DNA of 64,000 nt from Erysipelothrix anatis. GTDB taxonomy: Bacteria > Bacillota_I > Bacilli_A > Erysipelotrichales > Erysipelotrichaceae. Location: positions 1 to 64,000 of the forward strand of contig NZ_WTSX01000005.1 in the NCBI RefSeq assembly GCF_009828745.1, read 5' to 3'. The position numbers were made by a program, and so were the translations under genes. This document shows positions 1 to 64,000 of this stretch, one piece after another. Position 1 is the first letter of the stretch. Every line of letters starts with the position of its first letter. The notes beneath the pieces are model-generated. The model was not told the origin of the DNA, did not search any database, and saw only the letters and a list, made by a program, of their open reading frames with translations.

Positions 1-87
1 GACTATTTAAAATATTACAATGAAAATCGAATACAAGAAAAGCTAGGATATCAGTCTCCCGTTAATTATCGGTTGGCTTCATCCTAA
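1..87 (+). CDS. IS3-family transposase OrfB, C-terminal end (partial)
   Basis: The first 28 codons of frame 1 read as the C-terminal tail of an IS3/IS150-group DDE transposase: a YYNENRIQEKLGY segment followed by SPVNYR, then a TAA stop at 85-87. This matches the well-known ending of OrfB, in which (Y)YN-x-x-R-x-(Q/H)-x-x-L-(G/N)-Y-x-(S/T)-P precedes the stop. The catalytic core lies outside the window, so activity cannot be judged. It is the only mobile-element protein seen in the window. Confidence 0.8.
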   Translation, partial: DYLKYYNENRIQEKLGYQSPVNYRLASS

Positions 88-127
88 CTTGGTTTTTTCT
101 TGAGTCCCAAGGAACTAGGTCAGTTCC
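1..127 (+). mobile_element. Right end of an IS3-family insertion sequence
   Basis: The transposase tail is followed within about 15 bases by a stretch at 101-127 (TGAGTCCCAAGG..GGTCAGTTCC) that resembles the terminal inverted repeat of IS150-group elements, whose other end would read GGAACTGACC..GGGACTCA. The boundary near 127 is an estimate because the left end and target duplication are outside the window. The element sits about 20 bases downstream of the mtnN stop codon and appears not to disrupt a gene on this side. Confidence 0.6.
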
Positions 128-147
128 GATTACCAGAAGGTTTTTAA

Positions 148-825
148 TTATAGATTTTGAACAAATAATTCACAAATGTTTGCGGAATTTGCACTGGCAA
201 TCGGTAAGTATTCATCGAAGGATATTTCATTTCCCTCAATAAATGTTACATCACTTAAGCTACGTAAAACAATAAACGGTGTTTTCGAACGTGCACATAC
301 TGCTGCAATCGCAGCCGCTTCCATCTCAACACAAATTGCGTGTGGAAATGTTTGTTGGATAACATTAAATTGTGGCTGATGCTTCGTAATGAATTGATCA
401 CCAGTAACAATTAAACCTTGATGGTATGGCATTTCTAATGTTTTAAGTGTTTCTGTAGCTTTCGTCATCAGTTTTTCATCTGAATAAAAGATAAATCGAG
501 GATCTTCATGGGTTGTAGGCCCGATATCGAGATCATGATACTGAAGCTTTTCAGCTACAACAACATCCCCAATATTTTGACCTTTTTGCAATCCTCCGGC
601 ACTTCCGATGTTTATGACAACTTCAGGTTTTAAAGCATGAATAAGGACCGATGCAGTATACGCTGCATTAACCTTCCCTACACCACTCAAAGCAACGGTA
701 ACGGTTTGATCAGATAGCAACCCTTCCCATACATTAACCCCTTGCACTGTCTGTTCATGAACATTTTTCATTTTATGTGTCAGCGCCGACACTTCTTCAA
801 TCATTGCACCAATTATGAGAATCAT
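148..825 (-). CDS. mtnN: 5'-methylthioadenosine/S-adenosylhomocysteine nucleosidase
   Basis: This enzyme hydrolyses methylthioadenosine and S-adenosylhomocysteine to adenine plus the thio-sugar, clearing inhibitory by-products of SAM use and feeding methionine salvage and AI-2 precursor formation. The 225-residue length is typical. Family marks are visible: the early Glu pair in GAMIEEV, the GSAGGL glycine loop, GDQF, the VEMEAAA nucleoside-binding segment and the late SDV aspartate. It starts with ATG behind AAAGGAG and overlaps the upstream methyltransferase stop by 4 bases, so it is the last gene of the purB-yqeH operon. Pairing with a SAM-dependent methyltransferase is sensible, because that enzyme makes the SAH consumed here. 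Confidence 0.95.
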   Translation of the reverse strand: MILIIGAMIEEVSALTHKMKNVHEQTVQGVNVWEGLLSDQTVTVALSGVGKVNAAYTASVLIHALKPEVVINIGSAGGLQKGQNIGDVVVAEKLQYHDLDIGPTTHEDPRFIFYSDEKLMTKATETLKTLEMPYHQGLIVTGDQFITKHQPQFNVIQQTFPHAICVEMEAAAIAAVCARSKTPFIVLRSLSDVTFIEGNEISFDEYLPIASANSANICELFVQNL

Positions 826-1493
826 AGTGTCTCCTTTGTTGCAACTAAGACAATTTTTTCACCTTCAGGTAAGAAACCTTCATGAATATAATCTGTGTAC
901 ACAGTTACTTTATAACCACGTTTTTCGAATCCATCAATTAAGAGTTTTGGATCAAAAACCCATTGGTAAATAGCATCAAACGTTCCGTCCAAGAAATTGA
1001 TGACATGAACCAAGTGTTCTTCATTGACTTCAATTTGGTATGCATAGTCAAATGTATCGGTTGAGCCTTCTTCATAATAATCATCCGCGAACTCATTAAG
1101 TCTATGGGGGTGATGACAATCAACGATTAAATGGTTTGAAGTATTACTCATTGTTTCAATAAATTGTTCGAGATCTTCTGGTGTTAGAATGTAGTTGGTA
1201 CTATCGCCAATACAGAAAGCTGTATCGAAGGGTGCTTCAGGCGTGTAATCAAGGAAATCACCAACTGTGGTGACGTCCTTTAACTCAGGATATTTTTGGT
1301 GAGCAATTTCAATCATATCAGGATCTATATCGACACCCACAACTTCAAAATCAGGGCTTAACATCTTCATGATATCCCCAGTTCCACACGCAAACTCAAT
1401 GACACGCGGTCCGACTGCATGCTTGTTTACAAAGTCGTAGTAGCGTTTTGCCCCTTCTGGATCATAGAAGAGTGCATCGTAGTAGCTTTTCAT
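822..1493 (-). CDS. Class I SAM-dependent methyltransferase, YqeM-like
   Basis: A Rossmann-fold methyltransferase of 223 residues. Motif I is visible as VIEFACGTGDI near residue 31, followed by VVGVDIDPDMI, where the acidic residue binds the SAM ribose. Its place after rsfS matches Bacillus yqeM, a gene of unknown substrate in the same operon. The C-terminal half with the DGTFDAIYQW and YTDYIHEGF segments is probably the substrate part. It overlaps rsfS and mtnN by 4 bases each, so translation is coupled. The methyl acceptor cannot be predicted from sequence. Confidence 0.85.
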   Translation of the reverse strand: MKSYYDALFYDPEGAKRYYDFVNKHAVGPRVIEFACGTGDIMKMLSPDFEVVGVDIDPDMIEIAHQKYPELKDVTTVGDFLDYTPEAPFDTAFCIGDSTNYILTPEDLEQFIETMSNTSNHLIVDCHHPHRLNEFADDYYEEGSTDTFDYAYQIEVNEEHLVHVINFLDGTFDAIYQWVFDPKLLIDGFEKRGYKVTVYTDYIHEGFLPEGEKIVLVATKETL

Positions 1494-1813
1494 TTAATAA
1501 GATCCTGATATAGTTTCTCTAAATTATAGTGAGCACGATCTTCAGTTAAGAAAATATGTGCAACCACATCATATGCATCAATGAGAATCCATGATGATTC
1601 TCGCTCACTCTCAACCGTTTTAATTTTGTATCCTGCTTTTTCTATTGCATCGACAACATGGTCTGCAAGTGCCTTAATTTGGCGATGACTTGCTGCATCT
1701 GCTATAACAAAGTAATCTACCAATGGGTTTCCATTTTCAAAATCCACAACTTTTATATCGTTGGCTTTACGTTCATCTAACGTCGCCACAATTAAATCTT
1801 TTAATTCTTTCAT
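1490..1813 (-). CDS. rsfS: Ribosome silencing factor RsfS (YbeB/YqeL family)
   Basis: RsfS binds ribosomal protein uL14 on the 50S subunit and blocks joining with 30S, lowering translation in stationary phase or starvation. At 107 residues it is of normal length. The family core is visible in the segments DYFVIADAASHRQIKALA and WILIDAYDVVAHIFL. Start is ATG behind AAAGGAAA. It overlaps the nadD/yqeK fusion upstream and the yqeM-like gene downstream by 4 bases, the order known in Bacillus (nadD-yqeK-rsfS-yqeM). Confidence 0.95.
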   Translation of the reverse strand: MKELKDLIVATLDERKANDIKVVDFENGNPLVDYFVIADAASHRQIKALADHVVDAIEKAGYKIKTVESERESSWILIDAYDVVAHIFLTEDRAHYNLEKLYQDLIK

Positions 1814-2829
1814 TTTAAATTTCCTTTCGCTTGTTCAAATTCACGTTGATACTTTCGTAACGCTTTGAATCCTTTTCGTAAATCTTGTTTTGCGAGCTTA
1901 ATAAAGGGTTCGCTGTCCCACGAACGACCACGCTCACACTTGTCTGCTATGTAGAGAATCATCCCCACTGGATTCGTACTATGACCATCAACATGACCTT
2001 CAATTGCCTGAAGAACATGCTTGTTTTTGATGTAGTACTTCCGTGTGAGTAGGTATTTTGCAGCAAATGCATGATAGAACGCTGGATGTAACACTTCGTG
2101 CTGCGGTGCTTTTGCTTGCATGGTCATTTTTAAATCTTCTTTATCTGTCTCTTTTTTTAAATCGTGTGCATACGCAGCTAAAGTAACTGCTTCATAATCA
2201 ACGTTATGTGCACGCGCTAACTCTTGAGCTAAGGCGACAACTCGGAACACATGCTCTGCCCGATAGGGTGTGAGATTGGCTCTGTTTAGTGTTTGCATAT
2301 ACAAACTTTGTTCCGTCATGTATCGCAATATTGATGGTTTGGTAGCCATCGATTTCCCTTCACGAATCTCAGTCGAACTGTATGGAAAGACGCTCCCAGA
2401 GATTATTGGATAATCGGTTGTTAAATGTTCGGTTCCTCGATTGTATACAATAAATTGCACACTGTCTTTAAGCACATCAAATTGTTTCCATTCATGCATT
2501 CTTGGAAGTTGGTCTGAACCAATCAACCAATCAAACGTGTAATCAGGGAACTGCTTTCTTAATTCACTGACAGTATCAATCGAATATGAAGGTTCTGGCA
2601 ACATCGATTCGACAGAATTTACGGACATTTTTTTATGTCCCGAAATCATCATCTCAATCATATGTTTCCTATCGTCAAACGATGTACTATCATTTTTAAA
2701 CGGACTTCGTTTCGTTGGAATAAACCATAACTCATCGGCATTACGTGATACAAGAGCAGCTTTGGCTATCTCAAGATGACCATAGTGGATGGGATCAAAG
2801 CTCCCTCCAAATAAAATGACATGTTTCAA
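1810..2829 (-). CDS. nadD: NadD-YqeK fusion: nicotinate-nucleotide adenylyltransferase / HD-domain dinucleotide hydrolase
   Basis: Two proteins encoded separately in Bacillus are joined in one 339-residue chain. Residues 1 to about 185 are NadD, which makes deamido-NAD from nicotinate mononucleotide and ATP: GGSFDPIHYGH at 8-18 is the nucleotidyltransferase motif and SSTEIR at 151-156 is the second ATP motif. Residues from about 186 form a YqeK HD domain with His193 and the His222-Asp223 pair; YqeK homologues cleave diadenosine tetraphosphate symmetrically. The start is TTG, overlapping the yhbY stop as TTGA, with AAAGG upstream; no closer start keeps the N-terminal beta strand. The fusion ties NAD synthesis to removal of dinucleotide by-products (inference). 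Confidence 0.93.
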   Translation of the reverse strand: MKHVILFGGSFDPIHYGHLEIAKAALVSRNADELWFIPTKRSPFKNDSTSFDDRKHMIEMMISGHKKMSVNSVESMLPEPSYSIDTVSELRKQFPDYTFDWLIGSDQLPRMHEWKQFDVLKDSVQFIVYNRGTEHLTTDYPIISGSVFPYSSTEIREGKSMATKPSILRYMTEQSLYMQTLNRANLTPYRAEHVFRVVALAQELARAHNVDYEAVTLAAYAHDLKKETDKEDLKMTMQAKAPQHEVLHPAFYHAFAAKYLLTRKYYIKNKHVLQAIEGHVDGHSTNPVGMILYIADKCERGRSWDSEPFIKLAKQDLRKGFKALRKYQREFEQAKGNLK

Positions 2830-3110
2830 ACTTTAATACGGCCTTTTACGCTATAGCGGTAGAAGACAACAACACGCCCTACTTTGCTGACAGTTGTTGC
2901 ACCAAAACGATCTTCAATTTCTTCGATGAGTGCTTCTTTGGTAATGTCTGAGTTTTTTTGAATCGATACCTTAACAAGGTTGTGTGCAAGTAATGCGGAT
3001 TCAAAACTTTCGAGAAGTGTTGGTGTCATACCATTCTTCCCTACGGATACGATTGCGTTTTCATTGTGTGATAAACGACGTAATTCTTTTAATTGATCTT
3101 TGTTTAACAT
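2826..3110 (-). CDS. yhbY: YhbY-family (CRM domain) RNA-binding protein
   Basis: A small CRM-domain protein of 94 residues that associates with the pre-50S ribosome. The conserved GKNGMTP loop, in the position of the RNA-binding GxxG, lies near residue 24, and the C-terminal GRVVVFYR strand is typical. In Bacillus the equivalent yqeI lies between aroE and nadD; here aroE is absent and the gene follows yqeH directly, with a one-base overlap (TAATG). SD is AAAGG. Confidence 0.93.
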   Translation of the reverse strand: MLNKDQLKELRRLSHNENAIVSVGKNGMTPTLLESFESALLAHNLVKVSIQKNSDITKEALIEEIEDRFGATTVSKVGRVVVFYRYSVKGRIKV

Positions 3111-4132
3111 TAAATCATTGCCTTTCTAATTGTGATTACAGCAGACTTATCAAAGTATGTCTCGACAGCCACTGTTTCGCCTTGAATGCTTACGAATCCA
3201 AGGTCATAGATTTCCATATCAATTTTGTCTTCAAGCTGAGGCCAGTTACGAAGACGATATTCTGGATTTTCAATCATGAACTCGTGTTCTAGAGCTAAGT
3301 TTGCATCCAAACGTTCTGGTTTAATTCGTTTTAAGGTTAGCGGTAAATAAGAAATGATGTTGACGGTTGACTTTGGCGTAATGGTGATTGCTCCCAAATT
3401 ACCAAAGAGAATCGTTTGCTTTTCATAAATTTGGAAAACCGTTGGCTTAATCGTTTTTTGTGGGGACAATGACACTAAGGTATCATCAGAGATTTTATCG
3501 ACAAGTTCTGTCTCATTACTTAATCCTGGTGTATCAATAACATCTCCAAGCCCTGTTTCGATGCGAACAACATCTGCGGTCGTAGATGCAACAGGAGATA
3601 CCGATAAGTTCTGATTTCCAAGAAGTGCGTTGAGTAGTGATGATTTACCTGCATTCACACAACCCACAAACGCTGTTTCATCGTTTTCGATATATGGAAG
3701 CAGTGGTTCAAGTGTTTCTCGTTTAAGAGCAGAAACATAGACTATTTCCATAACTGATACAGGTTCGTCACGGAGTGCACGCATAATTGCATGCTCAATT
3801 TTAGTATTTGATACTGATTTTGGTAGTAAATCACGTTTATTCACGACAAGTACGACTTTTTTACCACGGAGTGAGCGCAATAATCCTGTATGAATACTTT
3901 GGTTCAGGTGCATGATATCCAACACCCAAAAAATATTACCTTTGAAGCCATCAATAAATTCGAGCGTTGCTCCATCATCAACACGTGCTTTAACTCGTTT
4001 AAAATCACGGTAGTGTTTCAGCCTAAAGCATGATTGACAATAGTCGTGATCCATCGACCGTGCATAACCACGTTGATCCGCATGTGCTATCTGTAGTTCG
4101 CTACCACATCCCATGCATTTTTTAATTTCCAT
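3110..4132 (-). CDS. yqeH: Ribosome biogenesis GTPase YqeH (circularly permuted)
   Basis: YqeH is needed for 30S subunit assembly. The N-terminal zinc finger has Cys6, Cys9, Cys32 and Cys35. The GTPase motifs appear in the permuted order G4-G5-G1-G2-G3 normal for this family: NKRDLL first, later GCVNAGKSSLLNALLG (P-loop), then DVIDTPG. The C-terminal part (about 130 residues) is the RNA or ribosome-binding region. The start codon lies inside the end of purB (11-base overlap), so the gene is in the purB operon. Length 340, slightly shorter than the Bacillus protein. Confidence 0.95.
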   Translation of the reverse strand: MEIKKCMGCGSELQIAHADQRGYARSMDHDYCQSCFRLKHYRDFKRVKARVDDGATLEFIDGFKGNIFWVLDIMHLNQSIHTGLLRSLRGKKVVLVVNKRDLLPKSVSNTKIEHAIMRALRDEPVSVMEIVYVSALKRETLEPLLPYIENDETAFVGCVNAGKSSLLNALLGNQNLSVSPVASTTADVVRIETGLGDVIDTPGLSNETELVDKISDDTLVSLSPQKTIKPTVFQIYEKQTILFGNLGAITITPKSTVNIISYLPLTLKRIKPERLDANLALEHEFMIENPEYRLRNWPQLEDKIDMEIYDLGFVSIQGETVAVETYFDKSAVITIRKAMI

Positions 4133-5426
4133 TTATATTTACCCTTTCATATATTGTATCGACTTCGCGTAAGAAGTATGCGACATCGAAACATGATTCC
4201 AATGTTTGAAGATCCATGTAATCTAAAATTCTTTTATCCTCTAAGAGGACATTTTTGAAATGTTCAGATGAATTGAACGCGCGCATCGAGAGTGGCTGAA
4301 TAAAATCATATGCCCCTTCTCGACTCATGCCTCCTGTTTCAATGAGAGTCGTCATCACACGTTGTGCAAAAATGACACCATGCGTTAGATGAATATTCTT
4401 CATCATCACTTCTTCATAGACAACAAGATTGCTAACGATACGGTTAAAGCGAACAAGCATGTAATCGAGTAACATTATTGCATCTGGGAAAATAATGCGT
4501 TCGGCACTTGAATGTGAAATATCACGCTCATGCCAAAGTGCAACATTTTCAAAGGCGGTTGTCATATAGCCACGAATTACGCGTGCACAGCCACTCATAT
4601 TTTCGCTACCGATTGGGTTTCGTTTATGTGGCATTGCGGATGAACCCTTCTGACCTGGATTAAAATACTCTTCAGCCTCACGAACTTCTGTACGTTGTAA
4701 GTGGCGAATTTCGGTCGCCATCTTCTCGATGGATGTCGCAATAAGCGCAAGTGTTGACATGTAATAAGCGTGGCGATCACGTTGGAGCACCTGTGTCGAA
4801 ATATGCGTTGACGTAATGCCAAGTTTTTCACACACATAATCTTGAACGAATGGTGGCGTATTGGCAAAATTTCCAACTGCGCCAGATATTTTCCCAGCTT
4901 CAATATCTTTTCGAGCATGGCGAAAGCGATCAAGTTGACGATTCATCTCGTCATACCATAATGCAAACTTAAGACCAAAACTCGTTATATCCGCATGGAC
5001 GCCGTGGGTACGACCGATTGTTGGAACGTCTTTATATTTTATTGCTTGGAGTCTTAATGACTCAAGAAGTGTTACGATTCCTTGTTCAAGAATTTCATTC
5101 GCTTGCTTATAAATGTAACCATACGCTGTGTCGACAACATCAGTACTTGTTAACCCATAATGAATCCATCGTTTTTCAACACCGAGCGACTCACTAACGG
5201 CACGCGTAAATGCAACCACATCGTGTCGTGTTTCTTGTTCAATTTCGTAAATTCGGTTAATATCAAAGCGCGCTTGTTCACGCAGCACTTTCACATCGTC
5301 ACGCGGAATAACTCCCATTTCAGAAAATGCTTCCGCAGCACATAGCTCAACTTCAAGCCATGCGTCGAAACGAGCCGAATCTTCAAATAAACGTCGCATT
5401 TCAGGTCTTGAATAACGATTGATCAT
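4122..5426 (-). CDS. purB: Adenylosuccinate lyase
   Basis: PurB catalyses two fumarate-releasing steps: SAICAR to AICAR in de novo purine synthesis and adenylosuccinate to AMP. The fumarase/aspartase-superfamily signature GSSAMPHKRNPIGSENMSG near residue 260 is complete, with the catalytic serine loop, and TSTDVVDTA near residue 93 and GRTHG near 138 are the other conserved blocks. Length 434 is normal. A strong SD AAGGAGG precedes ATG. It is the first gene of the operon and has its own promoter inside the end of parC; an intrinsic terminator lies between that promoter and the SD, so transcription may be attenuated. Confidence 0.97.
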   Translation of the reverse strand: MINRYSRPEMRRLFEDSARFDAWLEVELCAAEAFSEMGVIPRDDVKVLREQARFDINRIYEIEQETRHDVVAFTRAVSESLGVEKRWIHYGLTSTDVVDTAYGYIYKQANEILEQGIVTLLESLRLQAIKYKDVPTIGRTHGVHADITSFGLKFALWYDEMNRQLDRFRHARKDIEAGKISGAVGNFANTPPFVQDYVCEKLGITSTHISTQVLQRDRHAYYMSTLALIATSIEKMATEIRHLQRTEVREAEEYFNPGQKGSSAMPHKRNPIGSENMSGCARVIRGYMTTAFENVALWHERDISHSSAERIIFPDAIMLLDYMLVRFNRIVSNLVVYEEVMMKNIHLTHGVIFAQRVMTTLIETGGMSREGAYDFIQPLSMRAFNSSEHFKNVLLEDKRILDYMDLQTLESCFDVAYFLREVDTIYERVNINGN

Positions 5427-5436
5427 AAAGCCTCCT

Positions 5437-5474
5437 TAAAAAGAAACATCTGGTGGATATTACCACCAGATGTT
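5437..5474 (-). terminator. Intrinsic terminator in the purB leader, downstream of parC
   Basis: A perfect 12-base stem (AACATCTGGTGG with CCACCAGATGTT, loop of six) at 5445-5474 is followed on the minus strand by TTTCTTTTT, which runs straight into the purB ribosome-binding site. It ends parE-parC transcription and lies downstream of the purB promoter candidate. Confidence 0.88.
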
Positions 5475-5505
5475 GGTTGTATTTGCTTGGTTATATCACC
5501 TAACA

Positions 5506-5534
5506 ATTATACAGAATTATATATCAAACTTCAA
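5506..5534 (-). promoter_or_regulatory. Promoter candidate for purB operon
   Basis: On the minus strand TTGAAG (plus 5529-5534) and TATAAT (plus 5506-5511) are separated by exactly 17 bases. The -35 box lies inside the last codons of parC. Transcription would begin near 5499, giving a leader of about 70 bases that contains the 5445-5474 hairpin. Confidence 0.7.
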
Positions 5535-7985
5535 AGGTTCAGTATGCGTTATTTCCGCATTTTGTGGGATTGCAACAACTGGAACGTGAATTCGTGGATG
5601 CAAGATTGTGAATCCTGCTTCTGAGGTTACGTTTGAGAATGTTGCATCAACACCCATTAGTGGAACATCTTTCACCAATACAATTGCGAGATGGTCGTTA
5701 TAGATGAAAATATCATCTTGTAGTTTAGCAATTACAACATCTTGAACGTAATGAGGATTACTCTTAACAGTTTTCATAATACTTGAGCCAAGTGTTGCTC
5801 GATTATGAACTGGAATCTCATCTTGTTTCATACGTTTGAATTGACCGCGTTCAGACATGATCACAACTTCTGTTTCATCATGGAAAATCCCTGCAGCAAC
5901 AGCACGATCCCCCACTCGAACTTTAATTCCAATCACACCTTTAGCTCGAACACCAATTGGATTTACATCAGCCAAATCAATGCGAATTAATTGACCCAAT
6001 CGCGTTACAATCATGAGATGGTCATGTTCGTAGGCAATCGAAGTATCAATGAGAACATCATCTTTACCCAGCTTCATGATGTCATAAAGTCTATTAGTGC
6101 GCTTAACTTCCAAATCAGCGATTGCGGTTTTCTTAATCATACCTTGCGCACTCGTGGTTACAACAAACATGTGTGTGTCAAACGATTTAAGTGTAAATGC
6201 ACTAATTATTTTCTCTTCAGGATCCAGTTTCATATATTGCGTCATATGTGATCCAATATCGCGCCAACGTGCTTCTTCAATTTCATGAACAAGAAGGATA
6301 CCATATCGGCCCTTTGTTGTCGTATAAACAAGATAATCCGTTGTTTCAACTTCACTACTCAAGACGATACGATCATCTTCGTTAAGTGCAAAGATTTCTT
6401 TCTGGCTGGATCCATAAGAACGAAGTGAAACGCGTTTGAGATATCCATTTCGTGTAAGTGTGAGCATTACTTGTTCATTTGAAATCAAACTTAAATGGTC
6501 AACTTCCAGGTTAGAAATTTCATTTTCAATAACAGAACGGCGTGGCACTTCAAACGTGTCACGAACTTCTTGGAATTCTTTAATGATGAGGCTATTTAAC
6601 ATTTCTTTGTGTTTGATAACCGTCTCTAGATAATCCATTTCATTCGCAAGTTTCGCAAATTCATCGCGTAACGCATTGATATCAGTTGATGATAAACGGT
6701 AAAGTTGTAAATCAACGATTGCACTTGCTTGCTCATGAGTAAATCCAAACGCTTCCATAATGTTATCGCGTGACTCCCCACGGTTATTGGAAGCACGAAT
6801 AATTGCGATAATTTCATCTAATATCGATGTCGCTTTCATGAGTCCTTCGAGAATATGGATTCGTTTTTCTTTTTGTGCATAGCGGTGCTTACTTCGATTC
6901 AGGACAATTTCTTGACGAAATTCTAGATACGCATCAAGAATTTCGAGTACACCACAGACTTGCGGACGTTGATCAACAATCGCAACCATATTCGCATTAT
7001 AGTAAACTTGTAGTTCTGTCTGTTTGTAGAAGAGATTTAGAATGCTTTCAGCATCTGCGTCGCGTTTACAATCGATAACAATTCGCAAGCCATTTCGGTC
7101 TGATTCGTCACGAACATCCATAACGTCGCCAAATCCTTGATTTGCTTTCGTAAAACGAAGTTCATCTATCTTTTTAACGACATTGGACTTAATAACTTCA
7201 TAAGGTAATTCCGTAATTACAATTTGCTTCATTGTCTTGTTTTCGACAATTTCTGTTTTTGCACGAACGACAACTCGACCGCGACCTTTAGTTAAAATAT
7301 CACGAATGCCTTCTTTTCCTTGAATAATTGCTCCCGTCGGAAAGTCAGGTCCTTGGATAAATGTCATGATATCATCGACATTGCTTTCAGGATTGTGTAG
7401 ACGGAAAATTGCTGCATCCATAACTTCTTTTAAATTGAATGGCGGAATATTCGTTGCATAACCCGCAGCAATTCCAGTAGATCCATTGATCAATAAGTTT
7501 GGATAACGAGCAGGTAATACGGACGGTTCCCATTCTGTATCATCAAAGTTCAATACAAACGGAACAACATCTTCATCAATATTCTCTAACAACGAATGAG
7601 ATATTTTGCTCAGACGTGCTTCGGTATATCGCATCGCCGCTGCAGGGTCATCATCAATACTCCCGTTGTTTCCTTGCATATCGATCAAAGGCATGTTGTA
7701 TTTCCAATCTTGCGACATCCGAACCATGGCATCATAGACCGATCTGTCACCATGAGGATGATAGTTACCAATTACGAGTCCAACTGTCTTCGCAGACTTA
7801 CGGTATGCTTTGTCAAAATGGTTACGATCATGATGCATCGCATATAGTATTCGACGTTGAACTGGTTTTAATCCGTCACGAACATCTGGAAGTGCCCGTT
7901 CTTGAATAATATACTTGGAATAACGACCAAAACGTTCACCAACTATGTCTTCAATTGGTAATTGAATTATTGTATCATGCGACAT
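5517..7985 (-). CDS. parC: DNA topoisomerase IV subunit A
   Basis: ParC is the breakage-reunion subunit of topoisomerase IV, which decatenates daughter chromosomes. ParC rather than GyrA is supported by GNNGSIDDDPAAAMRYTEA (GyrA has GNFGSVDGD) and by the partner ParE. Catalytic Tyr is residue 120. The start chosen is ATG at 7985 (MSHDTII), preceded by GGAGGAGGAAC; it overlaps parE by 11 bases. A longer reading frame upstream lacks support. The quinolone-determining region reads HPHGDRSVYDAM, with Arg81 where staphylococcal and pneumococcal ParC have Ser, a site linked to fluoroquinolone resistance. Length 822; the C-terminal beta-pinwheel is present. Confidence 0.96.
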   Translation of the reverse strand: MSHDTIIQLPIEDIVGERFGRYSKYIIQERALPDVRDGLKPVQRRILYAMHHDRNHFDKAYRKSAKTVGLVIGNYHPHGDRSVYDAMVRMSQDWKYNMPLIDMQGNNGSIDDDPAAAMRYTEARLSKISHSLLENIDEDVVPFVLNFDDTEWEPSVLPARYPNLLINGSTGIAAGYATNIPPFNLKEVMDAAIFRLHNPESNVDDIMTFIQGPDFPTGAIIQGKEGIRDILTKGRGRVVVRAKTEIVENKTMKQIVITELPYEVIKSNVVKKIDELRFTKANQGFGDVMDVRDESDRNGLRIVIDCKRDADAESILNLFYKQTELQVYYNANMVAIVDQRPQVCGVLEILDAYLEFRQEIVLNRSKHRYAQKEKRIHILEGLMKATSILDEIIAIIRASNNRGESRDNIMEAFGFTHEQASAIVDLQLYRLSSTDINALRDEFAKLANEMDYLETVIKHKEMLNSLIIKEFQEVRDTFEVPRRSVIENEISNLEVDHLSLISNEQVMLTLTRNGYLKRVSLRSYGSSQKEIFALNEDDRIVLSSEVETTDYLVYTTTKGRYGILLVHEIEEARWRDIGSHMTQYMKLDPEEKIISAFTLKSFDTHMFVVTTSAQGMIKKTAIADLEVKRTNRLYDIMKLGKDDVLIDTSIAYEHDHLMIVTRLGQLIRIDLADVNPIGVRAKGVIGIKVRVGDRAVAAGIFHDETEVVIMSERGQFKRMKQDEIPVHNRATLGSSIMKTVKSNPHYVQDVVIAKLQDDIFIYNDHLAIVLVKDVPLMGVDATFSNVTSEAGFTILHPRIHVPVVAIPQNAEITHTEPLKFDI

Positions 7986-9885
7986 TTTGTTCCTCCTCCA
8001 ATGTAAACGCGACATTCTTTTCAATCCAGTCACGGCGTGGATCAACTTTATCTCCCATGAGGACTGACACACGTTTATCAGCAGCTAAAAAGTCGTCAAT
8101 TTGAACTTGAATAAGTGATCGCGTCGAAGGATCCATTGTAGTTTCCCATAGTTGATCAGCGTTCATTTCACCAAGTCCTTTATAACGTTGAATTTCAATT
8201 TTGCCATATTTTTCACGGTAACTATCAAGTTCTTCATCACTATAGCAGTAATGGAGATTTTTTCCCGATTTTACACGATACAATGGCGGTTGAGCGATGT
8301 AAACATACCCTGCTTCAACAAGCGGACGCATATGTCTAAAGAAGAAAGTTAACAATAGCACCTGTATGTGCGCACCATCAGTATCCGCATCGGTCATAAT
8401 AATGATTTTGCGGTAGTTGCTGTCATCAACATCAAATTCTTTCCCAACACCAGCACCAATTGTATGAATAATCGTGTTCAACTCTTCGTTTTTCAAAATA
8501 TCATCAAACTTTGCTTTTTGTGTATTCAATACTTTACCACGTAACGGTAGAATTGCCTGAAACTTACTGTCACGACCTTGTTTAGCACTTCCACCAGCAG
8601 AGTCACCCTCTACAAGGAAAAGTTCGTTTTTATTCTTGTTTCGCGTTTGAGCATTCGCAAGTTTACCTGACAACAAGCGTTCGATACGGTTTTTCTTCCC
8701 TGAACGGGCTTGTTCTCGAGCTTTCCGCGCTGCCTGGCGGGCATGAGTCGCTTTTTGGATTTTTTGAATAATCTTCATGGCTTCTTCATGATGAGTATCT
8801 AAATAGTATGGCAGTTGTTCAGTTATAATTGAATCAACCACAACCCGTGCGACGGGCGTTCCTAGTTTCCCTTTTGTCTGGCCCTCGAATTGTAAAATAT
8901 CTTCAGGAATTCCTACTGAAATAATCGTCGATAAACCTTCACGAATGTCTCCACCCTCAAAATTCTTATCTTTTTCTTTTAGAATATTGTGTTTACGCGC
9001 ATATTCGTTAATAACCTTGGTAAAACCACTACGAAAACCTGCTACGTGAGTTCCACCATCATGAGTACGCACTAAGTTTACATAAGAGTATGTATCTTCG
9101 TTATAGCCTTCATTGTATTGTAATGCAATTTTCACATCGATGGATTCAGACTTTCCAGTCAATGTAATAACTTCACTTAAGACTTCAGTATCTTCATGAA
9201 CATATGCCATGAATGCATTGAGTCCGTCTTCGTACTCAAAGTCACGCGTCTCATCGATGCGTTCATCGACAACGGTAAAACGAATGCCTTGCAAAAGAAA
9301 CGCACTCTCTTGAACACGCTCGCAAATGGTGTCGAAATTAAACTTACTATTTTTAAAAATTAGTGGATCCGCTTTGAAACGTACGTAACTTCCAATTGGC
9401 CCGCGTTCAGAAATCTGTTCAAGTTCTGTTGCGGCTTTACCACCATTACTAAAATTCATTTTATAAGTACCATCTTTACGGTACACTTTGACTTCTACTT
9501 CTTCACTTAAGGCATTAACGACAGATGCTCCAACACCGTGAAGCCCTCCACTCGTTTTATAGCCTCCTTCAGCAGAAAATTTTCCACCTGCATGCAGCAC
9601 AGTAAAAATAACCTGAAGTGCGCTAACTCCACTTTTATGGAGTTCTATTGGCATTCCACGTCCTTCATCACGTACTGAAAGTGTCATATCATCTTCAATC
9701 ACTATTTTAATAGACTTACCATAACCGTTAAGCGCTTCGTCTATCGCATTATCCATAATTTCCCAAACTAAATGATGTAGACCACGTTGATCTGTAGATC
9801 CGATATACATCCCGGGACGCTTACGAACGGCTTCAAGCCCCTCAAGTATTTCAATACTTGATGCTGAATAATCTTGTTTACTCAA
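7975..9885 (-). CDS. parE: DNA topoisomerase IV subunit B
   Basis: The ATPase subunit of topoisomerase IV. Visible are the GHKL ATPase motifs (EIMDNAIDEALNG, DEGRGMPIE, GGLHGVGASVVNALS) and the TOPRIM segments EGDSAGGSAKQGRD and MTDADTDGAHI; the last is the ParE form, as GyrB has DVDGSHI. The likely start is the TTG at 9885 (protein M-SKQDYS), 10 bases after AAGGAG. A TTG seven codons earlier would lie in front of that SD and almost at the predicted transcription start, so it is less likely. parE and parC form a two-gene operon. Confidence 0.95.
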   Translation of the reverse strand: MSKQDYSASSIEILEGLEAVRKRPGMYIGSTDQRGLHHLVWEIMDNAIDEALNGYGKSIKIVIEDDMTLSVRDEGRGMPIELHKSGVSALQVIFTVLHAGGKFSAEGGYKTSGGLHGVGASVVNALSEEVEVKVYRKDGTYKMNFSNGGKAATELEQISERGPIGSYVRFKADPLIFKNSKFNFDTICERVQESAFLLQGIRFTVVDERIDETRDFEYEDGLNAFMAYVHEDTEVLSEVITLTGKSESIDVKIALQYNEGYNEDTYSYVNLVRTHDGGTHVAGFRSGFTKVINEYARKHNILKEKDKNFEGGDIREGLSTIISVGIPEDILQFEGQTKGKLGTPVARVVVDSIITEQLPYYLDTHHEEAMKIIQKIQKATHARQAARKAREQARSGKKNRIERLLSGKLANAQTRNKNKNELFLVEGDSAGGSAKQGRDSKFQAILPLRGKVLNTQKAKFDDILKNEELNTIIHTIGAGVGKEFDVDDSNYRKIIIMTDADTDGAHIQVLLLTFFFRHMRPLVEAGYVYIAQPPLYRVKSGKNLHYCYSDEELDSYREKYGKIEIQRYKGLGEMNADQLWETTMDPSTRSLIQVQIDDFLAADKRVSVLMGDKVDPRRDWIEKNVAFTLEEEQNVA

Positions 9886-9911
9886 GTTACCCCAACTCCT
9901 TTTCAAGCGTA

Positions 9912-9919
9912 ATTATAAC
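9912..9919 (-). promoter_or_regulatory. Extended -10 promoter candidate for parE-parC
   Basis: The minus strand shows TGTTATAAT (TG, one base, TATAAT) about 20 bases before the parE SD. The matching -35 position (CTTCAA, 17 bases upstream) is poor, as expected for an extended -10 promoter. It lies back to back with the plsY promoter region. Confidence 0.55.
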
Positions 9920-9968
9920 ACGCTTTTCAAAGAATTGAAGTTATCACTAATTCTTTTGCTTCAAAACT

Positions 9969-9993
9969 ACCAAATAGTGTATAATTATTTGGT
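9969..9993 (+). promoter_or_regulatory. plsY promoter -10 inside an 8-base inverted repeat
   Basis: ACCAAATA (9969-9976) and TATTTGGT (9986-9993) flank GTGTATAAT, whose TATAAT (9980-9985) is a good -10 box 33 bases before the plsY ATG. The perfect arms centred on the -10 make a plausible repressor site; no known operator is recognised. A TTGCTT stretch 18 bases upstream is a weak -35. Confidence 0.5.
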
Positions 9994-10017
9994 ATTCAAA
10001 CAATTTGAGGTGAACTT

Positions 10018-10620
10018 ATGAATTATTTTATTGCATCCTTGATTGGTTATCTCTTAGGATCCATTCCATTTGCATTAGTTATTGGAAAAGTTTTCTATAA
10101 AACAGATATACGCCAACACGGATCCGGAAATCTTGGTGGGACCAATGCTGGTCGTACGTTAGGTAAAAAAGCTGGGATTTTCGTCATTATCTTCGATGTA
10201 TTGAAAGCTGCAATAGCAATGGTGATTACGTATTTTATTGCTCCTGATGCAATGATTTTTGCAGGCTTCTTTGCAACAATCGGTCATTGTTTCCCTGTTT
10301 TCGCAAATTTCAAAGGTGGAAAAGCCGTTTCAACTGCTATGGGATTTTATTTAAGTGTTTCCATATTAATAACACATAATGTGTTATTGCACTTTGTATT
10401 ACCACTCGCGATTTTTGTCTTATTACTTTATATTACAAAGATTGTTTCGCTCTCATCAATCATTGCAGTTCCTGCTGGAGCATTGATTATTGCATTAACA
10501 CAACCTGATATTCGTGTAACGTTGGCTAGCGCCATTATTTCCGTCATTGTCGTTGTTAGACATCGCGAAAATATCAAGCGTATTATGAGCCATACTGAAC
10601 GAAAAATAACATGGATGTAA
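10018..10620 (+). CDS. plsY: Acyl-phosphate:glycerol-3-phosphate acyltransferase PlsY
   Basis: PlsY is a membrane enzyme that moves an acyl group from acyl-phosphate to glycerol-3-phosphate, the first committed step of phospholipid synthesis (with PlsX). At 200 residues with about five membrane spans it fits the family. The three conserved loops are visible: GSGNLGGTNAGR near residue 37, FKGGKAVST near residue 100, and the late RHRENIKR. SD TTGAGGTGA precedes ATG. It is transcribed alone and ends in a strong terminator. Confidence 0.96.
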   Translation: MNYFIASLIGYLLGSIPFALVIGKVFYKTDIRQHGSGNLGGTNAGRTLGKKAGIFVIIFDVLKAAIAMVITYFIAPDAMIFAGFFATIGHCFPVFANFKGGKAVSTAMGFYLSVSILITHNVLLHFVLPLAIFVLLLYITKIVSLSSIIAVPAGALIIALTQPDIRVTLASAIISVIVVVRHRENIKRIMSHTERKITWM

Positions 10621-10643
10621 GCAACGATTTCGTTGCTTTTTTT
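10621..10643 (+). terminator. Intrinsic terminator after plsY
   Basis: GCAACG, loop of four, CGTTGC, then eight T residues, beginning directly after the plsY stop codon. Confidence 0.9.
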
Positions 10644-10662
10644 GTACTGTCGTGCTATTGTG

Positions 10663-10682
10663 TTAGTGTAGTCACACACTAA
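10663..10682 (+). promoter_or_regulatory. Operator candidate upstream of ABC exporter
   Basis: TTAGTGT-AGTCAC-ACACTAA is a perfect 7-base inverted repeat in the 50-base leader between the plsY terminator and the exporter ATPase gene, a few bases before its SD AAAAGGAG. Small ABC exporters of this type are often controlled by GntR/YtrA or similar repressors, but no regulator is encoded next to it. Confidence 0.4.
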
Positions 10683-10694
10683 AAGGAGAAGTTT

Positions 10695-11411
10695 ATGATT
10701 GCTATTCAAAATGTATCAAAGACTTACAGCGGAGATCACAAAGCCGTTGATGATTTAACATTAACAATCCAACCAGGGGAAATTGTTGGATTTATCGGAC
10801 CAAATGGTGCTGGGAAAACAACAACCATTAAAATGCTTACAGGGATTCTTGCACCGGATTCAGGGAATATCGAGATCAATGGTTACAATATCTTCAGTGA
10901 TCCCATCCATGCAAAACAACAATTTGGATATGTATCTGATGATCCAAATGCTTTCTTAAAATTGAAAGGCATTGAGTATTTAAACTTTGTCGCTGATATG
11001 TACGGAGTCGATACGCAGTTACGTCAAGAACGAATTCGCCATTATTCTGAATTATTAAAAATGGAGGAGGCACTCGGTGATCGGATTGATTCGTATTCAC
11101 ATGGAATGCGTCAAAAAATGATGGTTATGGGTGTCTTAATTCATGATCCATACCTGTTGATTTTAGATGAACCACTTACAGGACTCGACCCTCAATCTTC
11201 ATATGTTCTCAAGCAATTAATGCGTGAGCGCGCTAATCAACAAAAATCAGTCTTCTTTTCGACACACGTCCTAGAGGTTGCAGAAAAACTATGTGATCGC
11301 ATTGCAATCATTAATCATGGAAAAATCGTCTATACCGGTATTCTTGAAGACTTGAAAGCTCAGTATGATGAACTTTCACTTGAAGAAATCTTCTTGGAGC
11401 TTACCAAATGA
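10695..11411 (+). CDS. ABC transporter ATP-binding protein (exporter type)
   Basis: A 238-residue nucleotide-binding subunit with Walker A GPNGAGKTTTIK near residue 35, ABC signature YSHGMRQKM near residue 135 and Walker B LLILDEPLTGLDP. The H-loop is in STHVLEVAEKLCD. The C-terminal LEEIFLELTK tail is typical of ABC-2 exporters. It overlaps the membrane subunit gene by 4 bases (ATGA), so the two are coupled. The substrate cannot be told; related pairs export peptides, lipids or drugs. Confidence 0.92.
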   Translation: MIAIQNVSKTYSGDHKAVDDLTLTIQPGEIVGFIGPNGAGKTTTIKMLTGILAPDSGNIEINGYNIFSDPIHAKQQFGYVSDDPNAFLKLKGIEYLNFVADMYGVDTQLRQERIRHYSELLKMEEALGDRIDSYSHGMRQKMMVMGVLIHDPYLLILDEPLTGLDPQSSYVLKQLMRERANQQKSVFFSTHVLEVAEKLCDRIAIINHGKIVYTGILEDLKAQYDELSLEEIFLELTK

Positions 11412-13108
11412 TAAGTCGCATCATCACCTTGACTCGAGTGCTCCTTAAAACATCTCGCGATCAGATTATGAAATCTGGCCTCAGTCAACGTAAAAAGAAG
11501 AAAAACAAGCGTATGTCCTCTGTAGGGCGTAAAGTCCTATTCGGAATTCTCTATCTGTATATCTTCGGAATTGTCGGATTCTTCTCATACCAATTAATTG
11601 CTGCACTCAATGCAGTCGGTCAACCTGGCCTTGCGATCCAAATGTTATTTATTGGAGTATCTGTTTATCTATTACTAATGGGAATTATCTTTACACCCAC
11701 TGTATTCTATTTTTCTAAAGATATAGAGCGGCTACTCGTTATGCCGATACGACCACTTGAGATTGTAAGTGCGAAATTGCTGACAACGTTTGTCCTTATG
11801 GTTGAACAAATGGCAATGTTTACGATTCCATTTGGAATCGCATACTTTGTTGTTGTGAATCCGGGATGGTCCTTCATTCCATTTTACATCCTTGCGAATC
11901 TCTTCTTACCACTTTTACCGGTCGCATTGTCAGTCGGAATTATCATTATTCTCTTTACATTTATTCCTTTCTTTAAGAATAAAGATGTATTTACCTATAT
12001 ATCCATGTTCATTGGATTTGCGATGGTATTCTTCTTTATATTTGCAATTCAAATTGCTGATCCAGAGTCATCCTTCAATATCGAGCAAATGCTCCTATCG
12101 CTACAATCTGGTGATAACGCACTTATTAATCTCTTAAGTGGCATCTTCCCAAGCAGCGATTTCTTGGCAAGAGGTATCGTGAATACGTCTTTATTGTCAA
12201 TTATAATAGGAATTGTTATTTCGATCGTAAGTACGATTGCAATTATTTTCTTAACACAATTTATGTATTTTAAAGGTGCTATCGGTATCAGTGAAGGTAC
12301 AGCCAAAAAACGTAAAATGTCACATTCCGAAACCTACAGTGAAAGCATTTCAAAATCACAACGCCGAGCTATACTGGAATACGATTTTAAAAATATTTTA
12401 CGAACACCAACATACATGATGAATTACTTCTTAATTGTATTAATCATGCCTCTCTTTATGTTCCTTCCAATATTGCTCAGTGGTGGGTTGGTGGAAATTA
12501 TGGGTGGTTTACCAATGGTTGCAGACTTCTTCAAACAAGTTGACAGTATGCAACTCCTCATGATTTTCTTTATCGGAGGATTCTTAATCGCATTTTTCAT
12601 GAGTGCGATGGGAACAATATCTTCCACCGCATTCTCTAGAGAAGGACGCTCAATGCTTAGCTTCTCAGTCATGCCGATACCGTTTGAAACGCTACTCCAA
12701 GCAAAAATATTACTTGGTACACTAACGATGGTTATCGTTCCACTTCTAATCGGGGTGGTCGGACTTATTATTGTTAGAGTCCCAGTCTTATCATTTATAG
12801 GTTATATGATTGCCGCAGTACTTGCTACTGTCTGTGAGAATACAATCGCAATGGTGACTGACGTATACGCACCAAAACTGAATTGGGAAAATGAACAACA
12901 AGCCGTTAAGAACAACTTTATGGCCGTTGTCCCAATGTTTGTCATGATGGGGCTATCGATTATTAGCGTCTTTATTATCTTAAATACTGAGCTTATTATA
13001 TCTGCACCTTTAATAACGGTGATGATCGTTGTCTTTGCATTTGTATGCTATAAATGGATGATTCGTTTGGGACGCATACACTTCCCTAAAAAACTCGAAG
13101 AATTATAA
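11408..13108 (+). CDS. ABC exporter membrane subunit (ABC-2-like permease)
   Basis: A 566-residue membrane protein with about a dozen predicted spans and a basic N-terminal segment (QRKKKKNKR near residue 28). The hydrophobic segments fall in two sets separated by a hydrophilic region near residues 295-325 (AKKRKMSHSETYSESISKSQ). It resembles the large permeases of putative two-gene exporters in Firmicutes. Its only obvious partner is the ATPase encoded just upstream. Substrate unknown. Confidence 0.85.
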   Translation: MISRIITLTRVLLKTSRDQIMKSGLSQRKKKKNKRMSSVGRKVLFGILYLYIFGIVGFFSYQLIAALNAVGQPGLAIQMLFIGVSVYLLLMGIIFTPTVFYFSKDIERLLVMPIRPLEIVSAKLLTTFVLMVEQMAMFTIPFGIAYFVVVNPGWSFIPFYILANLFLPLLPVALSVGIIIILFTFIPFFKNKDVFTYISMFIGFAMVFFFIFAIQIADPESSFNIEQMLLSLQSGDNALINLLSGIFPSSDFLARGIVNTSLLSIIIGIVISIVSTIAIIFLTQFMYFKGAIGISEGTAKKRKMSHSETYSESISKSQRRAILEYDFKNILRTPTYMMNYFLIVLIMPLFMFLPILLSGGLVEIMGGLPMVADFFKQVDSMQLLMIFFIGGFLIAFFMSAMGTISSTAFSREGRSMLSFSVMPIPFETLLQAKILLGTLTMVIVPLLIGVVGLIIVRVPVLSFIGYMIAAVLATVCENTIAMVTDVYAPKLNWENEQQAVKNNFMAVVPMFVMMGLSIISVFIILNTELIISAPLITVMIVVFAFVCYKWMIRLGRIHFPKKLEEL

Positions 13109-13110
13109 GA

Positions 13111-13140
13111 AAAAAACTGTCAGTTCTCTGACAGTTTTAT
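13111..13140. terminator. Bidirectional terminator between convergent genes
   Basis: AAAACTGTCAG (13113-13123), loop TTCT, CTGACAGTTTT (13128-13138), with A and T runs on both sides. It serves the exporter on the plus strand and the hydrolase on the minus strand, whose stop codon lies within it. Confidence 0.9.
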
Positions 13141-13991
13141 TTTTGAAAAGATGTCCTTGCGTTGAGCCACGCAATTGAATCCATGATTACAGTATCACCA
13201 TCAGGCTCATCATAGAGGACATGGTGCATACCTTCGTACAACTTCCACGACTTGTCTTTCGACGAAATCGTATCATAAAAGTGTTTCCCAACACTTGGAT
13301 GGACTGTTTTATCCAATGCGCCATGCATAATAAAGCATGGATAACGATAATCTTGAAGTACATCTAAAAGATAATTAGGCGCCGCAACAAATACCGTATT
13401 AACAAATCGCATCGTGTAGTATTTTCGTTGCAATGGATTTTTGCTCGTGAAAACAAAGTTATCCTCAAGGGTCTCTTTTTTGCGCGGGTCATTCAGACTT
13501 ATTGTATCACCCTTAAATTCAACCCATAGATTTGGGGCAATTTTGCCACCTAAAGACGTTAAATATTTCAAATTCCCTTCGACTGCAGCAACATAACCAA
13601 CTGCAGGACCTAGAAAGAGTTGCCCACTAAGAGTATTCGGATACTGAACGCCAAACATAGCCGAAACCAACCCTCCCATGCTAAACCCAAGTGTAAATAA
13701 TGGTATGTGTAGGTTTTCTCTTAAAGCCATGCGAACCATGACATGTAAATCATTGATATACGTCTGATAGTGATCAAGATCTCCCAGTTCTGAAGATGTT
13801 TTTCCATGACCACGCATATCATAACTGTACACTGAATAGTTCTCGGCATTTAGCATTTTGATATAATGTTCATAATCTCCACTATGATTTGTAAATCCGT
13901 GACACATCACAATAGTCCCACGTGGATTTGGAACCAAGTGCTTCATGTAAAATAGCGAAACATTATCTGAAACATTTAGATAGTCAAACAT
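13137..13991 (-). CDS. Alpha/beta hydrolase, lysophospholipase/monoacylglycerol lipase-like
   Basis: A serine hydrolase of 284 residues. The GFSMGG nucleophile elbow is near residue 103, the acid is likely the Asp in HGALDKTVHP near residue 226, and the catalytic His is in GMHHVLYDEP near residue 254. The oxyanion HGFTNHSGDYEHY near residue 31 is typical of the lysophospholipase (PldB) group. There is no signal peptide, so it acts inside the cell. It probably cleaves monoacylglycerols or lysophospholipids; the exact substrate is not predictable. Good SD (ACGGAGGG). Confidence 0.85.
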   Translation of the reverse strand: MFDYLNVSDNVSLFYMKHLVPNPRGTIVMCHGFTNHSGDYEHYIKMLNAENYSVYSYDMRGHGKTSSELGDLDHYQTYINDLHVMVRMALRENLHIPLFTLGFSMGGLVSAMFGVQYPNTLSGQLFLGPAVGYVAAVEGNLKYLTSLGGKIAPNLWVEFKGDTISLNDPRKKETLEDNFVFTSKNPLQRKYYTMRFVNTVFVAAPNYLLDVLQDYRYPCFIMHGALDKTVHPSVGKHFYDTISSKDKSWKLYEGMHHVLYDEPDGDTVIMDSIAWLNARTSFQK

Positions 13992-14051
13992 CGCAATCCC
14001 TCCGTTTTCTTTATCATATCATACACCGATTTCATTTACACACCCACACAT

Positions 14052-14076
14052 AAAAAAACGCCTGATGGCGTTTTTT
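14052..14076 (-). terminator. Intrinsic terminator after the LEA-like gene
   Basis: AAAAAACGCC, loop TGAT, GGCGTTTTTT; the stem touches the stop codon of the small LEA-like gene. The symmetry allows action in both directions, also closing the interval after the hydrolase promoter. Confidence 0.85.
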
Positions 14077-14293
14077 ATTTATTAAACTTTTCTTTGATGT
14101 CTTCAACGACATCTTCAGCTTTGTCTTTTAGATTTTCAGCAGTTTTTCCAGCTTTATCGGCTAGTTCATCTGCTTTTTCTTTAAGATCTTCAGCTACATC
14201 ACTGGCTTTATCTTTAAGTTCGTCGGTGGTTTCGCTTGCTTGATCTTTTGTTTTTTCTAAAAGTTCTTTTGCTTTATCTACAATATTTTCCAT
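14075..14293 (-). CDS. Small LEA-like amphipathic helical protein
   Basis: A 72-residue, highly charged protein made of Lys, Asp, Glu and Ala repeats, without Cys, Trp, Tyr or Pro. Segments such as ELKDKASDVAEDLKEKAD recur with a period near 11, which gives a long amphipathic helix as in group 3 LEA or apolipoprotein-like proteins. Such proteins are often induced by stress and are disordered until dried or membrane-bound (family knowledge). It is monocistronic, with its own promoter and terminator. SD is GGGGG close to ATG. Function is not known. Confidence 0.75.
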   Translation of the reverse strand: MENIVDKAKELLEKTKDQASETTDELKDKASDVAEDLKEKADELADKAGKTAENLKDKAEDVVEDIKEKFNK

Positions 14294-14319
14294 ATGTATA
14301 CCCCCTTTTCATATTTAAA

Positions 14320-14348
14320 TTATAAGGGGTTTGTTAAGAAGTCTCAAG
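14320..14348 (-). promoter_or_regulatory. Promoter of the LEA-like gene
   Basis: On the minus strand TTGAGA (plus 14343-14348), 17 bases, TATAAT (plus 14320-14325). This is close to the vegetative sigma-A consensus, suggesting constant high expression rather than an alternative sigma factor. Confidence 0.75.
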
Positions 14349-14379
14349 TATGGTGATTATTTACCACACAATTTTCATC

Positions 14380-15096
14380 TTAAAGTTGCGCATTATGGAA
14401 GACATTTTGAACATCTTCAACTTCATCAAGCATATTAATGAGTTTTTCAAAATTGGCTTGATCTTCTTCATCAACCGCTACATATTCATGTGGTAAGAAT
14501 GTGATTTCAAGAAAATCAAACGTCACGTCTGGTAATAATGTTTCGATTGCTTCTTTTGCTTTATGTAGGCTAGCAGTATCTACTGTTACTGTAATAGAGC
14601 CTTCTTCCAGTTCGATATCTTGAAGATCAACATCATTTTCGAGTAAGACTTCCATAATCGCTTCGTCGTTATCGTATTCAAATGAAAGAATGCCGACATG
14701 GTCATAACCATGCATTACACTACCACTGACGCCCATTTTACCTTTGGATTTTGTGAAGCAGTTTCGCACCTCACTGACAGTACGGTTATCGTTATCCGTC
14801 AAACATTCAACAATAAAGGTTGAAGCTCCAGGTCCAAATCCTTCATACGTTACTGCATGATAGCTTTCTTCTGATCCACCTTTAGCTTTTTCAATAGCAC
14901 GTTTAATGACATCAGCAGGAACTTGTTTTGCACGGGCTTCATCAATAATACGTTTCAAGCCAACGTTCATTTCCGGGTCAGGAACCCCTGCCTTCGCAGC
15001 CATATAAATCTCTTTTCCATAGCGTGAATAAACTTTTGTTTTAGCTGCGTTCGTTTTCGCCATGGATGCTTTTCGAACTTCAAATGCGCGTCCCAT
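14380..15096 (-). CDS. yebC: YebC/PmpR (TACO1) family protein
   Basis: A 238-residue member of the YebC/TACO1 family. Members have been described both as DNA-binding regulators and as factors easing ribosome stalling at proline stretches. The typical N-terminus MGRAFEVRKASMAKTNAAK and the YEGFGPGG-like segment (YEGFGPGAS near 105) are clear. It follows pheT by 25 bases in the same direction and probably belongs to the pheS-pheT transcript. SD GAGGAGG. Confidence 0.93.
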   Translation of the reverse strand: MGRAFEVRKASMAKTNAAKTKVYSRYGKEIYMAAKAGVPDPEMNVGLKRIIDEARAKQVPADVIKRAIEKAKGGSEESYHAVTYEGFGPGASTFIVECLTDNDNRTVSEVRNCFTKSKGKMGVSGSVMHGYDHVGILSFEYDNDEAIMEVLLENDVDLQDIELEEGSITVTVDTASLHKAKEAIETLLPDVTFDFLEITFLPHEYVAVDEEDQANFEKLINMLDEVEDVQNVFHNAQL

Positions 15097-15121
15097 AAAT
15101 TTTCCTCCTCTAGTGTCTATG

Positions 15122-17494
15122 TTAACGAATTTCTACATTATATTTTGATACAAGTTCTTGCGTAATGGCATCCATTACTTCTTGAACTTCTTCAACCGAT
15201 AAAGTACGGTTTTGACCCATTGATAATTTAAATGCAATGGATTGCTTGTCACCAAGTTTTTCAGATGTAAACACATCAAATACATTTAATCCAACAAGGT
15301 AACGACGAGATGCTTTCTCAATTGATGCACTCAAGTCGCTAACTTTAACAGACTTCTCACATAAGATTGCAAGATCTCGGGTAACAATTGGATATTTCGC
15401 AACAGGTGCGGCTTTAATTTGACCACGCTTTTGATTGAGCAGGAAGTCCAAATCAATTTCAACATACATAACATCTTTGAGGTCATGTTCAGCTGCAAGT
15501 GTTGGATGCACCTGACCGATCACACCAAGATGTTGTCGGTTCAAGGTAATTTCCGCAGATTTGTAAGGATGTAAAACAGATGTATCCACAGTATCTGTAT
15601 TAAAGCCGATACGTTTTTCGCTAAAGCCGAGTTTATCAAGTAACGACATCAACATTCCTTTTACGTTAAAGAAGTCAATATCCACTGACGACTTTGTCCA
15701 GTTTTCACTGAACACTTTTCCTTGCCCAATTATTGCAAGTCGGTATGATGTTTTATCTTTTGCTGTAATTGCACTATGTTCGAAATAAAGACCATCAGAC
15801 ACTTTATGTGCATTGTTATAAGCAACTACTTCCAGCATTGATGGGAATAATTGGGTTCGCAGATATGCACGTTTATCACTCATTGGACTCATAAGACCAA
15901 CAGGTTCACCAAGACTTTCGAACCCCTCAGTCATCGCTTTTTCAACTAAAGTATAGGTGTTGGTTTGATAGGCTCCAAACCCTAACATCACTGATTCAAT
16001 TAATCGAATATTTCTTTGGAATGGTGTCAAGTTACCCAATGTTAAATCCATAAGCGGTAATGTCTCTTCAAGAACATCGTATCCAACAACGCGGATGACT
16101 TCTTCGATTAAGTCTACTTCAATTTCGATATCGTTTCTAAATGAAGGTGCAGTACATGTAATAACACCATCCGTAACCGTCGGTGCGAAATAGAGACGTT
16201 CAAATACATCCATCACAACATCTTCCGTTAAATGCGTTCCAAGGTAAGCATTGATCCGGTCAACTGTAATGGATACTTGTTTTGGTTCGTAGGAAATAGA
16301 TCCATATTGAACTGTTGCTTCAATTTCGGTTGCACTAGCATATTCAATTAAGAGTTGAACTGCGCGGTCCATTGCTTGGTGTGCTGATAAAGGATCCATT
16401 GCTTTCGTGAAACGTGCTGAAGCGTCTGTGTTTACACCAATTCGAGTTGCCGTTTTTCGTACTGAAACATGATTAAAACGAGCTGCTTCAATCACAATCC
16501 TTCGTGAGTTATCCTGAATCATTGAATTTCCAAGTCCCATGATGCCGGCAATTCCAACTGGTGTATCGCCATTCATAATTACGAGGTCACCTTTGTTCAA
16601 TGTGTAGGTTTTATCGTCAAGGGCTTCGTAACTTCCTTCAATATCATCACGAACGGATAAATCTTGATTCGCTAAGAAATCAATGTCATAGAAATGAAGT
16701 GGTTGACCTGTTTCTAACATAACAAGGTTTGAAATATCAACAACGTTATTGATTGGCTTAATGCCAGAACCAATCAGTGCTTCACGAATCCAGTCTGGAG
16801 ATTGGCCTATTGTGACGCTATTGATAACTTTACCCAAAAATAATGGACTTTTCTCTGTGTATGATGTGATTTTTAGATTTGTTGGTGCACCATCGGATGC
16901 AGCATTTTCAAAAGTTGGTAATGTCAATGGACGTTTAAAGAGTGCACTCACTTCGTGTGCTATCGCAAACATAGATAAGAAATCTGAGCGATTTGGTGTT
17001 TGTGAGACATCCATAATCTCATCGTCCAAGCCCAATGCTACTGCTGGGTTACTCCCTGGTTTTGCTTCTGGTAAAACAACGATGCCTTCTTTTTGTTCGT
17101 CTGTGAGGAATTTTTCTGCAACGCCTAACTCAGTTAAAGAACAAATCATTCCTTTTGATTCGACGCCGCGAATTTTAGTTTCTTTGATTGTCAAATCTTT
17201 AAGCTCTGCGCCCACTGTCGCAACAACAACGTATTGCCCTTTCGCAATATTCGATGCACCACAGACAATTTGCTCGACATGAGTCCCTAAATCAACTTGA
17301 GTGACGTTCAAATGGTCACTGTCTGGATGTGGTTCACACTCAAGAACATGACCCACCACAAGTTTTGTTCCTTGCAGTAAACTATCGACGCCTTCAACTT
17401 CTAATCCAGCATTTGTTAAGGTATCTGCAATTTCTTGAGTTGTAATTCCTTTAATATCTACATATCTTCCTAATAATTTTCGACTAACTAACAT
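15122..17494 (-). CDS. pheT: Phenylalanyl-tRNA synthetase beta subunit
   Basis: The beta chain of the alpha2-beta2 PheRS, carrying the tRNA-binding EMAP-like domain (residues about 40-150, with PHPDSDHLNVTQVD), the B3/B4 editing domain that hydrolyses mischarged Tyr-tRNA, the B5 domain and the C-terminal ferredoxin-like anticodon-binding domain (AKYPIVTRDLAI..). Length 790 is standard. SD is AGGAGGAG. It is separated from pheS by 9 bases and regulated with it by the T-box leader. Confidence 0.97.
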   Translation of the reverse strand: MLVSRKLLGRYVDIKGITTQEIADTLTNAGLEVEGVDSLLQGTKLVVGHVLECEPHPDSDHLNVTQVDLGTHVEQIVCGASNIAKGQYVVVATVGAELKDLTIKETKIRGVESKGMICSLTELGVAEKFLTDEQKEGIVVLPEAKPGSNPAVALGLDDEIMDVSQTPNRSDFLSMFAIAHEVSALFKRPLTLPTFENAASDGAPTNLKITSYTEKSPLFLGKVINSVTIGQSPDWIREALIGSGIKPINNVVDISNLVMLETGQPLHFYDIDFLANQDLSVRDDIEGSYEALDDKTYTLNKGDLVIMNGDTPVGIAGIMGLGNSMIQDNSRRIVIEAARFNHVSVRKTATRIGVNTDASARFTKAMDPLSAHQAMDRAVQLLIEYASATEIEATVQYGSISYEPKQVSITVDRINAYLGTHLTEDVVMDVFERLYFAPTVTDGVITCTAPSFRNDIEIEVDLIEEVIRVVGYDVLEETLPLMDLTLGNLTPFQRNIRLIESVMLGFGAYQTNTYTLVEKAMTEGFESLGEPVGLMSPMSDKRAYLRTQLFPSMLEVVAYNNAHKVSDGLYFEHSAITAKDKTSYRLAIIGQGKVFSENWTKSSVDIDFFNVKGMLMSLLDKLGFSEKRIGFNTDTVDTSVLHPYKSAEITLNRQHLGVIGQVHPTLAAEHDLKDVMYVEIDLDFLLNQKRGQIKAAPVAKYPIVTRDLAILCEKSVKVSDLSASIEKASRRYLVGLNVFDVFTSEKLGDKQSIAFKLSMGQNRTLSVEEVQEVMDAITQELVSKYNVEIR

Positions 17495-17503
17495 AGACTC
17501 CTC

Positions 17504-18535
17504 CTACTCGTATCGCTTAAACTGCTCGATAAAGCGCTTATCGTTAATATAGAATGACCGAATATCTTCGATTCCATACTTGAGCATGGCAATACGTTCA
17601 ACACCAGCACCAAATGCAAATCCTGTAAGGGTTTCATCGGTGTAACCAGCATCTTTCAATACTTGGGGGTGAACCATCCCAGCACCTAAAATTTCAATCC
17701 AACCCGTTTGCTTGCAGACATTGCAACCTTTACCATCACAAATGTGACAAGATACGTCAACTTCGACTGAAGGTTCAGTAAACTGGAAGTATGACGGACG
17801 GAAACGAATCACACGTGACTCCCCAAACATACGCTTAGCAAATAGTGATAAAGTTCCTTTTAAGTCACTCAGTGTAATACCATGACCGACAACAAGTCCT
17901 TCAATTTGAACAAATTGGTGGGAGTGTGTTGCGTCATCATCATCACGTCGGTAAACTTTTCCAGGACAAATTACTTTCAATGGAACATGAGGTGCATATG
18001 CTTCCAAGGTGCGTGTTTGAATGGCTGTGGTATGCGTACGAAGTAACGTATGTTCATCAATGTAAAAAGTGTCTTGCATCTCACGAGCTGGGTGATCTTG
18101 AGGAATATTGGCACGTTCGAAGTTGTAGAGATCCAATTCAACCTCATCCCCTTCAACGACTTGATACCCCATCTCACGGAATAGCTCTTCAATTTCTCGT
18201 TGAATTGAAATGATTGGATTCTGTGTTCCAATATTAAAGAGCGTTCCGGGCATCGTGACGTCAATTGCATCAGCTTTCATTTTTTCGTCTAATCGGACTG
18301 ATTCCAATTGTTGTTGTTTCGCTTTAAGCGCTGAATCAATCGCTTCTTTAGCTTCATTGACACGCTTTCCAAATAGTGGTTTCTCATCATTTGAGAGATC
18401 CTTCATTGTTCCCATTACTTTGGTTAGATGGCCTTTTTTGCTTAAATATTCGATACGTACATCATTCAATGCTTCTAATGAATGTGCATGCCCGATTGCT
18501 GCAAGACCTTTTTCCATAATTTCTTTTAAGTCCAT
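17504..18535 (-). CDS. pheS: Phenylalanyl-tRNA synthetase alpha subunit
   Basis: The catalytic class II chain of PheRS (343 residues). An N-terminal coiled coil that grips tRNA is followed by class II motifs: motif 2 around KVICPGKVYRRDDDDATHSHQFVQIEG and motif 3 around GFAFGAGVERIAMLKYG. The segment with CHICDGKGCNVCKQTGW carries four Cys, a zinc-knuckle-like insert also seen in other bacterial PheS. First gene of pheS-pheT-yebC; its leader contains a T-box. Confidence 0.97.
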   Translation of the reverse strand: MDLKEIMEKGLAAIGHAHSLEALNDVRIEYLSKKGHLTKVMGTMKDLSNDEKPLFGKRVNEAKEAIDSALKAKQQQLESVRLDEKMKADAIDVTMPGTLFNIGTQNPIISIQREIEELFREMGYQVVEGDEVELDLYNFERANIPQDHPAREMQDTFYIDEHTLLRTHTTAIQTRTLEAYAPHVPLKVICPGKVYRRDDDDATHSHQFVQIEGLVVGHGITLSDLKGTLSLFAKRMFGESRVIRFRPSYFQFTEPSVEVDVSCHICDGKGCNVCKQTGWIEILGAGMVHPQVLKDAGYTDETLTGFAFGAGVERIAMLKYGIEDIRSFYINDKRFIEQFKRYE

Positions 18536-18553
18536 AACTTCCTCCTAAAATAT

Positions 18554-18762
18554 AAAAAAGTACCACACGTCCAGGAACGTCAAGCGCGGTACCATCCTGA
18601 TTTATACTAATGTATACATCTCTAAAGTTTTTAACGCAAACAACACGGAAGTGATTAGCTTCTCTTCAAGGTGAATTCATAACAGTTTAATTCCTAGGTC
18701 TCATCATCCTAAGTTTCTGTAAATTAAAGGGTGTTATTACTATTCCTCTTCAACGATTTATA
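18554..18762 (-). promoter_or_regulatory. T-box riboswitch of pheST
   Basis: The minus-strand leader has the T-box sequence AGGATGGTACCGCG (plus 18585-18598; consensus AGGGTGGNACCGCG) and a terminator stem beginning in it (GTACC..GGTAC, 18560-18592) followed by six T residues at 18554-18559. The stem I start GAAGAGGAATAGTAA is visible. A UUC codon at plus 18673-18675 (in TGAATTCACC) fits a phenylalanine specifier. Uncharged tRNA-Phe would stabilise the antiterminator and switch the operon on. The 311-base gap between pheS and the vanW-like gene is filled by this leader and its promoter. Confidence 0.92.
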
Positions 18763-18770
18763 TCGAATCA

Positions 18771-18799
18771 ATTATACCTAATTCACTGGTATTAATCAA
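18771..18799 (-). promoter_or_regulatory. Promoter of pheST-yebC
   Basis: TTGATT (plus 18794-18799), a 17-base spacer and TATAAT (plus 18771-18776) on the minus strand, placed just ahead of the T-box leader. A short inverted repeat CAAGGA/TCCTTG at 18797-18812 overlaps the -35 edge and may be a weak terminator of the upstream vanW-like gene. Confidence 0.8.
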
Positions 18800-18846
18800 G
18801 GATGTTTCCTTGTTTACCATTTATCTACCGCATTAGAAATAATGTC

Positions 18847-19683
18847 TTAAATTGCTACGACCTTAGTCATCCCCTCAACAGGTACAGGAATTAAATCATA
18901 ATCGTACATAACCCGTGCATGATTCCTTTTTAGTAATTCTCTTTTTAATTGAATTCCTGTAGTTTTATCATTCATGACCCGGTAAATTTCATTATTTCGG
19001 TAAACAACCCCATCATTCATAACAAAGACTTCATTTTCACATCGGACGTGATATTTCATTGGGAGCGGATTTGAACAGTAGATTTCACCGTTTAAATACG
19101 TATCATCACACCATACGCATAATTGATAGGTGTTTTCTGTTTCGTTTTTAAAACAATAATCAAGGTAATTGTAGTAAATAGATGTTCCTATTCCAAATGG
19201 AACTTGGCGTTTATAATCCGGAAACAAATCAAATCGATCATGAGAATGATATTCAGTAACTGTTAAAGGTGTGTGCAAGACAATCCAGTGTAATAAATTG
19301 GTGAATTGACACATGCCGCCGCCATAGTCCTGAGATATCCGATCGTTTGATATGGTCACACCCTCAAGATACCCTCTTCGCGAAGATTGTGGTCCCACAA
19401 GACTCCAAAAAGAAAAGGTTTCTTGAGGGCGAATTAGAATATTCGTGATTTTTGGTGCAGCGATGCCAAGGTTGACTTTTTTATTAGCTTGGAGCTGCAG
19501 GTTTGTATTTCCTAGCTTTCTCATTATTAATGACTTATGACTATAGATTTTATAAGGTAACGTTTCATCGGAAAATGTTTTAGCATAACGATTAGAGTCC
19601 AAAAAATTGCGAGCATGTCGCTTAAAGATATGACCTTTCACAGCAATCTTGAATGTAATCGGTGAAATACTTGAGAATCTCAT
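18847..19683 (-). CDS. VanW-family protein
   Basis: A 278-residue protein with the VanW core: ETFSFWSLVGPQSSRRGY near residue 90 and DYGGGMCQFTNLLHW with the conserved Cys near residue 125, followed by HDRF and FGIGTSIYYNY. VanW was named from vanB gene clusters, but its biochemical role is not established, and stand-alone homologues are common in Firmicutes. No signal peptide is obvious. No other van genes are nearby. The SD TTAGGAGG follows directly on the T-tract of an upstream terminator, so expression may depend on read-through or a nearby weak promoter. Confidence 0.85.
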   Translation of the reverse strand: MRFSSISPITFKIAVKGHIFKRHARNFLDSNRYAKTFSDETLPYKIYSHKSLIMRKLGNTNLQLQANKKVNLGIAAPKITNILIRPQETFSFWSLVGPQSSRRGYLEGVTISNDRISQDYGGGMCQFTNLLHWIVLHTPLTVTEYHSHDRFDLFPDYKRQVPFGIGTSIYYNYLDYCFKNETENTYQLCVWCDDTYLNGEIYCSNPLPMKYHVRCENEVFVMNDGVVYRNNEIYRVMNDKTTGIQLKRELLKRNHARVMYDYDLIPVPVEGMTKVVAI

Positions 19684-19697
19684 GATAACCTCCTAAT

Positions 19698-19731
19698 AAA
19701 AAAAGTGTAAATCATATTGTAATTTACACTT
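19698..19731 (-). terminator. Intrinsic terminator after the zinc operon, abutting the vanW-like SD
   Basis: On the minus strand AAGTGTAAAT, a 9-base loop, ATTTACACTT, then a run of T. The T run is followed after two bases by the AGGAGG of the vanW-like gene. Confidence 0.85.
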
Positions 19732-19754
19732 ATATTTATAGTATATCATAGTCA

Positions 19755-20558
19755 TTATGACTTAAGTCGATCCTTTACAGCTGTTGGAATGATGACTGCA
19801 AGTAAAATCAGAATCCCAGCCATAACGATGGTTCCTCCAGGTGCAATATCGAATGTGTACGATGCAGCAAGACCACCCCAAACTGACATAAGCGAGAATA
19901 GAATTGCATAGTACATTGTTTGACGATAGCTCTTTCCAACTTGCATTGCTGTTGCAGTCGGAATTACCATCAGAGAGGAAACAATTAAAGCCCCAACAAT
20001 TCTAGAGGCGACAGATACTGTTAATGCAGTTAGAATTAAGAAGATTATGTTTGTCCTTTTGACATTAATTCCCGAAAAATGTGCAGAAGTTTCGTCAAAA
20101 GCGATAAAGAAGAATTGACGGTAAAAATAAATGGATGCAATTATCAGTACAATTGATAGAATGATAGCCAAAATGTTATCACTTCCGCCTATCGCCACGA
20201 TACTTCCAAAAAGGAAACTGTTGAAATTGGCCGGATTGTCTACAAATCCCATCAAAATTGCTGATAATCCAATCCCAAAAGACATGATCACTGCAATCGC
20301 TAACTCAGTATACTTCCCAAAACGATTTTGAATGATTTGGATACTTAATGTCGCAATCAGCGCCATCACAATCGCACCTATTAATGGATTAACATTTAGA
20401 ATAAGTCCTAACGCAATACCGCTCAAAGACACATGGGACAATGCATCCCCAATCATCGACATGTGTTTAAATACAATCACGACCCCAATTAAAGGAATAG
20501 CAACTGCCAAAATCCCACCAATAATAAAGGCATTTCTCATAAATTCATACTGAAACAT
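19755..20558 (-). CDS. znuB: Metal ABC transporter permease (ZnuB/MntB family)
   Basis: A 267-residue ABC-3 family permease with about eight or nine membrane spans. Family marks include GDALSHVSLSGIALGLI near residue 36 and the late SSLMVIPTATAMQVGKS. It forms the channel for the ion delivered by the lipoprotein encoded first in the operon. Zinc is favoured over manganese because of the His-rich loop in that lipoprotein. It lies 1 base from the ATPase gene and ends the operon. Confidence 0.92.
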   Translation of the reverse strand: MFQYEFMRNAFIIGGILAVAIPLIGVVIVFKHMSMIGDALSHVSLSGIALGLILNVNPLIGAIVMALIATLSIQIIQNRFGKYTELAIAVIMSFGIGLSAILMGFVDNPANFNSFLFGSIVAIGGSDNILAIILSIVLIIASIYFYRQFFFIAFDETSAHFSGINVKRTNIIFLILTALTVSVASRIVGALIVSSLMVIPTATAMQVGKSYRQTMYYAILFSLMSVWGGLAASYTFDIAPGGTIVMAGILILLAVIIPTAVKDRLKS

Positions 20559-20559
20559 T

Positions 20560-21231
20560 CTATATCTCCTTCACATCATAATCGGATACTGTCAGTACAC
20601 GATTAATGGGTAAGTTCTCTTGATCCAATTGATGCGTAACCATTACTATAGTTATATTGTGCTTTTCGTTAATATGTTGGAGCAATTCGAAAAGAGTCGC
20701 AATCGATTGACTATCCAATCCACTTGTAGGTTCATCAAGAAACATAATTTCCGGATTCATCATGAGTTCACGTGCAATAAGAACACGTTGCAATTGCCCC
20801 CCTGAAAGATTTGAAATTAAATCATTCGCTTTTGATTCAAGTCCAACGTGACGTAATGCATCCATCGCCTGTTTTTTTCGTTTTTTGTTTGAAAAATTGA
20901 AAAAATTACCACCCTTGATTCGTAATAATACAACCTCCAAAGCAGTTGCTGGAAAGTTAGAAACGGTACCCAGGCCACCTTGTGGTACATATCCGATTGA
21001 CGCAAAATTTTTGAGGTTCAAAATATTGGATCCAAATATTTCAACCGAACCTTGTTGGGGTGTTAGAAGACCCAACATAAGTTTCATCAATGTTGACTTA
21101 CCTGATCCATTTGCGCCAACAAGCGCCAAGAAATCTCCTTGATTGATATCAAAACTAACATCTTTTAATACGGACCGTTTATCATACGAAAATGATAAGT
21201 CACGCACCTTTATTACTGATCTATTTTCCAT
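20560..21231 (-). CDS. znuC: Metal ABC transporter ATP-binding protein (ZnuC family)
   Basis: A 223-residue ATPase with Walker A GANGSGKST near residue 40, signature LSGGQLQRV near 142 and Walker B IMFLDEPTSGLD. Its start codon lies inside the last codons of the lipoprotein gene (11-base overlap). The segment FNFSNKKRKKQAMDALRHVG replaces the more usual helical insert. It drives zinc (or related ion) uptake with the permease and lipoprotein. Confidence 0.92.
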   Translation of the reverse strand: MENRSVIKVRDLSFSYDKRSVLKDVSFDINQGDFLALVGANGSGKSTLMKLMLGLLTPQQGSVEIFGSNILNLKNFASIGYVPQGGLGTVSNFPATALEVVLLRIKGGNFFNFSNKKRKKQAMDALRHVGLESKANDLISNLSGGQLQRVLIARELMMNPEIMFLDEPTSGLDSQSIATLFELLQHINEKHNITIVMVTHQLDQENLPINRVLTVSDYDVKEI

Positions 21232-22168
21232 AAGATAATCCGTCCTTTAATGAATCTAAGTTTTTATACATAATGGTTGTATAGTTCTCTCCTTCCGCAA
21301 TCTGTGCTCGGGTCAAACTTTCTAAGGTATAGAGTTCCAAAATGTGAGAACCCGTTTCTTTTTGAATAACATCAAGCGTTTTGGAAGAGCCAGAAGGCGT
21401 CGCATATAATACAGAAATATTATTTTCCTTAATATAGTCAATTGATTGCTGCAGACGTCGAGGTGTCGGTTCTTCACTAAGAAGTCCATTTATAACGCCA
21501 CGTTGTTCTAATCCATATGCGTGTGCTAAGTAACCAAAAGCTTCATGCTCAACAACAATAGTATTCCCCTCATACGGACCTAATGCAGTTCGGTAGGCAT
21601 TGTCTAAGTCTTCCAGTTCTTTTTTCAGTATCTCAAAATTATCTGTGTAATCCGAAGCATGCACTGGATCAAGAGCGATAAAAGTATCCTTGATTGCCTC
21701 AACCTGACGGAGTGCATTAAGCGGATCTAACCAAGTGTGAGGATCCATCGGACCATGATCGTGGTCATGGTCATGGTCATGACTTTCATGTCCCGTTTCA
21801 CCTTCATCATTGTGAATCTCTTCACGTTCGATGACTTCACTATACATACCGCTTGTTAATACGTGCGTATTTTTCACAATCGAACTTTTGAGTACTGAAT
21901 CTGTCCAAGCTTCAAATCCAAGACCATGAACTATAAATACATCTGCTTCTGAGATTTTTTTCATATCTTTGGGTGTTGGTTCAAAACTGTGAGCATCTGC
22001 ACCACTCGGCAGAATATTATAGACGTTTACATGCTCTCCACCCACTCGTGTAGCGAAATCTGCAAGTGGGTAGAAACTTGTAACGACATTCAAAGAGGCT
22101 CTTTGTTGTGCCGCTGAACACCCTGCTAACATAAGCATTGTGCTTATGATGATCAGTATTTTTTTCAT
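21221..22168 (-). CDS. znuA: Zinc-binding lipoprotein of ABC transporter (ZnuA/AdcA family)
   Basis: Solute-binding protein that captures Zn2+ outside the membrane. The start chosen is ATG at 22168, after GGAGGG; it gives a lipoprotein signal peptide with lipobox LAGC17. An upstream in-frame extension would run through the promoter and operator. A His-Asp-rich loop (HDHDHDHDH) sits between the domains, a sign of zinc rather than manganese use. The His ligands are expected in GADAHSFEP, DPHTWLDP and VVEHEAFGYLA. Mature length is near 299 residues. First gene of znuA-znuC-znuB. Confidence 0.93.
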   Translation of the reverse strand: MKKILIIISTMLMLAGCSAAQQRASLNVVTSFYPLADFATRVGGEHVNVYNILPSGADAHSFEPTPKDMKKISEADVFIVHGLGFEAWTDSVLKSSIVKNTHVLTSGMYSEVIEREEIHNDEGETGHESHDHDHDHDHGPMDPHTWLDPLNALRQVEAIKDTFIALDPVHASDYTDNFEILKKELEDLDNAYRTALGPYEGNTIVVEHEAFGYLAHAYGLEQRGVINGLLSEEPTPRRLQQSIDYIKENNISVLYATPSGSSKTLDVIQKETGSHILELYTLESLTRAQIAEGENYTTIMYKNLDSLKDGLSYGK

Positions 22169-22178
22169 ATTCCCTCCA

Positions 22179-22197
22179 GTTGCAAATCTTTTGCAAC
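22179..22197 (-). promoter_or_regulatory. Palindromic operator candidate at the znuA start site
   Basis: GTTGCAA-ATCTT-TTGCAAC, perfect 7-base arms, lies between the -10 box and the SD of znuA, over or just after the expected transcription start. This is a typical place for a metal-responsive repressor (Zur, AdcR or MntR-like). The sequence is not an obvious match to a published box, so the regulator is unknown. Confidence 0.55.
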
Positions 22198-22201
22198 TAC
22201 A

Positions 22202-22230
22202 ATTATAGATTTGCTTGTTATTTTTGTCAA
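22202..22230 (-). promoter_or_regulatory. Consensus promoter of the zinc operon
   Basis: TTGACA (plus 22225-22230), 17-base spacer, TATAAT (plus 22202-22207) on the minus strand: a full match to the sigma-A consensus. Such a strong promoter would need repression when metal is plentiful, which fits the adjacent palindrome. Confidence 0.9.
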
Positions 22231-22283
22231 CGATTTTCACTACTTTTCACTTTTAAAGTATATCTTCTCTCAAATTGCTCACG

Positions 22284-22289
22284 TATAAT
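22284..22289 (+). promoter_or_regulatory. -10 box candidate for NADH oxidase gene
   Basis: TATAAT 28 bases before the ATG, with a leader containing AGGAGG. The -35 region is poor. The region is shared with the divergent zinc operon promoter. Confidence 0.45.
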
Positions 22290-22316
22290 TGGAAAGTACA
22301 TATAGGAGGTTTATGT

Positions 22317-23663
22317 ATGAAAGTAGTAGTAATCGGATGTACACACGCGGGTACATCAGCAGTTAAAGCAATTTTGAAAGAAGCACCACAAGCAGAAGTT
22401 AAAGTCTTCGAAAGAAATGATAACGTATCATTCCTATCATGTGGTATCGCTCTCTATGTTGGAGGCGTTGTTAAAAAAGCGGAAGAACTTTTTTACTCAA
22501 ATCCAGAAGAATTAAAAGGTCTTGGCGCAGACGTACATATGGAACACAATGTCACCAACATTGATGTTGACACAAAAACTGTAAGTGTAACTAATATGCT
22601 TACAAATGAATCATTTACTGAGTCATATGACAAATTGGTGCTAACAACAGGATCATGGCCAATCACGCCACCAATCCCTGGTATCCAATCTGAAAATATC
22701 TTGTTATGTAAAAACTACAACCAAGCTCAAGAAATCATCGCTCGCAAAGAAGATGCTGAACGAATCGTTGTTGTCGGTGGTGGATACATCGGAATCGAAC
22801 TCGTTGAAGCTTTTGTTGAATCAGGAAAACAAGTAACACTTGTAGATGGTCTTGATCGTATTTTAAATAAATATCTTGATCCTGAGTTTACAGACGTTTT
22901 AGAAGCAGACCTTACAGAACGTGGCGTAAACATAGCATTGAATCAAGTTGTTCAAGAATTCAAAGCTGATGAAAACGGTAAAGTTAATAAAGTCGTTACA
23001 TCAGAAGGCGAATTTGAAGCAGACATGGTCATTCTTTGCGTTGGATTCCGTCCAAGTAATGAATTAATCCAAGGTAAAGTAGATACATTACCAAATGGTG
23101 CTGTTATTGTTAACGAATACATGCAAACAAGCCGCCCAGAAATTTTTGCAGCTGGTGACAATGTTGCTGTTCATTACAATCCTAATGGACAAAATGCATA
23201 CATTCCCCTTGCAACAAATGCGGTACGTATGGGATCACTTGTAGGTCGTAACATCGTCGAGAATAAAGTAAAATACCGAGGCACACAAGGAACTTCTGGT
23301 CTTTACTTATTTGGTTACAACATTGGATCAACTGGAGTCACTGTAAACTCAGCACCACACTTCGGTCTTGAAGTTGATTCTGTAGTTGTTAAAGATAACT
23401 ACCGTCCTGAGTTTATGCCTACAACTGAAGAAGTTATGATGAAACTTGTTTGGGAAAAAGGAACTGGACGTATTGTTGGTGGTCAAGTTATTTCAAAATA
23501 TGACGTAACACAATCAGCAAACACATTATCCTTGGCAGTTCAAAATAAAATGACGATTGAAGATCTTGCATATGTTGATTTCTTCTTCCAACCACATTTT
23601 GACCGCCCTTGGAACTATTTAAACATTCTTGCTCAAGCCGCACTTGATAAAGAAAATGCTTAA
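22317..23663 (+). CDS. nox: NADH oxidase / CoA-disulfide reductase family flavoenzyme
   Basis: An FAD-dependent enzyme of 448 residues. The start is ATG at 22317 (MKVVVIGC) behind AGGAGG. FAD-binding GCTHAG is at residues 7-12, with His10 and the single redox Cys42 (SFLSCGIAL) characteristic of water-forming NADH oxidases. The NADH-binding GGGYIGIELVE is near residue 157 and the second FAD motif EIFAAGDNVA near 276. It probably reduces O2 to water with NADH, renewing NAD+ in a fermentative cell; CoA-disulfide or polysulfide reductase activity is an alternative with the same architecture. Confidence 0.9.
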   Translation: MKVVVIGCTHAGTSAVKAILKEAPQAEVKVFERNDNVSFLSCGIALYVGGVVKKAEELFYSNPEELKGLGADVHMEHNVTNIDVDTKTVSVTNMLTNESFTESYDKLVLTTGSWPITPPIPGIQSENILLCKNYNQAQEIIARKEDAERIVVVGGGYIGIELVEAFVESGKQVTLVDGLDRILNKYLDPEFTDVLEADLTERGVNIALNQVVQEFKADENGKVNKVVTSEGEFEADMVILCVGFRPSNELIQGKVDTLPNGAVIVNEYMQTSRPEIFAAGDNVAVHYNPNGQNAYIPLATNAVRMGSLVGRNIVENKVKYRGTQGTSGLYLFGYNIGSTGVTVNSAPHFGLEVDSVVVKDNYRPEFMPTTEEVMMKLVWEKGTGRIVGGQVISKYDVTQSANTLSLAVQNKMTIEDLAYVDFFFQPHFDRPWNYLNILAQAALDKENA

Positions 23664-23664
23664 T

Positions 23665-23690
23665 AAAAGCTCAGCTTCGGCTGAGTTTTT
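23665..23690. terminator. Bidirectional terminator between nox and the secreted protein gene
   Basis: CTCAGC, loop TTCG, GCTGAG, flanked by AAAA and TTTTT, between convergent genes. Confidence 0.88.
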
Positions 23691-24867
23691 ATTTTACCAA
23701 TTTTTGGAGCTCATCTTTAAACTCTTTTTGATTCCATAAGATAAGTTGGTTTATGCTATCATTCGATACATAGCGATATTTCTTCTCGATTGGGAGAACT
23801 AAAATTGTTCTAGTAACACTATGATTATCAAAACGATACTTTATTTCTTGTTTGCCAGGTCTACGCGTATTAACTGATGATTGACTTGGCTTCACTTGAT
23901 ACGTTACTGATTCTTTATCATAGCCCTTAGCAGTTACATTGTGCATTACATCAATGGTTTCATACTGCGATACCGTTAAATCCGGAGCCATGATTACCGG
24001 ATCACTTTTAAGTGAAACAACACTCAATGTTAAGCCTTTATCTTGAGGATACGATACAAAATTGCTTTGTACGAAAGCTATATTTTCATCACCTTCTACA
24101 ACCCGATTACGCAAACCATCACAGCTATCCAAACGAACACCCAGTTCGATTGCTTTTACCAGCCCGTTCGACCGGATACTCTTGATCTTCTTAAAAGAGG
24201 TATTGTGCATGTAAAAACTATCTCTTCCATAGTTTTGTGAGCATTTTCCATACTGAACAGTTGGTGTTTGAAAATTCAAATATGGTTTAGCTCTAGCAAC
24301 TACTGTGGGATGTATGATTTTAATATTTTGAAATCGAAAATTACTATTTAGTGTATATGATAACATTTTAGATTTGTGCGCTATGTCACTCTCGTTTAGA
24401 TAGTTGAGTCGACTCGAAAAACTTTCGTCTGTACTTGCTACATTCATATGAATTCGTATTGAGTAATTGTCAATTTTTAGTTTTGAAAGTGGAACTTCAA
24501 ATTTGAACCCAACATTTTCATAGTCGTAATTGCAATCCGTTTTATACTTGTCGAAAAAGTTACATTTAGGATATCCACGATATTCCATCAAATCCGTAAG
24601 TGAAATATTTTTAACGGTACCCGTTTCCCAGATTGAATGCATATTCCCTCTTAATTCCAATTTGAATGCATGTGTTTTTTCATTCAATAAGTGAGTACGA
24701 TTTCGCACTAATGCCCACCCTTCTATCACTAACCCTGTTTCATTCAATTGGATATTCGATACTTCATGCATAAAACTCTGACGTTCCGCTACAACTCTTA
24801 TCGAAATACAATGAATAAAAATGCAACAAACTAGCATGATAAAGATACTGTAGAATCGTTTCATCAC
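23689..24867 (-). CDS. Unknown secreted protein with N-terminal signal peptide
   Basis: A 392-residue protein that I do not recognise as a whole. Residues 1-27 form a signal peptide (MMKRFYSIFIMLVCCIFIHC start). Residues about 35-150 have a beta-rich pattern beginning IEGWALVRNR, like the GWA-type domain found in some cell-surface and polysaccharide-linked proteins. Near residues 305-355 is an Ig-like segment with VTYQVKPSQSSVN..RRPGKQEIKYRF, similar to cell-surface DUF5011-type modules where a Gly precedes a YxVxY strand. Six or more Cys in the exported part is unusual for a Gram-positive. No sortase motif or C-terminal membrane span is seen, so it may be released or N-anchored. Monocistronic. 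Confidence 0.7.
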   Translation of the reverse strand: MMKRFYSIFIMLVCCIFIHCISIRVVAERQSFMHEVSNIQLNETGLVIEGWALVRNRTHLLNEKTHAFKLELRGNMHSIWETGTVKNISLTDLMEYRGYPKCNFFDKYKTDCNYDYENVGFKFEVPLSKLKIDNYSIRIHMNVASTDESFSSRLNYLNESDIAHKSKMLSYTLNSNFRFQNIKIIHPTVVARAKPYLNFQTPTVQYGKCSQNYGRDSFYMHNTSFKKIKSIRSNGLVKAIELGVRLDSCDGLRNRVVEGDENIAFVQSNFVSYPQDKGLTLSVVSLKSDPVIMAPDLTVSQYETIDVMHNVTAKGYDKESVTYQVKPSQSSVNTRRPGKQEIKYRFDNHSVTRTILVLPIEKKYRYVSNDSINQLILWNQKEFKDELQKLVK

Positions 24868-24907
24868 ATCACCTCTATCTTAAATATGCTATCTACTCGC
24901 CTAATCA

Positions 24908-24934
24908 TAAAAAAACTAGCATGTTTATGCTAGT
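24908..24934 (-). terminator. Intrinsic terminator after yugP
   Basis: ACTAGCAT, loop of four, ATGCTAGT on the minus strand followed by seven T; the stem starts in the yugP stop codon. Confidence 0.88.
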
Positions 24935-25628
24935 CTTTTCTGCTATTAAAAATTGCGATGTATCTTAGCACCGACATTAATGTCGCTACTAAAGCTGCAA
25001 CATATGTTAATGCGGCTGCTGATAGCATTTTACGAGCTCCTGGAAGCTCATTTTGGGTCAAAATTGCTTGTTGATCTAAAATTTTCAAGGCTCTTGCAGA
25101 AGCATTGAACTCAACTGGCAGTGTAACCAACTGGAATGCAGCCATCAGTAATAATGCTCCAATTCCGACATAGAAAATCGTAGTATCTTGCGCAAAAATC
25201 CCAATCATGATTGCTATCATAGAAATACTGTTACCTGTAATTGCCAGAGGCAATAACTTGTTTCTCATTCCGATAAAAGCGTATGCTTCCGCATGTTGAA
25301 TAGCATGCCCGACTTCATGGGCTGCAACTGACACTGAAGCAATTGAATTATTTTTATATACATCTGGTGAAAGGGCTACAATTTTCTTAGTAGGATCATA
25401 ATGGTCACTTAAGACCCCTCCTTTTGATTGAACCACTTCAACATCTGTAATATTATTCAATTCGAGAATACGGCGTGCTACATCAGCACCTGTCATTGAT
25501 CCCATAGTTTTGACTTTACTATATTTGCTATAGTTAGATTTTACAAACATTTGTGCAACTAATGATAAAATTGCGGCAACTAGAATAAAACCCATACCTA
25601 CGGGATTAAAATAAAGATATGGCATCAT
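24930..25628 (-). CDS. yugP: Zinc metallopeptidase, YugP family
   Basis: A membrane metallopeptidase of 232 residues with HEVGH near residue 116 (SVAAHEVGHAIQHAE), the HExxH-type zinc site of the Zn_peptidase_2 family. Three or four hydrophobic spans surround the site (residues 6-26, 130-175, 205-228). Bacillus YugP is the namesake; its substrates are not known. It stands alone between its own terminator and the HU terminator. Confidence 0.88.
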   Translation of the reverse strand: MMPYLYFNPVGMGFILVAAILSLVAQMFVKSNYSKYSKVKTMGSMTGADVARRILELNNITDVEVVQSKGGVLSDHYDPTKKIVALSPDVYKNNSIASVSVAAHEVGHAIQHAEAYAFIGMRNKLLPLAITGNSISMIAIMIGIFAQDTTIFYVGIGALLLMAAFQLVTLPVEFNASARALKILDQQAILTQNELPGARKMLSAAALTYVAALVATLMSVLRYIAIFNSRKD

Positions 25629-25651
25629 AAATTAATCTCCAAATTTCTATT

Positions 25652-25675
25652 AATAAAAGAGGAGCATCGCTCCTC
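25652..25675 (-). terminator. Intrinsic terminator after hup
   Basis: GAGGAGC, loop GAT (minus strand), GCTCCTC, then TTTTATTA. Ends the gpsA-hup transcription unit ahead of yugP. Confidence 0.82.
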
Positions 25676-25684
25676 AATTAATTA

Positions 25685-25969
25685 TTATTTAACTGCGTCT
25701 TTTAATGCTTTTGCAGGTTTGAACCCTACACTGTATGAAGCTTCGATACGGATCTTTTCTTTTGTTTGTGGATTGAAACCATCACGTGCTGCGCGGTGAC
25801 GAACTTCAAATTTACCGAACCCTGCAAGATCAACTGTACCTTTTTCTTCTAAGACTTTTTTGACTTCATCTAAGAATGCATCAATAAACTCATTAGCTTG
25901 TTTCTTACTTACGTCTAGGTTTGTTGCAATTGCTTCCCCTAATAACTTTTTGTTGTATGTTTCACTCAT
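25685..25969 (-). CDS. hup: HU family DNA-binding protein
   Basis: The 94-residue nucleoid protein HU, which bends and compacts DNA as a dimer. The DNA-binding arm is visible as FGKFEVRHRAARDGFNPQTKEKIRIEAS, with the Pro that wedges into DNA in NPQT. The early segment ATNLDVSKKQANEFID forms the dimer helices. A TATAAT box with weak -35 lies in the 61-base gap after gpsA, so HU likely has its own promoter. Confidence 0.96.
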   Translation of the reverse strand: MSETYNKKLLGEAIATNLDVSKKQANEFIDAFLDEVKKVLEEKGTVDLAGFGKFEVRHRAARDGFNPQTKEKIRIEASYSVGFKPAKALKDAVK

Positions 25970-26030
25970 ATTGAAACCTCCATTTCATATTGAAATAATA
26001 TCATTATACTGCTTAAAACACAAGTTAAAG

Positions 26031-27023
26031 CTACTCTGCTTTTAAATCGCGTTGCATTAATTCACGAATTGCGGTGACTGGTTCTTTGCCTTCAAAGACG
26101 ACTTTATAGACCTCTTCTGTGATTGGCATCGATACATTCATTGATTTCGCCATATTATGGACAACTTTAGCCGCAAAAACACCCTCAACGGTCTTGTCAT
26201 TTGTGTCAAAAAATGCTTGGGCTGAGTTGTTTTTTCCAATCATAAACCCTGCTTGAAAATTTCGTGAATGTTGACTTGTAGCTGTTACAATCAAATCTCC
26301 AACCCCGCAAAGTCCTAAAAATGTCTCTGCTTCTCCACCCAATGCAACTCCAAAACGTGTCATTTCTGCAAGACCACGGGTCATTAATGCAGCACGAGCA
26401 TTATCCCCATAGTCTAATCCTTGCAAGCATCCACTTGCGATCGCAATGATATTTTTGATTGCCACACCAACCTGTGCACCAATCACATCATTATTAGTAT
26501 AGACACGGAAATAATCATTTGAAAAAAGATTCTGTACAAGCTCTGCAGCATCTTGATTTAAAGATACCGCATTAATTGTTGTCAAATCACGTAATACAAC
26601 TTCCTCAGCATGGGAAGGCCCAATCAGACTCACAACCCCAAGACGCTTTTCAGCATCAACCACTCGCTCAATAACATCAATTAAGAGCTCGTGAGTCTCG
26701 GGATGAAACCCTTTGGCAACATTAATGATTGTTACTGGTCTTGTTAATGTTTCATTCAAACGCTTCGAGACTTCTTCAACAGCACCTGTCGGTACTGCAA
26801 GTAATACGACATCGGCATTTACTACTTCTTCAAAATCTTGTGTTGCATCCAAAGATTCATTCAATTTAATACCTGGAAAATATGTTTCATTTTGGCTGTA
26901 CAAATGTATATCAACAACTTCATCCAGCTTACGCCCCCAGATGAGAACTTCATGTTGATTATCAGCAAGAACTTGTCCTAATGCGGTTCCCCAACTTCCT
27001 GAACCAATAATCCCAATTTTCAT
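26031..27023 (-). CDS. gpsA: Glycerol-3-phosphate dehydrogenase [NAD(P)+]
   Basis: GpsA reduces dihydroxyacetone phosphate to sn-glycerol-3-phosphate for phospholipid synthesis, supplying the PlsY substrate. The NAD(P)-binding GSGSWGTALG is at residues 7-16; AIKNIIAIASGCLQG holds the catalytic Lys, and GLCGVGDLIVTATSQHSRN is a family signature. Length 330 is normal. It overlaps der by one base, and the der-gpsA order is conserved in Firmicutes. Confidence 0.97.
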   Translation of the reverse strand: MKIGIIGSGSWGTALGQVLADNQHEVLIWGRKLDEVVDIHLYSQNETYFPGIKLNESLDATQDFEEVVNADVVLLAVPTGAVEEVSKRLNETLTRPVTIINVAKGFHPETHELLIDVIERVVDAEKRLGVVSLIGPSHAEEVVLRDLTTINAVSLNQDAAELVQNLFSNDYFRVYTNNDVIGAQVGVAIKNIIAIASGCLQGLDYGDNARAALMTRGLAEMTRFGVALGGEAETFLGLCGVGDLIVTATSQHSRNFQAGFMIGKNNSAQAFFDTNDKTVEGVFAAKVVHNMAKSMNVSMPITEEVYKVVFEGKEPVTAIRELMQRDLKAE

Positions 27024-28333
27024 TACGCTCCTCGCTTCCTGACTAAAATACGAATCGGCGTACCATCAAAGTTAAACGCACGACGTAAAGCATTTTCTAG
27101 ATAACGTTTGTATGAGAAATGTAATAACTCTGGATCGTTTACAAACACGACAAACGTTGGTGGTGCTGTAGCAACCTGTGATGTATATAGAATTTTTAAA
27201 CGTTTTCCATGGTGTGATGGAGGTGGCGTTAAACGAATTGCATCTTGAATAACTTCATTAAGAACGCTTGTTCCTATACGGCGTTTACTATTTTCATACG
27301 CTTGATCAATAAGGGGAAGCAAAGTATGAACACGCTTTTTGGTTAGAGCCGATACGAACGCAATCGGCGCATATGAAAGATACAAGAATTCACCAGCAAC
27401 TTGCTTACGCACATCATCCATCAATGTTTCTTCTTTATCAACTGTATCCCATTTGTTATAAACGATAATGATAGGTTTTCCTGCATCGTGCGCAAAACCA
27501 ACAACGTGCTTATCTTGAGCACGAATTCCTTGCTCTCCATCCAACACAAATAAAACCACATCTGATCGTTCAATGGCACTCATCGCACGTAAGACTGAAT
27601 ACTTTTCAACGTCTTCGTATACTTTACCACGCTTACGAATTCCTGCTGTATCAATAACGACATAATCTTTATCGTGAAATCTAAACGGTGTATCAACTGC
27701 ATCACGAGTTGTTCCTTCAATATTAGAAACAATTACACGTTCTTGATTAAGCATTGCATTCACAAGTGAACTCTTCCCTACATTCGGACGACCAATGATT
27801 GAAAATTTCAATTCATCTTCATACATTGTCAGACCCTTTTCAGGGAGTTTTCGAATAATCGTATCAAGTAAGTCCCCAACACCAATTCCATGCAAACTAC
27901 TTACTGCCATTGGCTCATCATAGCCAAGTGCATAGAATTCATAAATATCTGCTTGAAATTGAATATCATCAACTTTATTGACCGCTACAATAACAGGTTT
28001 ATTCGTTTCACGTAATAGGCGGGCAATATGCTGGTCATCATTAGTCAGACCTTCCATTCCACTAACAACAAAAACAATTACATCTGCTTCATCAATAGCG
28101 ATATCGACTTGCATTTGAATTTCATCCGCGAATGCTTGTCCCTCGATTTGAATTCCACCTGTATCAATAAATCTTAAATCTTTAGTTAACCATGTTGCTT
28201 TTCCGTATAAGCGGTCACGTGTGACTCCTGCTTCATCGTGAACGATTGATAATCGCTCACCCATGATACGGTTGAACAATGAGGATTTCCCTACATTTGG
28301 GCGACCAACGATCGCAACAACTCCATCTATCAT
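27023..28333 (-). CDS. der: Ribosome-associated GTPase Der (EngA)
   Basis: An essential double-GTPase needed for 50S subunit maturation. Two complete G domains are seen, each with GRPNVGKSS (first near residue 10, second near 183), DTGG or DTAG and NKxD (NKVD, NKWD), followed by a KH-like C-terminal domain ending in PIRILVRKRGA. Length 436 is normal. It sits 5 bases after cmk. Confidence 0.97.
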   Translation of the reverse strand: MIDGVVAIVGRPNVGKSSLFNRIMGERLSIVHDEAGVTRDRLYGKATWLTKDLRFIDTGGIQIEGQAFADEIQMQVDIAIDEADVIVFVVSGMEGLTNDDQHIARLLRETNKPVIVAVNKVDDIQFQADIYEFYALGYDEPMAVSSLHGIGVGDLLDTIIRKLPEKGLTMYEDELKFSIIGRPNVGKSSLVNAMLNQERVIVSNIEGTTRDAVDTPFRFHDKDYVVIDTAGIRKRGKVYEDVEKYSVLRAMSAIERSDVVLFVLDGEQGIRAQDKHVVGFAHDAGKPIIIVYNKWDTVDKEETLMDDVRKQVAGEFLYLSYAPIAFVSALTKKRVHTLLPLIDQAYENSKRRIGTSVLNEVIQDAIRLTPPPSHHGKRLKILYTSQVATAPPTFVVFVNDPELLHFSYKRYLENALRRAFNFDGTPIRILVRKRGA

Positions 28334-28338
28334 TTTTA

Positions 28339-28989
28339 CTACCTACTCTCTATATATTTCTTAATTAACGCTACAATTTCATCAACACTGAGATAGGTTG
28401 TATCAATTTCAATTGCATCTTCAACTTTGATTAATGGTGATTCTTCTCGATTCATATCACGATAATCTCGATCCACTAATTCTTTGTATAAGGTATCGAA
28501 TTCTACATCGAATCCTTTTTTGGTTAATTCTTCAAATCGACGCTGAGCACGTACAGTAACATCCGCAGTTTGAAAAATTTTAATCTCAGCATCTGGAAGT
28601 ACAACGGAGGTTATATCTCGACCATCCATCACAAACCCCTTCTTTTCAGCCATTTTACGTTGTTTTGCAACGAGCAGCTCACGTATTCTTGCAAATTTTG
28701 ATACTTTTGAAGCACCTTGAGATACTTCATCAGTACGAATATTATTGCTTACGTCCTCGCCATTCACAAAGATAGAACCTTCTGGCGAAAGTTCTATTTC
28801 TGTTTTCATAGCAACCTCAAAGCAAGCTACTTCATCCTCGAGATCCACGTTTTGTCTAATACACTCATATGCTACTGCACGATACATCGCACCAGTGTCA
28901 ATATGTGTATATCCTAAATCTTTTGCTAACCGCTTTGCGATCGTACTTTTTCCCGATGCACTCGGCCCATCAATTGCTATATTAATCAC
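28339..28989 (-). CDS. cmk: Cytidylate kinase
   Basis: Phosphorylates CMP and dCMP with ATP. The P-loop IDGPSASGKST is at residues 5-15, the DTGAMYR substrate loop near residue 33 and VMDGRDITSVV near 120. Length 216 is normal. The start is GTG behind GAGGTGA. The cmk-der-gpsA-hup order matches other Firmicutes; the rpsA-like gene often next to cmk is missing here and its place is taken by an unknown acidic membrane protein. Confidence 0.96.
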   Translation of the reverse strand: MINIAIDGPSASGKSTIAKRLAKDLGYTHIDTGAMYRAVAYECIRQNVDLEDEVACFEVAMKTEIELSPEGSIFVNGEDVSNNIRTDEVSQGASKVSKFARIRELLVAKQRKMAEKKGFVMDGRDITSVVLPDAEIKIFQTADVTVRAQRRFEELTKKGFDVEFDTLYKELVDRDYRDMNREESPLIKVEDAIEIDTTYLSVDEIVALIKKYIESR

Positions 28990-29003
28990 TTTTTCACCTC
29001 TAA

Positions 29004-29927
29004 TTATACTTTTTGAATCAATATTAAAATAATAACAACAAAAATAGCTAAGACAAGAAGTGAAATAACGACATTCATCATACGATTCGTTTTAACCATT
29101 GTATCACTGATTTCCTCAATATGACGTTCTTGATCTATAATTTTGTGTTGTAACGTTTGTGTTTGGTCTAATAATTCTCGTTTGAATTTTTCTGAGTCAA
29201 AATTAAATGATCCAACCTCATCTAAGTTCTCTTCATATTTATCGTCTAACATATCGATATCCAATTCAACAACTTCATCAATTGGTGCAACATCAACATA
29301 ATCATCTTGAGATACTTCGACAGCAGGCTCCGCTTCAGTTTCTTGAGTTTGTGTTTTAGCCACTTGAGTATCCGCAGGAGTATCAACATCTTGCGCCATC
29401 TCATGAACGGCCATTGAAATTGTTTTTTCTAAATCTGGAACACTATGTTCGTCTTGAAGCGAATCAACACGGAAAACACGAGTTTCTTCAAGTATGTTAG
29501 CATCCGCTTTTAGACTTGGATCAATTTCATTGATAACCGATTGCATAATGTCTGGGTTGATTTTTTGAATTGTTTCAGCATCAATATCAAGTTCTTTAAA
29601 GATATTGGACTGTGTATTGCCTTCATCACGATACCCTTTTTTAACATTGTACTCTTTAACTTCATTCAAAAACTCTTTTAAATATGTATTCTCAAATGTG
29701 TCAAATGTGTTGGGTTCAACTGGTTCACTTTGTGATGGAATATGTTGGCGCGCCCGAGTTGGTTCATGGTCGACTTTGGGTTCGTTTTCATCCATTTTTC
29801 TAAACTGATCATCAATTTGATTTAATCGATTAGCAAATTGTGAAAGATTTGAATTTTCGATTCCACTCTCTGCATTTGAAGACAATGCCTCATGTAGTGC
29901 TTGATTTTTTTGAACGCGAGATTTCAT
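29004..29927 (-). CDS. Unknown acidic tail-anchored membrane protein
   Basis: A 307-residue protein I cannot assign. Residues 1 to about 280 are very acidic and low in complexity, with many Asp, Glu and Gln and an EEN/PVE/TQETE-rich middle, probably disordered. A short coiled coil follows (LLDQTQTLQHKIIDQERHIEE), and a single hydrophobic span at about residues 286-304 ends four residues from the C-terminus, so it would be anchored by its tail with the bulk in the cytoplasm. It begins the cmk-der-gpsA run, 14 bases before cmk, with SD AAAGGAG. A cell-envelope or division scaffold role is possible but unproven. Confidence 0.7.
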   Translation of the reverse strand: MKSRVQKNQALHEALSSNAESGIENSNLSQFANRLNQIDDQFRKMDENEPKVDHEPTRARQHIPSQSEPVEPNTFDTFENTYLKEFLNEVKEYNVKKGYRDEGNTQSNIFKELDIDAETIQKINPDIMQSVINEIDPSLKADANILEETRVFRVDSLQDEHSVPDLEKTISMAVHEMAQDVDTPADTQVAKTQTQETEAEPAVEVSQDDYVDVAPIDEVVELDIDMLDDKYEENLDEVGSFNFDSEKFKRELLDQTQTLQHKIIDQERHIEEISDTMVKTNRMMNVVISLLVLAIFVVIILILIQKV

Positions 29928-30024
29928 GACAATATCACTCCTTTGATAAATTATAGCATATTAAAAGTCACTAATGATTGGATTAGTTACATAAGTTATT
30001 TTAATTGCTTCATGACCTTTATCT

Positions 30025-30032
30025 ATTATAAC
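30025..30032 (-). promoter_or_regulatory. Extended -10 promoter candidate for the cmk operon
   Basis: The minus strand reads TGTTATAAT (plus 30025-30033 region), an extended -10 box about 95 bases ahead of the acidic membrane protein gene. The -35 match is weak. Confidence 0.45.
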
Positions 30033-30052
30033 AAATTTTTCCTTGCATTCAT

Positions 30053-30073
30053 AAAAAAAAGGACCGGAGTCCT
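30053..30073 (-). terminator. Intrinsic terminator after ribU
   Basis: AGGAC, 4-base loop, GTCCT, followed on the minus strand by eight T; it overlaps the ribU stop codon. Confidence 0.85.
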
Positions 30074-30593
30074 ATTGAATTCTTTTTAGTGTTGGTTTAA
30101 TAAGCATAAATAAGACCATAAGTATGGTACCTTTAACGATATTGAATGGTAAGTAAACGGCATTTAGTATGTCCCATGCATTCGATTGGTCTAACCCATA
30201 CAAAGGAAATGTTACGTAATAGTTGAACACGTTCATTATTAGAGAAACGCCGACGACAGAAACAATCGTGAGTATCCCATTCTTGAATTTACGATCGGTT
30301 TTAATGAACACTACTGGAAGCATGAGTAATACCGAAAATCCAAAGTTTGCAAGTTCTCCAGCAATATTGCCATCACTTGAAATTGTTAGAAAGTGAACTA
30401 AATTTTTCAATAGCGCAATCATAAAACCTGCAAGTGGTCCCATTAACCACGCGCCAATTAAGACCGGTACATCGCTCAAATCAACTTTTAATGGCGATCC
30501 AGGTATAACCCTAAATTCAAAATAGTAAAATATCACCGACATTGCTGTAAGTATTGATATCTTCACCATAATTCGAGTGCTTAATTTTTTCAT
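30072..30593 (-). CDS. ribU: Riboflavin ECF transporter substrate-binding component RibU
   Basis: The S component that binds riboflavin and works with the shared EcfAAT module (not encoded here). 173 residues from ATG at 30593 (MKKLSTRIM) after AAGGAGG. Six membrane spans are likely; the family segment FEFRVIPGSPLKVDLSDVPVLIGAWLMGP is clear. An upstream in-frame extension enters the riboswitch and is rejected. The FMN riboswitch ahead of it supports riboflavin as substrate. Confidence 0.95.
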   Translation of the reverse strand: MKKLSTRIMVKISILTAMSVIFYYFEFRVIPGSPLKVDLSDVPVLIGAWLMGPLAGFMIALLKNLVHFLTISSDGNIAGELANFGFSVLLMLPVVFIKTDRKFKNGILTIVSVVGVSLIMNVFNYYVTFPLYGLDQSNAWDILNAVYLPFNIVKGTILMVLFMLIKPTLKRIQ

Positions 30594-30643
30594 TTTTGTC
30601 CTCCTTGTGAAAAAATAAGACTCAAGGCGACATGAAAAAACAA

Positions 30644-30752
30644 CTTCTTTCATCCAGACTATACTGTCGCCATTGGAATTTCACCAATTCAACCATCATT
30701 GATGGGTCGCGGGGTCTACCGCCGGTCGGGAATTTCACCCTGCCCTGAAGTA
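30644..30752 (-). promoter_or_regulatory. FMN riboswitch (RFN element) of ribU
   Basis: On the minus strand the conserved RFN blocks are all present: TTCAGGGCAGGGTGAAATTCC, CGACCGGCGGTA, GGTGAAATTCC and GTCTGGATGAAAGAAG. Downstream, TGTCGCC can pair with GGCGACA inside the aptamer, and CCTTG can pair with the CAAGG of the ribU SD (AAGGAGG). That suggests control of translation, with a T-rich stretch between them that could also allow termination. FMN would shut off riboflavin uptake. Confidence 0.95.
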
Positions 30753-30759
30753 CATTGTA

Positions 30760-30788
30760 ATTATATGAACTCAGTACTTATTTGTCTA
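30760..30788 (-). promoter_or_regulatory. Promoter of the FMN riboswitch/ribU unit
   Basis: TAGACA (plus 30783-30788), 17 bases, TATAAT (plus 30760-30765) on the minus strand, just ahead of the RFN element. Confidence 0.75.
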
Positions 30789-30840
30789 CACTTATACTCT
30801 TTCTGACGTTATGATTTGTGATAATTATTTACAAATATAA

Positions 30841-30877
30841 AAAAAGACCTTTATCTATGTGTAATAAAGGTCTTTTT
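30841..30877. terminator. Terminator after efp
   Basis: AAAAAGACCTTTA, 11-base loop, TAAAGGTCTTTTT. It ends the comG-efp transcript, and its symmetry allows function on either strand. Confidence 0.88.
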
Positions 30878-30884
30878 TAATTAA

Positions 30885-31442
30885 TTATGCACGTCCTGAG
30901 TATTTTCCGTCAGAAGTATTTACAACAACAACTTCACCTTCGCTAATGAATAAAGGAACACGGATTTCATATCCTGTTTCAAGTACTGCATTTTTTTGCG
31001 CGTTTGTAGCTGTATCGCCTTTAACCGCTGGTTCTGCTTGTGTAATTGTAAGCGCAATTTTTTCTGGAAGTGTAACTCCTAGAATTTCACTTTCATAAAC
31101 TACAACTGTTACTTCTGAATTTTCTTTCATAAAATTCAATTCCCACTCAAGACGAGCTTTATCGATTTCTATTTGTTCATATGTTTCATTGTCCATGAAC
31201 ACGATCATCTCACCAGCATCGTACAGATATTGCATTGGTCGTTTTTCAACGTGAGCTTGCTCAATCTTGTCTCCTCCGATGAAGCTGAGTTCAGTTACTG
31301 AACCTGTACGCATATTACGTACTTTTGCTTTAATAATCATTTGACGTTGTGCTGTTTTATTGTGTGATGTATCAATAACTACATAAAGATTGCCTTCATG
31401 TAAAATTGACATTCCAGAACGTAAGTCGTTTGATGAAATCAT
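30885..31442 (-). CDS. efp: Elongation factor P
   Basis: EF-P enters stalled ribosomes and promotes peptide bond formation at polyproline. The 185-residue protein has the three beta-barrel domains; the tip of domain I reads DTSHNKTAQRQ, so the modified residue would be Lys in HNKT. The C-terminal signature GEVVVVNTSDGKYSGRA is complete. It follows comGG by 2 bases, so it may be co-transcribed with the pilus operon, though its expression must be wider. SD GAGGAA. Confidence 0.96.
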   Translation of the reverse strand: MISSNDLRSGMSILHEGNLYVVIDTSHNKTAQRQMIIKAKVRNMRTGSVTELSFIGGDKIEQAHVEKRPMQYLYDAGEMIVFMDNETYEQIEIDKARLEWELNFMKENSEVTVVVYESEILGVTLPEKIALTITQAEPAVKGDTATNAQKNAVLETGYEIRVPLFISEGEVVVVNTSDGKYSGRA

Positions 31443-31444
31443 AA

Positions 31445-31804
31445 TTATTCCTCCGTTATGTAAAGTTTGAAACTTTCGTCTTTCATTATAGCATACTCTA
31501 ATCTATATGGGATAACTCCATTTATATTTATATAGATTTTATCTTCAATTTTTTCAGCAGAAACCTGGTTTCCACTATCCTCATATGCGGTACTTTCGGG
31601 ATTTTTTCTAAAATAATTAAAGACTGTTCTTTCTATATTTAGACGTTTTTCAATCTTTTCCATATAGCTTACAGTTTCATAATACTCTTTGGATATAGAA
31701 ACTTCCCGTTTAATCCAGAAACAAATAACTGTCAAAAATATAAGACTATGTATTAAAATCATGCCACGTTGATATCGCTTCACATTTATCTTTTGTACAT
31801 ACAT
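31445..31804 (-). CDS. comGG: ComGG-like pseudopilin
   Basis: A 119-residue protein in the comGG position. It begins with a basic leader ending in QRG14 followed by a hydrophobic stretch MILIHSLIFLTVICFW, the pattern of a prepilin-peptidase substrate, but position +5 has His in place of Glu. The rest is hydrophilic with no known domain. It starts inside comGF with an overlap of about 59 bases. It would be a minor pseudopilin of the DNA-uptake pilus. Confidence 0.65.
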   Translation of the reverse strand: MYVQKINVKRYQRGMILIHSLIFLTVICFWIKREVSISKEYYETVSYMEKIEKRLNIERTVFNYFRKNPESTAYEDSGNQVSAEKIEDKIYININGVIPYRLEYAIMKDESFKLYITEE

Positions 31805-32147
31805 TCATAAGACTCCTATCAATTTGACATGTTGTTACTTCATCAATTAAAATTTCATATCCCGGTTCTTTGACTACCCGTGAATCCTTGCATGAAATAC
31901 CAAATTGTTTCTCATCAAAAGAAAAAAATATGGTGCCATTCTCGGTATTAACATTGGCTGCACGGTTTAAAAGTTGCGTAAGCTGTAGTTTAAATACTGA
32001 AATCGGGTAAATTGTTGGACGGTGAATTTTCACCATTAATATGAGGATTTGATGAATCAATATGGTAATAAGTCCCCACACTGTAAAACTTATCATGCAC
32101 TCAACTAACGTGAAACCAGCTTGAAAACATCGACGACTAACTTGAAT
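31746..32147 (-). CDS. comGF: ComGF-like pseudopilin with apparent ATT start
   Basis: The first in-frame ATG (32096) lies inside the signal region. Reading upstream in frame gives S-R-R-C-F-Q-A-G-F-T-L-V-E-C, an ideal prepilin leader (RR, then AG|FTLVE). No ATG, GTG or TTG exists between 32096 and the in-frame stop near 32200. The only initiator-like codon with a ribosome-binding site is ATT at 32147, 4 bases after GGAGG. With that start the protein has 133 residues and includes paired Cys residues typical of ComGF. A sequencing error or translational coupling from the overlapping comGE-like frame are alternatives. Minor pseudopilin role is inferred from position. Confidence 0.65.
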   Translation of the reverse strand: MQVSRRCFQAGFTLVECMISFTVWGLITILIHQILILMVKIHRPTIYPISVFKLQLTQLLNRAANVNTENGTIFFSFDEKQFGISCKDSRVVKEPGYEILIDEVTTCQIDRSLMNVCTKDKCEAISTWHDFNT

Positions 32148-32206
32148 GCACCTCCAACTATCAAAATTGCCAAAAGAAGCTCCACCATTAAGTATCCTTT
32201 ATACAC
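32105..32206 (-). CDS. Miniature ComGE-like prepilin peptide
   Basis: A 33-codon frame between comGD and comGF. With the GTG at 32206 it reads M-Y-K-G followed by YLMVELLLAILIVGG, which has the class III leader features (G, then E at +5, then a hydrophobic helix) and stops soon after the helix. A second start, ATG at 32188, has a better SD (AAAGGA) but loses the G cleavage site. ComGE in Bacillus is over 100 residues, so this is either a remnant or a very small membrane peptide. Its stop codon is inside comGF. Confidence 0.45.
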   Translation of the reverse strand: MYKGYLMVELLLAILIVGGAFKLVVDVFKLVSR

Positions 32207-32519
32207 AACGATAACGTCCAAAACCTAGTTGTATCGTACATTTTTTGTTGTTGTAATCAAAATCCCTTGCATGATTTACATTTCCGTTAGCATTAAACCA
32301 CACATCTGCAGTAACATACTTGCGTCTCAGTTTATACATCGCTTCAACTTGAAGTGTGATAATCCCTTTGTTAGCATACGGTAATTCCTTGAAAATCTGA
32401 TGGTGACTGACCATCGTTGTAACAAAGATAACAAAACTAAGTACAATTAATAGTTCGATCATCGTGAAGCCATTACTGTATTGTCGCTTGACCGTGAACA
32501 ATTTCAATATTTTTTCCAT
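32199..32519 (-). CDS. comGD: ComGD-like pseudopilin
   Basis: A 106-residue minor pseudopilin. The leader ends QYSNG followed by FTMIELLIVLSFVIFV: G at -1, F at +1 and E at +5 as needed by prepilin peptidase ComC. The C-terminal part has a Cys pair (KKCTIQLGFGRYRC) that may form a disulfide. It overlaps comGC by 47 bases. It lies in the fourth place of the comG operon. Confidence 0.8.
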   Translation of the reverse strand: MEKILKLFTVKRQYSNGFTMIELLIVLSFVIFVTTMVSHHQIFKELPYANKGIITLQVEAMYKLRRKYVTADVWFNANGNVNHARDFDYNNKKCTIQLGFGRYRCV

Positions 32520-32766
32520 CAGAACATCGTGTCTGCCTTTCTGTTATAAACTCATCTGTAACGAGATTTTGAATGGATACAGGAACTCCATCGTGCTTTA
32601 GTTGCCACTGTAAAATAGCAGCATCGATTATTTTTAGTTGTGCATCGCATCCTTTTTCATTAATTACATTCAATGTTCGTTGAATATTCGGCATTGTTAG
32701 CAACAACAATACAACAATCACCGCCATAACCAAGACCATTTCTATCAATGTAAATCCTTTTTTCAT
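32473..32766 (-). CDS. comGC: ComGC major pseudopilin
   Basis: The main subunit of the competence pilus that reaches out to take up DNA. 97 residues, with a short leader MKKG cut before FTLIEMVLVMAVIVVLLLLT (E at +5). Two Cys in the mature part (GCDAQ and TRCSDG) match the intramolecular disulfide of ComGC proteins. SD GGAGGG, ATG start, overlap of 4 bases with comGB. Confidence 0.9.
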   Translation of the reverse strand: MKKGFTLIEMVLVMAVIVVLLLLTMPNIQRTLNVINEKGCDAQLKIIDAAILQWQLKHDGVPVSIQNLVTDEFITERQTRCSDGKNIEIVHGQATIQ

Positions 32767-33701
32767 AGTCCCTCCATCAAATTGATTGGAATCAACATTA
32801 CTTGATAGTATCCATACACAGTTAATATCACAAAACCATATACAAGCAGTTTGTAAATCATGATTACACGCCCGAAATATCTACTAAGTTTCTTTGTAGC
32901 GTGACGTATGTATGAATCGAGCCCTTCTTTTTGCTTTAAAACATTTTGTTTGAATACGTAATATCTACCTAAATCCTTGTCAAAAATATCATGCGAAAAT
33001 ATTTCTTGTATGCTTTTCCCAGTTTCTAAATTGTCTAGAACGTGATATCCATACCATTTTAGGATCTCACAATTCGAGGTTTTTAGTAATGAAAACGTAT
33101 CATGAAATGAGATTGCAAAAAGTGTACTATTGCTATAGAGATTAATAATCCGTATTGTGCCCATGAGTCGATATATCCGCGAAAATTTGTTAATTATGAT
33201 TAAACTTAGTGTTGGATAAACACGCAGACTAAAACAGCAACATGCAATTATTCCAACTACGATGCAATGTATTGCTAAAATGATTGCAAATAGATTGGAT
33301 ACAGTTTCAATACTAGTACTACTCAATGCACTATCTTCCAAAAGAACACTTATCTGGTACCTTATCTGATTAGAATAAATGCTAATCATCACGATACACA
33401 CTACATGAAGAAGAATTGGATAAGCTATTTTCTGTGCAATTTCGCTGTATATTTTTTGCTTGAGTTTAATCCAAAATACATAAGATTTTAAACTAACAAA
33501 GGGATTTATAACAATACCCTCACCTTTTGCGTCCAAGCACTCATAGAGTCTCTCCAGTGAAGTAAAGTCACAACCGTACTGTGTATTGATATCTTGAATA
33601 TTCATACCGTTTTTTAAAGACTCTAGGATTTCTTCGCTTTGCATCTTCAATCGACGTTGTTCATAGATTTTCTCTAATTTTTTCCTTATCAAACATTTCA
33701 A
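32763..33701 (-). CDS. comGB: ComGB-like pilus platform membrane protein
   Basis: A GspF/PilC-type inner-membrane protein of 312 residues with three hydrophobic regions (about 92-112, 135-160, 285-307). It would form the platform for pseudopilus assembly with ComGA. The duplicated F domain is less conserved than usual. The start is TTG behind GAAGG, inside the 3' end of comGA (41-base overlap). Confidence 0.82.
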   Translation of the reverse strand: MKCLIRKKLEKIYEQRRLKMQSEEILESLKNGMNIQDINTQYGCDFTSLERLYECLDAKGEGIVINPFVSLKSYVFWIKLKQKIYSEIAQKIAYPILLHVVCIVMISIYSNQIRYQISVLLEDSALSSTSIETVSNLFAIILAIHCIVVGIIACCCFSLRVYPTLSLIIINKFSRIYRLMGTIRIINLYSNSTLFAISFHDTFSLLKTSNCEILKWYGYHVLDNLETGKSIQEIFSHDIFDKDLGRYYVFKQNVLKQKEGLDSYIRHATKKLSRYFGRVIMIYKLLVYGFVILTVYGYYQVMLIPINLMEGL

Positions 33702-34521
33702 AAAAAACCTTCACCTCTCCATTAACATCCATCTTCATTTCCTGAAGTACAACGCCTTCCAGTAATTCGCGTAAATCTTCCACACTTGCCCCCAATTCAG
33801 CGAGCCTTCGTAATGCCTGTTGTAACGTTGATGCGTGCATTGTTGCGACAATCATATGCCCACTGAGTCCTGCACGTATTAACTCAGATATATCTAGAAC
33901 GGTTCTTAGTTCTCCAAGTACAATAATATCCGGATCATGGCGCAATAGTTGCGTTAGATGAGTACCAACACATTCTGTATCGATTTGAATCCACCGTTCG
34001 TTGATCCGTTCGACCGGATTCTCTAAAGTATAAATTTGCTTGGTCTTGAGTTGTGATAGTGCATAAAACATACTTGTTGATTTTCCGCTTCCAGTTCGAC
34101 CAACAAATAAAAGAATTCCACAATTACTTTGTATGATTTCATGAATTTTGCTACGAATCGTTTTAAATGGGCATAAATCAGCCCAAAGATTACTATCATT
34201 AATGTTTAAAACTCGAGCAACACCACTGTATTTATTTGAATTGTGGATGCCCGCAAACCGTATTTGAAGGTCTTGTTCAGCAATATAGTAATGGAATACC
34301 TTCGTCTGCGGATTTGGATTTGTAATGTCAAAACCCGCGATAAACTTCAAATAGATAAATAACGCTTTCGGATCAATGTCATCTACTTTCATTACCATAT
34401 GCTTATGCTTACGTAAAACTATCTCTTGTTGTGATTCCGACCCATAAATATGAATATCACTGATTCGATGTTGAACACACTGTTTAATAAGTTGGTCGAA
34501 TTGTATCTCTATTTTAGTCAT
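33661..34521 (-). CDS. comGA: ComGA-like pilus assembly ATPase
   Basis: A GspE/PilB-type secretion ATPase of 286 residues, shorter than Bacillus ComGA. Walker A GRTGSGKST is at 141-149. The Asp box holds Glu residues in YTLENPVER, and Walker B is DPDIIVLGELR near 200, followed by the His box TMHAS. The N-terminal domain is reduced (about 55 residues shorter). Zinc Cys residues of some GspE proteins are absent. It opens the comG operon; a weak SD (AGAAG) precedes ATG. Confidence 0.9.
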   Translation of the reverse strand: MTKIEIQFDQLIKQCVQHRISDIHIYGSESQQEIVLRKHKHMVMKVDDIDPKALFIYLKFIAGFDITNPNPQTKVFHYYIAEQDLQIRFAGIHNSNKYSGVARVLNINDSNLWADLCPFKTIRSKIHEIIQSNCGILLFVGRTGSGKSTSMFYALSQLKTKQIYTLENPVERINERWIQIDTECVGTHLTQLLRHDPDIIVLGELRTVLDISELIRAGLSGHMIVATMHASTLQQALRRLAELGASVEDLRELLEGVVLQEMKMDVNGEVKVFFEMFDKEKIRENL

Positions 34522-34558
34522 ACTTCTAAATACACTTGTTTTTTAATTTAACCTAAAA

Positions 34559-34584
34559 TAAAAAAATAGCCTTTAGGCTATTTT
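34559..34584 (-). terminator. Intrinsic terminator after MBL hydrolase
   Basis: AAAATAGCC, loop of four, GGCTATTTT followed on the minus strand by T residues. Separates the MBL hydrolase from comGA. Confidence 0.85.
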
Positions 34585-35207
34585 AGTTTTTGAATAAATG
34601 GGTTAGTTAATTTCTCGGTATCTAAATCCGTAATATCGCCATGTCCGGGATAAAGATTTAATTGCTCATCCTCAAACATTTCAATAAACATCTTTAAAGA
34701 GTTATTCATCGTTGCCATACTTCCCGTAGGTAAATCAGTACGTCCAATGGTTCCTTTAAATATAAAATCACCAACAATGGCATCCTCTTCAAAAATAAAG
34801 CTCACTGAACCACTTGTATGGCCTGGAGTTTTGATGACATCAAAACTAAACGGTCCGACTGTTTGTGGTTCCTCAAAAAATGTCTCAAAATCCGAAGTCA
34901 GAACAACAGATTCAGGCATTTGATTTGAGAGATTAACATTGGGGTTCGTTAAATAGTGTGCTTCTTCATGAAATACAAAGACTGGACACTTATATATTTC
35001 AGTAATTGTATCAACACCAGATATATGGTCAAAGTGTCCATGGGTAAGGTAAATTGCAATGACTTCTTTACCTTCTAGTGGTTTTAATAAACGTTGAGCG
35101 TTATTTTTCGGGTCCATACATGGATCAATTACAACTACCTTATTATCAATTTCAAGATAGTATGTATTGGTCTCAACATACCCCATTACTTGTTTCGTTA
35201 TTTTCAT
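34578..35207 (-). CDS. MBL-fold metallohydrolase (glyoxalase II-like, YqgX type)
   Basis: A 209-residue metallo-beta-lactamase-fold protein. Metal ligands are in THGHFDHISG near residue 55, TPGHTSGS near 130, the Asp in AIVGDFIFKG and His in LYPGHGD. This is the glyoxalase II / YqgX group; it may hydrolyse S-lactoylglutathione-like thioesters, but the substrate is not fixed. The ATG is 6 bases after the T-tract of the rpmG terminator, and no SD is visible, which is unusual. Confidence 0.85.
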   Translation of the reverse strand: MKITKQVMGYVETNTYYLEIDNKVVVIDPCMDPKNNAQRLLKPLEGKEVIAIYLTHGHFDHISGVDTITEIYKCPVFVFHEEAHYLTNPNVNLSNQMPESVVLTSDFETFFEEPQTVGPFSFDVIKTPGHTSGSVSFIFEEDAIVGDFIFKGTIGRTDLPTGSMATMNNSLKMFIEMFEDEQLNLYPGHGDITDLDTEKLTNPFIQKLK

Positions 35208-35212
35208 AATAG

Positions 35213-35234
35213 AAAAAAAGTCGATTTACGACTT
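35213..35234 (-). terminator. Intrinsic terminator after rpmG, abutting the MBL hydrolase start
   Basis: AAGTCG, loop of five, CGACTT followed on the minus strand by a T run. The stem begins within the rpmG stop codon, and the ATG of the next gene follows the T-tract after six bases. Confidence 0.85.
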
Positions 35235-35382
35235 ATTTTTTCTCTTTATGTAAAGTGTGTTTACGATCACGTGGGCAATATTTATTGATTTCCATACGCT
35301 CTAATTGGACTTTTTTGTTACGTGATGTGTAGTAGTTTTCTTCGCCACACTCTGTGCATTTTAAAATAGCTTGTGCTCTCAT
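35233..35382 (-). CDS. rpmG: 50S ribosomal protein L33
   Basis: A 49-residue ribosomal protein that reads MRAQAILKCTECGEENYY and ends KYCPRDRKHTLHKEKK. Cys9, Cys12 and Cys36 are present, but the fourth Cys of the zinc ribbon is replaced (Asp39), so this is a partly reduced C-minus type. ATG follows GGAGG. A -10 box in the 65-base gap after the PBP gene suggests its own promoter. Confidence 0.95.
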   Translation of the reverse strand: MRAQAILKCTECGEENYYTSRNKKVQLERMEINKYCPRDRKHTLHKEKK

Positions 35383-35411
35383 AATTACCTCCATTTACTC
35401 ATAGCCTAGAC

Positions 35412-35421
35412 ATTATACCAT
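35412..35421 (-). promoter_or_regulatory. Extended -10 promoter candidate for rpmG
   Basis: TATGGTATAAT on the minus strand (TATAAT at plus 35412-35417, with TG one base upstream), 30 bases before the rpmG start. Confidence 0.55.
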
Positions 35422-35447
35422 ACTTTATTTGCAATGCCTATACTAAA

Positions 35448-37499
35448 TTATTGTGATTTACGTGCCATATAGTAATCCATAACAGCATGCGTTGCATACC
35501 CGCATTCGTTAGCGATTGTTTGTCGCGTCGCTTGTGCTTCAGTTACAGATTTCGGTGCAATACAGCTGACTGCGATTTCTGGTTGTTCATACGGAGCATA
35601 TCCGATATACGTACTATTTCGTAATTCGATGCCGTCAGAACTAATTTGAGCCGTTCCAGACTTACCGGCTGATTTGTAATTTTCTTTTCCAGATGCATAC
35701 CCTTCTCCAGAGGAAATATAAAGTCTCATCCCCTCTTGAACAACACGCAACGATTCAAGATCATCAAGCGTACTCAATGCTTGAGGCGTGTTTTCACTGA
35801 CCATCGCTTTAGTATCTTGGTTGAACGTCCCTGTTGCGAGACGTGGTTTCATTCTCGTTCCATTATTTGCTATAGTTGCAACAAATTGATTCAATTCCAT
35901 GACGTTATAGGTATCATATTGACCAATAGCAAGTTCGAGTAATTTACTATCAGCTTCACGAGATCCAATGTATCCAATTTCTTCACGTGGGAAGTCAACA
36001 TTAGTTGGAACCCCTAAACCAAATTGTGAATAGTATGAACGCATTAAGTCATATGTTGCTGGTCCATCTGGGAAAATCAGTGAACTTCCAGGTACGTAAG
36101 TTGCATTACCAAGGCGAATTGCAACATTGAACATATAGATGTTACTTGACATCTGAAGCGCCGAACGCGCATCAACATTGCCAATTCCATCTTTCCATGA
36201 ATGTCGAATGAGTCCTCCGATATTCATCGGTGCATCAAGAATTAATTCATTCGGTTGAATTACATCTTCGGATAGACCCATATATACCGTTGCCGGTTTG
36301 ACAGTCGAACCGACAGCAAACGTTCCGTTTGAAAGCATTGTACTTTGAATATCATTCCAATACTTCATTTCACCACTTGAATTATTTTCCTTCATAGCAG
36401 CAATTGCAAGAATATCTCCTGTCCGTGGATCCGAAACAATCATATGCATTTGATCCATAGCTGTACGTTGCGGATCTTTATTAACATCCGTAATTCTTTT
36501 GGTAAGCTCTGCTTCTACAAACTTCTGTAGATCCGTATCCAAGGCAAGTTTTAAACCATAACCTTTACGTCCTTCAGAACGCAATTGTTTTGTTCCTGAC
36601 TGATACTCATATTGTGTGTCAATACCCGATAATTCATTTTCATATTGATACTCAAGTCCCGAAACACCAACTTCATCATCTGCTTGATATCCCTTGGCAA
36701 TGTAGGTATCAAGTTTTTGTTCGGGAATATCTCCAAGTGATCCGTATAAATTTTTAATATCAACCGTTTCGTTATAAACACGTTCCCACTCTGTATCATA
36801 GCTAAACCCTGGAAAATCATTTGAATGTTCAGCAAGATATGAAATCTGTTCGTTGGTTGCATTTTCATATACGATAGACGACTGACCCAGTTGACCATTA
36901 TTCATCTTTACTTGGATTTCAAATGTGGCCTTGTCTTCTTCTGTAAGTGTATTCAAATGATCTGGAGTAATACGTGATTTTATAAGTTCATCATACTCCT
37001 CCTTCGTCATATTGCCTTTTGTATACGACTTGTATTCTTCTTCAGTAACTAAATCTTCGCCATAGTCATTTAGTCTTAGCCATAGTACCTTGTTGTCATC
37101 TTCATTCAATGAATGTTGGATATTAAAAGTTTTGGCAAACAATTTTGCAACATCCCATTGATCAGCTGCAGATGTATTCCTTGGTCGGTCATAAACAATA
37201 ACTTTTTTAGCTTGATTTGACACTAAGTTAACACCATTACGGTCCACCATTTCGCCGCGCATTGTTTGAGAGTAAAGTGGTGGTGTTTGGTATTTCTCAT
37301 ATAGGTTTGCATAATGATCTGCTTGAACAATTTGAATCGTATAAAGACGATAAATCAAACCTCCGGCAATTGCCGCCAACAAAATCATAAATATCTGCAA
37401 ACGGACATCGATGACTTTTTTGATATTGAGATCTTTTTTCAAATGTTCACTACTACCACTGTAGTTTTTGACTTTATCTTTTTGTCTTCGACGATCCAT
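35448..37499 (-). CDS. Class B penicillin-binding protein (PBP2-type transpeptidase)
   Basis: A monofunctional peptidoglycan transpeptidase of 683 residues. A basic cytoplasmic start is followed by one membrane anchor (about residues 35-53), the dimerisation domain (GEMVDRNGVNLV) and the penicillin-binding domain with S398-T-V-K401, S451-S-N453 and K613-S-G-T616. It is the PBP2/MrdA type used in cell elongation or septal synthesis, and a target of beta-lactams. It follows cshB by 9 bases as the last gene of the long rpoD operon. Whether it serves elongation or division cannot be told, since no rodA or ftsW is near. Confidence 0.9.
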   Translation of the reverse strand: MDRRRQKDKVKNYSGSSEHLKKDLNIKKVIDVRLQIFMILLAAIAGGLIYRLYTIQIVQADHYANLYEKYQTPPLYSQTMRGEMVDRNGVNLVSNQAKKVIVYDRPRNTSAADQWDVAKLFAKTFNIQHSLNEDDNKVLWLRLNDYGEDLVTEEEYKSYTKGNMTKEEYDELIKSRITPDHLNTLTEEDKATFEIQVKMNNGQLGQSSIVYENATNEQISYLAEHSNDFPGFSYDTEWERVYNETVDIKNLYGSLGDIPEQKLDTYIAKGYQADDEVGVSGLEYQYENELSGIDTQYEYQSGTKQLRSEGRKGYGLKLALDTDLQKFVEAELTKRITDVNKDPQRTAMDQMHMIVSDPRTGDILAIAAMKENNSSGEMKYWNDIQSTMLSNGTFAVGSTVKPATVYMGLSEDVIQPNELILDAPMNIGGLIRHSWKDGIGNVDARSALQMSSNIYMFNVAIRLGNATYVPGSSLIFPDGPATYDLMRSYYSQFGLGVPTNVDFPREEIGYIGSREADSKLLELAIGQYDTYNVMELNQFVATIANNGTRMKPRLATGTFNQDTKAMVSENTPQALSTLDDLESLRVVQEGMRLYISSGEGYASGKENYKSAGKSGTAQISSDGIELRNSTYIGYAPYEQPEIAVSCIAPKSVTEAQATRQTIANECGYATHAVMDYYMARKSQ

Positions 37500-37508
37500 A
37501 ACTACCTC

Positions 37509-38846
37509 CTATGAATTTTCGTAAGTCTCACGTTCACGTTGGCGTTCTTTAGCACGTTCTTTCTTTTGCTCACGAATCTCATTTCGAATCATATCTCTAC
37601 GTTTCTTTTGCATTAGTGATTCAATTTCACGTTTTCGTTTTTTCTTATAACCTGGTTTAACTTTAACGTTTTTACGGTTTAGAATTTGAACAACTTCAGG
37701 ATCAAGTTGTTTTGTACGTTTTTGAATATTATACCAAGGACGGACATCATCCAATTGACCATCACGAATTCGTTTATATTCAAAGTTCACACCAGTTTTC
37801 ATCAAACGTGTAACCGAACTTTGATCTTTAGGTCCAACGATACTTATCGCAAACCCTTCACGACCACTTCGTCCTGTACGTCCTGTACGGTGTGTGTAGA
37901 AGTCCAAATCGTGGGTTGGCAATCCTGCATTAATAACATGGCTAATCTCGGGTAAATCGATACCACGAGCCGCTAAATCAGTTGCAACGATGTAACGAAC
38001 TTTCTTGCTATGAATTCGGCTAATAACTTGTTTACGTCCACGGTCACTCACATCACCATGAATTTCAACACAATCAATACCATAATCACGTAAATATGCA
38101 GCAATCTCAGTTGCCTGTGTTTTTGTATTTGTAAATACAATGGCAAGTAATGGATTAATACTTCCAAGAACATCCAGAACCGCCTCGTTCATATCACGAT
38201 GACGTTGATTAATCAAAATATGTTCAATTCGAGGTTTTAAAACTTCTTCCTCTGAAACGATTTCAATTGGGTTTTTCAAATATTTTTTAATGAATGCACG
38301 CAATCCTTGTGGAATTGTCGCACTAAACAACATAAATAGTGCATCATCTTTAATTCGTGACGCAATAGTATTTACTTCTTCGATAAATCCATAGTCAAGC
38401 ATCATATCGGCTTCATCAACAATAAATGCTTTGATGTAGTCCATACGAATAACATTCCAAGATAGTATATCTAAAAGTTTTCCTGGAGTTGTAATTAAAA
38501 TGTGGGGCTGTTTTTCAAGTTTACTGCGTAAACGTGAGTTGTCCATCCCTCCAATGGCTAAATCGATGCTATATCGATTATCGATTTCCATGATATCTTT
38601 CGAAAACTCGAAAATTTGCATTGCTAGTTCGCGTGTTGGCGCGAGTATTACTGCTTGTGTTTGTTCTAAATCTACTTCAATAAGTTCTAAAATCGCAAAT
38701 AGAAAGGCATGTGTTTTCCCTGTACCCGTGTCCGATTTTACAATCAAGTCACGTTTTTTTGAGATTTGGTCGAGCACCTTTTCTTGAACTGATGTTAATG
38801 ATTTAAAACCATTTTTCTTAATTAGTGCTTTATTGATATTATTCAT
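37509..38846 (-). CDS. cshB: DEAD-box RNA helicase (CshB-like)
   Basis: An ATP-dependent RNA helicase of 445 residues. The Q motif and GFKSLTSVQ lead, then SDTGTGKTHAF, PTRELAMQ, GGMDNSRLR, VDEADMML, SATIPQ, the second RecA domain with RGIDLPEISHVIN and HRTGRTGRSG, and a basic C-terminal tail (KKKRKREIE.., KERAKERQRE) that binds RNA. Synteny with rpoD-trmK is that of Bacillus cshB. It helps RNA decay and ribosome assembly, especially in the cold. SD AAAGGAG. Confidence 0.9.
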   Translation of the reverse strand: MNNINKALIKKNGFKSLTSVQEKVLDQISKKRDLIVKSDTGTGKTHAFLFAILELIEVDLEQTQAVILAPTRELAMQIFEFSKDIMEIDNRYSIDLAIGGMDNSRLRSKLEKQPHILITTPGKLLDILSWNVIRMDYIKAFIVDEADMMLDYGFIEEVNTIASRIKDDALFMLFSATIPQGLRAFIKKYLKNPIEIVSEEEVLKPRIEHILINQRHRDMNEAVLDVLGSINPLLAIVFTNTKTQATEIAAYLRDYGIDCVEIHGDVSDRGRKQVISRIHSKKVRYIVATDLAARGIDLPEISHVINAGLPTHDLDFYTHRTGRTGRSGREGFAISIVGPKDQSSVTRLMKTGVNFEYKRIRDGQLDDVRPWYNIQKRTKQLDPEVVQILNRKNVKVKPGYKKKRKREIESLMQKKRRDMIRNEIREQKKERAKERQRERETYENS

Positions 38847-38860
38847 ACTAACACTCCTTT

Positions 38861-39499
38861 CTATACAATTTTATTTAATAATTGAAACTCTTCTTCAAGT
38901 GTCGCATCGTGTTGCTTGATGCGATCCAGATGTTCTTTACGTCCTATCAGATATTTTGTGTAGTCAGTATCCAGATTCTTCATAAGAATTGGACCAAGAG
39001 TTATCTCTTCATAACTTAGTTTGACGGCAATTCCGGTCTTTTGTAGCTTCATCATAAAGACTGGGATATCGCGTTCCATTAGAAACGCTTCGTCGACAAT
39101 CGTAAACCCCGATTGTGACACAATATCCCGAAACCATGCATTTTTAGTATTAGACTGTATCAAAATTACATCATTGTCTTTAAATTGGTATTCTTTGATA
39201 ATTTCCCAAATAGTTTCCGCTCCCATACCAGCAGCGACATAACAATTTGCAAGCCCATTAAATGATTTAAGACCATCGCTTAAAACAAGCTCCGTCACAT
39301 CTTCATAACCATGCTTCACGACGTTTTGACGTGCTGCATCCAAAGGCATCGGGGCAATATCAAGTCCATAGGCAAAGTCACAAATGCCATCTTCAAGGCA
39401 TTTGATCATTAGTAAACCATGATCGGTCCCAATATCTGCCATTCGAGCCCCTTTAGGAACCATATCTAATAGTCTTTGTAATCGTTGCGATAACTTCAT
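38861..39499 (-). CDS. trmK: tRNA (adenine22-N1)-methyltransferase TrmK
   Basis: Methylates N1 of A22 in bacterial tRNAs. The 212-residue protein has the SAM motif MADIGTDHGLL near residue 20 and ends with a C-terminal coiled coil (EEITLGPILMK..LEEEFQLLNKIV). The fixed position next to rpoD and cshB supports the call. The start lies just 3 bases after the rpoD stop with no clear SD, suggesting translational coupling. Confidence 0.93.
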   Translation of the reverse strand: MKLSQRLQRLLDMVPKGARMADIGTDHGLLMIKCLEDGICDFAYGLDIAPMPLDAARQNVVKHGYEDVTELVLSDGLKSFNGLANCYVAAGMGAETIWEIIKEYQFKDNDVILIQSNTKNAWFRDIVSQSGFTIVDEAFLMERDIPVFMMKLQKTGIAVKLSYEEITLGPILMKNLDTDYTKYLIGRKEHLDRIKQHDATLEEEFQLLNKIV

Positions 39500-39502
39500 A
39501 AA

Positions 39503-40879
39503 TTATCGTTTGTCAACAAAGTCACGAAGACGTTTTGAACGTGTTGGATGTTTCAATTTACGAAGCGCTTTTGCCTCAATTTGACGAATCCGTTCGCGTG
39601 TAACATTAAATTCTTTACCAACTTCTTCAAGTGTACGAGTACGGCCATCTTCAAGACCAAAACGAAGACGTAGAACTTTTTCTTCACGTTCAGTAAGACC
39701 CTCTAAGACCATATTGATTTCTTCTTTTAAAAGTTGATTATTTGCATAGTCATCTGGTGACATCGCATCTTTATCCTCAATGAAATCACCAAGATGTGAA
39801 TCATCTTCTTCACCAATTGGGGTTTCGAGTGATACCGGATCAAGTGCAATTTTTTGAATCTCGCGTACTTTATCAGGTGTCATATTTTCCATTTCAGCAG
39901 CAATTTCTTCTGCTGTTGGCTCGCGCCCTAATGTTTGAACTAATGAACGTTGAATACGTGTTAATTTATTGATAGTCTCGACCATATGAACTGGAATACG
40001 AATCGTACGCGCTTGGTCAGCGATCGCACGTGTGATTGCTTGGCGAATCCACCATGTTGCATATGTTGAGAACTTAAAGCCTTTAGTATAGTCAAATTTT
40101 TCAACAGCCTTAACAAGCCCCATGTTTCCTTCTTGAATTAAGTCAAGGAACAACATACCACGACCAACGTATTTTTTAGCAATTGATACGACAAGACGTA
40201 AGTTTGCTGAAATCAAAATACGGCGTGCTTCAAGCCCGTCATAATAGGTAGTTTCACAGTTTTCGATATAAGCAAGGTTTGCTTCATCATCAACAAAATG
40301 TTCTTTCAAGATTTCAAATATTTCTTCAATTTTAATCGTCGTTAATAATTCATCAAATTCTTCATCGGTTACATCTGGTGCATAGCGTTCGCGATAAATA
40401 TTTATAATGAGAACCCGTGCTTCTTCCCCTTCTTGGAGTCGACGTGCAATTTCTGGCTCATCTTTCGCATCGAGTAAGTTAACGCGGCCTATCTCTTTGA
40501 GATACATTTTAACTGGATCATTAATACGAACCATGTTTGCACTTGTTAATTCATTTTCATAGGAGCTGAGGTCAACTTTGTTCATTGAATCGTCAAATGG
40601 CCCTTCGCCATCTTCACCATCTTCACCAAGATATTCTTCAGCAATTTCATCATCGTCTTCGATCATCTCTTCAGAAATTTCTGCTTCGCCGATTTCATCT
40701 ACTAAACGAATATCGTTATCGCTAAACCATTGGAATAATTCCTCGTTATCTTCGTCACTTAGTGATAAATGACTTGTCGATTTTTCAACAACAGCATTCA
40801 GTAAGGCACCTTGCTTTTCATTTTCTTTAATAAAAAACTCTTTTACTTCATCAAGTGTTTTCATTTTTTTACGTGTCAT
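39503..40879 (-). CDS. rpoD: RNA polymerase sigma factor RpoD (sigma A)
   Basis: The housekeeping sigma factor (458 residues). An acidic N-terminal region (1.1, residues about 45-110) is followed by region 1.2-2 ([74 protein letters not shown] as the -10 binding part), region 3 and region 4 ([30 protein letters not shown]). The consensus promoters in this window match its expected specificity. It follows dnaG by one base in the classical macromolecular synthesis order. Confidence 0.98.
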
Positions 40880-40880
40880 A

Positions 40881-42635
40881 CTAATTCTCTCCTCCTTGAT
40901 TATTATTCTCTCTTTTTAATCGTATTGCAGCTTCAAGAAGCCTTTGTTGCTCATCAAGTTGAAGTTGCTTCCGTCCTTCATCTTTTAGCCCTCGAATCCC
41001 AAGGCGACTCAATTCAGTGCGAATTAGTGCTATGTTTTGTTCAAGACTGCGAACATCATAGTCACCAACAACATCACTCGAATCGATTTCTATTGCAAAT
41101 TGTCTCATATTTTCTTGAATATCATGTGATAAAATATCAGCGATTTCAATTGCATCGTTTTTACGATACAAATCAAGAATAATTAATGCAAAATCAGTTG
41201 CGATATCATTGACCAAAAATCCAAGTTGGTCACGGTATTGGTATGCTGCTTCCTTCGACTCCAACATTTGCTTTAAGATAGCACGCTCAGGTATCAGTAC
41301 TTTATAGTCTTTACTCTGAACAACTATGGGTGTCTGTCGATGGATTGGTGCTTGAACTTTTGCTTGTAATTGTTGATTTAAAACACTTACTTCAAAATTC
41401 GTCATATCTGCAATTTTCTTCGTGTAGTAACTTTGGGTCAATTCATCTTCGGTTCGTAAATGTTCGAGCATAAATTCTACGATACGTTTACGATTTTCAA
41501 AGGATTCAAGACCATAATTTCCGATTGCATAACTAATTAGAAAATCAAGCCAACCAATGCGGTCTACCAGACCGCTTTTCACTTTTTCTGGACCGAGATT
41601 TCGTATCGCATCATCTGGATCCATACCTGTATCATTATACCATATTGACACTGTACATTGCGCGTCTCTTAACTTCTGTCCAATTGCAAATGTCGCTTCA
41701 AGACCGGCACGGTCCCCATCGAACGCTAACACGATGTCATTAGTTGCTTGTTTCAAGATTCTAATCTGCTGTGGAGTACAAGCTACCCCTAATAGGGACA
41801 CGACATTCTCAACACCTATGGTGCTAAATGAAATCGCATCTGTTACCCCTTCAGTAATGATTAAATATCCTTCTTTTCGCGCATATTCCTTCGCATTATG
41901 AAAGTTATAGACCATATTTCCCTTGGTGTACACTTCAGTTTCGGACGTATTGATGTATTTGACGGAATTTGAATCATGTAAGGCCCGGGCACTAAACCCA
42001 ATTGCTTTCCCGTATGGATCGTGTAAAGGGAACATAATCCGATTATAAAAAACATCTCTGAAGCCATCGTCTGTCATTCGAATAAGGTCTGCTTTAATCA
42101 ATAATTCATCATCAAACCCTTTAGCGGACAGATAATTATATATTTGATTATTACCAAGTGCTACACCAATGCCAAAGCGGTCAATCGTAGCTTGAGTATA
42201 TCCTCTTTGTTGCAGCTTTTCGTGTGCTTCTTTACCATCTTTAGTTGATAATTGTAATGCAGTAAATTGTTGCGCCTCTTTGAGTGCTTCATAAATTTTT
42301 TCTTTTTCGGGGTCCTTGGGCACAACATTGACCGTTTGGTACTCCGAGACGTCTATGTTAAGGCGACTCGCGGCCCGTGTGACTGATTCAATAAAGGTAA
42401 TATGTTCAAAATTCTCTATAAATGAAAATACGTTACCTGCCGCACCACATACAAAGCATTTATATATTTGACGATCGGGCGAAACCGACATCGACGGATC
42501 GTGGTCATCATGAAAAGGACAAACTCCCCAATAGTTTTTGCCCTTTTTCGTCAGCGTCATATACTGTGAAATTGTATCAACGATATCGCTCTTTGAGCGA
42601 ATATCGTTGATGAGTTCTTCTGGCATTCGCCGCAT
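40881..42635 (-). CDS. dnaG: DNA primase
   Basis: Synthesises RNA primers at the replication fork. The N-terminal zinc finger ([29 protein letters not shown], residues about 40-68), the TOPRIM core with EGVTDAISF and AFDGDRAG, and a C-terminal DnaB-binding domain are present. Length 584. It lies between glyS and rpoD in the macromolecular synthesis operon, with SD GGTGAT. Confidence 0.97.
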
Positions 42636-42640
42636 TTACA

Positions 42641-44017
42641 TCACCCGTAAATTTCTTGTTTCATGATTGATTTAGCTTCATCAATCGTAACACGTTTTTG
42701 TTCCATTGAATCGCGGAAACGAATTGTAACTTGGTTATCTTCTAAAGAGTCAAAGTCAACTGTAATACAGTAAGGTGTTCCGACTGCATCCTGACGGCGG
42801 TAGCGTTTTCCGATGCTTCCAGTTTCGTCATAATCACATGCGAAATCACCAATTAATTCGTGCATCACTTCAGTCGCTTTTTCGCCTAATTTTTTTGAAA
42901 GTGGCAATACTGTTACTTGAGTTGGTGCAACTTTAGGATGGAAATGCATAACAATACGTGTATCGTCATTTTCAAGTGTTTCTTCATCGTATGCTTCACA
43001 CATAAGTGCAAGCATTAAGCGTTCCACTCCCAATGATGGCTCAACAGTATAAGGAATATATTTTTCGTTAGTTTCAGGATCATGATACTCCATGCTTACT
43101 TTTGAATGTTCTTGGTGTTGTTTAAGATCAAAGTCAGTTCTATCAGCAATACCCCAAAGTTCATCAAAGCCCCATGGATAGCGGTATTCGATATCTGAAG
43201 TTGCTACTGAGTAATGTGACAATTCTTCAGCATCATGCTCGCGAATTCGTAAATTATCACGATCAATACCAAGACTTACTAACCAATCCATTGCAAATTT
43301 TTGCCAGTGCTCATACCATTTAATGTCTTCACCAGGTTTAACAAAGAATTCAAGTTCCATTTGTTCAAACTCACGTGTACGGAAAATGAACTGCCCTGGT
43401 GTGATCTCATTTCTAAAAGATTTACCAATTTGAGCAATACCAAATGGTAATTTTTTACGCATTGAGCGTTGAACATTACGATAGTTTACAAACATTCCTT
43501 GTGCAGTTTCCGGACGCAAGTAGATAGCATTTGAACTGTCCTCGATAACTCCTTGAAATGTTTTAAACATTAAGTTAAATTGGCGAATCTTTGTGAAATC
43601 GTGTCCACCACATTTTGGACATGGAACTTTATGTGCTTCGATATAGTTTTCCATTTCTTCCAATGTCATAACTCCCGCATTAATTTCCACATCACTAAAC
43701 TCTTCGATAAGTTTATCAGCACGGTGACGTGTATTACAAATACGACAATCCATGAGTGGATCATTAAATGTATCTAAGTGCCCACTTGCTTTCCAAACCT
43801 GCGGATTCATTAGAATCGCAGATTGGATTCCAACGTTATAGGGATTACGTGAAACAAAAGATTCCCACCATAATTTCTTTACATTTTCTTTGAGTTCAAC
43901 TCCTAATGGTCCAAAGTCCCATGTATTTGCTAAACCACCATAAATTTCACTTCCTTGGAAAACAAATCCAGAAGTTCGTACATGGTTAACGACTGTTTCA
44001 AAATTTTTATTCTTCAT
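42641..44017 (-). CDS. glyS: Glycyl-tRNA synthetase, single-chain dimeric type
   Basis: Class II synthetase charging tRNA-Gly. This is the alpha2 form (458 residues), not the GlyQ-GlyS tetramer. The start used is ATG at 44017 after GGTGA; an upstream TTG would overlap that SD. It contains [33 protein letters not shown] (motif 2 region), [18 protein letters not shown], and motif 3 [16 protein letters not shown] CxxC pair occurs in CRICN and CPKCGG, as in bacterial relatives. Located between recO and dnaG. Confidence 0.96.
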
Positions 44018-44035
44018 AATATCACCTTTCAATAT

Positions 44036-44740
44036 TTAAACATTCAACATGAGTTGCCAACTATTTAATGTCATATCAGAATGATATTCTAAATAGCGCA
44101 CAAGTCTCTCTAATAGTGGCGTAGTATCAAATGAGTTGAGATATGCTTCAACATTTTGATTATCAAACAGACCTTTTAATGCAACCAATACCATTTTTGA
44201 ATCTTTATGTGTCGACGGGCTGTGCTTAGCACACAGAAAACCACCGTACTCAATGGAGAATGTATTAATTCCCGTATTCCCACATCGGACACACGCATCG
44301 ACATTGGGAGAAACTCCCTGGAGCCTAATTATTTCAGTGATAGCCAGAATTATTTGTGTCTGTGTCGCATCACTTCCCATAATTTTATCCATTCTCGCAT
44401 AGAAAATGTCATGATGACTTGGATCATAGGTCCGAATGATTATCTCACAAATCAATGACATTTGCAGTAACCACTTGAAATTTTGTCGTAATTGGTGATG
44501 ACTCTCTAAGAGTTCTCCCGTTCTGACTCGAATTAAACTGTTTTCTTTAAAGTTAAAACGATAGTTTACTTTCGAAAATTCTAACCCCAAACTTCCTTGT
44601 TTTGAAGTGGGTTTATAGTATCCTGGAACAACAAGTCTGATCAGACCGGACTTTTCTCCAAGAAAATGCACCATACAGTCAAATTCTCTATATGGTGTCG
44701 TACTTAATACAAAACCAATATCACTTGATTGGTTATTCAT
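44036..44740 (-). CDS. recO: DNA repair protein RecO
   Basis: Anneals complementary DNA strands and loads RecA in the RecFOR pathway. The 234-residue protein has an OB-fold N-terminus, LVVPGYYKPTSKQG, and a zinc site with Cys in CVRCG and FLCAKH. It overlaps era by 8 bases. Zn ligands are those usual for the family (three Cys and one His seen). Confidence 0.93.
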   Translation of the reverse strand: MNNQSSDIGFVLSTTPYREFDCMVHFLGEKSGLIRLVVPGYYKPTSKQGSLGLEFSKVNYRFNFKENSLIRVRTGELLESHHQLRQNFKWLLQMSLICEIIIRTYDPSHHDIFYARMDKIMGSDATQTQIILAITEIIRLQGVSPNVDACVRCGNTGINTFSIEYGGFLCAKHSPSTHKDSKMVLVALKGLFDNQNVEAYLNSFDTTPLLERLVRYLEYHSDMTLNSWQLMLNV

Positions 44741-45626
44741 ACTCAGTTTCGATATAACCTAATTGATTTAGCATTCGACTGCGGTTGCGCCAGTTTTTTT
44801 CAACACGAACAAATGTCTCTAAATAAACACTTTCACCGATAATTGTTTCTAATTCTTCACGGGCACGCAATCCAATTTCTTTAATCATTGACCCTTGTTT
44901 ACCAATGATTATTCCTTTTTGAGACATTCGATCAACAAGAATTACCGCATTAATAAGTGTCGAATTCTTTTTCTTTACAATCCGTTCAATCGTTACAGCA
45001 ACTGAATGAGGAATTTCTTCTTCAGTTAATTGCAAGATTTTTTCACGTATAATTTCTGCGTAAATAAATTGTTCAGGATAGGCACTTACTTGGTCTTTAG
45101 GGTAATACATAACCCCTTCTTCCGTATAATCAAGTGTTACTTCTAAGAGTTTGTCGACATTATTGTTTTCTTTCGCAGAAATCGGAATAATTTCAGTGAA
45201 CCCAAACTCAGAAAATTGGTTGATTTTCGCAATCAAGTCATTTTCGCTCATCGCATCAACTTTGTTGATGATGAGGAATTTCGGAAGTTTAACCGTCGCT
45301 AATTTATCCATAACGAACTGATCACCTTTACCAAAAGGCTCTGTCCCATCAATGATATAGTAAATCACATCAACACCTTTAAAGTGAGCGTATGATGCAC
45401 GATTCATACGTGACCCTAATTCATGCTTTGGTTTATGAATTCCGGGTGTATCAATAAATACAAGTTGATACTCCTCTTCTGTTAAAACCCCGATAATTGC
45501 ATCGCGAGTCGTTTGCGCTTTCTCGGAAACAATTGCAATTTTTTGTTTTACGAGTTGATTAATTAATGTGGATTTCCCTGCATTAGGTCGTCCAATAATA
45601 GATATAAATCCTGATTTAAAACTCAC
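44733..45626 (-). CDS. era: GTPase Era
   Basis: Essential GTPase binding the 3' end of 16S rRNA during 30S maturation. G1 GRPNAGKSTLINQL, G3 DTPG (FIDTPGIHKPKH) and G4 NKVD are visible, and the KH domain GIIIGKQGSMIKEIG is near residue 236. The start is GTG, overlapping the cdd stop by one base (TAGTG). Length 297. Confidence 0.97.
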   Translation of the reverse strand: MSFKSGFISIIGRPNAGKSTLINQLVKQKIAIVSEKAQTTRDAIIGVLTEEEYQLVFIDTPGIHKPKHELGSRMNRASYAHFKGVDVIYYIIDGTEPFGKGDQFVMDKLATVKLPKFLIINKVDAMSENDLIAKINQFSEFGFTEIIPISAKENNNVDKLLEVTLDYTEEGVMYYPKDQVSAYPEQFIYAEIIREKILQLTEEEIPHSVAVTIERIVKKKNSTLINAVILVDRMSQKGIIIGKQGSMIKEIGLRAREELETIIGESVYLETFVRVEKNWRNRSRMLNQLGYIETEYE

Positions 45627-46021
45627 TATTTAAGGTCCTTCTTTCCAAACATCATTGGCAATAAATTCTGCATATTCGTTGTCTGTGTTTCTTTGCGATT
45701 CGATAGATAGATTGGCGTATCTTCATGAAGAAGTTCCGAAAGCACTTGACGACAAATCCCGCATGGTCCTGCAAGAATATCGCCATCTGTTACAATCGCA
45801 ATCCCTACAATATCATCCGCACGATACCCGTGTGAGTAGCATGCAAATACGGCAGATCGCTCACCACAGTTAGTTGCTCCATACGAAGCATTTTCAATAT
45901 TTGCGCCAATGAATGTTTGTCCATCACGTGTACGTATGCATGATCCAACATGGTAGTTGGAATATGGTGCATATGCATTTTCCATTGCACCAAATGCTAA
46001 TTCAATCAATTCTTCTTTCAT
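45626..46021 (-). CDS. cdd: Cytidine deaminase
   Basis: Deaminates cytidine and deoxycytidine to uridine forms. The 131-residue protein has the zinc site: GANIENASYGATNCGERSAV with the catalytic CAE-like Cys-Gly-Glu, and PCGICRQVLSE with the paired Cys. This is the small homotetrameric type. It overlaps dgkA by 4 bases. Confidence 0.96.
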   Translation of the reverse strand: MKEELIELAFGAMENAYAPYSNYHVGSCIRTRDGQTFIGANIENASYGATNCGERSAVFACYSHGYRADDIVGIAIVTDGDILAGPCGICRQVLSELLHEDTPIYLSNRKETQTTNMQNLLPMMFGKKDLK

Positions 46022-46386
46022 AAGATTCTCCCCGCCAGAATAACACTGGCCACTATAATTGCGTATATTGCCGCTAGAAGCACTGCCGCCGCTGCAATAT
46101 CTTTTATTTCTTTTACATGTAAATTGTAACTTTGAATGAGTAAGTCACATAAATCTTCCACTGCAGAATTTAAAAATTCTGTGATTAAGACAATGAAAAT
46201 CGCACTGATCACAAACAACCACTCTACTGTACTTATATCAAGTAGTGCAAAAACAATGACTGTAATTACACCAAGAACAACTTGAAGCAGTATGCTTCGA
46301 TCGTATAAAAGTCCAGCTTTTATTCCAGCGAATGCTGCACCGAATTTTGATGCCCCGCGCTTAATCGTTTTTTGGAGCGATGTCAT
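46018..46386 (-). CDS. dgkA: Diacylglycerol/undecaprenol kinase DgkA family
   Basis: A small integral-membrane kinase of 122 residues with three membrane spans. In Gram-positives this family phosphorylates undecaprenol rather than diacylglycerol. The conserved Glu-Asn cluster [14 protein letters not shown] is near residue 66. The start is ATG at 46386 following AAAAGGAG; upstream in-frame extension has no support and overlaps ybeY. Gene order ybeY-dgkA-cdd-era is conserved. Confidence 0.92.
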
Positions 46387-46804
46387 TGAGTATCTCCTTT
46401 TGAAGCCCAAACATTTCTTTCTCTTCCTCAGGAGTATGGTGGTCATATCCCAGCAAATGAAGATAGCCATGTGCGACTAAAAAACAGAACTCTCTTTTGA
46501 GTGTGTGTTCATAGTCTTTTGCTTGGCGTCGAATTGCATCAACACTAATGATAATATCTCCCATTTGGAAAATTCCGTCTTCAGTTTCTCCATCTTCAAA
46601 ACTAAGTACATCGGTTGGTCTATCAATATCACGGAAATCCTTGTTGTATGTATGAATCTCAGGATCGTCAACCAACACGACGTTGACACTTACGTGCTCT
46701 TGGTTACCTGTTAAGCGTAACGTTTCTTTCAGAATTGGTTTCAAATATTTCTGATAGGCACGCCATGACGCTTCCGAACTGTTATTAATATAGTTAATTT
46801 GCAT
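46361..46804 (-). CDS. ybeY: Endoribonuclease YbeY (16S rRNA maturation)
   Basis: Metal-dependent RNase that helps process the 16S rRNA 3' end and quality-check ribosomes. From the ATG at 46804 (MQINYIN; SD AGGATGTG), the zinc signature [11 protein letters not shown] covers residues 112-122 with His112, His116 and His122. An earlier GTG three codons upstream is less likely. It opens the long ybeY to PBP2 operon. In relatives phoH sits directly upstream; here phoH is about 9.5 kb away. Confidence 0.96.
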
Positions 46805-46823
46805 AATTATCACATCCTAATCT

Positions 46824-46832
46824 ATTATATCA
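46824..46832 (-). promoter_or_regulatory. Extended -10 promoter candidate for ybeY operon
   Basis: The minus strand shows TGTGATATAAT (TATAAT at plus 46824-46829, TG one base upstream), 20 bases before the ATG. The -35 (TTTCAA) is poor. Confidence 0.5.
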
Positions 46833-46853
46833 CAGGCTAAAACACATTGAAAC

Positions 46854-46903
46854 AAGATAACCTCCACTTAGAATGCCTGTTTTTCACTCTGAGATGTTAT
46901 CTT
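46854..46903 (-). other. Structured inverted repeat upstream of ybeY, role unknown
   Basis: AAGATAAC pairs perfectly with GTTATCTT, and inside them CTC pairs with GAG and AGAGTG with CATTCT (one G-U), leaving an A-rich loop. The hairpin of about 50 bases lies 24 bases past the promoter -10 position on the upstream side, between the LPXTG terminator and the ybeY promoter. No known riboswitch motif is recognised. Confidence 0.4.
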
Positions 46904-46931
46904 TCACAATTGTTTTTAGTATGTTCATTAT

Positions 46932-46961
46932 ATAAAAAACCAGTAGCAAATGCTACTGGTT
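46932..46961 (-). terminator. Intrinsic terminator after LPXTG protein gene
   Basis: AACCAGTAGCA, 2-base loop, TGCTACTGGTT and then a T run on the minus strand. Confidence 0.88.
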
Positions 46962-47016
46962 AAGTGGTTTAATTGTTGACCTGCATTTCAGCATAACACA
47001 GATATCTCCACATTTC

Positions 47017-49644
47017 TTATAATTTGCGATTTTGCTGTTTACGACGGATCAAGCTTGCATGTAAAATTAACACACTTAATCCACCTACCAATAACATCAT
47101 ACCACCATTTCGTTGTGATACTCCCGTTTGTGGTAAGGTTACCGGTTGTCCTGTTTCCGGTGTTGTTGTTTCCGGTCCGATCGGTTTTACCGGATTAACA
47201 GGTACTGTCGGATCAACTGGATCGATAAACTCAGCAACTTTGGCCCACTTAGCGAATAATGTAATATTTTCGGTCACAGCATGCGATGAAAACTCCCAGC
47301 GATTATTGAGTGTCGCATCTTGATACCAACCACCGAACACAAATCCTTTTCGGATTGGTGCGACAGGTTCTTCGACAAAAGCACCCTTTTCGATATCAAT
47401 GTATGATGCTACTGCTGTACCACCTTGTGAATCAAAATGAACGGTGAACGTCTCAGTCATCACCTTTTCCCATGACGCATACAATGTTGTATCCGCATTG
47501 ATACGATGTTCCACAAAATTCCATGGGGTAGTCAATTCGGGATTAACAAACCAACCTTTAAACACATATCCTTCTCTGGTTGGATTTAACGGAGAAGCAA
47601 TTAACGATCCCGCTTGAATATCCTTAAGCGACGTTATTTTAGATCCTCCATTGCTTTCAAATGTGACAATGTACGTTCTAATTTTTTCAAATTTCCCATA
47701 AAGTTCATGGTGTGTTTCGGTTTGCGCTTCACCTTCAAAATTCCAAAGTGAATCGGAACCATCAAACCATCCTATGAAGCGGAATCCTGATGCAGTTGGC
47801 ATTAATGGTGTTTGTGTCTTTTCTCCTACAACAGAATGAATATACTGGAACGATTCGAAGTTATCCGCAATATCATTATCATCAAGAAATTCAAAGTATG
47901 TAAATCCACTGTATGGGTAGTAGACATCGTCATTATTTAATGCATTGGAGTATGCACTCATAAATGAGTTTCGACCAGTACTTGGCGTCACATCTTTGAA
48001 GTTCGACGTATAATAGGCACTTAAACCTGATGTCCCTTCTTTGTACTGCCAATATGTTGGTGCTTGAGACACATTGTTTTCGAACTGGACATTTTCCAAC
48101 CTTAGCAGTGAGGGATAGTTTTCGATATCTGCATAATAAATAGCACCGCCATCACCACCCTCATTGTATCCAGAATCTTCGTGATGTCCCAAAACTGTAC
48201 TGTTAGCAATACGACTATTCTTAATAATATACAAATCGTCTGATGTCATGTCATTGTTGTTATTAAAGTTTAATGTACCACCAGTATAGTCTGCAGTGTT
48301 ACCATCAAATTCCACATTATCTATCCGGACTTGGGTCGTTGCTCCATGTTCATTGTCCAAGTAGAATGCACCACCAGTTGTTGCTTCATTATTTGCAAAT
48401 TGACTGTTTGTGATTGCAACATGACTAGAATTTCTGAGTTGCGTTATCGAAATAGCGCCTCCATCACTCAATTCACCTACTGATTCACCTGTCTCTGGAT
48501 TATAGACGATGCGCGACGCTTTGTTATTTGTGAAGCTTGAATTATCAATCGTCAGTGCGCCACCATCTGAATCGATATCTGCATAAATAGCACCACCACC
48601 TCGGTTTGAAGTATTACTTTCAAAATTACTGTTTAATATTTGCACATTCGCGGCGCCCTCTAAATCAAACGAAATGGCACCGCCTTTATATCCGTGATGG
48701 ATATTATTCTCAAAGCGCGAATCGTCAATCGTTAAATTTGAATTTGAAGATCCAGAATAGGCAATCCCTGCGGATCGACCATGACTTAAATTATCCAAAA
48801 ACGAAACACGCTCAAATGTGTAATTCCCATTGTTATTGAAAACTTGCAACGGTTCGCCATCTTGATTCGCTGTTACATTCTTTGAGAATACAACATCGGA
48901 CACCGTGACATCTGTTTTTACCGTGTCAAGAATTACAATTCCTGATCCTTTTCCATCCGTCCATGCTTTAAATGTATTGCCATCAAAAAGTGCATTCTCC
49001 AAACGGAAAGAGCCACCATTTCCAGCTACTTTAATAAAACCGTCATACCAATCCGTCTTCAAAACATTATTACGCACAACAAGTCCCGACAGAACGTGAT
49101 TATCATTTTTAACATTATAGGTTATTCCACCTTTTGTAGCTGAGTTATCTCCCGACAACACAATATTATTAAAATGAATGGAGGAATGATTTGTTCCCAT
49201 TACTTCCACATGTCGATGGTTGGACGTACTTAATAAAGTAACTGCAGCATCCCCACTGGATTTGAAGGAGATATCCGAAAGTGAACCAGTATTGATTTTC
49301 AAGCTCTGGTCTAAAGTGATAACCGCCCCTTCTTGAATTGTGATAGTATCACCATTTTGGGCAATAGCGAGTGCATCAACCAATTGCATATAGGTGGAAA
49401 CGATAGTCTCAGGATCATCAGCTAAAACCACTCCTTCTTGTTGTTCCATTAATGCGGGTTCATTTGTGTTTCCATCTGCAATCAACGCTTCTGATTCATA
49501 GTTTTCAAGAGTTGATGCATCAACAACACCCTCCATTTCACGATCTTTAAGATTTACAGTACCTATTTCTTCTGCATGCATAGGTACTGTAAAACTGTTC
49601 ATAACTAAAAAAACTGCAAGTAAACTTGCTGTATACTTTTTCAT
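47017..49644 (-). CDS. LPXTG-anchored surface protein with beta-helix and InlB-type repeats
   Basis: A large wall-anchored protein of 875 residues. The start is ATG at 49644 (MKKYTAS), after GGGGGGG; a longer frame upstream lacks an SD. Residues 1-25 are the signal peptide. About 110-560 hold repeated motifs such as NRGGGAIYAD and GGAFYLDN, giving a right-handed beta-helix resembling polymorphic-repeat adhesins. About 585-800 contain three Listeria-Bacteroides (InlB B) repeats: VTFESNGG, GYVFKGW, TTLYASW and relatives. A Pro-rich spacer, LPQTG at 837-841, a hydrophobic span and a RRKQQNRKL tail form the sortase signal. It probably acts in adhesion; ligand unknown. It lies just downstream of the phosphate operon. 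Confidence 0.93.
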   Translation of the reverse strand: MKKYTASLLAVFLVMNSFTVPMHAEEIGTVNLKDREMEGVVDASTLENYESEALIADGNTNEPALMEQQEGVVLADDPETIVSTYMQLVDALAIAQNGDTITIQEGAVITLDQSLKINTGSLSDISFKSSGDAAVTLLSTSNHRHVEVMGTNHSSIHFNNIVLSGDNSATKGGITYNVKNDNHVLSGLVVRNNVLKTDWYDGFIKVAGNGGSFRLENALFDGNTFKAWTDGKGSGIVILDTVKTDVTVSDVVFSKNVTANQDGEPLQVFNNNGNYTFERVSFLDNLSHGRSAGIAYSGSSNSNLTIDDSRFENNIHHGYKGGAISFDLEGAANVQILNSNFESNTSNRGGGAIYADIDSDGGALTIDNSSFTNNKASRIVYNPETGESVGELSDGGAISITQLRNSSHVAITNSQFANNEATTGGAFYLDNEHGATTQVRIDNVEFDGNTADYTGGTLNFNNNNDMTSDDLYIIKNSRIANSTVLGHHEDSGYNEGGDGGAIYYADIENYPSLLRLENVQFENNVSQAPTYWQYKEGTSGLSAYYTSNFKDVTPSTGRNSFMSAYSNALNNDDVYYPYSGFTYFEFLDDNDIADNFESFQYIHSVVGEKTQTPLMPTASGFRFIGWFDGSDSLWNFEGEAQTETHHELYGKFEKIRTYIVTFESNGGSKITSLKDIQAGSLIASPLNPTREGYVFKGWFVNPELTTPWNFVEHRINADTTLYASWEKVMTETFTVHFDSQGGTAVASYIDIEKGAFVEEPVAPIRKGFVFGGWYQDATLNNRWEFSSHAVTENITLFAKWAKVAEFIDPVDPTVPVNPVKPIGPETTTPETGQPVTLPQTGVSQRNGGMMLLVGGLSVLILHASLIRRKQQNRKL

Positions 49645-49783
49645 AATTACCCCCCCTAGATAATAAGAATATGTTAACGCTTCTATATGAAACACACAAA
49701 TCGTAAATTAATAGACTTGTTCAAAATATAATTATCTCTTAATATTCGTGAATTTATAATTGAGTCTTTCTCGGCCCACCTAG

Positions 49784-49810
49784 TAAAAAAAACTACCGAA
49801 TGGTAGTTTT
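49784..49810 (-). terminator. Intrinsic terminator after phoU
   Basis: AAAACTACC, 4-base loop, GGTAGTTTT, T-rich on the minus strand. It ends the pst-phoU operon; the LPXTG gene has its own transcript. Confidence 0.85.
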
Positions 49811-50442
49811 TATCCAAAATCAACGTGTTGACCTTTGGCGATATAGATTATCTGCTCACAGATATTCTTAGCATGGTCACCGGCACGTTCAATATTCCTT
49901 AGAATTCCTGTCGTCTCAATTGGAAAGCGGCCTTCTTTTTCCGCAATATCAACGAATTTCATCATAACTTTTGCGAATGCTTCGTCAAGGTTATCATCTA
50001 ACTCTGCAGCTGCATACGCTTGTTTTACATTAAGTGCTTTCAAGGCTTCAATAACACTATCGAAATTTTCAAGGAAAATATTTCCTAATTCTGTAATTTC
50101 TTCATTAAGAAATTCTTTATCAACATTGCTTTTAATCACAAATCGACCTATATTTTTCGCATAATCACCGATGCGTTCAAGATCAGTCGCAATTTTAATA
50201 CCCCCTACAAGCAAGCGTAGATCGCGTGCGACCGGTTGCATTAACGATAATGTTTGGATTGCTGAGTCATTGATGCTTTCGTCGTAGTAGTTGACTTGAT
50301 CATCACGCTCAATAACATGTAATGCAAGTTCTTTATCATGCGTATTTAGAGCTTCTATGGCTTGTGACATTGATTTACGGACGCGTGATGCCATTTCTAG
50401 CAATTCGCTTTCGAAATCAATCATTTTGTCTTCAATTCTCAT
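49810..50442 (-). CDS. phoU: Phosphate transport regulator PhoU
   Basis: PhoU links the Pst transporter to the histidine kinase so that the Pho response is off when phosphate is plentiful. 210 residues, two repeated three-helix bundles, each with the E(D/x)xxD motif: IATDLERIGDYAKNIG near 86 and ILRNIERAGDHAKNICEQI near 185. Last gene of pstSCAB-phoU. Confidence 0.95.
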   Translation of the reverse strand: MRIEDKMIDFESELLEMASRVRKSMSQAIEALNTHDKELALHVIERDDQVNYYDESINDSAIQTLSLMQPVARDLRLLVGGIKIATDLERIGDYAKNIGRFVIKSNVDKEFLNEEITELGNIFLENFDSVIEALKALNVKQAYAAAELDDNLDEAFAKVMMKFVDIAEKEGRFPIETTGILRNIERAGDHAKNICEQIIYIAKGQHVDFG

Positions 50443-50453
50443 TGTGGACCTCC

Positions 50454-51206
50454 CTATCCGAATCGACCTGTAATATAGTCTTCCGTACGTTTATCCTTAG
50501 GCGTATGGAATAATTTCTTCGTTTCATCATACTCTACAATTTCCCCTAACAAGAAGAATGCTGTCATATCACTAATACGCGCCGCTTGTTGCATTGAGTG
50601 CGTAACGATGACAATGGTAAAGTCTTTCTTTAATTCTACTATAAGTTCTTCGATTTTTGCAGTAGCAATTGGATCTAATGCTGATGTTGGCTCATCCATC
50701 AAAATAACTTCAGGTTTGAGAGCAATCGCACGAGCAATACAAAGACGCTGTTGTTGACCACCAGATAAACGAAGTGCTGATTGATTTAAACGATCTTTAA
50801 CTTCATCGTAAAGTGCAGCTTTTTGCAAGGATTCCTTAACAACTTCGTCAAGAATTTTACGATCTTTAATCCCTTGAACCCGTAAGCCGTATGCGACATT
50901 ATCATAGATACTCATTGGGAACGGGTTTGGATGTTGGAAAACCATCCCAACCTTTGTTCGCAATTCAACAACATCTGTTTTCGGCGCATAAATGTTAACC
51001 CCATCAAATTCGATGATCCCTTCAATGCGTGCATTGGGAATTAGATCGTTCATACGGTTAAATGTACGTAGGAACGTTGATTTCCCACAACCTGATGGTC
51101 CAATAAATGCGGTTACCTTTTGTTTTTTAATATCAATACTTAGACTCTTGAGGGCTTGATTATCGCCATAAAACAAATCAAGGTCTGTTACGTGAAAACT
51201 ATTCAT
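50454..51206 (-). CDS. pstB: Phosphate ABC transporter ATP-binding protein
   Basis: The ATPase subunit of the high-affinity phosphate importer. Walker [10 protein letters not shown] near residue 36, signature [14 protein letters not shown] near 147, Walker [15 protein letters not shown]. Length 250 typical. It lies 11 bases before phoU and 1 base after pstA. Confidence 0.97.
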
Positions 51207-51207
51207 C

Positions 51208-52431
51208 TTAAGCTCCTAACTTCTTATTGAGTCGACGACTCATAAGTTTTACTGATAAATTTAAAACGAGTACTAAAGCAAGAATAATAATAGAGATGGC
51301 ACTTGCTAATTCAAAATTCGGTTGTTCGTGACTCATTACGGACCAAATGTGGACTGCTAGGGTCGTAGCACCTTCACCCACACGTGGTGCATCATTAATA
51401 AATGTACCCATAGTATAAATAAGTGCGGCGGATTCTCCAATAATACGACTTACAGCAAGTAAAATTGCCGAGAGAATTCCAGGCAGTGCCGATGGCAAAA
51501 TAACTCTAAAGATCGTTTGCGTTTGGCTTGCGCCTAGGGATAGTGAAGCAGAGCGATAATCTCGCGGTACAACTATGAGCGATTCTTGAACCGATCGAAT
51601 AATGACCGGCAAAAGCATTACAGACATCGTCATACCACCAAGTAGGATACTTAAACCACTAATATTAAAAAATGCAGTAATCGGGTACAAGACAACAATT
51701 CCCATTAACCCAAAAATGATACTTGGAACACCTGCTAGCATTTCAATACAACGTTCAATAAAACTGTTGAATTTGGAAGGCTGGGCAATTTCCGTCAAAT
51801 AGATTGCTGCAAAAATTCCAATTGGAAGTGCAAAAAGCAATGAAATACCAATGAGCATTAAGGTTGCGATGAGTGATCCCCAAATTCCGCCACCAGGTGT
51901 TTTATAGTATAGCGATGTAAGCGTCTCAGTAGAATCAAGTTTCATAACCATCGATTCAGCTTTATCCGCAAAGGTTGTTCCCATTAGAATTGTGGTTCCT
52001 GTTGCGTTAACACCTTCAATTTTTTCGATTTGATCACCAATGGATACTGTCAGACTCTCACCATAACTCGGACCTTTGGTTGCGTTGACCGATTGATTAA
52101 ACACAGAATTATCATCGATGTATGATACGCGAATCAGGCGTTGTTTTTCATGATTGATCTCATTCGTAAAACCAATACCATATTTCGTACTATAAACGAC
52201 ATCGTCACCCAAATGATCGGGTTTTATAAATGTTTGTTGTGTTTGGTCTGTCCATTCTACAAGGTAGTTTTGTGACCAATAATCATTCCGTAACATTTCC
52301 ATGCTCAGCGTATCTTTACCAGTTGCAATAACAAAGGCAAAGATTGCAATAAGAATTAAGAATGTTGCAGATGATGCAAGATAAGTAAAGAAATTAGCAA
52401 TACCATCTTTAATTTTACGCGATTGTGTCAT
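51208..52431 (-). CDS. pstA: Phosphate ABC transporter permease PstA with enlarged extracytoplasmic loop
   Basis: The second permease of the importer, 407 residues where about 290-300 is usual. After TM1 (residues about 18-37) an extra hydrophilic segment of about 100 residues (approx. 40-175) is inserted, before the ordinary [12 protein letters not shown] and the membrane core with [23 protein letters not shown], the EAA coupling helix. The inserted segment would face outward, next to the bound PstS. Overlaps pstC by 4 bases. Confidence 0.93.
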
Positions 52432-53360
52432 TGTCCTTCTGCCCCCACTTTCTTCTTAACGATATGAATGATGAGGTTTGACAGAAGAATCGTAACCATT
52501 AGCACAATTCCGACTGAAAAGCGAATATCATAATCAACACCCGTCGTTTCTTTTAAACCTGAGAGCATAGTTGATGTTAGTGTACGTGTAATATCAAATG
52601 GATTCCATGTTGGTCCCATGGCTTTATTACCCGCAACCATGGATACCGCTGTCGCCTCTCCAAATGCGCGCGCTAGTCCTAAAATGAGACCTGCAAAAAT
52701 ACCGGATTTAGCGCTTGTAAGAACTACTTTAAAGTTTGTTTGTGTTTTAGAAGCGCCAAGTGCAAGCGAACCTAATTCAAGTTCCGGTTTAACAGCTTTA
52801 ATTGCAACTATTGAAAGAGATGTCATTGTTGGGATAACCATAATCGCTAGCAAAATAACAACAGCAAGCATTGAGCGACCACCAAATGTTGAATATCCGA
52901 ACACTTGCGCGACATTGTCAACCCAAGAAACGATAACCCCGGACGCGAAAACCCCGTAAACTACCGACGGAATTGCGGCCAATAGCTCAATAACAGTTGT
53001 TAGAATCGATCCCAATGCTTTGGGAGCAATTTTTACAATAAAGAGCGCTGTTAAGACTGATACTGGGAATGCTATCAGCATCGCAAAGAATGCTGTTATG
53101 AGCGTATTGATAACGATAAACAAGACACCATAGATTTGTTTATCATTACGCCATGTAAAGCCTGATATAAATGACCAAAAATTAACCTGTGAATCGCCGT
53201 AAGTTGGCAAGAACACAGAAATCCCTTTTTGGAAAATAAAGATGAAAATAAAAACAATCATCGATGCAGCTAAAATTCCTGCAATTTTAAATAATGAACG
53301 GAATATCAAATCGATTATCTTTTTTCGTTTTTGATATGATTCGGACCACTGAGTATTCAT
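52428..53360 (-). CDS. pstC: Phosphate ABC transporter permease PstC
   Basis: First permease of the phosphate importer, 310 residues, about six spans. The EAA-type cytoplasmic loop LALGASKTQTNFKVVLTSAKSGIFAG and the membrane segments PAAIPSVVYGVFA-like (LLAAIPSVVYGVFASG) are seen. It pairs with pstA and is separated from pstS by a terminator hairpin. Confidence 0.95.
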   Translation of the reverse strand: MNTQWSESYQKRKKIIDLIFRSLFKIAGILAASMIVFIFIFIFQKGISVFLPTYGDSQVNFWSFISGFTWRNDKQIYGVLFIVINTLITAFFAMLIAFPVSVLTALFIVKIAPKALGSILTTVIELLAAIPSVVYGVFASGVIVSWVDNVAQVFGYSTFGGRSMLAVVILLAIMVIPTMTSLSIVAIKAVKPELELGSLALGASKTQTNFKVVLTSAKSGIFAGLILGLARAFGEATAVSMVAGNKAMGPTWNPFDITRTLTSTMLSGLKETTGVDYDIRFSVGIVLMVTILLSNLIIHIVKKKVGAEGQ

Positions 53361-53399
53361 AATCTAACCCTTCTTTTCTTTTACATTTCAATTACTGAC

Positions 53400-53424
53400 A
53401 AAAAGCTTAGCGATTGCTAAGCTT
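53400..53424 (-). terminator. Intergenic terminator between pstS and pstC
   Basis: AAGCTTAGC, 4-base loop, GCTAAGCTT, T run on the minus strand, overlapping the pstS stop. Partial termination here would give the higher level of binding protein than of membrane parts usual for Pst operons. Confidence 0.82.
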
Positions 53425-54331
53425 ACTTAATGTCTGCCCATGTTTTAGCGTTTCCACTAAAAATTTCCACGAGCTGAGCTGCTGTAAGATCTTTGATTGC
53501 ATCGTTCTTTACTGGAACAACAACAACGACTGCATCTTTTGCATATTCTCCAGACATTAAGCCTGATGCTACTGTTTCTTCGGATTTAAATGCACGGGAT
53601 GCGAAACCAATATCGATTGCGTTTGCACCGTCTTTTTCACCGCCGAGTGTACGTTTGAAGCCATCTCCTGAACCTGTATGGTTTGGCTCAAATTTGAAAT
53701 TACCTGCCATCGGAATGAATGATTGAACTGCAGCAGTGATTGTTTTATCAACTGATGTTGATCCCCCTGTTTTAAGAGTGATGCCACTGTTATCTTGATC
53801 AACAATTGGATGGTTTGCTTTGAGTTCAGACCAAGGTTTACCAGCTCCGACATCAACAATTCCACCAGCTGCAAGCACGACTTGTCGTCCTTCTGTTGAA
53901 TTTACAAGGTAGTCAAGGAATGCAGCAACAAGTTGCTCTTTATCTTGTGAACCAAAATCACCAGCAGCACGTGTTACAAAACTAAATGGACGTGCTAACT
54001 TATAAGTTCCGTTGTTAACCGTTTCAACAGTTGGATTAACGCCTTCATATGAAACCGGTGTTAATTCATTGGCTTCAAAGTCAGTTGTTAATGAAACATA
54101 ACCAATTCCGGCTGGACTAGAACTTACTTGTTTCGCCATATCTCCATTTGAAGTTGTTTCAGCACTATTGCTTGTAAGTGATTCAAGTCCAATAATACTT
54201 TCAAAGGCTTCTCGAGTTCCTGATGATCCATCACGAGTATAAACTTTTATTGATTCTGATGATTTTGAGCCTTGTGCTCCACATCCTACTAATACTAATA
54301 AAGCTAATGCACTAACTAATAGCTTTTTCAT
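53423..54331 (-). CDS. pstS: Circularly permuted phosphate-binding lipoprotein PstS
   Basis: Solute-binding protein of the phosphate importer. The start is ATG at 54331 after GGAGG; lipobox LVGC17. The order of its halves is swapped. Residues about 27-160 match the C-terminal half of ordinary PstS (IKVYTRDGSSGTREAF; GIGYVSL; FLDYLVNSTEGRQVVL). Residues about 183-302 match the N-terminal half (TGGSTSVDKTI; TGSGDGFKRTL; AIDIGFASRAF; AVVVVVPVKNDAI; LVEIFSGNAKTWADIK). The chain ends at WADIK, which in the usual protein precedes the DGSSGT-type segment, so the new termini lie in that loop, and a linker near 160-183 joins the old ends. The phosphate contacts GSSGTR and GSGDG are kept, so binding is likely intact. 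Confidence 0.92.
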   Translation of the reverse strand: MKKLLVSALALLVLVGCGAQGSKSSESIKVYTRDGSSGTREAFESIIGLESLTSNSAETTSNGDMAKQVSSSPAGIGYVSLTTDFEANELTPVSYEGVNPTVETVNNGTYKLARPFSFVTRAAGDFGSQDKEQLVAAFLDYLVNSTEGRQVVLAAGGIVDVGAGKPWSELKANHPIVDQDNSGITLKTGGSTSVDKTITAAVQSFIPMAGNFKFEPNHTGSGDGFKRTLGGEKDGANAIDIGFASRAFKSEETVASGLMSGEYAKDAVVVVVPVKNDAIKDLTAAQLVEIFSGNAKTWADIK

Positions 54332-54401
54332 GGTGTCCTCCTGCAGTATCAACCTGCTACGTGTATATTACCCCCTATTCATGAAAATAAAGTTGTCGTT
54401 T

Positions 54402-54418
54402 TGTTAATTGTGCGTTAA
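54402..54418 (-). promoter_or_regulatory. Pho box candidate upstream of pstS
   Basis: The minus strand has TTAACG-N5-TTAACA (repeat start spacing 11 bases), the pattern of Bacillus-type PhoP boxes (TTAACA-N5-TTAACA), about 70 bases before the pstS ATG. Another TTAACA is at plus 54433-54438. The TAATAT near plus 54366 may be the -10. PhoP encoded just upstream would be the activator. Confidence 0.6.
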
Positions 54419-54447
54419 TTAATACGAAGAATTGTTAAATACATAAG

Positions 54448-54470
54448 AAAAGGAACTCAGATGAGTTCCT
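54448..54470 (-). terminator. Intrinsic terminator after phoR
   Basis: AGGAACTCA, 2-base loop, TGAGTTCCT, then TTTTCTTA on the minus strand. Confidence 0.82.
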
Positions 54471-55677
54471 AGATATTGATTGTGAAGGTTGTTCCTTTTC
54501 CTTTTTGACTTGTGACACTCAGTTGGCCACGGTGTGCTTCAATTATTGATTTGGATATCGCTAGCCCCAAGCCACTTCCGCCGGTATCTCGGGTACGAGA
54601 ATCTTCACCACGGTAGAAGCGTTCAAAGATATGCGGCAGCAAATTCTCGCTGATACCGTCACCATCATCTGAGAAATCAATCTTTACACGACGGCCTTCG
54701 GCAGTACAGACAATACGAATGCATCCGCCATGAGCATAGTTAATGGCATTATTGAAGAGGTTCAAGAATACCTGGCTCATTCGGAACTGATCAGCGAATA
54801 TCTCTAAATCAGATGGACAATTGAGCTGTACTTCTATATTGTGTTGATGCAACGCTTGGCGACGATCATAAATCAAACCTTCAAAAAACTGTTTCAAATT
54901 GAAATGTGTTTTCTCAAGATATACTTGATTGGCACGCAGACGGGATTGTAACAACAAGTCTTCAACGATACGGTCAAGACGCTCTACTTCTTTTTTTGTT
55001 TGGTCCAAAAACTCAGTTCGTGTTTGATCATCATCAAAGTCAGGTCGTGTCATAATCTCGACCATCCCCTTAATCGACGTAATGGGAGTGCGAAGTTCAT
55101 GCGAAGCATCTGCAATAAATCGTTTTTGCATCTTCTCACCTTCAACGACACGGGTAACATCTTGAAATATTAGCATACACCCATGATAACGTCGCGTTTC
55201 AGTCAAAAGTGGAATTGACAAGACTTGATAATCGATGTCCTTATAGCTGAATTGACGCACAAATTGTTGTTCATTGAGAAAGGCATCAAGAAGCGTTTGA
55301 CGGATTGGCGAATCAATATTCACATCATAAACATTTTGTGCTTGTGATACGAGCATTTGATCGAAGTATTGATTGCTAACCTCAAAATCACCACGTTGGT
55401 TGATATAGACCAATGGCGATGGGATTGCATTAATCAGCTTAACAAGCTTATCTGTAGCATCATCTGCACGATAATGTGCTTCTTTTTTTTCTTTTTCTGC
55501 GTGCTTACGAATACTATGGACAGCATCACTTTGCTTAAGGCTGTTCACAGCAAGCATACATATTGCCGCAATAATGAGGACAATTATCGAAATCAAGTTC
55601 TGATAATAAAGGGTTATCCCTGCAATAAACAGGAAAATAATAACATTAATTCGATTCACGTTTCGCAACGTATCCAA
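54469..55677 (-). CDS. phoR: Phosphate-responsive sensor histidine kinase PhoR
   Basis: A membrane-bound histidine kinase of 402 residues. Two N-terminal hydrophobic segments (about 12-45) anchor it, a PAS domain follows (NAIPSPLVYINQRGDFE..), then HisKA with HELRTPITS near residue 193 and the ATPase boxes NLFNNAINYA, DDGDGIS, FERFYRGED and GGSGLGLAIS. There is only a short outside loop, as in many PhoR proteins that sense phosphate through PstSCAB and PhoU. It overlaps phoP by 32 bases. Confidence 0.93.
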   Translation of the reverse strand: MDTLRNVNRINVIIFLFIAGITLYYQNLISIIVLIIAAICMLAVNSLKQSDAVHSIRKHAEKEKKEAHYRADDATDKLVKLINAIPSPLVYINQRGDFEVSNQYFDQMLVSQAQNVYDVNIDSPIRQTLLDAFLNEQQFVRQFSYKDIDYQVLSIPLLTETRRYHGCMLIFQDVTRVVEGEKMQKRFIADASHELRTPITSIKGMVEIMTRPDFDDDQTRTEFLDQTKKEVERLDRIVEDLLLQSRLRANQVYLEKTHFNLKQFFEGLIYDRRQALHQHNIEVQLNCPSDLEIFADQFRMSQVFLNLFNNAINYAHGGCIRIVCTAEGRRVKIDFSDDGDGISENLLPHIFERFYRGEDSRTRDTGGSGLGLAISKSIIEAHRGQLSVTSQKGKGTTFTINI

Positions 55678-56326
55678 CCCCTCTCAATGAATTTATTTTA
55701 ACATCCGATGCTTCTAGTTTTGATCGCAACTTAAACACGTGGACATCAACAATACGGGTGTCACCATCATAATCATAATTCCATATTTCTGATAGAATTT
55801 GATCTCGCGATAGGACAATATTCTCATTTTGCAAGAGATAGATTAATAAATCAAACTCTTTCTTCGTAAGTTCGATAATATCTTCGTTGACTTTTACAGT
55901 ATGTTGATCTAACAGAACCGTTATATTTCCAACTTCAATGGTATGGCTCTTTGACGACGTTGTTGCTCTACGCAGATGTGCTTTGATTCGAGCAGTTAGT
56001 TCGCGTGGCGAAAATGGCTTTGTCAGATAATCATCCACACCAGCCTCAAATGCATCTAATATATCACTCTCTTCATCTTTCGCTGTTAACATGATGAGAA
56101 TGGAATCCATCCCAAGTTTACGAAACTCTGTAACTAATTCAACACCAGAGTGATATGGAAGCATCCAATCCACTATAATGACGTCATAGTTGGTTTCCTT
56201 TGCCATCTGTAAGCCTTCACGACCATCTCGCGCAGATTCTACTTCAAAATCCATTTGACGTAAATCATACCGTAATAGTCGGCGAATGCCCTCCTCATCT
56301 TCGATTATTAGAATTTTCCGATTCAT
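55646..56326 (-). CDS. phoP: Response regulator PhoP
   Basis: An OmpR/PhoB-type regulator of 226 residues. The receiver has the acid pocket EDEEG, Asp52-like site in VDWMLP, and Lys in TKPFSPRELTARI; the winged-helix domain ends GVGYVAKRESN. The start is ATG at 56326 after AAGGAG; an earlier ATG in the SD is rejected. It overlaps phoH by 32 bases and phoR by a similar length. Confidence 0.93.
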   Translation of the reverse strand: MNRKILIIEDEEGIRRLLRYDLRQMDFEVESARDGREGLQMAKETNYDVIIVDWMLPYHSGVELVTEFRKLGMDSILIMLTAKDEESDILDAFEAGVDDYLTKPFSPRELTARIKAHLRRATTSSKSHTIEVGNITVLLDQHTVKVNEDIIELTKKEFDLLIYLLQNENIVLSRDQILSEIWNYDYDGDTRIVDVHVFKLRSKLEASDVKINSLRGVGYVAKRESN

Positions 56327-57278
56327 TGCGATCTCCTTCCGCAAACTTCTTAAGTATTTTTATGACAAGTGGATGTCGCACAACATCCGTATGCGATAAA
56401 TTAACAAATGCTATTTCTGGGATATCACTCAAGTACGCTTTCGCAACTTTTAATCCCGACTGAGCGTTACGCGGCAAATCGATTTGATCAATATCACCAG
56501 TAATGATCATTTTCGAATTACGACCAAGTCGTGACAAGAACATCATCATCTGAGCTTTGGTAGTATTTTGGGCTTCATCAAGAATGACCACCGCATCATC
56601 CAATGTCCGACCACGCATATACGCGAGCGGCGCAATTTCGATGATACCTTTATCTATGTAACGTTGTGTTCGCTCAGCTGAAAACATATCATCCAAAGCA
56701 TCATACAATGGACGAAGGTAAGGATCTACTTTCTCTTTTAAGTCACCTGGAAGGAATCCAAGATTCTCTCCAGCTTCTACGGCCGGACGCGTTAGAATAA
56801 TTTTTTGAATTTCATTCTTTTTAAGAAGCTCCGCTGCATATGCAACTGCCAAGTATGTTTTACCAGTTCCAGCAGGACCAATTGCGAACGTCATATCCCT
56901 TTTCTTCATGCCATCTATCAATTGTTTTTGACCAAGTGTTTTCGCACGAATGGGTTTACCAGCAAACGTACGAGTCAAGACATCGTCCATAACCTCAATA
57001 AAACGATCAGATTGACGATTATCAACAAGTACAAACAAATAGTCCAAGTCTTGAGCATCAATACGCTTATAGTGTTTAATGACCTCAGAAGCAAGTTCAA
57101 AAAAACGAACTGCTTGCTCCACATCATCTTCAACCCCTGAAATTTCTAAGGCATTATTTCGTTCGTTAATCCGTACTTTATAATGGTTTTCAACCGCTTG
57201 TACCGTTTTACTTTCAACGCCTACCAAATCCTGTAGGCTAATACTACTATCCGATAAATCAAAATTTCGAGTTGTCAA
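56295..57278 (-). CDS. phoH: PhoH-like ATPase
   Basis: A P-loop ATPase of 327 residues with N-terminal KH-like region. GPAGTGKTYLAVA near residue 138 is Walker A; DEAQNTTKAQMMMFLSR and SKMIITGDIDQID are the helicase-like motifs. It is thought to act in RNA metabolism, together with ybeY, which it normally precedes. The start is TTG behind AAGGAGG. Its 3' end overlaps phoP, so the two-component system may be co-transcribed. Confidence 0.95.
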   Translation of the reverse strand: MTTRNFDLSDSSISLQDLVGVESKTVQAVENHYKVRINERNNALEISGVEDDVEQAVRFFELASEVIKHYKRIDAQDLDYLFVLVDNRQSDRFIEVMDDVLTRTFAGKPIRAKTLGQKQLIDGMKKRDMTFAIGPAGTGKTYLAVAYAAELLKKNEIQKIILTRPAVEAGENLGFLPGDLKEKVDPYLRPLYDALDDMFSAERTQRYIDKGIIEIAPLAYMRGRTLDDAVVILDEAQNTTKAQMMMFLSRLGRNSKMIITGDIDQIDLPRNAQSGLKVAKAYLSDIPEIAFVNLSHTDVVRHPLVIKILKKFAEGDRNESENSNNRR

Positions 57279-57311
57279 AAGAAATCCTCCTTGTTATTTA
57301 CATCATATCAT

Positions 57312-57345
57312 AAAAAAAACTTGTATCACTATTCGGATACAAGTT
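57312..57345 (-). terminator. Intrinsic terminator after rpsU
   Basis: AACTTGTATC, 8-base loop, GATACAAGTT, eight T on the minus strand. Confidence 0.86.
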
Positions 57346-57351
57346 AATTAA

Positions 57352-57537
57352 TTATTTACGTTTTTTACGACGCGCTTTACGAGCCGCTTCTGATTTTAGT
57401 TTACGACGGACGCCTGGTTTTACATAAAACTCTCTTTTACGAGCCTCAGCAAGGGTTCCATTACGAGATACTTGACGTTTAAATCTGCGCAATGCATCAT
57501 CCAAACCTTCGTTCTCTTTAACTACTATTCTCGACAT
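57352..57537 (-). CDS. rpsU: 30S ribosomal protein S21
   Basis: A 61-residue basic ribosomal protein with the signature [20 protein letters not shown] and a very basic tail of KR repeats. It helps bring the mRNA start site to 16S rRNA. Transcribed on its own ahead of phoH, which is a common order in Firmicutes. Confidence 0.95.
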
Positions 57538-57540
57538 GAC

Positions 57541-57879
57541 TAACCTCCCTTCTGATGCAAGCTGACACGGTTACAAATAAGTTTTTATCTGTAGGAATGA
57601 GATAGATTGATGAATATAATAATATGCATTAATTTAGCACTTTCCTGTGACTGCTCAATCATTTTAACATAATAAATCATAGAATGAAACGCTTTTCTTA
57701 AGGTATTTCACTTTTTTTACCATTTTTTAAGGGTTTTTCTTGTTTCTTGCCTAATGGTCAATTTATAAGCCAATTTCTATCCAAATAATACATATATTAC
57801 GATGTTCAATTTGCATACTAAATGAAGATTTTTCTACAAATCAATCCTTTTTTTAGAGTAACAAAATTTGCATAGCAAC
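57541..57879. other. Gene-poor AT-rich gap between rpsU and deoC
   Basis: The stretch of about 340 bases has no convincing reading frame on either strand. It holds the rpsU leader (SD-rich GGGAGG near 57545) and many AT tracts but no clear promoter pair. A TATTAT stretch near 57620 is a weak -10 candidate for rpsU. I see no tRNA, riboswitch or repeat. Confidence 0.5.
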
Positions 57880-57902
57880 AAAAAATAGGACGGCTGTCCT
57901 AT
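57880..57902 (-). terminator. Intrinsic terminator after deoC
   Basis: ATAGGAC, loop of four, GTCCTAT followed on the minus strand by TTTTTTG. Confidence 0.85.
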
Positions 57903-57911
57903 CTTTTATTA

Positions 57912-58574
57912 TTAGTAGTCACTATCTGATTTTAGACCTTCCATAATTGCAACTCCTGAGGATGATCCGATACGAGATGCTCCTGCTTCAATCATTGCAT
58001 TCATTTCTTCAAGTGAACGAACGCCACCAGAAGCTTTGACTCCTGCTTTATCTTTGACGGTCTCACGCATAATGCGTACTGCATTTACTGTTGCTCCTTC
58101 TTTATTAAAGCCTGTTGATGTCTTAACAAAATCTGCGCCTTCATTAACAACAAGTTGTGACACCGTTGCAATTTCGTCGTCAGTTAATAGGCATGATTCA
58201 ACGATTACTTTTAAAACTTTGTCGCCAACAATTTTCTTTAGTTCCCGAATTTCATTTTCTACGAAATCAAGACGTCCTTCTTTTAACGCACCGATGTTAA
58301 TGACCATATCAACTTCTGTTGCACCATCTTCTAGGACAGCCTTTGCTTCGAACGCTTTAACAGCTAGTGGTGTTGCCCCCAATGGGAAACCAACAACTGT
58401 ACATACGTCAACATCCGTTCCTGCAAGTTCTTTAGCAGCAAGCGCTACATTAACAGGGTTTACACATACACTCATAAAGTTGTAGTGTTTTGCTTCTTCG
58501 CACAATGCAATAATTTGTGCTTGTGTTGCTTCTGGTTTTAGAAGCGTGTGATCGATATATTGATTGAGTTCCAT
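57912..58574 (-). CDS. deoC: Deoxyribose-phosphate aldolase
   Basis: Cleaves 2-deoxyribose-5-phosphate to glyceraldehyde-3-phosphate and acetaldehyde in nucleoside breakdown. TIM-barrel of 220 residues; [10 protein letters not shown] and [10 protein letters not shown] contain the Schiff-base lysines, and [10 protein letters not shown] and SRIGSSSG bind phosphate. It works with the nucleoside phosphorylase at the right edge of the window. It lies 2 bases after murE. Confidence 0.97.
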
Positions 58575-58576
58575 GG

Positions 58577-60025
58577 TTATTCCTCCTCTTTCATTTTCCT
58601 CAAAATTTCTGATGCAGCGACTTCGTCACCCATCCATTTTTCTTTACCGAATGCTCGATAAATGAATTTCTCTTCACCTTTTCCAATGAGAACAACTGAA
58701 TCATGTGGTTTTGCCATTCTCAATGCCTTCTCAATAGCATCATATCGGATTGGCACAAACTCATAATTATCATTTGGCATCCCTGAAATAATATCTTGTG
58801 TAATGTCAACCACTTCCTCATTGCGGTTGTCATGCTCTGTTATTATAACATGGTCCGTTAAAGTTGAGCTTACTTTTCCCATTATTGGGCGTTTTAGATG
58901 ATCACGTGCACCTGCAGCTCCAAAAACTGTAATAATTTTATTACCAGGAGGTGTCACGGTACGTACAAATTCATAGACATTCTTCATACTGTCTGGCGCA
59001 TGACCAAAGTCAACAAAGACTTTAAAGTCTTGACCTTCATCGACAATTGTCTGGCGACCATCAACATGTTCGATGTCCTTTAATTCTGGAATAATCGTTT
59101 CAATCGAATAACCCCGTTGATTTAAAATTGCAATGACGCCAAGCATATTGTAGACATTGAAAATTGCAACAAAACTTGTCTCGACAGGATACTCTACATC
59201 TTGGTGCACCAAGGTAAAGCGCGTATAACGGTCAAATAATTCAATATCTTTGGCCATATAATCCGCTGGATTCTCAATGCCATACGTCACCGTGTGCGGG
59301 TAATTCATTGCAATCAAACGTTGGCTATAATCGTCATCAGTATTAAATACGTTAAACGTTTCTGGACCCATACTATCGAACAACATTTTTTTGGCTTGGA
59401 AATAGTCTTCCATGGTCTTGTGGTAATCTAAATGATCATGTGTAAGGTTTGTAAACGATGCATTGTTGAATTTTATGGATTCAATGCGGCGTAAAGCGAG
59501 ACCCTGACTGGATACTTCCAAACACAATTCTGTAACACCCTCATCAACCATGTCACGAAGATATGATTGCAACTCTACGATATCTGGAGTGGTTAAACTA
59601 GGTGAGAACTTGTGGTCACCATATTCCACTGAAATGGTACCAATGTAACCGGCTTTTACACCAAATCGGTCCAGAATATTACGCACCGTTTTCATCGTCG
59701 TACTTTTTCCATTAGTACCTGTAATACCATAGATATAGAGTTTTTCGGATGGATTATCATAGAAAAGCGACGTTATTTTATGCAATGCTGTCATTACATC
59801 AGGAACTTGTATGTAATCTATGCCTGCAATACGTTCAAGTGGTTTTGAATGTACAATGGCAACATTACCATTTGCAATAGCCCCTTCAACATAGTCATGT
59901 CCATCTACCGTCAATCCTTCTAGACAAAAAAACATTCCGTTATTAACAACGTCTCGCGAATCAAGCACCAGCTTTTCAATCATTCGATCACTTTTTATAT
60001 TTGTGAGTTCGCTGAGTTTTTTCAT
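58577..60025 (-). CDS. murE: UDP-MurNAc-tripeptide synthetase (MurE)
   Basis: Adds the third amino acid to UDP-MurNAc-Ala-Glu in peptidoglycan synthesis. The P-loop [10 protein letters not shown] is at 101-110, [21 protein letters not shown] near 196-216 contains the carbamylated Lys, and [13 protein letters not shown]-like ([12 protein letters not shown]) follows. The substrate motif, DNPR in diaminopimelate enzymes and DNPA in lysine enzymes, reads H398-D-N-R here, which is atypical. So the added amino acid cannot be called. Length 482. It lies in a run with rsmE. Confidence 0.92.
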
Positions 60026-60762
60026 AGCACTATTTCCTTGTCCTTCTTTTTCAATTTTTCAATCTTTTTAACACATCGTTTTGAAATCATTTCATGTTGG
60101 ATTAACAAATCCAAAAATTTGCCTGTGTCCGATTGGTCAAGCAAAGCATGTCCAAGTGTTTCCAACAGTTCGCGTTCAACTGGTATTCCTTGCAGTATTG
60201 GGTACTGTTTGAATGCATCATCAGAGATTTTGTAAAAAACTCCCTGCTTTTTATCATAAAGTACGATTGTAGTTGCATCACTGGCAATACAATGAGCACA
60301 CGACATATTCGCTTTATAAGGTTCAAAACCATATAAATCTAATTGAATTCGTGCGTTAAAATCATTGTACAGTTTAAAATACTGGGGTAATTCTAAAATT
60401 GCTGTTTCACGATCATACAGCGTATTGAGTAACTTGTCGAAAAATGGGATGTAGATTGCTTGTTCTTCGAAAATGAACTTCTTCATTTTTGCCTTCTGAG
60501 TTGCGTTGTCGCATTTAACAATAAAATTACGTTCATTAAAAGAAAGGTTCTCCCACATATCTAGATTCTTTGAACGAATTGCTTCGAATGTCTGTTCAAT
60601 CGTAGTCTTATTTGCTAACGCTGTTTCAAACAACGATAATTTCAGATAATCGTATGGTTCTTTAGCCTTCAAATTTAAGGCATATTGTTTAGACAATGAA
60701 TCATATTTTCGAATCATCATTTTGACTGGTTTTTGTTTATGATATTTTTGAAGTAGTCCCAT
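60022..60762 (-). CDS. Unknown protein between rsmE and murE
   Basis: A 246-residue soluble protein I do not recognise. It is rich in Lys, Leu and Tyr, mostly helical, with a basic end KKIEKLKKKDKE. A CAHC pair (SCAHC) near residue 155 could bind metal. No signal peptide or membrane span. It overlaps murE by 4 bases and rsmE by 1, so the three genes are co-translated. Position suggests a housekeeping rather than accessory role. Confidence 0.65.
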   Translation of the reverse strand: MGLLQKYHKQKPVKMMIRKYDSLSKQYALNLKAKEPYDYLKLSLFETALANKTTIEQTFEAIRSKNLDMWENLSFNERNFIVKCDNATQKAKMKKFIFEEQAIYIPFFDKLLNTLYDRETAILELPQYFKLYNDFNARIQLDLYGFEPYKANMSCAHCIASDATTIVLYDKKQGVFYKISDDAFKQYPILQGIPVERELLETLGHALLDQSDTGKFLDLLIQHEMISKRCVKKIEKLKKKDKEIVL

Positions 60763-61460
60763 TAAATCACCTCCGCAGCAGAAAGCATATTCGCAATATA
60801 GAGACTCGCTGTTTCTGCACGCAACACATTATGTCCCAAGCTCACTTCCTTAAATCCTATATCTTTAAAATAATCGCGCTCTTTTAGTGAAAAGCCACCT
60901 TCAGGGCCCACGATTGCAGTAACGGACGAAACCTCATCTGTTAATACTGTTAACAAGTGCGGTTGATCACCGATATCTGCAAAGACATTTAAATCTGATA
61001 AATACTCTTTTATTTCCGGTTTTCCGATTAGATTTACAACTTTTATAGCATGTTGTCGATACGATTGTTCTGATGCTTCTTTAGCAATCAGATTCAAGCG
61101 TTCTAACTTTCGGTCAGCGCGTTTACCAAAATCACGAACAACACCATGATCTGCACTATAAAGAACAATTTCGTCGACGCCACATTCACATGCTTTTTGA
61201 ATCATCCATTCCAATCGCTCGCTTCGTATTAATGATGCAATAAGTCTAAGTGTACGTTTCTTTGGTTTCCATTCGAGTGATTCAACTTCAACAATTTCGG
61301 TCAGGTCATCGTTGTTGAACTCAGCAAGAATACCACGTCCATTATTGTCGACAATCCGAATTTGATCCCCTTTTCGCATTCTCAATACTTTTTTGCATTG
61401 ATTCCATTGGTCTTGCGAAAGGTATGGCGCACTCAACGCTTCAACAAAAAATTGCTGCAT
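60762..61460 (-). CDS. rsmE: 16S rRNA (uracil1498-N3)-methyltransferase RsmE
   Basis: Methylates U1498 of 16S rRNA. SPOUT fold of 232 residues with a PUA-like N-terminus (residues 1-70) and the SAM knot ending in IVGPEGGFSLKERDYF and VSLGHNVLRAETASLY. It overlaps the rluB-type gene by a single base. Confidence 0.95.
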   Translation of the reverse strand: MQQFFVEALSAPYLSQDQWNQCKKVLRMRKGDQIRIVDNNGRGILAEFNNDDLTEIVEVESLEWKPKKRTLRLIASLIRSERLEWMIQKACECGVDEIVLYSADHGVVRDFGKRADRKLERLNLIAKEASEQSYRQHAIKVVNLIGKPEIKEYLSDLNVFADIGDQPHLLTVLTDEVSSVTAIVGPEGGFSLKERDYFKDIGFKEVSLGHNVLRAETASLYIANMLSAAEVI

Positions 61461-62203
61461 TAAATCTCACCCTTTGCTGTTAATAATAGTTTTTTGACTT
61501 CGAATGGTCGTAATTCTCGATACATTCCAATTTTCATATCTTCAAGTTCTAACGTTCCAATTGCGTAACGGTGTAATTTTAAGACTGGAATTTTAAAATG
61601 AGCAAACATTTTACGAATTTGACGGTTCTTTCCTTCATGCAAAGTAACGGTAAACTGACTGCGATTTTTCTTTAAATCATACGTTACCATTTCGAACTCA
61701 ATTCCTTTATACTCAACGCCGTCAATCATAACTCCAGATTCAAGCTGACTTGATATTGCTCGTGTGAGTTTTCCATCAACACTTACCCGGTACTTTTTAG
61801 GCATGTCGTAGCGAGGATGTGTCATAAAATTCGCAAATTCACCATCATTAGTTAGTATCAATGCACCGGTTGTCTCACGGTCTAAACGACCAACAGGGAA
61901 AACACGTTGATGATCTGGTACAAAGTCGGTAACATTCGTACGGTTTTTTTCATCTTTTGCCGTTGACACAATCCCTTTTGGTTTGTTTAAGAGATAGTAA
62001 ACCTTTTGAGCCTCTGAGCCGATTAATTTGCCGTTAACACGGACTTCATCGCCAGGAACAACATGGATTCCCATTTCAGTAACTTTTTTGCCATTAAGGC
62101 TAACCCTGCCCTGTGCGATCAATTCTTCGGCTTTGCGACGTGATGCAACACCAGCTTGGGCGATAAATTTTTGTAATCTAATTGCTTGATTTGAAGAGTT
62201 CAT
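61460..62203 (-). CDS. rluB: Pseudouridine synthase, RluB/RsuA family
   Basis: Converts a uridine in 23S or 16S rRNA to pseudouridine. An S4 domain at the start (LQKFIAQAGVASRRKAEELIAQGRV) is followed by the RsuA-type core with catalytic Asp in VGRLDRETTGALILTNDGE. The start at 62203 has GGATGA before it; another ATG nine bases earlier overlaps scpB more deeply. Target 23S U2605 is probable by context with scpB. Confidence 0.93.
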   Translation of the reverse strand: MNSSNQAIRLQKFIAQAGVASRRKAEELIAQGRVSLNGKKVTEMGIHVVPGDEVRVNGKLIGSEAQKVYYLLNKPKGIVSTAKDEKNRTNVTDFVPDHQRVFPVGRLDRETTGALILTNDGEFANFMTHPRYDMPKKYRVSVDGKLTRAISSQLESGVMIDGVEYKGIEFEMVTYDLKKNRSQFTVTLHEGKNRQIRKMFAHFKIPVLKLHRYAIGTLELEDMKIGMYRELRPFEVKKLLLTAKGEI

Positions 62204-62723
62204 GAGTTTCATCCAACATTTCTAGTTTTATTTCTGGTAGTTCTTTTAGGGATGTAAGCTTAAAGACATCCATAAATGAGTCTGTAATTTCATAGAGAAT
62301 CGGTCTTCCCGGCGTCTCCGCGCGGCCCGATTCTTTCACGAGATCAAGGGCTTCTAAACGACGCATCATCATATCCGAATTAACGCCGCGAATTTCTTCG
62401 ATTTCAACTCGTGTAATCGGCTGTTTATAGGCGACGATTGCCAAGGTTTCAAGAGCTGCTTGTGATAATTGGCGATTCTTCTTGAATTCCAACATATCCG
62501 TAATCACTTCATGAAGTGCTTCTTTGGTAACAAGTTTTAGCAATCCACCAAATTCGACAAGTTCAAGGCCACGTGATTGAGCATCTAAGCTTTGTTTATA
62601 ATTTTGAATTAATTGTTCGAGTTGTTCTGCATCAAGGTTCATCGCAAGCATTAATTGTTCTCGATCTACACCTTCGTCACCAAATGCAAAAAGTATTCCC
62701 TCGATTATTCCGAGATTTTCCAT
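62178..62723 (-). CDS. scpB: Segregation and condensation protein B
   Basis: A winged-helix protein that pairs with ScpA and Smc for chromosome condensation. 181 residues with two winged-helix regions; VAYKQPITRVEIEEIRGVNSD is the family signature. It starts at the scpA stop and overlaps the rluB-type gene. Confidence 0.95.
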   Translation of the reverse strand: MENLGIIEGILFAFGDEGVDREQLMLAMNLDAEQLEQLIQNYKQSLDAQSRGLELVEFGGLLKLVTKEALHEVITDMLEFKKNRQLSQAALETLAIVAYKQPITRVEIEEIRGVNSDMMMRRLEALDLVKESGRAETPGRPILYEITDSFMDVFKLTSLKELPEIKLEMLDETHELFKSSN

Positions 62724-63449
62724 TTATATTCCTCCCCTTAAAAAGACATCATCACCTTGGAAGTTTACTCTGAGTTCTCCCATGCGCAGCATATCTAATA
62801 CCGCTAAAAAACTTACGAGTAAATGTTGAAGTGAATATGACTCTTGTAAGAGTGTTTCCAATTTGTACACTTTATCGTTTGTAAATTTACGACGTAAATC
62901 CTCAATCACATCATCTACCGAGAGTTCTACTCTCTCAATTGAAACATCTTGTGGATTTGCAATTTTAAACCGTTCCAAGACTTTTGTCATTGCACTCATT
63001 AAGTCATACGGTGTCTGTTCGTAAGTAATGGTGTCGTTGAGTTCTTGACGCAACTGCTTGAAGAGACCTGCAGAAACAGGTTTAGAGAATTGCTTCGATC
63101 GTTCTTCATATCGTTGTGCCAGTTCAATACTGACATCTTTATAACGTTGATATTCGACTAATCGGCGCACTAAATCGGTTTCTGCATCGTCTACAGCATT
63201 TGTATCCAACTCTGATTTGTCACGAGGCAACAGTCGCTTACTTTTGTATTCGATAAGCCCCGCTAACTCACTCATGTACTCGCTCGCCACTTCAAGTTTT
63301 TGTTCTTGCGCTTGGTTAATAAACGTGATGTATTGATTGGCAAGTTCAAGGATATTTAAATCAAAAAGGTCAAGTTTCTTATCCTTGATCAAGTATAGCA
63401 TGAGGTCCAAAGGACCGTTGAATTGTTCGAGTGTAACTTCAAAGTTCAT
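62724..63449 (-). CDS. scpA: Segregation and condensation protein A
   Basis: The kleisin of the Smc complex, 241 residues. The N-terminal part FNGPLDLMLYLIKDKKLDLFDLNI and the LLPRDKSELD segment are typical. Together with ScpB it bridges the Smc heads. It lies after the nucleoside phosphorylase with a 30-base gap. Confidence 0.95.
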   Translation of the reverse strand: MNFEVTLEQFNGPLDLMLYLIKDKKLDLFDLNILELANQYITFINQAQEQKLEVASEYMSELAGLIEYKSKRLLPRDKSELDTNAVDDAETDLVRRLVEYQRYKDVSIELAQRYEERSKQFSKPVSAGLFKQLRQELNDTITYEQTPYDLMSAMTKVLERFKIANPQDVSIERVELSVDDVIEDLRRKFTNDKVYKLETLLQESYSLQHLLVSFLAVLDMLRMGELRVNFQGDDVFLRGGI

Positions 63450-63479
63450 GAGTGACTCCGTTTCATTATTGTTTCGTTG

Positions 63480-64000
63480 TTATAAGATTGCAGCGATTAA
63501 TTCTGGTTTTTCGATTGTATCGTTATTGATTTCAAAACATGCTACTGCATCCTGTACATGTGATTCAAGAATTTCTTGGTCACTGTAAAGTGTTGCAAGA
63601 ACATCCCCGACTTCAATTTTATTCCCTACTTCTTGTGAAAGCATAATTCCAGCTTTGTAGTCAATTGTGTCTTCTTTCGTTTGACGACCCGCACCAAGAT
63701 GCATGGATACAAGTCCAAGTTCCATAGCTTTCAGATCATGGAGATATCCTTCTTTGTTTGCAATGACTTCTTTTGAATAGGTTGCATGTGTGAAGGTATC
63801 AAGATCTTCAAAGACTGAAATATCGCCACCTTGAGCAGCAATCCAACTTAAGAATACCTCGTAAGCTTTGCCACTTCGCAGTGTTTCCAAAGCCATATCG
63901 TACCCTTTTTCAGGTGAATCTACAAATTGTGCTTGAAATAACATGTATCCGGCTGCGACGAGGCAAAGCTCTTCAAGGTCTTTAGGACCATTGTTTTTCA
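63480..64000 (-). CDS. pdp: Pyrimidine-nucleoside phosphorylase, C-terminal part
   Basis: The gene runs off the right edge: the reading frame continues upstream in frame (GPKDLEELCLVAAGYM before the internal Met), so the internal ATG at 63944 is not the start. The visible part ends with the family C-terminal domain (VSMHLGAGRQTKEDTIDYKAGIML; GNKIEVGDVLATLYS). It cleaves uridine and thymidine with phosphate to give sugar phosphates used by deoC. Confidence 0.92.
   Translation of the reverse strand, partial: KNNGPKDLEELCLVAAGYMLFQAQFVDSPEKGYDMALETLRSGKAYEVFLSWIAAQGGDISVFEDLDTFTHATYSKEVIANKEGYLHDLKAMELGLVSMHLGAGRQTKEDTIDYKAGIMLSQEVGNKIEVGDVLATLYSDQEILESHVQDAVACFEINNDTIEKPELIAAIL

Follow-up and report, generated by a model that had tools for sequence, protein, structure and literature searches.

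The window analyzed here is the whole 64,000-nucleotide stretch of Erysipelothrix anatis DNA (contig NZ_WTSX01000005.1, positions 1 to 64,000), which belongs to a genome of 2.19 Mb (G000) whose closest named relative found was E. aquatica (ComGF identity 88%). Its minus strand carries the genes comGA-GB-GC-GD-GE-GF-GG, followed by a gene that we take, from its sequence, to be efp (Table 1). The comGF frame opens directly after the comGD stop, while comGG gave no family match in the Pfam or NCBIfam profile searches and was placed by gene order. Nearby, an FMN riboswitch (RF00050, 110 bits) was found at 30638-30756 on the minus strand, ahead of the gene at 30072-30653, presumably a riboflavin transporter. 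A prepilin peptidase (PF01478) is present on contig C8 of the same genome, in which ComEC (PF03772) gave no match at E 0.001; the E. rhusiopathiae core genome was reported to carry comEC and dprA (PMC4906694). The operon appears ordinary as a pilus operon, and its unusual part would be a translation start.

Table 1. Features of the comG operon and of the comGF start region in the window.
Feature	Position	Strand	Basis or remark
comGA, extension ATPase	33661..34521	-	NCBIfam ATPase_ComGA E 4.5e-50, below curated cut-off; Pfam T2SSE above its cut-off
comGB, platform protein	32763..33701	-	NCBIfam T4P_ComGB E 1.1e-10, below cut-off; operon position
comGC, major pilin	32473..32766	-	NCBIfam pilin_ComGC 78.8 bits vs cut-off 75 (above)
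comGD, minor pilin; end overlaps comGE start	32199..32519	-	NCBIfam ComGD E 1.3e-6, below cut-off; gene order
comGE, 33-residue minor pilin; GTG start 32206, TAG 32107-32105; leader and one helix, no head	32105..32206	-	
comGF open frame, stop to stop; without ATG/GTG/TTG ahead of the leader	31746..32198	-	NCBIfam pilin_ComGF E 5.3e-8, below cut-off
comGG position, last operon gene before efp	31445..31804	-	Position
Shine-Dalgarno GGAGGTG of comGF, inside comGE	32149..32155	-	Sequence; identical GGAGGTG in E. aquatica
ATT named in the preliminary description	32145..32147	-	3 nt behind GGAGG; E. aquatica has TTT
GTT, candidate start giving the leader M-S-R-R-C-F-Q-A-G	32139..32141	-	9 nt behind GGAGG; common to E. 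aquatica
Out-of-frame ATG before TTTT; rival +1 frameshift start	32128..32130	-	Sequence
Gly -1 of the ComGF prepilin leader (AG^FTLVE)	32115..32117	-	Sequence
First in-frame ATG of comGF, past the leader; rival leaderless start	32094..32096	-	Sequence

ComGF was named by gene order (between comGE and comGG), its leader and a weak profile match, its scores lying below the cut-offs of both NF041002 (33.2 bits vs 80) and PF15980 (14.9 vs 27). The leader of the window sequence, RRCFQAG^FTLVE, has the residues of a prepilin (Gly/Ala at -1, Glu at +5; AG^FTLVE), and Glu5 is invariant in the 11 aligned ComGF sequences of the genus, from which L016 (cut) and L017 (interrupted) were left out. In the AlphaFold model of the mature protein (pLDDT 86, pTM 0.61), helices at 2-29 and 37-51 are followed by eight strands that form a beta head; a Foldseek search of the PDB with this model gave no match at E 0.001 or better. 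Between the window and E. aquatica, omega was 0.22 for comGF (region after the first ATG), compared with 0.12 for GA, 0.15 for GB, 0.04 for GC, 0.11 for GD and 0.41 for GG, and the compared comG genes showed no indels between the two. Judged from these ratios, ComGF is under purifying selection. A tip complex GD-GF-GE-GG has been modelled (PMC10790768), and ComGF residues important for DNA uptake have been reported (PMC12040237).

For the comGE position, a preliminary description of this DNA had claimed a 33-codon frame with a leader and one helix only, and the sequence agrees: the leader (YKG^YLMVE) and a single hydrophobic helix make up all 33 residues, and a globular head after the helix is absent. 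The family match is weak (NF041013, E 0.2, 11.8 bits vs a cut-off of 49), and the gene was assigned by position and leader. In the Erysipelothrix survey 13 genus genomes matched and 12 loci were whole (L016, cut by a contig end, was excluded); ComGE consists of 29-38 residues, with a leader and one hydrophobic helix, in 12/12 of these. Its start overlaps the comGD end by eight bases in 11 of the 12 according to the script (GTG in ten, ATG in one), and in L015 a GTG at the comGD end was read by eye. In L010, L012, L014 and L017 the cleavage site follows C, H or F, not G. Across the wider order ComGE was called in 85 of 110 loci (calls > 110 residues excluded), with 25-78 residues after the cleavage site (median 55). 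Truncation was rejected as an account of the mini-ComGE, which is conserved across the 12 whole genus loci, ComGE being short (≤ 30 residues after cleavage) also in 9 of the 85 order loci. Between the window and E. aquatica, comGE has an omega of 1.18, calculated on 2 synonymous and 7 replacement changes only, and the replacements are conservative. Position and conservation suggest that the mini-ComGE works as ComGE, and it would then be a minor pilin cut to little more than its helix.

Upstream of the first comGF ATG (32096-32094) the frame reads ...CIQVSRRCFQAGFTLVEC-M and lacks ATG, GTG and TTG, as had been claimed, and the strain comparison proposed at the time finds the same open frame without NTG in E. 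aquatica. Since 34 codons without NTG are not rare by chance (rough estimate 0.18), the weight lies on the encoded leader, on the frame being common to E. aquatica, and on the 26 of 122 loci found to be alike (below). An indel that would restore a longer ComGE or a standard ComGF start, also considered in the preliminary description, is unlikely, as the separate E. aquatica assembly has the same frames. The start proposed there, an ATT behind the GGAGG (32155-32151, minus strand), is present but sits too close to it and is not conserved in E. aquatica, and was therefore rejected as a secure start for the window. Between the stop and the ComGF leader, E. aquatica contains no AUN codon at all, ATT included, and a far-upstream in-frame ATA in the window (32195) has no Shine-Dalgarno. 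The GTT is better placed, being the best Shine-Dalgarno-aligned codon in the window (L005) and in E. aquatica (L006), and in both a G as its third base would create a TGA within comGE. The codon serving in the window is a choice between two candidates, GTT at 32141-32139 (right distance, common to E. aquatica) and ATT at 32147-32145 (better codon, wrong distance, not common), of which GTT should be a much poorer start codon.

Within Erysipelothrix, an ATG lies close ahead of the leader in 5 of the 12 loci (L009, L010, L012, L014, L017) and a TTG in one (L011). Three further species (L008, L013, L015) have ATT and no NTG: in L008 and L013 the ATT follows Shine-Dalgarno runs of 6 and 8 at a distance of 7 nt, and in L015 an ATC-ATT overlaps the comGE stop, 8 nt behind an AGGGGG seen by eye (a run of only 3 in the script). 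In L007 the choice is between a CTG, spaced 7 nt downstream of GGTGGTGAT, and an upstream ATG that has no Shine-Dalgarno. Apart from the starts, the comGF frame of L017 is interrupted after about 80 codons and continues in another frame, its relatives having intact copies, and a second ComGF-like pilin match occurs in four Erysipelothrix genomes (G003:C1:24713-25087, G009:C10:35560-35955, G010:C3:9143-9517 and G012:C17:238864-239268).

Across the order Erysipelotrichales, an NF041002 profile search matched 209 of 294 genomes, with 0/294 passing the curated cut-off. For the analysis of starts, 110 order loci were hand-picked, not drawn at random, mostly as the best-scoring among the matches listed, leaving out partial matches, second matches of a genome and G262 (stop inside the match). 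Leaders were located by motif, so that loci with an unusual leader may be missed, and the start was called as the canonical codon with the best Shine-Dalgarno plus a bonus for ATG. No NTG was present within 30 codons of the leader in 21 of the 110 comGF frames. One of these (L052) is without any AUH codon, and the other 20 hold ATA (13), ATT (4) or ATC (3), each preceded at 8-10 nt by a Shine-Dalgarno run of 4-9 bases, with Gly -1 and Glu +5 kept in 20/20. An in-frame TGA lies upstream in all 20, only one or two codons before the AUH in 19, so that little else could serve as a start. As a control, leader frames of the same loci lacked NTG in 0/142 cases of GC/GD-type and 0/96 of GE-type (a class that includes some comGD frames), compared with 20/99 for GF.

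When order and genus were taken together, window and E. aquatica included, 26 of 122 loci had no NTG. An AUH codon stands behind a Shine-Dalgarno run of at least 5 in 21 of these 26, against 5/26 and 9/26 for the other two frames, and the codon best aligned to the Shine-Dalgarno at a spacing of 7-10 is AUH in 20/25, compared with a background of 42 in 917 leader codons, a comparison whose binomial value takes no account of relatedness. AUH starts occur in 12 genera, the window's genus among them. On a quick ComGF tree (121 rows; tree tests of start class left out L005, L006 and L052) the start class needs at least 8 changes, and 200 shuffles never gave fewer than 17. Eight additional loci all had NTG ahead of the leader. 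In four loci of genus g20 (L020, L023, L045, L051), a Shine-Dalgarno run of 5-6 is followed after 6 nt by an ATA that may be a further AUA start; this ATA lies just before ATGs with runs of 3-4. Unusual initiation of ComGF, as the preliminary description had suggested, is a well-supported reading of these sequences at family level, although the specific ATT that it named is not. The order-wide AUH rule itself does not reach the window's own clade, given that E. aquatica has no AUN codon.

Most AUH starts of the order fall inside comGE and in the +1 phase. In this register a ComGE codon begins with the second and third bases of the start triplet, so that any NTG gives TGN (Cys, Trp or stop). 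For the 28 NTG starts in this phase the ComGE codon is always TGG (17), TGT (9) or TGC (2); with the 21 AUH starts, ComGE receives Tyr (13), Ser (3), Leu (3) or Phe (2). The ratio of AUH to NTG is 21:28 in the +1 phase vs 3:68 elsewhere (Fisher 2e-7, ignoring descent; one of the three AUH outside +1 is L005, counted via the mis-picked far ATA), and at genus level it is 12:14 vs 3:44 (1e-4, ignoring descent). The tree (118 rows for this test) provides 8 supported independent pairs, which are too few, as at least 6 pairs that differ would be needed; on average the start agrees with phase in 1.6 of them, contradicts it in 0.0 and shows no difference in 6.3 (median p 0.5). An interplay of the overlapping frames, also put forward in the preliminary description, is partly supported by a start region in a comGE phase costly for NTG.

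Searches with NF041002 over the window's class and phylum gained few loci beyond the order. No NTG was found within 20 codons in 34 of 126 Bacilli rows; in 31 of them an NTG appears when 40 codons are considered, and these were kept out of the non-NTG count. The remaining three are L193, L199 and L224. L224, a Bacilli comGF frame without NTG ahead of the leader (open for 25 codons), lies outside the Bacillus genus searched. In that genus, to which G1151 belongs, 44/44 genomes match NF041002 above the cut-off, and among the loci examined (one per genome) 11 have no NTG between the in-frame stop and the leader and an ATC behind AGGAGG (L193, L297, L299, L300, L301, L303, L308, L310, L311, L316 and L199), with ATT-ATC instead of a single ATC in L299 and L199. 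The remaining 33 hold NTG in the open frame. The 11 ComGF sequences have Asn, not Glu, at +5. We take these genomes to be the B. subtilis group, with L300 as B. subtilis or near; in B. subtilis the annotated ComGF begins within the membrane helix and lacks a leader. Six of the 11 loci were phased and start in comGE phase +2, hence the overlap argument does not explain their ATC.

With a probability of roughly 0.7, we consider ComGF to be a working minor pilin that is translated from a weak non-NTG codon inside the mini-ComGE gene, behind a strong Shine-Dalgarno. The initiator tRNA would read AUA, AUU or AUC, and IF3 would hold down the amount of ComGF made, as would befit a tip subunit required in small numbers. 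The cause may lie in the +1 overlap, in which an NTG would force TGN into ComGE while AUA, AUU and AUC would allow Tyr, Phe/Leu and Ser. More tentatively, and with some doubt, the identity of the ComGF start codon could be set by overlap coding with ComGE throughout, with lineages alternating between ATG (Trp/Cys) and AUA/AUU (Tyr/Phe/Leu), the window's clade caught at GUU as GUG would stop ComGE, and B. subtilis ComGF made from AUC.

It is quite possible, if somewhat short of an even chance, that the non-NTG start is instead kept as a regulatory throttle, i.e., for an IF3-sensitive low expression of the tip pilin, and that the comGE overlap is incidental. The GTC of sigR is regulated in this way and the AUA/AUU starts of S. 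aureus lower expression (PMC5472188, PMC13009471); in addition, the Bacillus AUC lies in phase +2, where ATG gives ComGE Glu or Asp in most ATG loci seen, and the tree offers too few independent pairs to back the overlap rule. The distribution of AUH starts in the order speaks for the overlap, as 21/24 are in phase +1 and only 1/37 of the phase +2 starts is AUH, and the comGC, comGD and comGE frames checked all retain NTG.

An unlikely alternative is that ComGF starts at the in-frame ATG 32096 by reinitiation past the comGE stop, which would yield a leaderless membrane protein. This ATG is the first canonical codon, the one a standard ORF caller would pick, and the comGE TAG (32107-32105) ends 8 nt upstream of it, a usual coupling distance, but the invariant Glu5 of the 11 genus sequences and the Gly -1 and Glu +5 of the 20 AUH loci would be pointless if untranslated, and in 5/12 loci of the genus the leader is preceded by an ATG. 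Gene decay, another suggestion of the preliminary description, does not hold up well, and a competence operon decaying in this clade, with the loss of the ComGF start as an early step, seems quite improbable. It would accommodate the missing AUN start of E. aquatica, the ComEC search (PF03772) without a match in the window genome and the interrupted comGF of L017, yet the mini-ComGE and its start are conserved genus-wide, the prepilin peptidase is present, and the low omega of comGF and the values for GA to GD and for GG, together with the lack of indels, argue for maintained genes. For the window and E. aquatica, a ComGF start at the out-of-frame ATG 32130 with a +1 shift on TTTT, giving MFQAG^FTLVE, is highly improbable. 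The site ATG-TTT-T-CAA is identical in both species, where it precedes the +1 codon by 16 nt and permits exact re-pairing, and L013 has a comparable ATG-TTT-T 43 nt ahead of that codon. Against this, L013 also has a well-placed ATT, the nine remaining loci of the genus show nothing of the kind within 60 nt, the leader would be without basic residues, and we know of no precedent for a frameshift at codon 2. A ComGE-ComGF fusion by -1 frameshift was rejected, no X-XXY-YYZ heptamer being present in the comGE frame in either the window or E. aquatica; by reasoning only, a hairpin of two helices would also leave the head within the cell. Read-through from comGD was likewise rejected: comGD and comGF share a frame in the window, but a second in-frame stop is present between them in E. 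aquatica.

Few genes have been reported to carry natural non-NTG starts. The present case is a single pilin gene that seems to rely on them again and again, in one order and in the B. subtilis group; standard gene callers would then truncate a pilus-tip protein and drop its leader, and comGF/comGE would be a case where an overlapping gene may dictate the start codon. In the titles, abstract beginnings and some passages of the open papers searched, no paper on a non-NTG comGF start was found, and no term beginning with comG occurs in the main text of PMC13009471. The described cases include the infC ATT/ATC and sigR GTC starts, which are repressed by IF3 (PMC5472188), the ATT of B. subtilis infC (PMC6097659), the AUU of pcnB, cited as another IF3-discriminated start (PMC5472188, PMC13009471), and, in S. 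aureus, infC AUA, ccpN AUA and cvfC1 AUU, with an extended Shine-Dalgarno and an output of about 10% of AUG in poor medium and, for ccpN, up to 30% in rich medium (PMC13009471). The comGF starts resemble these IF3-discriminated starts (infC, ccpN/cvfC1, sigR) in their non-NTG codon and the S. aureus cases also in the extended Shine-Dalgarno and the conservation in relatives; the starts of sigR and infC, moreover, are often misannotated (PMC5472188, PMC13009471). They differ in that comGF is a pilin gene, that its starts are found in 12 genera of one order and mostly inside another gene, and that they are known from sequence alone.

With regard to the pilus itself, S. pneumoniae ComGE likewise overlaps neighbour genes, its E5A variant nearly abolished pili, and it was suggested to lean on its N-terminal helix (PMC8727766), which fits the helix-only ComGE of Erysipelothrix; the S. 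pneumoniae constructs, however, reach residue 86 (PMC8727766), compared with the 33 residues in all here. The Com pilus of streptococci and B. subtilis shares with the operon in the window the gene set GA to GG, class 3 leaders and a Glu5 in all but ComGG, and, in S. pneumoniae, the overlapping pilin genes (PMC8727766, PMC10790768), whereas here ComGE is reduced to a leader and a helix, and the ComGF start would not be NTG.

Follow-up and report, generated by a model that had tools for sequence, protein, structure and literature searches.

Does the phosphate-binding gene of Erysipelothrix anatis encode its two halves in the reverse of the usual order and, if so, how did such a protein arise and how might it work? 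An earlier note, made from the sequence alone, had read one gene of this locus as a pstS whose second-half segments come first and whose first-half segments come last, with the chain ending exactly at WADIK. The window analyzed here is a stretch of 64,000 nt of E. anatis contig NZ_WTSX01000005.1, and all coordinates are positions within it (Table 1). The note gave no strand. Because the plus strand of 53423-54331 has many stops and the minus strand translates properly, the gene was assigned to the minus strand. AGGAGG precedes its ATG at 54331, and L14 and C17 of its lipoprotein signal are invariant across nine relatives. It is the single pstS copy in the genome and lies directly before pstC-pstA-pstB-phoU. 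Next to phoU (47017-49695, minus), an 892-codon gene encodes a repeat-containing surface protein whose C terminus has an LPQTG-like anchor.

Table 1. Features of the pst locus of E. anatis (positions within the window).
Feature	Position	Strand	Basis
pstS, circularly permuted, 302-aa lipoprotein (stop codon included)	53423..54331	minus	translation 54331 to 53423, profile matches
Lipoprotein signal, residues 1-17 (MKKLLVSALALLVLVGC)	54281..54331	minus	read from sequence
PstS second half, placed first, residues 25-160, with RDGSSGTR	53852..54259	minus	TIGR02136 profile 160-291
Linker from old C terminus to old N terminus, residues 161-181, KPWxELKxNHPIVDQDNS	53789..53851	minus	conserved in type A
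PstS first half, placed last, residues 182-302, with GGSTSV/TGSGDG/DIGFASR, ending WADIK	53426..53788	minus	TIGR02136 profile 39-164; PF12849 profile 11-125
pstC, permease	52428..53360	minus	TIGR02138 above cut-off
pstA, permease with insertion, 407 aa	51208..52431	minus	TIGR00974 above cut-off, matches residues 175-402 only
PstA insertion, about residues 40-172, first membrane helix to permease core	51916..52314	minus	without convincing family
pstB, ATPase	50454..51206	minus	TIGR00972 above cut-off
phoU	49810..50442	minus	TIGR02135 above cut-off
Sensor histidine kinase, PnpS/PhoR type, upstream of pstS	54469..55677	minus	best models NF046044 and TIGR02966, both below cut-offs
Response regulator, PhoB type	55646..56344	minus	best model TIGR02154, below cut-off

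When TIGR02136 was run against the whole genome, two matches were obtained: profile positions 160-291 at 54262-53864, in the 5′ part of the gene, and profile positions 39-164 at 53788-53408, in the 3′ part. The halves aligned separately, as the note had proposed, thus fall second half first and first half last, and all the segments it named are present as described. The two stretches had E-values of 2.6e-21 and 3.7e-16, and PF12849 also gave two significant stretches. The full-length TIGR02136 score was 128.5 bits, under the cut-off of 206.6, as a broken alignment would lead one to expect; the cut-off presumes the canonical order. With phmmer, residues 27-152 matched chain positions 119-237 of Clostridium perfringens PBP-1 (4q8r; i-E 5e-11) and residues 186-301 matched positions 6-113 (i-E 1.6e-9). 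Against Streptococcus pneumoniae PstS2 (4h1x), a single collinear stretch was seen (19-302 to 2-265), with the same cut point. A relative of the kind called type B below showed this even more strongly in a PDB search, with one stretch against 4h1x (E 2e-54) and, among the matches listed, two swapped stretches against normal-order PstS chains. The ending at WADIK also holds among relatives: in 59 permuted ones, the match to the N-terminal half stops 0-5 residues short of the C terminus. Judged by these sequence comparisons, chance is excluded as the source of the two swapped profile matches, and the swapped order of the halves in E. anatis PstS is confirmed.

The same order was found in E. aquatica VA92-K48 (PstS 99% identical to that of E. 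anatis), E. inopinata, E. urinaevulpis, Erysipelothrix sp. HDW6A, and a rabbit-gut bin. All 12 other Erysipelothrix genomes searched had a permuted gene, most at 59-99% identity; one of these genes is cut by a contig end, and one genome (G008) carries the type-B permuted form at 35%. An artefact of gene prediction or of assembly acting on a normal pstS, the latter a possibility that the note itself had raised against its reading, is contradicted by the recurrence of the order across several Erysipelothrix species and many further genera, in independent genomes both complete and draft, as well as by the solved chain 4h1x, which carries it too. We rejected it and regard its probability as negligible.

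A survey of relatives for both orders, also proposed in the note, did find both. In the family, 52 of 96 genomes searched, E. anatis included, had a full-length permuted match, or about half; approximately 18 had a clear normal-order PstS, and a few had both orders. The survey also turned up weakly matching ORFs of 400-500 aa. Mycoplasma PstS, in which matches break at TGA codons, stands outside the order count. In a wider search, many families of the class had permuted genes; every match in one sister family (f2) was in the normal order. Beyond these, plasmid records of Treponema saccharophilum and Monoglobus pectinilyticus have a permuted gene, annotated merely as "substrate-binding domain-containing protein", directly before pstC-pstA-pstB-phoU, and a permuted PstS operon is also present in a Clostridiaceae bin. 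No relatives of the permuted PstS were found in the viral contigs scanned. Two genomes carry two permuted pstS genes each: adjacent before one pstC-pstA in L151 (G334), and about 99 kb apart with equal scores in G400 (C1:1631919-1632860 and 1730849-1731790).

The predicted fold agrees with the permutation. AlphaFold2 gave a pLDDT of 39 with six sequences and a mean pLDDT of 78 when three rows were added (nine sequences). By far the best fold match of the model, in sequential order and over the whole length, was the permuted 4h1x (Foldseek E 2e-20; VIA-align Z 26.7, 248 residues); OpuAC of Bacillus subtilis was second in sequential order (Z 11.3). Normal PstS structures matched over one half, 130-139 residues. 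Together with the profile matches and the conserved motifs of both halves, this superposition backs the note's description of a circularly permuted, two-lobed type II binding protein.

Contact motifs are conserved in each of the two halves, in agreement with the note's statement that both phosphate-contact loops are kept. In the alignment, R33, S37, G38, R40, G190, S191, S193, S221, S245, and D266 are identical in 79 of 79 permuted rows, and the same ten positions are kept in nearly all 28 normal-order rows. The aligned counterpart of R33 in 4Q8R is Arg125, a phosphate ligand according to a 2025 paper (PMC12421899). In the SAR11 PstS, the second lobe comprises residues 112-278 and includes the ligands Gly174 and Thr175 (PMC12421899). 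By homology with CpPstS (PMC12421899), rather than by measurement on the model, this span of lobe 2 would place the new chain ends of the permuted PstS inside lobe 2. The conserved ligand residues make phosphate binding by the permuted PstS a reasonable expectation.

A permuted binding protein that feeds some other oxyanion or phosphorus compound to the Pst permease could look similar, since the ligand specificity of the permuted PstS is not readable with certainty, and the column of the H-D-D triplet at D240 is variable in the permuted rows (D in 53, H in 14, M in 4). The genome has no other PstS, however, and this one stands in a full pst operon beside PhoR/PhoB-type genes and has kept the contact residues in both halves, so that we consider another ligand very improbable. 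The protein is very probably a circularly permuted PstS that serves a Pst importer as its phosphate-binding lipoprotein.

How many times did the permutation occur? In a tree built from both PstS halves rearranged into canonical order, the label "permuted" takes two changes, corresponding to two types. Type A comprises Erysipelothrix together with numerous further families of the class. Type B comprises 4h1x (pneumococcal-like), Treponema, Monoglobus, and some family members. An independent origin of the two types by cutting at the same loop would agree with this two-change tree, in which normal-order rows on a starred branch (96/93) separate them, and with their linkers between the halves, about 21 residues in type A and about 10 in type B. 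Yet a tree with all permuted rows constrained together was not rejected (AU p 0.27; 0.24 without long branches), and the cut point is identical in both types, as a single permutation would have it. We see two origins and one as evenly balanced.

The route to the permuted form can be approached through rarer gene forms. Four genomes of two families have fused PstS genes in the order C-N-C-N, of 593-678 codons from stop to stop (L009 4067-5935; L090, L091, and L092), one of them in a 1.9-Mb contig. Their units share 79-93% amino-acid identity with each other, and two of the four genes have long stretches of 100% nucleotide identity with diverged ends on either side, a pattern that conversion or a recent duplication would leave. 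In a further fused gene (L221, G455), the frame is broken in the first unit (123 + 497 codons), by decay or sequencing error. Another genome (G289; L115 1543-2490, minus), which shares its genus with one of the four fused-gene genomes and its family with G400, has an intact 315-codon lipoprotein gene before pstC with the order second-half tail, first half, second-half head (c-N-c). It is cut after RPFMFVTR, so that its N-to-C junction is again canonical. Trimming a C-N-C-N gene elsewhere would yield c-N-c, which favours duplication plus trimming. The duplication and subsequent loss of outer halves suggested in the note thus gained indirect support from the fused and c-N-c genes, but the N-C-N-C intermediate that it implies was not seen among the relatives examined. 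Duplication plus trimming is the likeliest route to the permuted PstS.

A second peculiarity of the operon is the insertion in PstA. For 86 operons, we determined how many residues separate the pstC stop from the beginning of the PstA core. The count was 153-209 in all 47 type-A operons, with the fused forms among them, 44-91 in 16 type-B operons, and 35-67 in 23 normal-order operons. In other words, the first membrane helix was followed by an insertion of about 110-130 residues in 47/47 type-A, 0/16 type-B, and 0/23 normal-order operons. One genome, G284, holds both a type-A operon with a long PstA and a normal operon with a short one. The insertion has a recurring pattern, YSxxWGIAFxD...YIxxxSPF. 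Profile searches found no convincing family for it, and nothing convincing was found in the PDB. A PDZ identity was not supported, as only one of 16 members matched PF13180, with an E-value of 0.043.

With the usual permease topology, the insertion would be expected on the outer face of the membrane, where docking takes place. This expected position, and the absence of any exception in 86 operons, including the genome with both operon kinds, speak against the view that permutation and insertion are unrelated, having arisen on the same branch by coincidence and travelled together in a shared operon. On the other hand, the insertion needs one change on the tree, and since the genes of the operon are inherited together, this counts as one event and gives no statistical proof of a functional link. 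Moreover, type-B permuted PstS works with an ordinary PstA, so permutation alone needs no insertion. For unrelated events we would put the chances at about half. The co-occurrence, one evolutionary event though it is, suggests a link between the insertion and PstS docking. For the note's idea that a permuted binding protein may dock differently on its permeases, the extra PstA domain in precisely the type-A lineage is the one relevant piece of evidence.

We picture the importer as follows. The chain is cut between the WxDI segment and the strand leading to RDGSSGTR, a site that homology places in the second lobe, and the linker of about 21 residues joins the old ends; this form probably arose through an in-frame tandem duplication and then loss of the outer parts. 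The permuted protein should still fold as the usual two-lobed flytrap, in which GGSTSV/TGSGDG/FASR on lobe 1 and RDGSSGTR on lobe 2 would hold the phosphate before it passes to PstC-PstA. After the permutation, the lipid anchor at the N terminus would sit on lobe 2 instead of lobe 1. In the least certain step, which we put forward tentatively as somewhat less probable than its negation, the extra domain of type-A PstA might face outwards and contact or guide the re-tethered PstS. It is conceivable, though slightly more doubtful still, that the type-A importer was remodelled as a whole: permutation gave PstS a lipid anchor that emerges from lobe 2, PstA acquired an external domain to receive or position PstS, and some relatives later doubled the binding protein in one chain and re-cut it at a second site.

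Such proteins escape annotation because the full-length model stays below its cut-off, and the records say "substrate-binding domain-containing protein". With normal, permuted, fused double-permuted, and re-cut PstS among its genomes, this clade is a good test case for the origin of circular permutations, and the matching PstA insertion makes the docking of a tethered binding protein directly testable. A crystal structure with the swapped order, 4h1x, has been public since 2012. In a search of the open literature on permuted PstS, 4H1X, and OpuAC with domain dislocation, with subscription journals mostly outside its reach, no description of the PstS permutation was found. The swapped order thus seems to be undescribed in the open literature. 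The PstA insertion accompanying type-A permuted PstS is new here.

The closest known protein is S. pneumoniae PstS2 (SP_2084, PDB 4H1X), which resembles E. anatis PstS in its swapped order and cut point and aligns with it end to end. It differs in belonging to type B, with 25-26% identity and a linker of about 10 rather than 21 residues. Canonical PstS proteins of the TIGR02136 group (C. perfringens PBP-1, 4Q8R and 4GD5; S. pneumoniae PstS1, 4EXL) are homologous in both halves and share the contact motifs and the operon, but have the halves in the opposite order and the lipid anchor at the other end of the fold. Circular permutation is known from other binding proteins. Among type II-like glycine-betaine-binding proteins, OpuAC of B. 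subtilis (2B4L) and ProX (1R9L) are related by it (PMC2395249); OpuAC has another ligand than the permuted PstS and 12% identity to it. MglB-2 of Treponema pallidum (Tp0684), of "Type Ic / Cluster Bc", is a naturally circularly permuted, tethered ABC binding protein of a kind found in spirochaetes and Gram-positive bacteria (PMC4990184). It has a type I fold, a sugar ligand, and a different cut, and its authors propose that the permutation is an adaptation to anchoring or tethering (PMC4990184).
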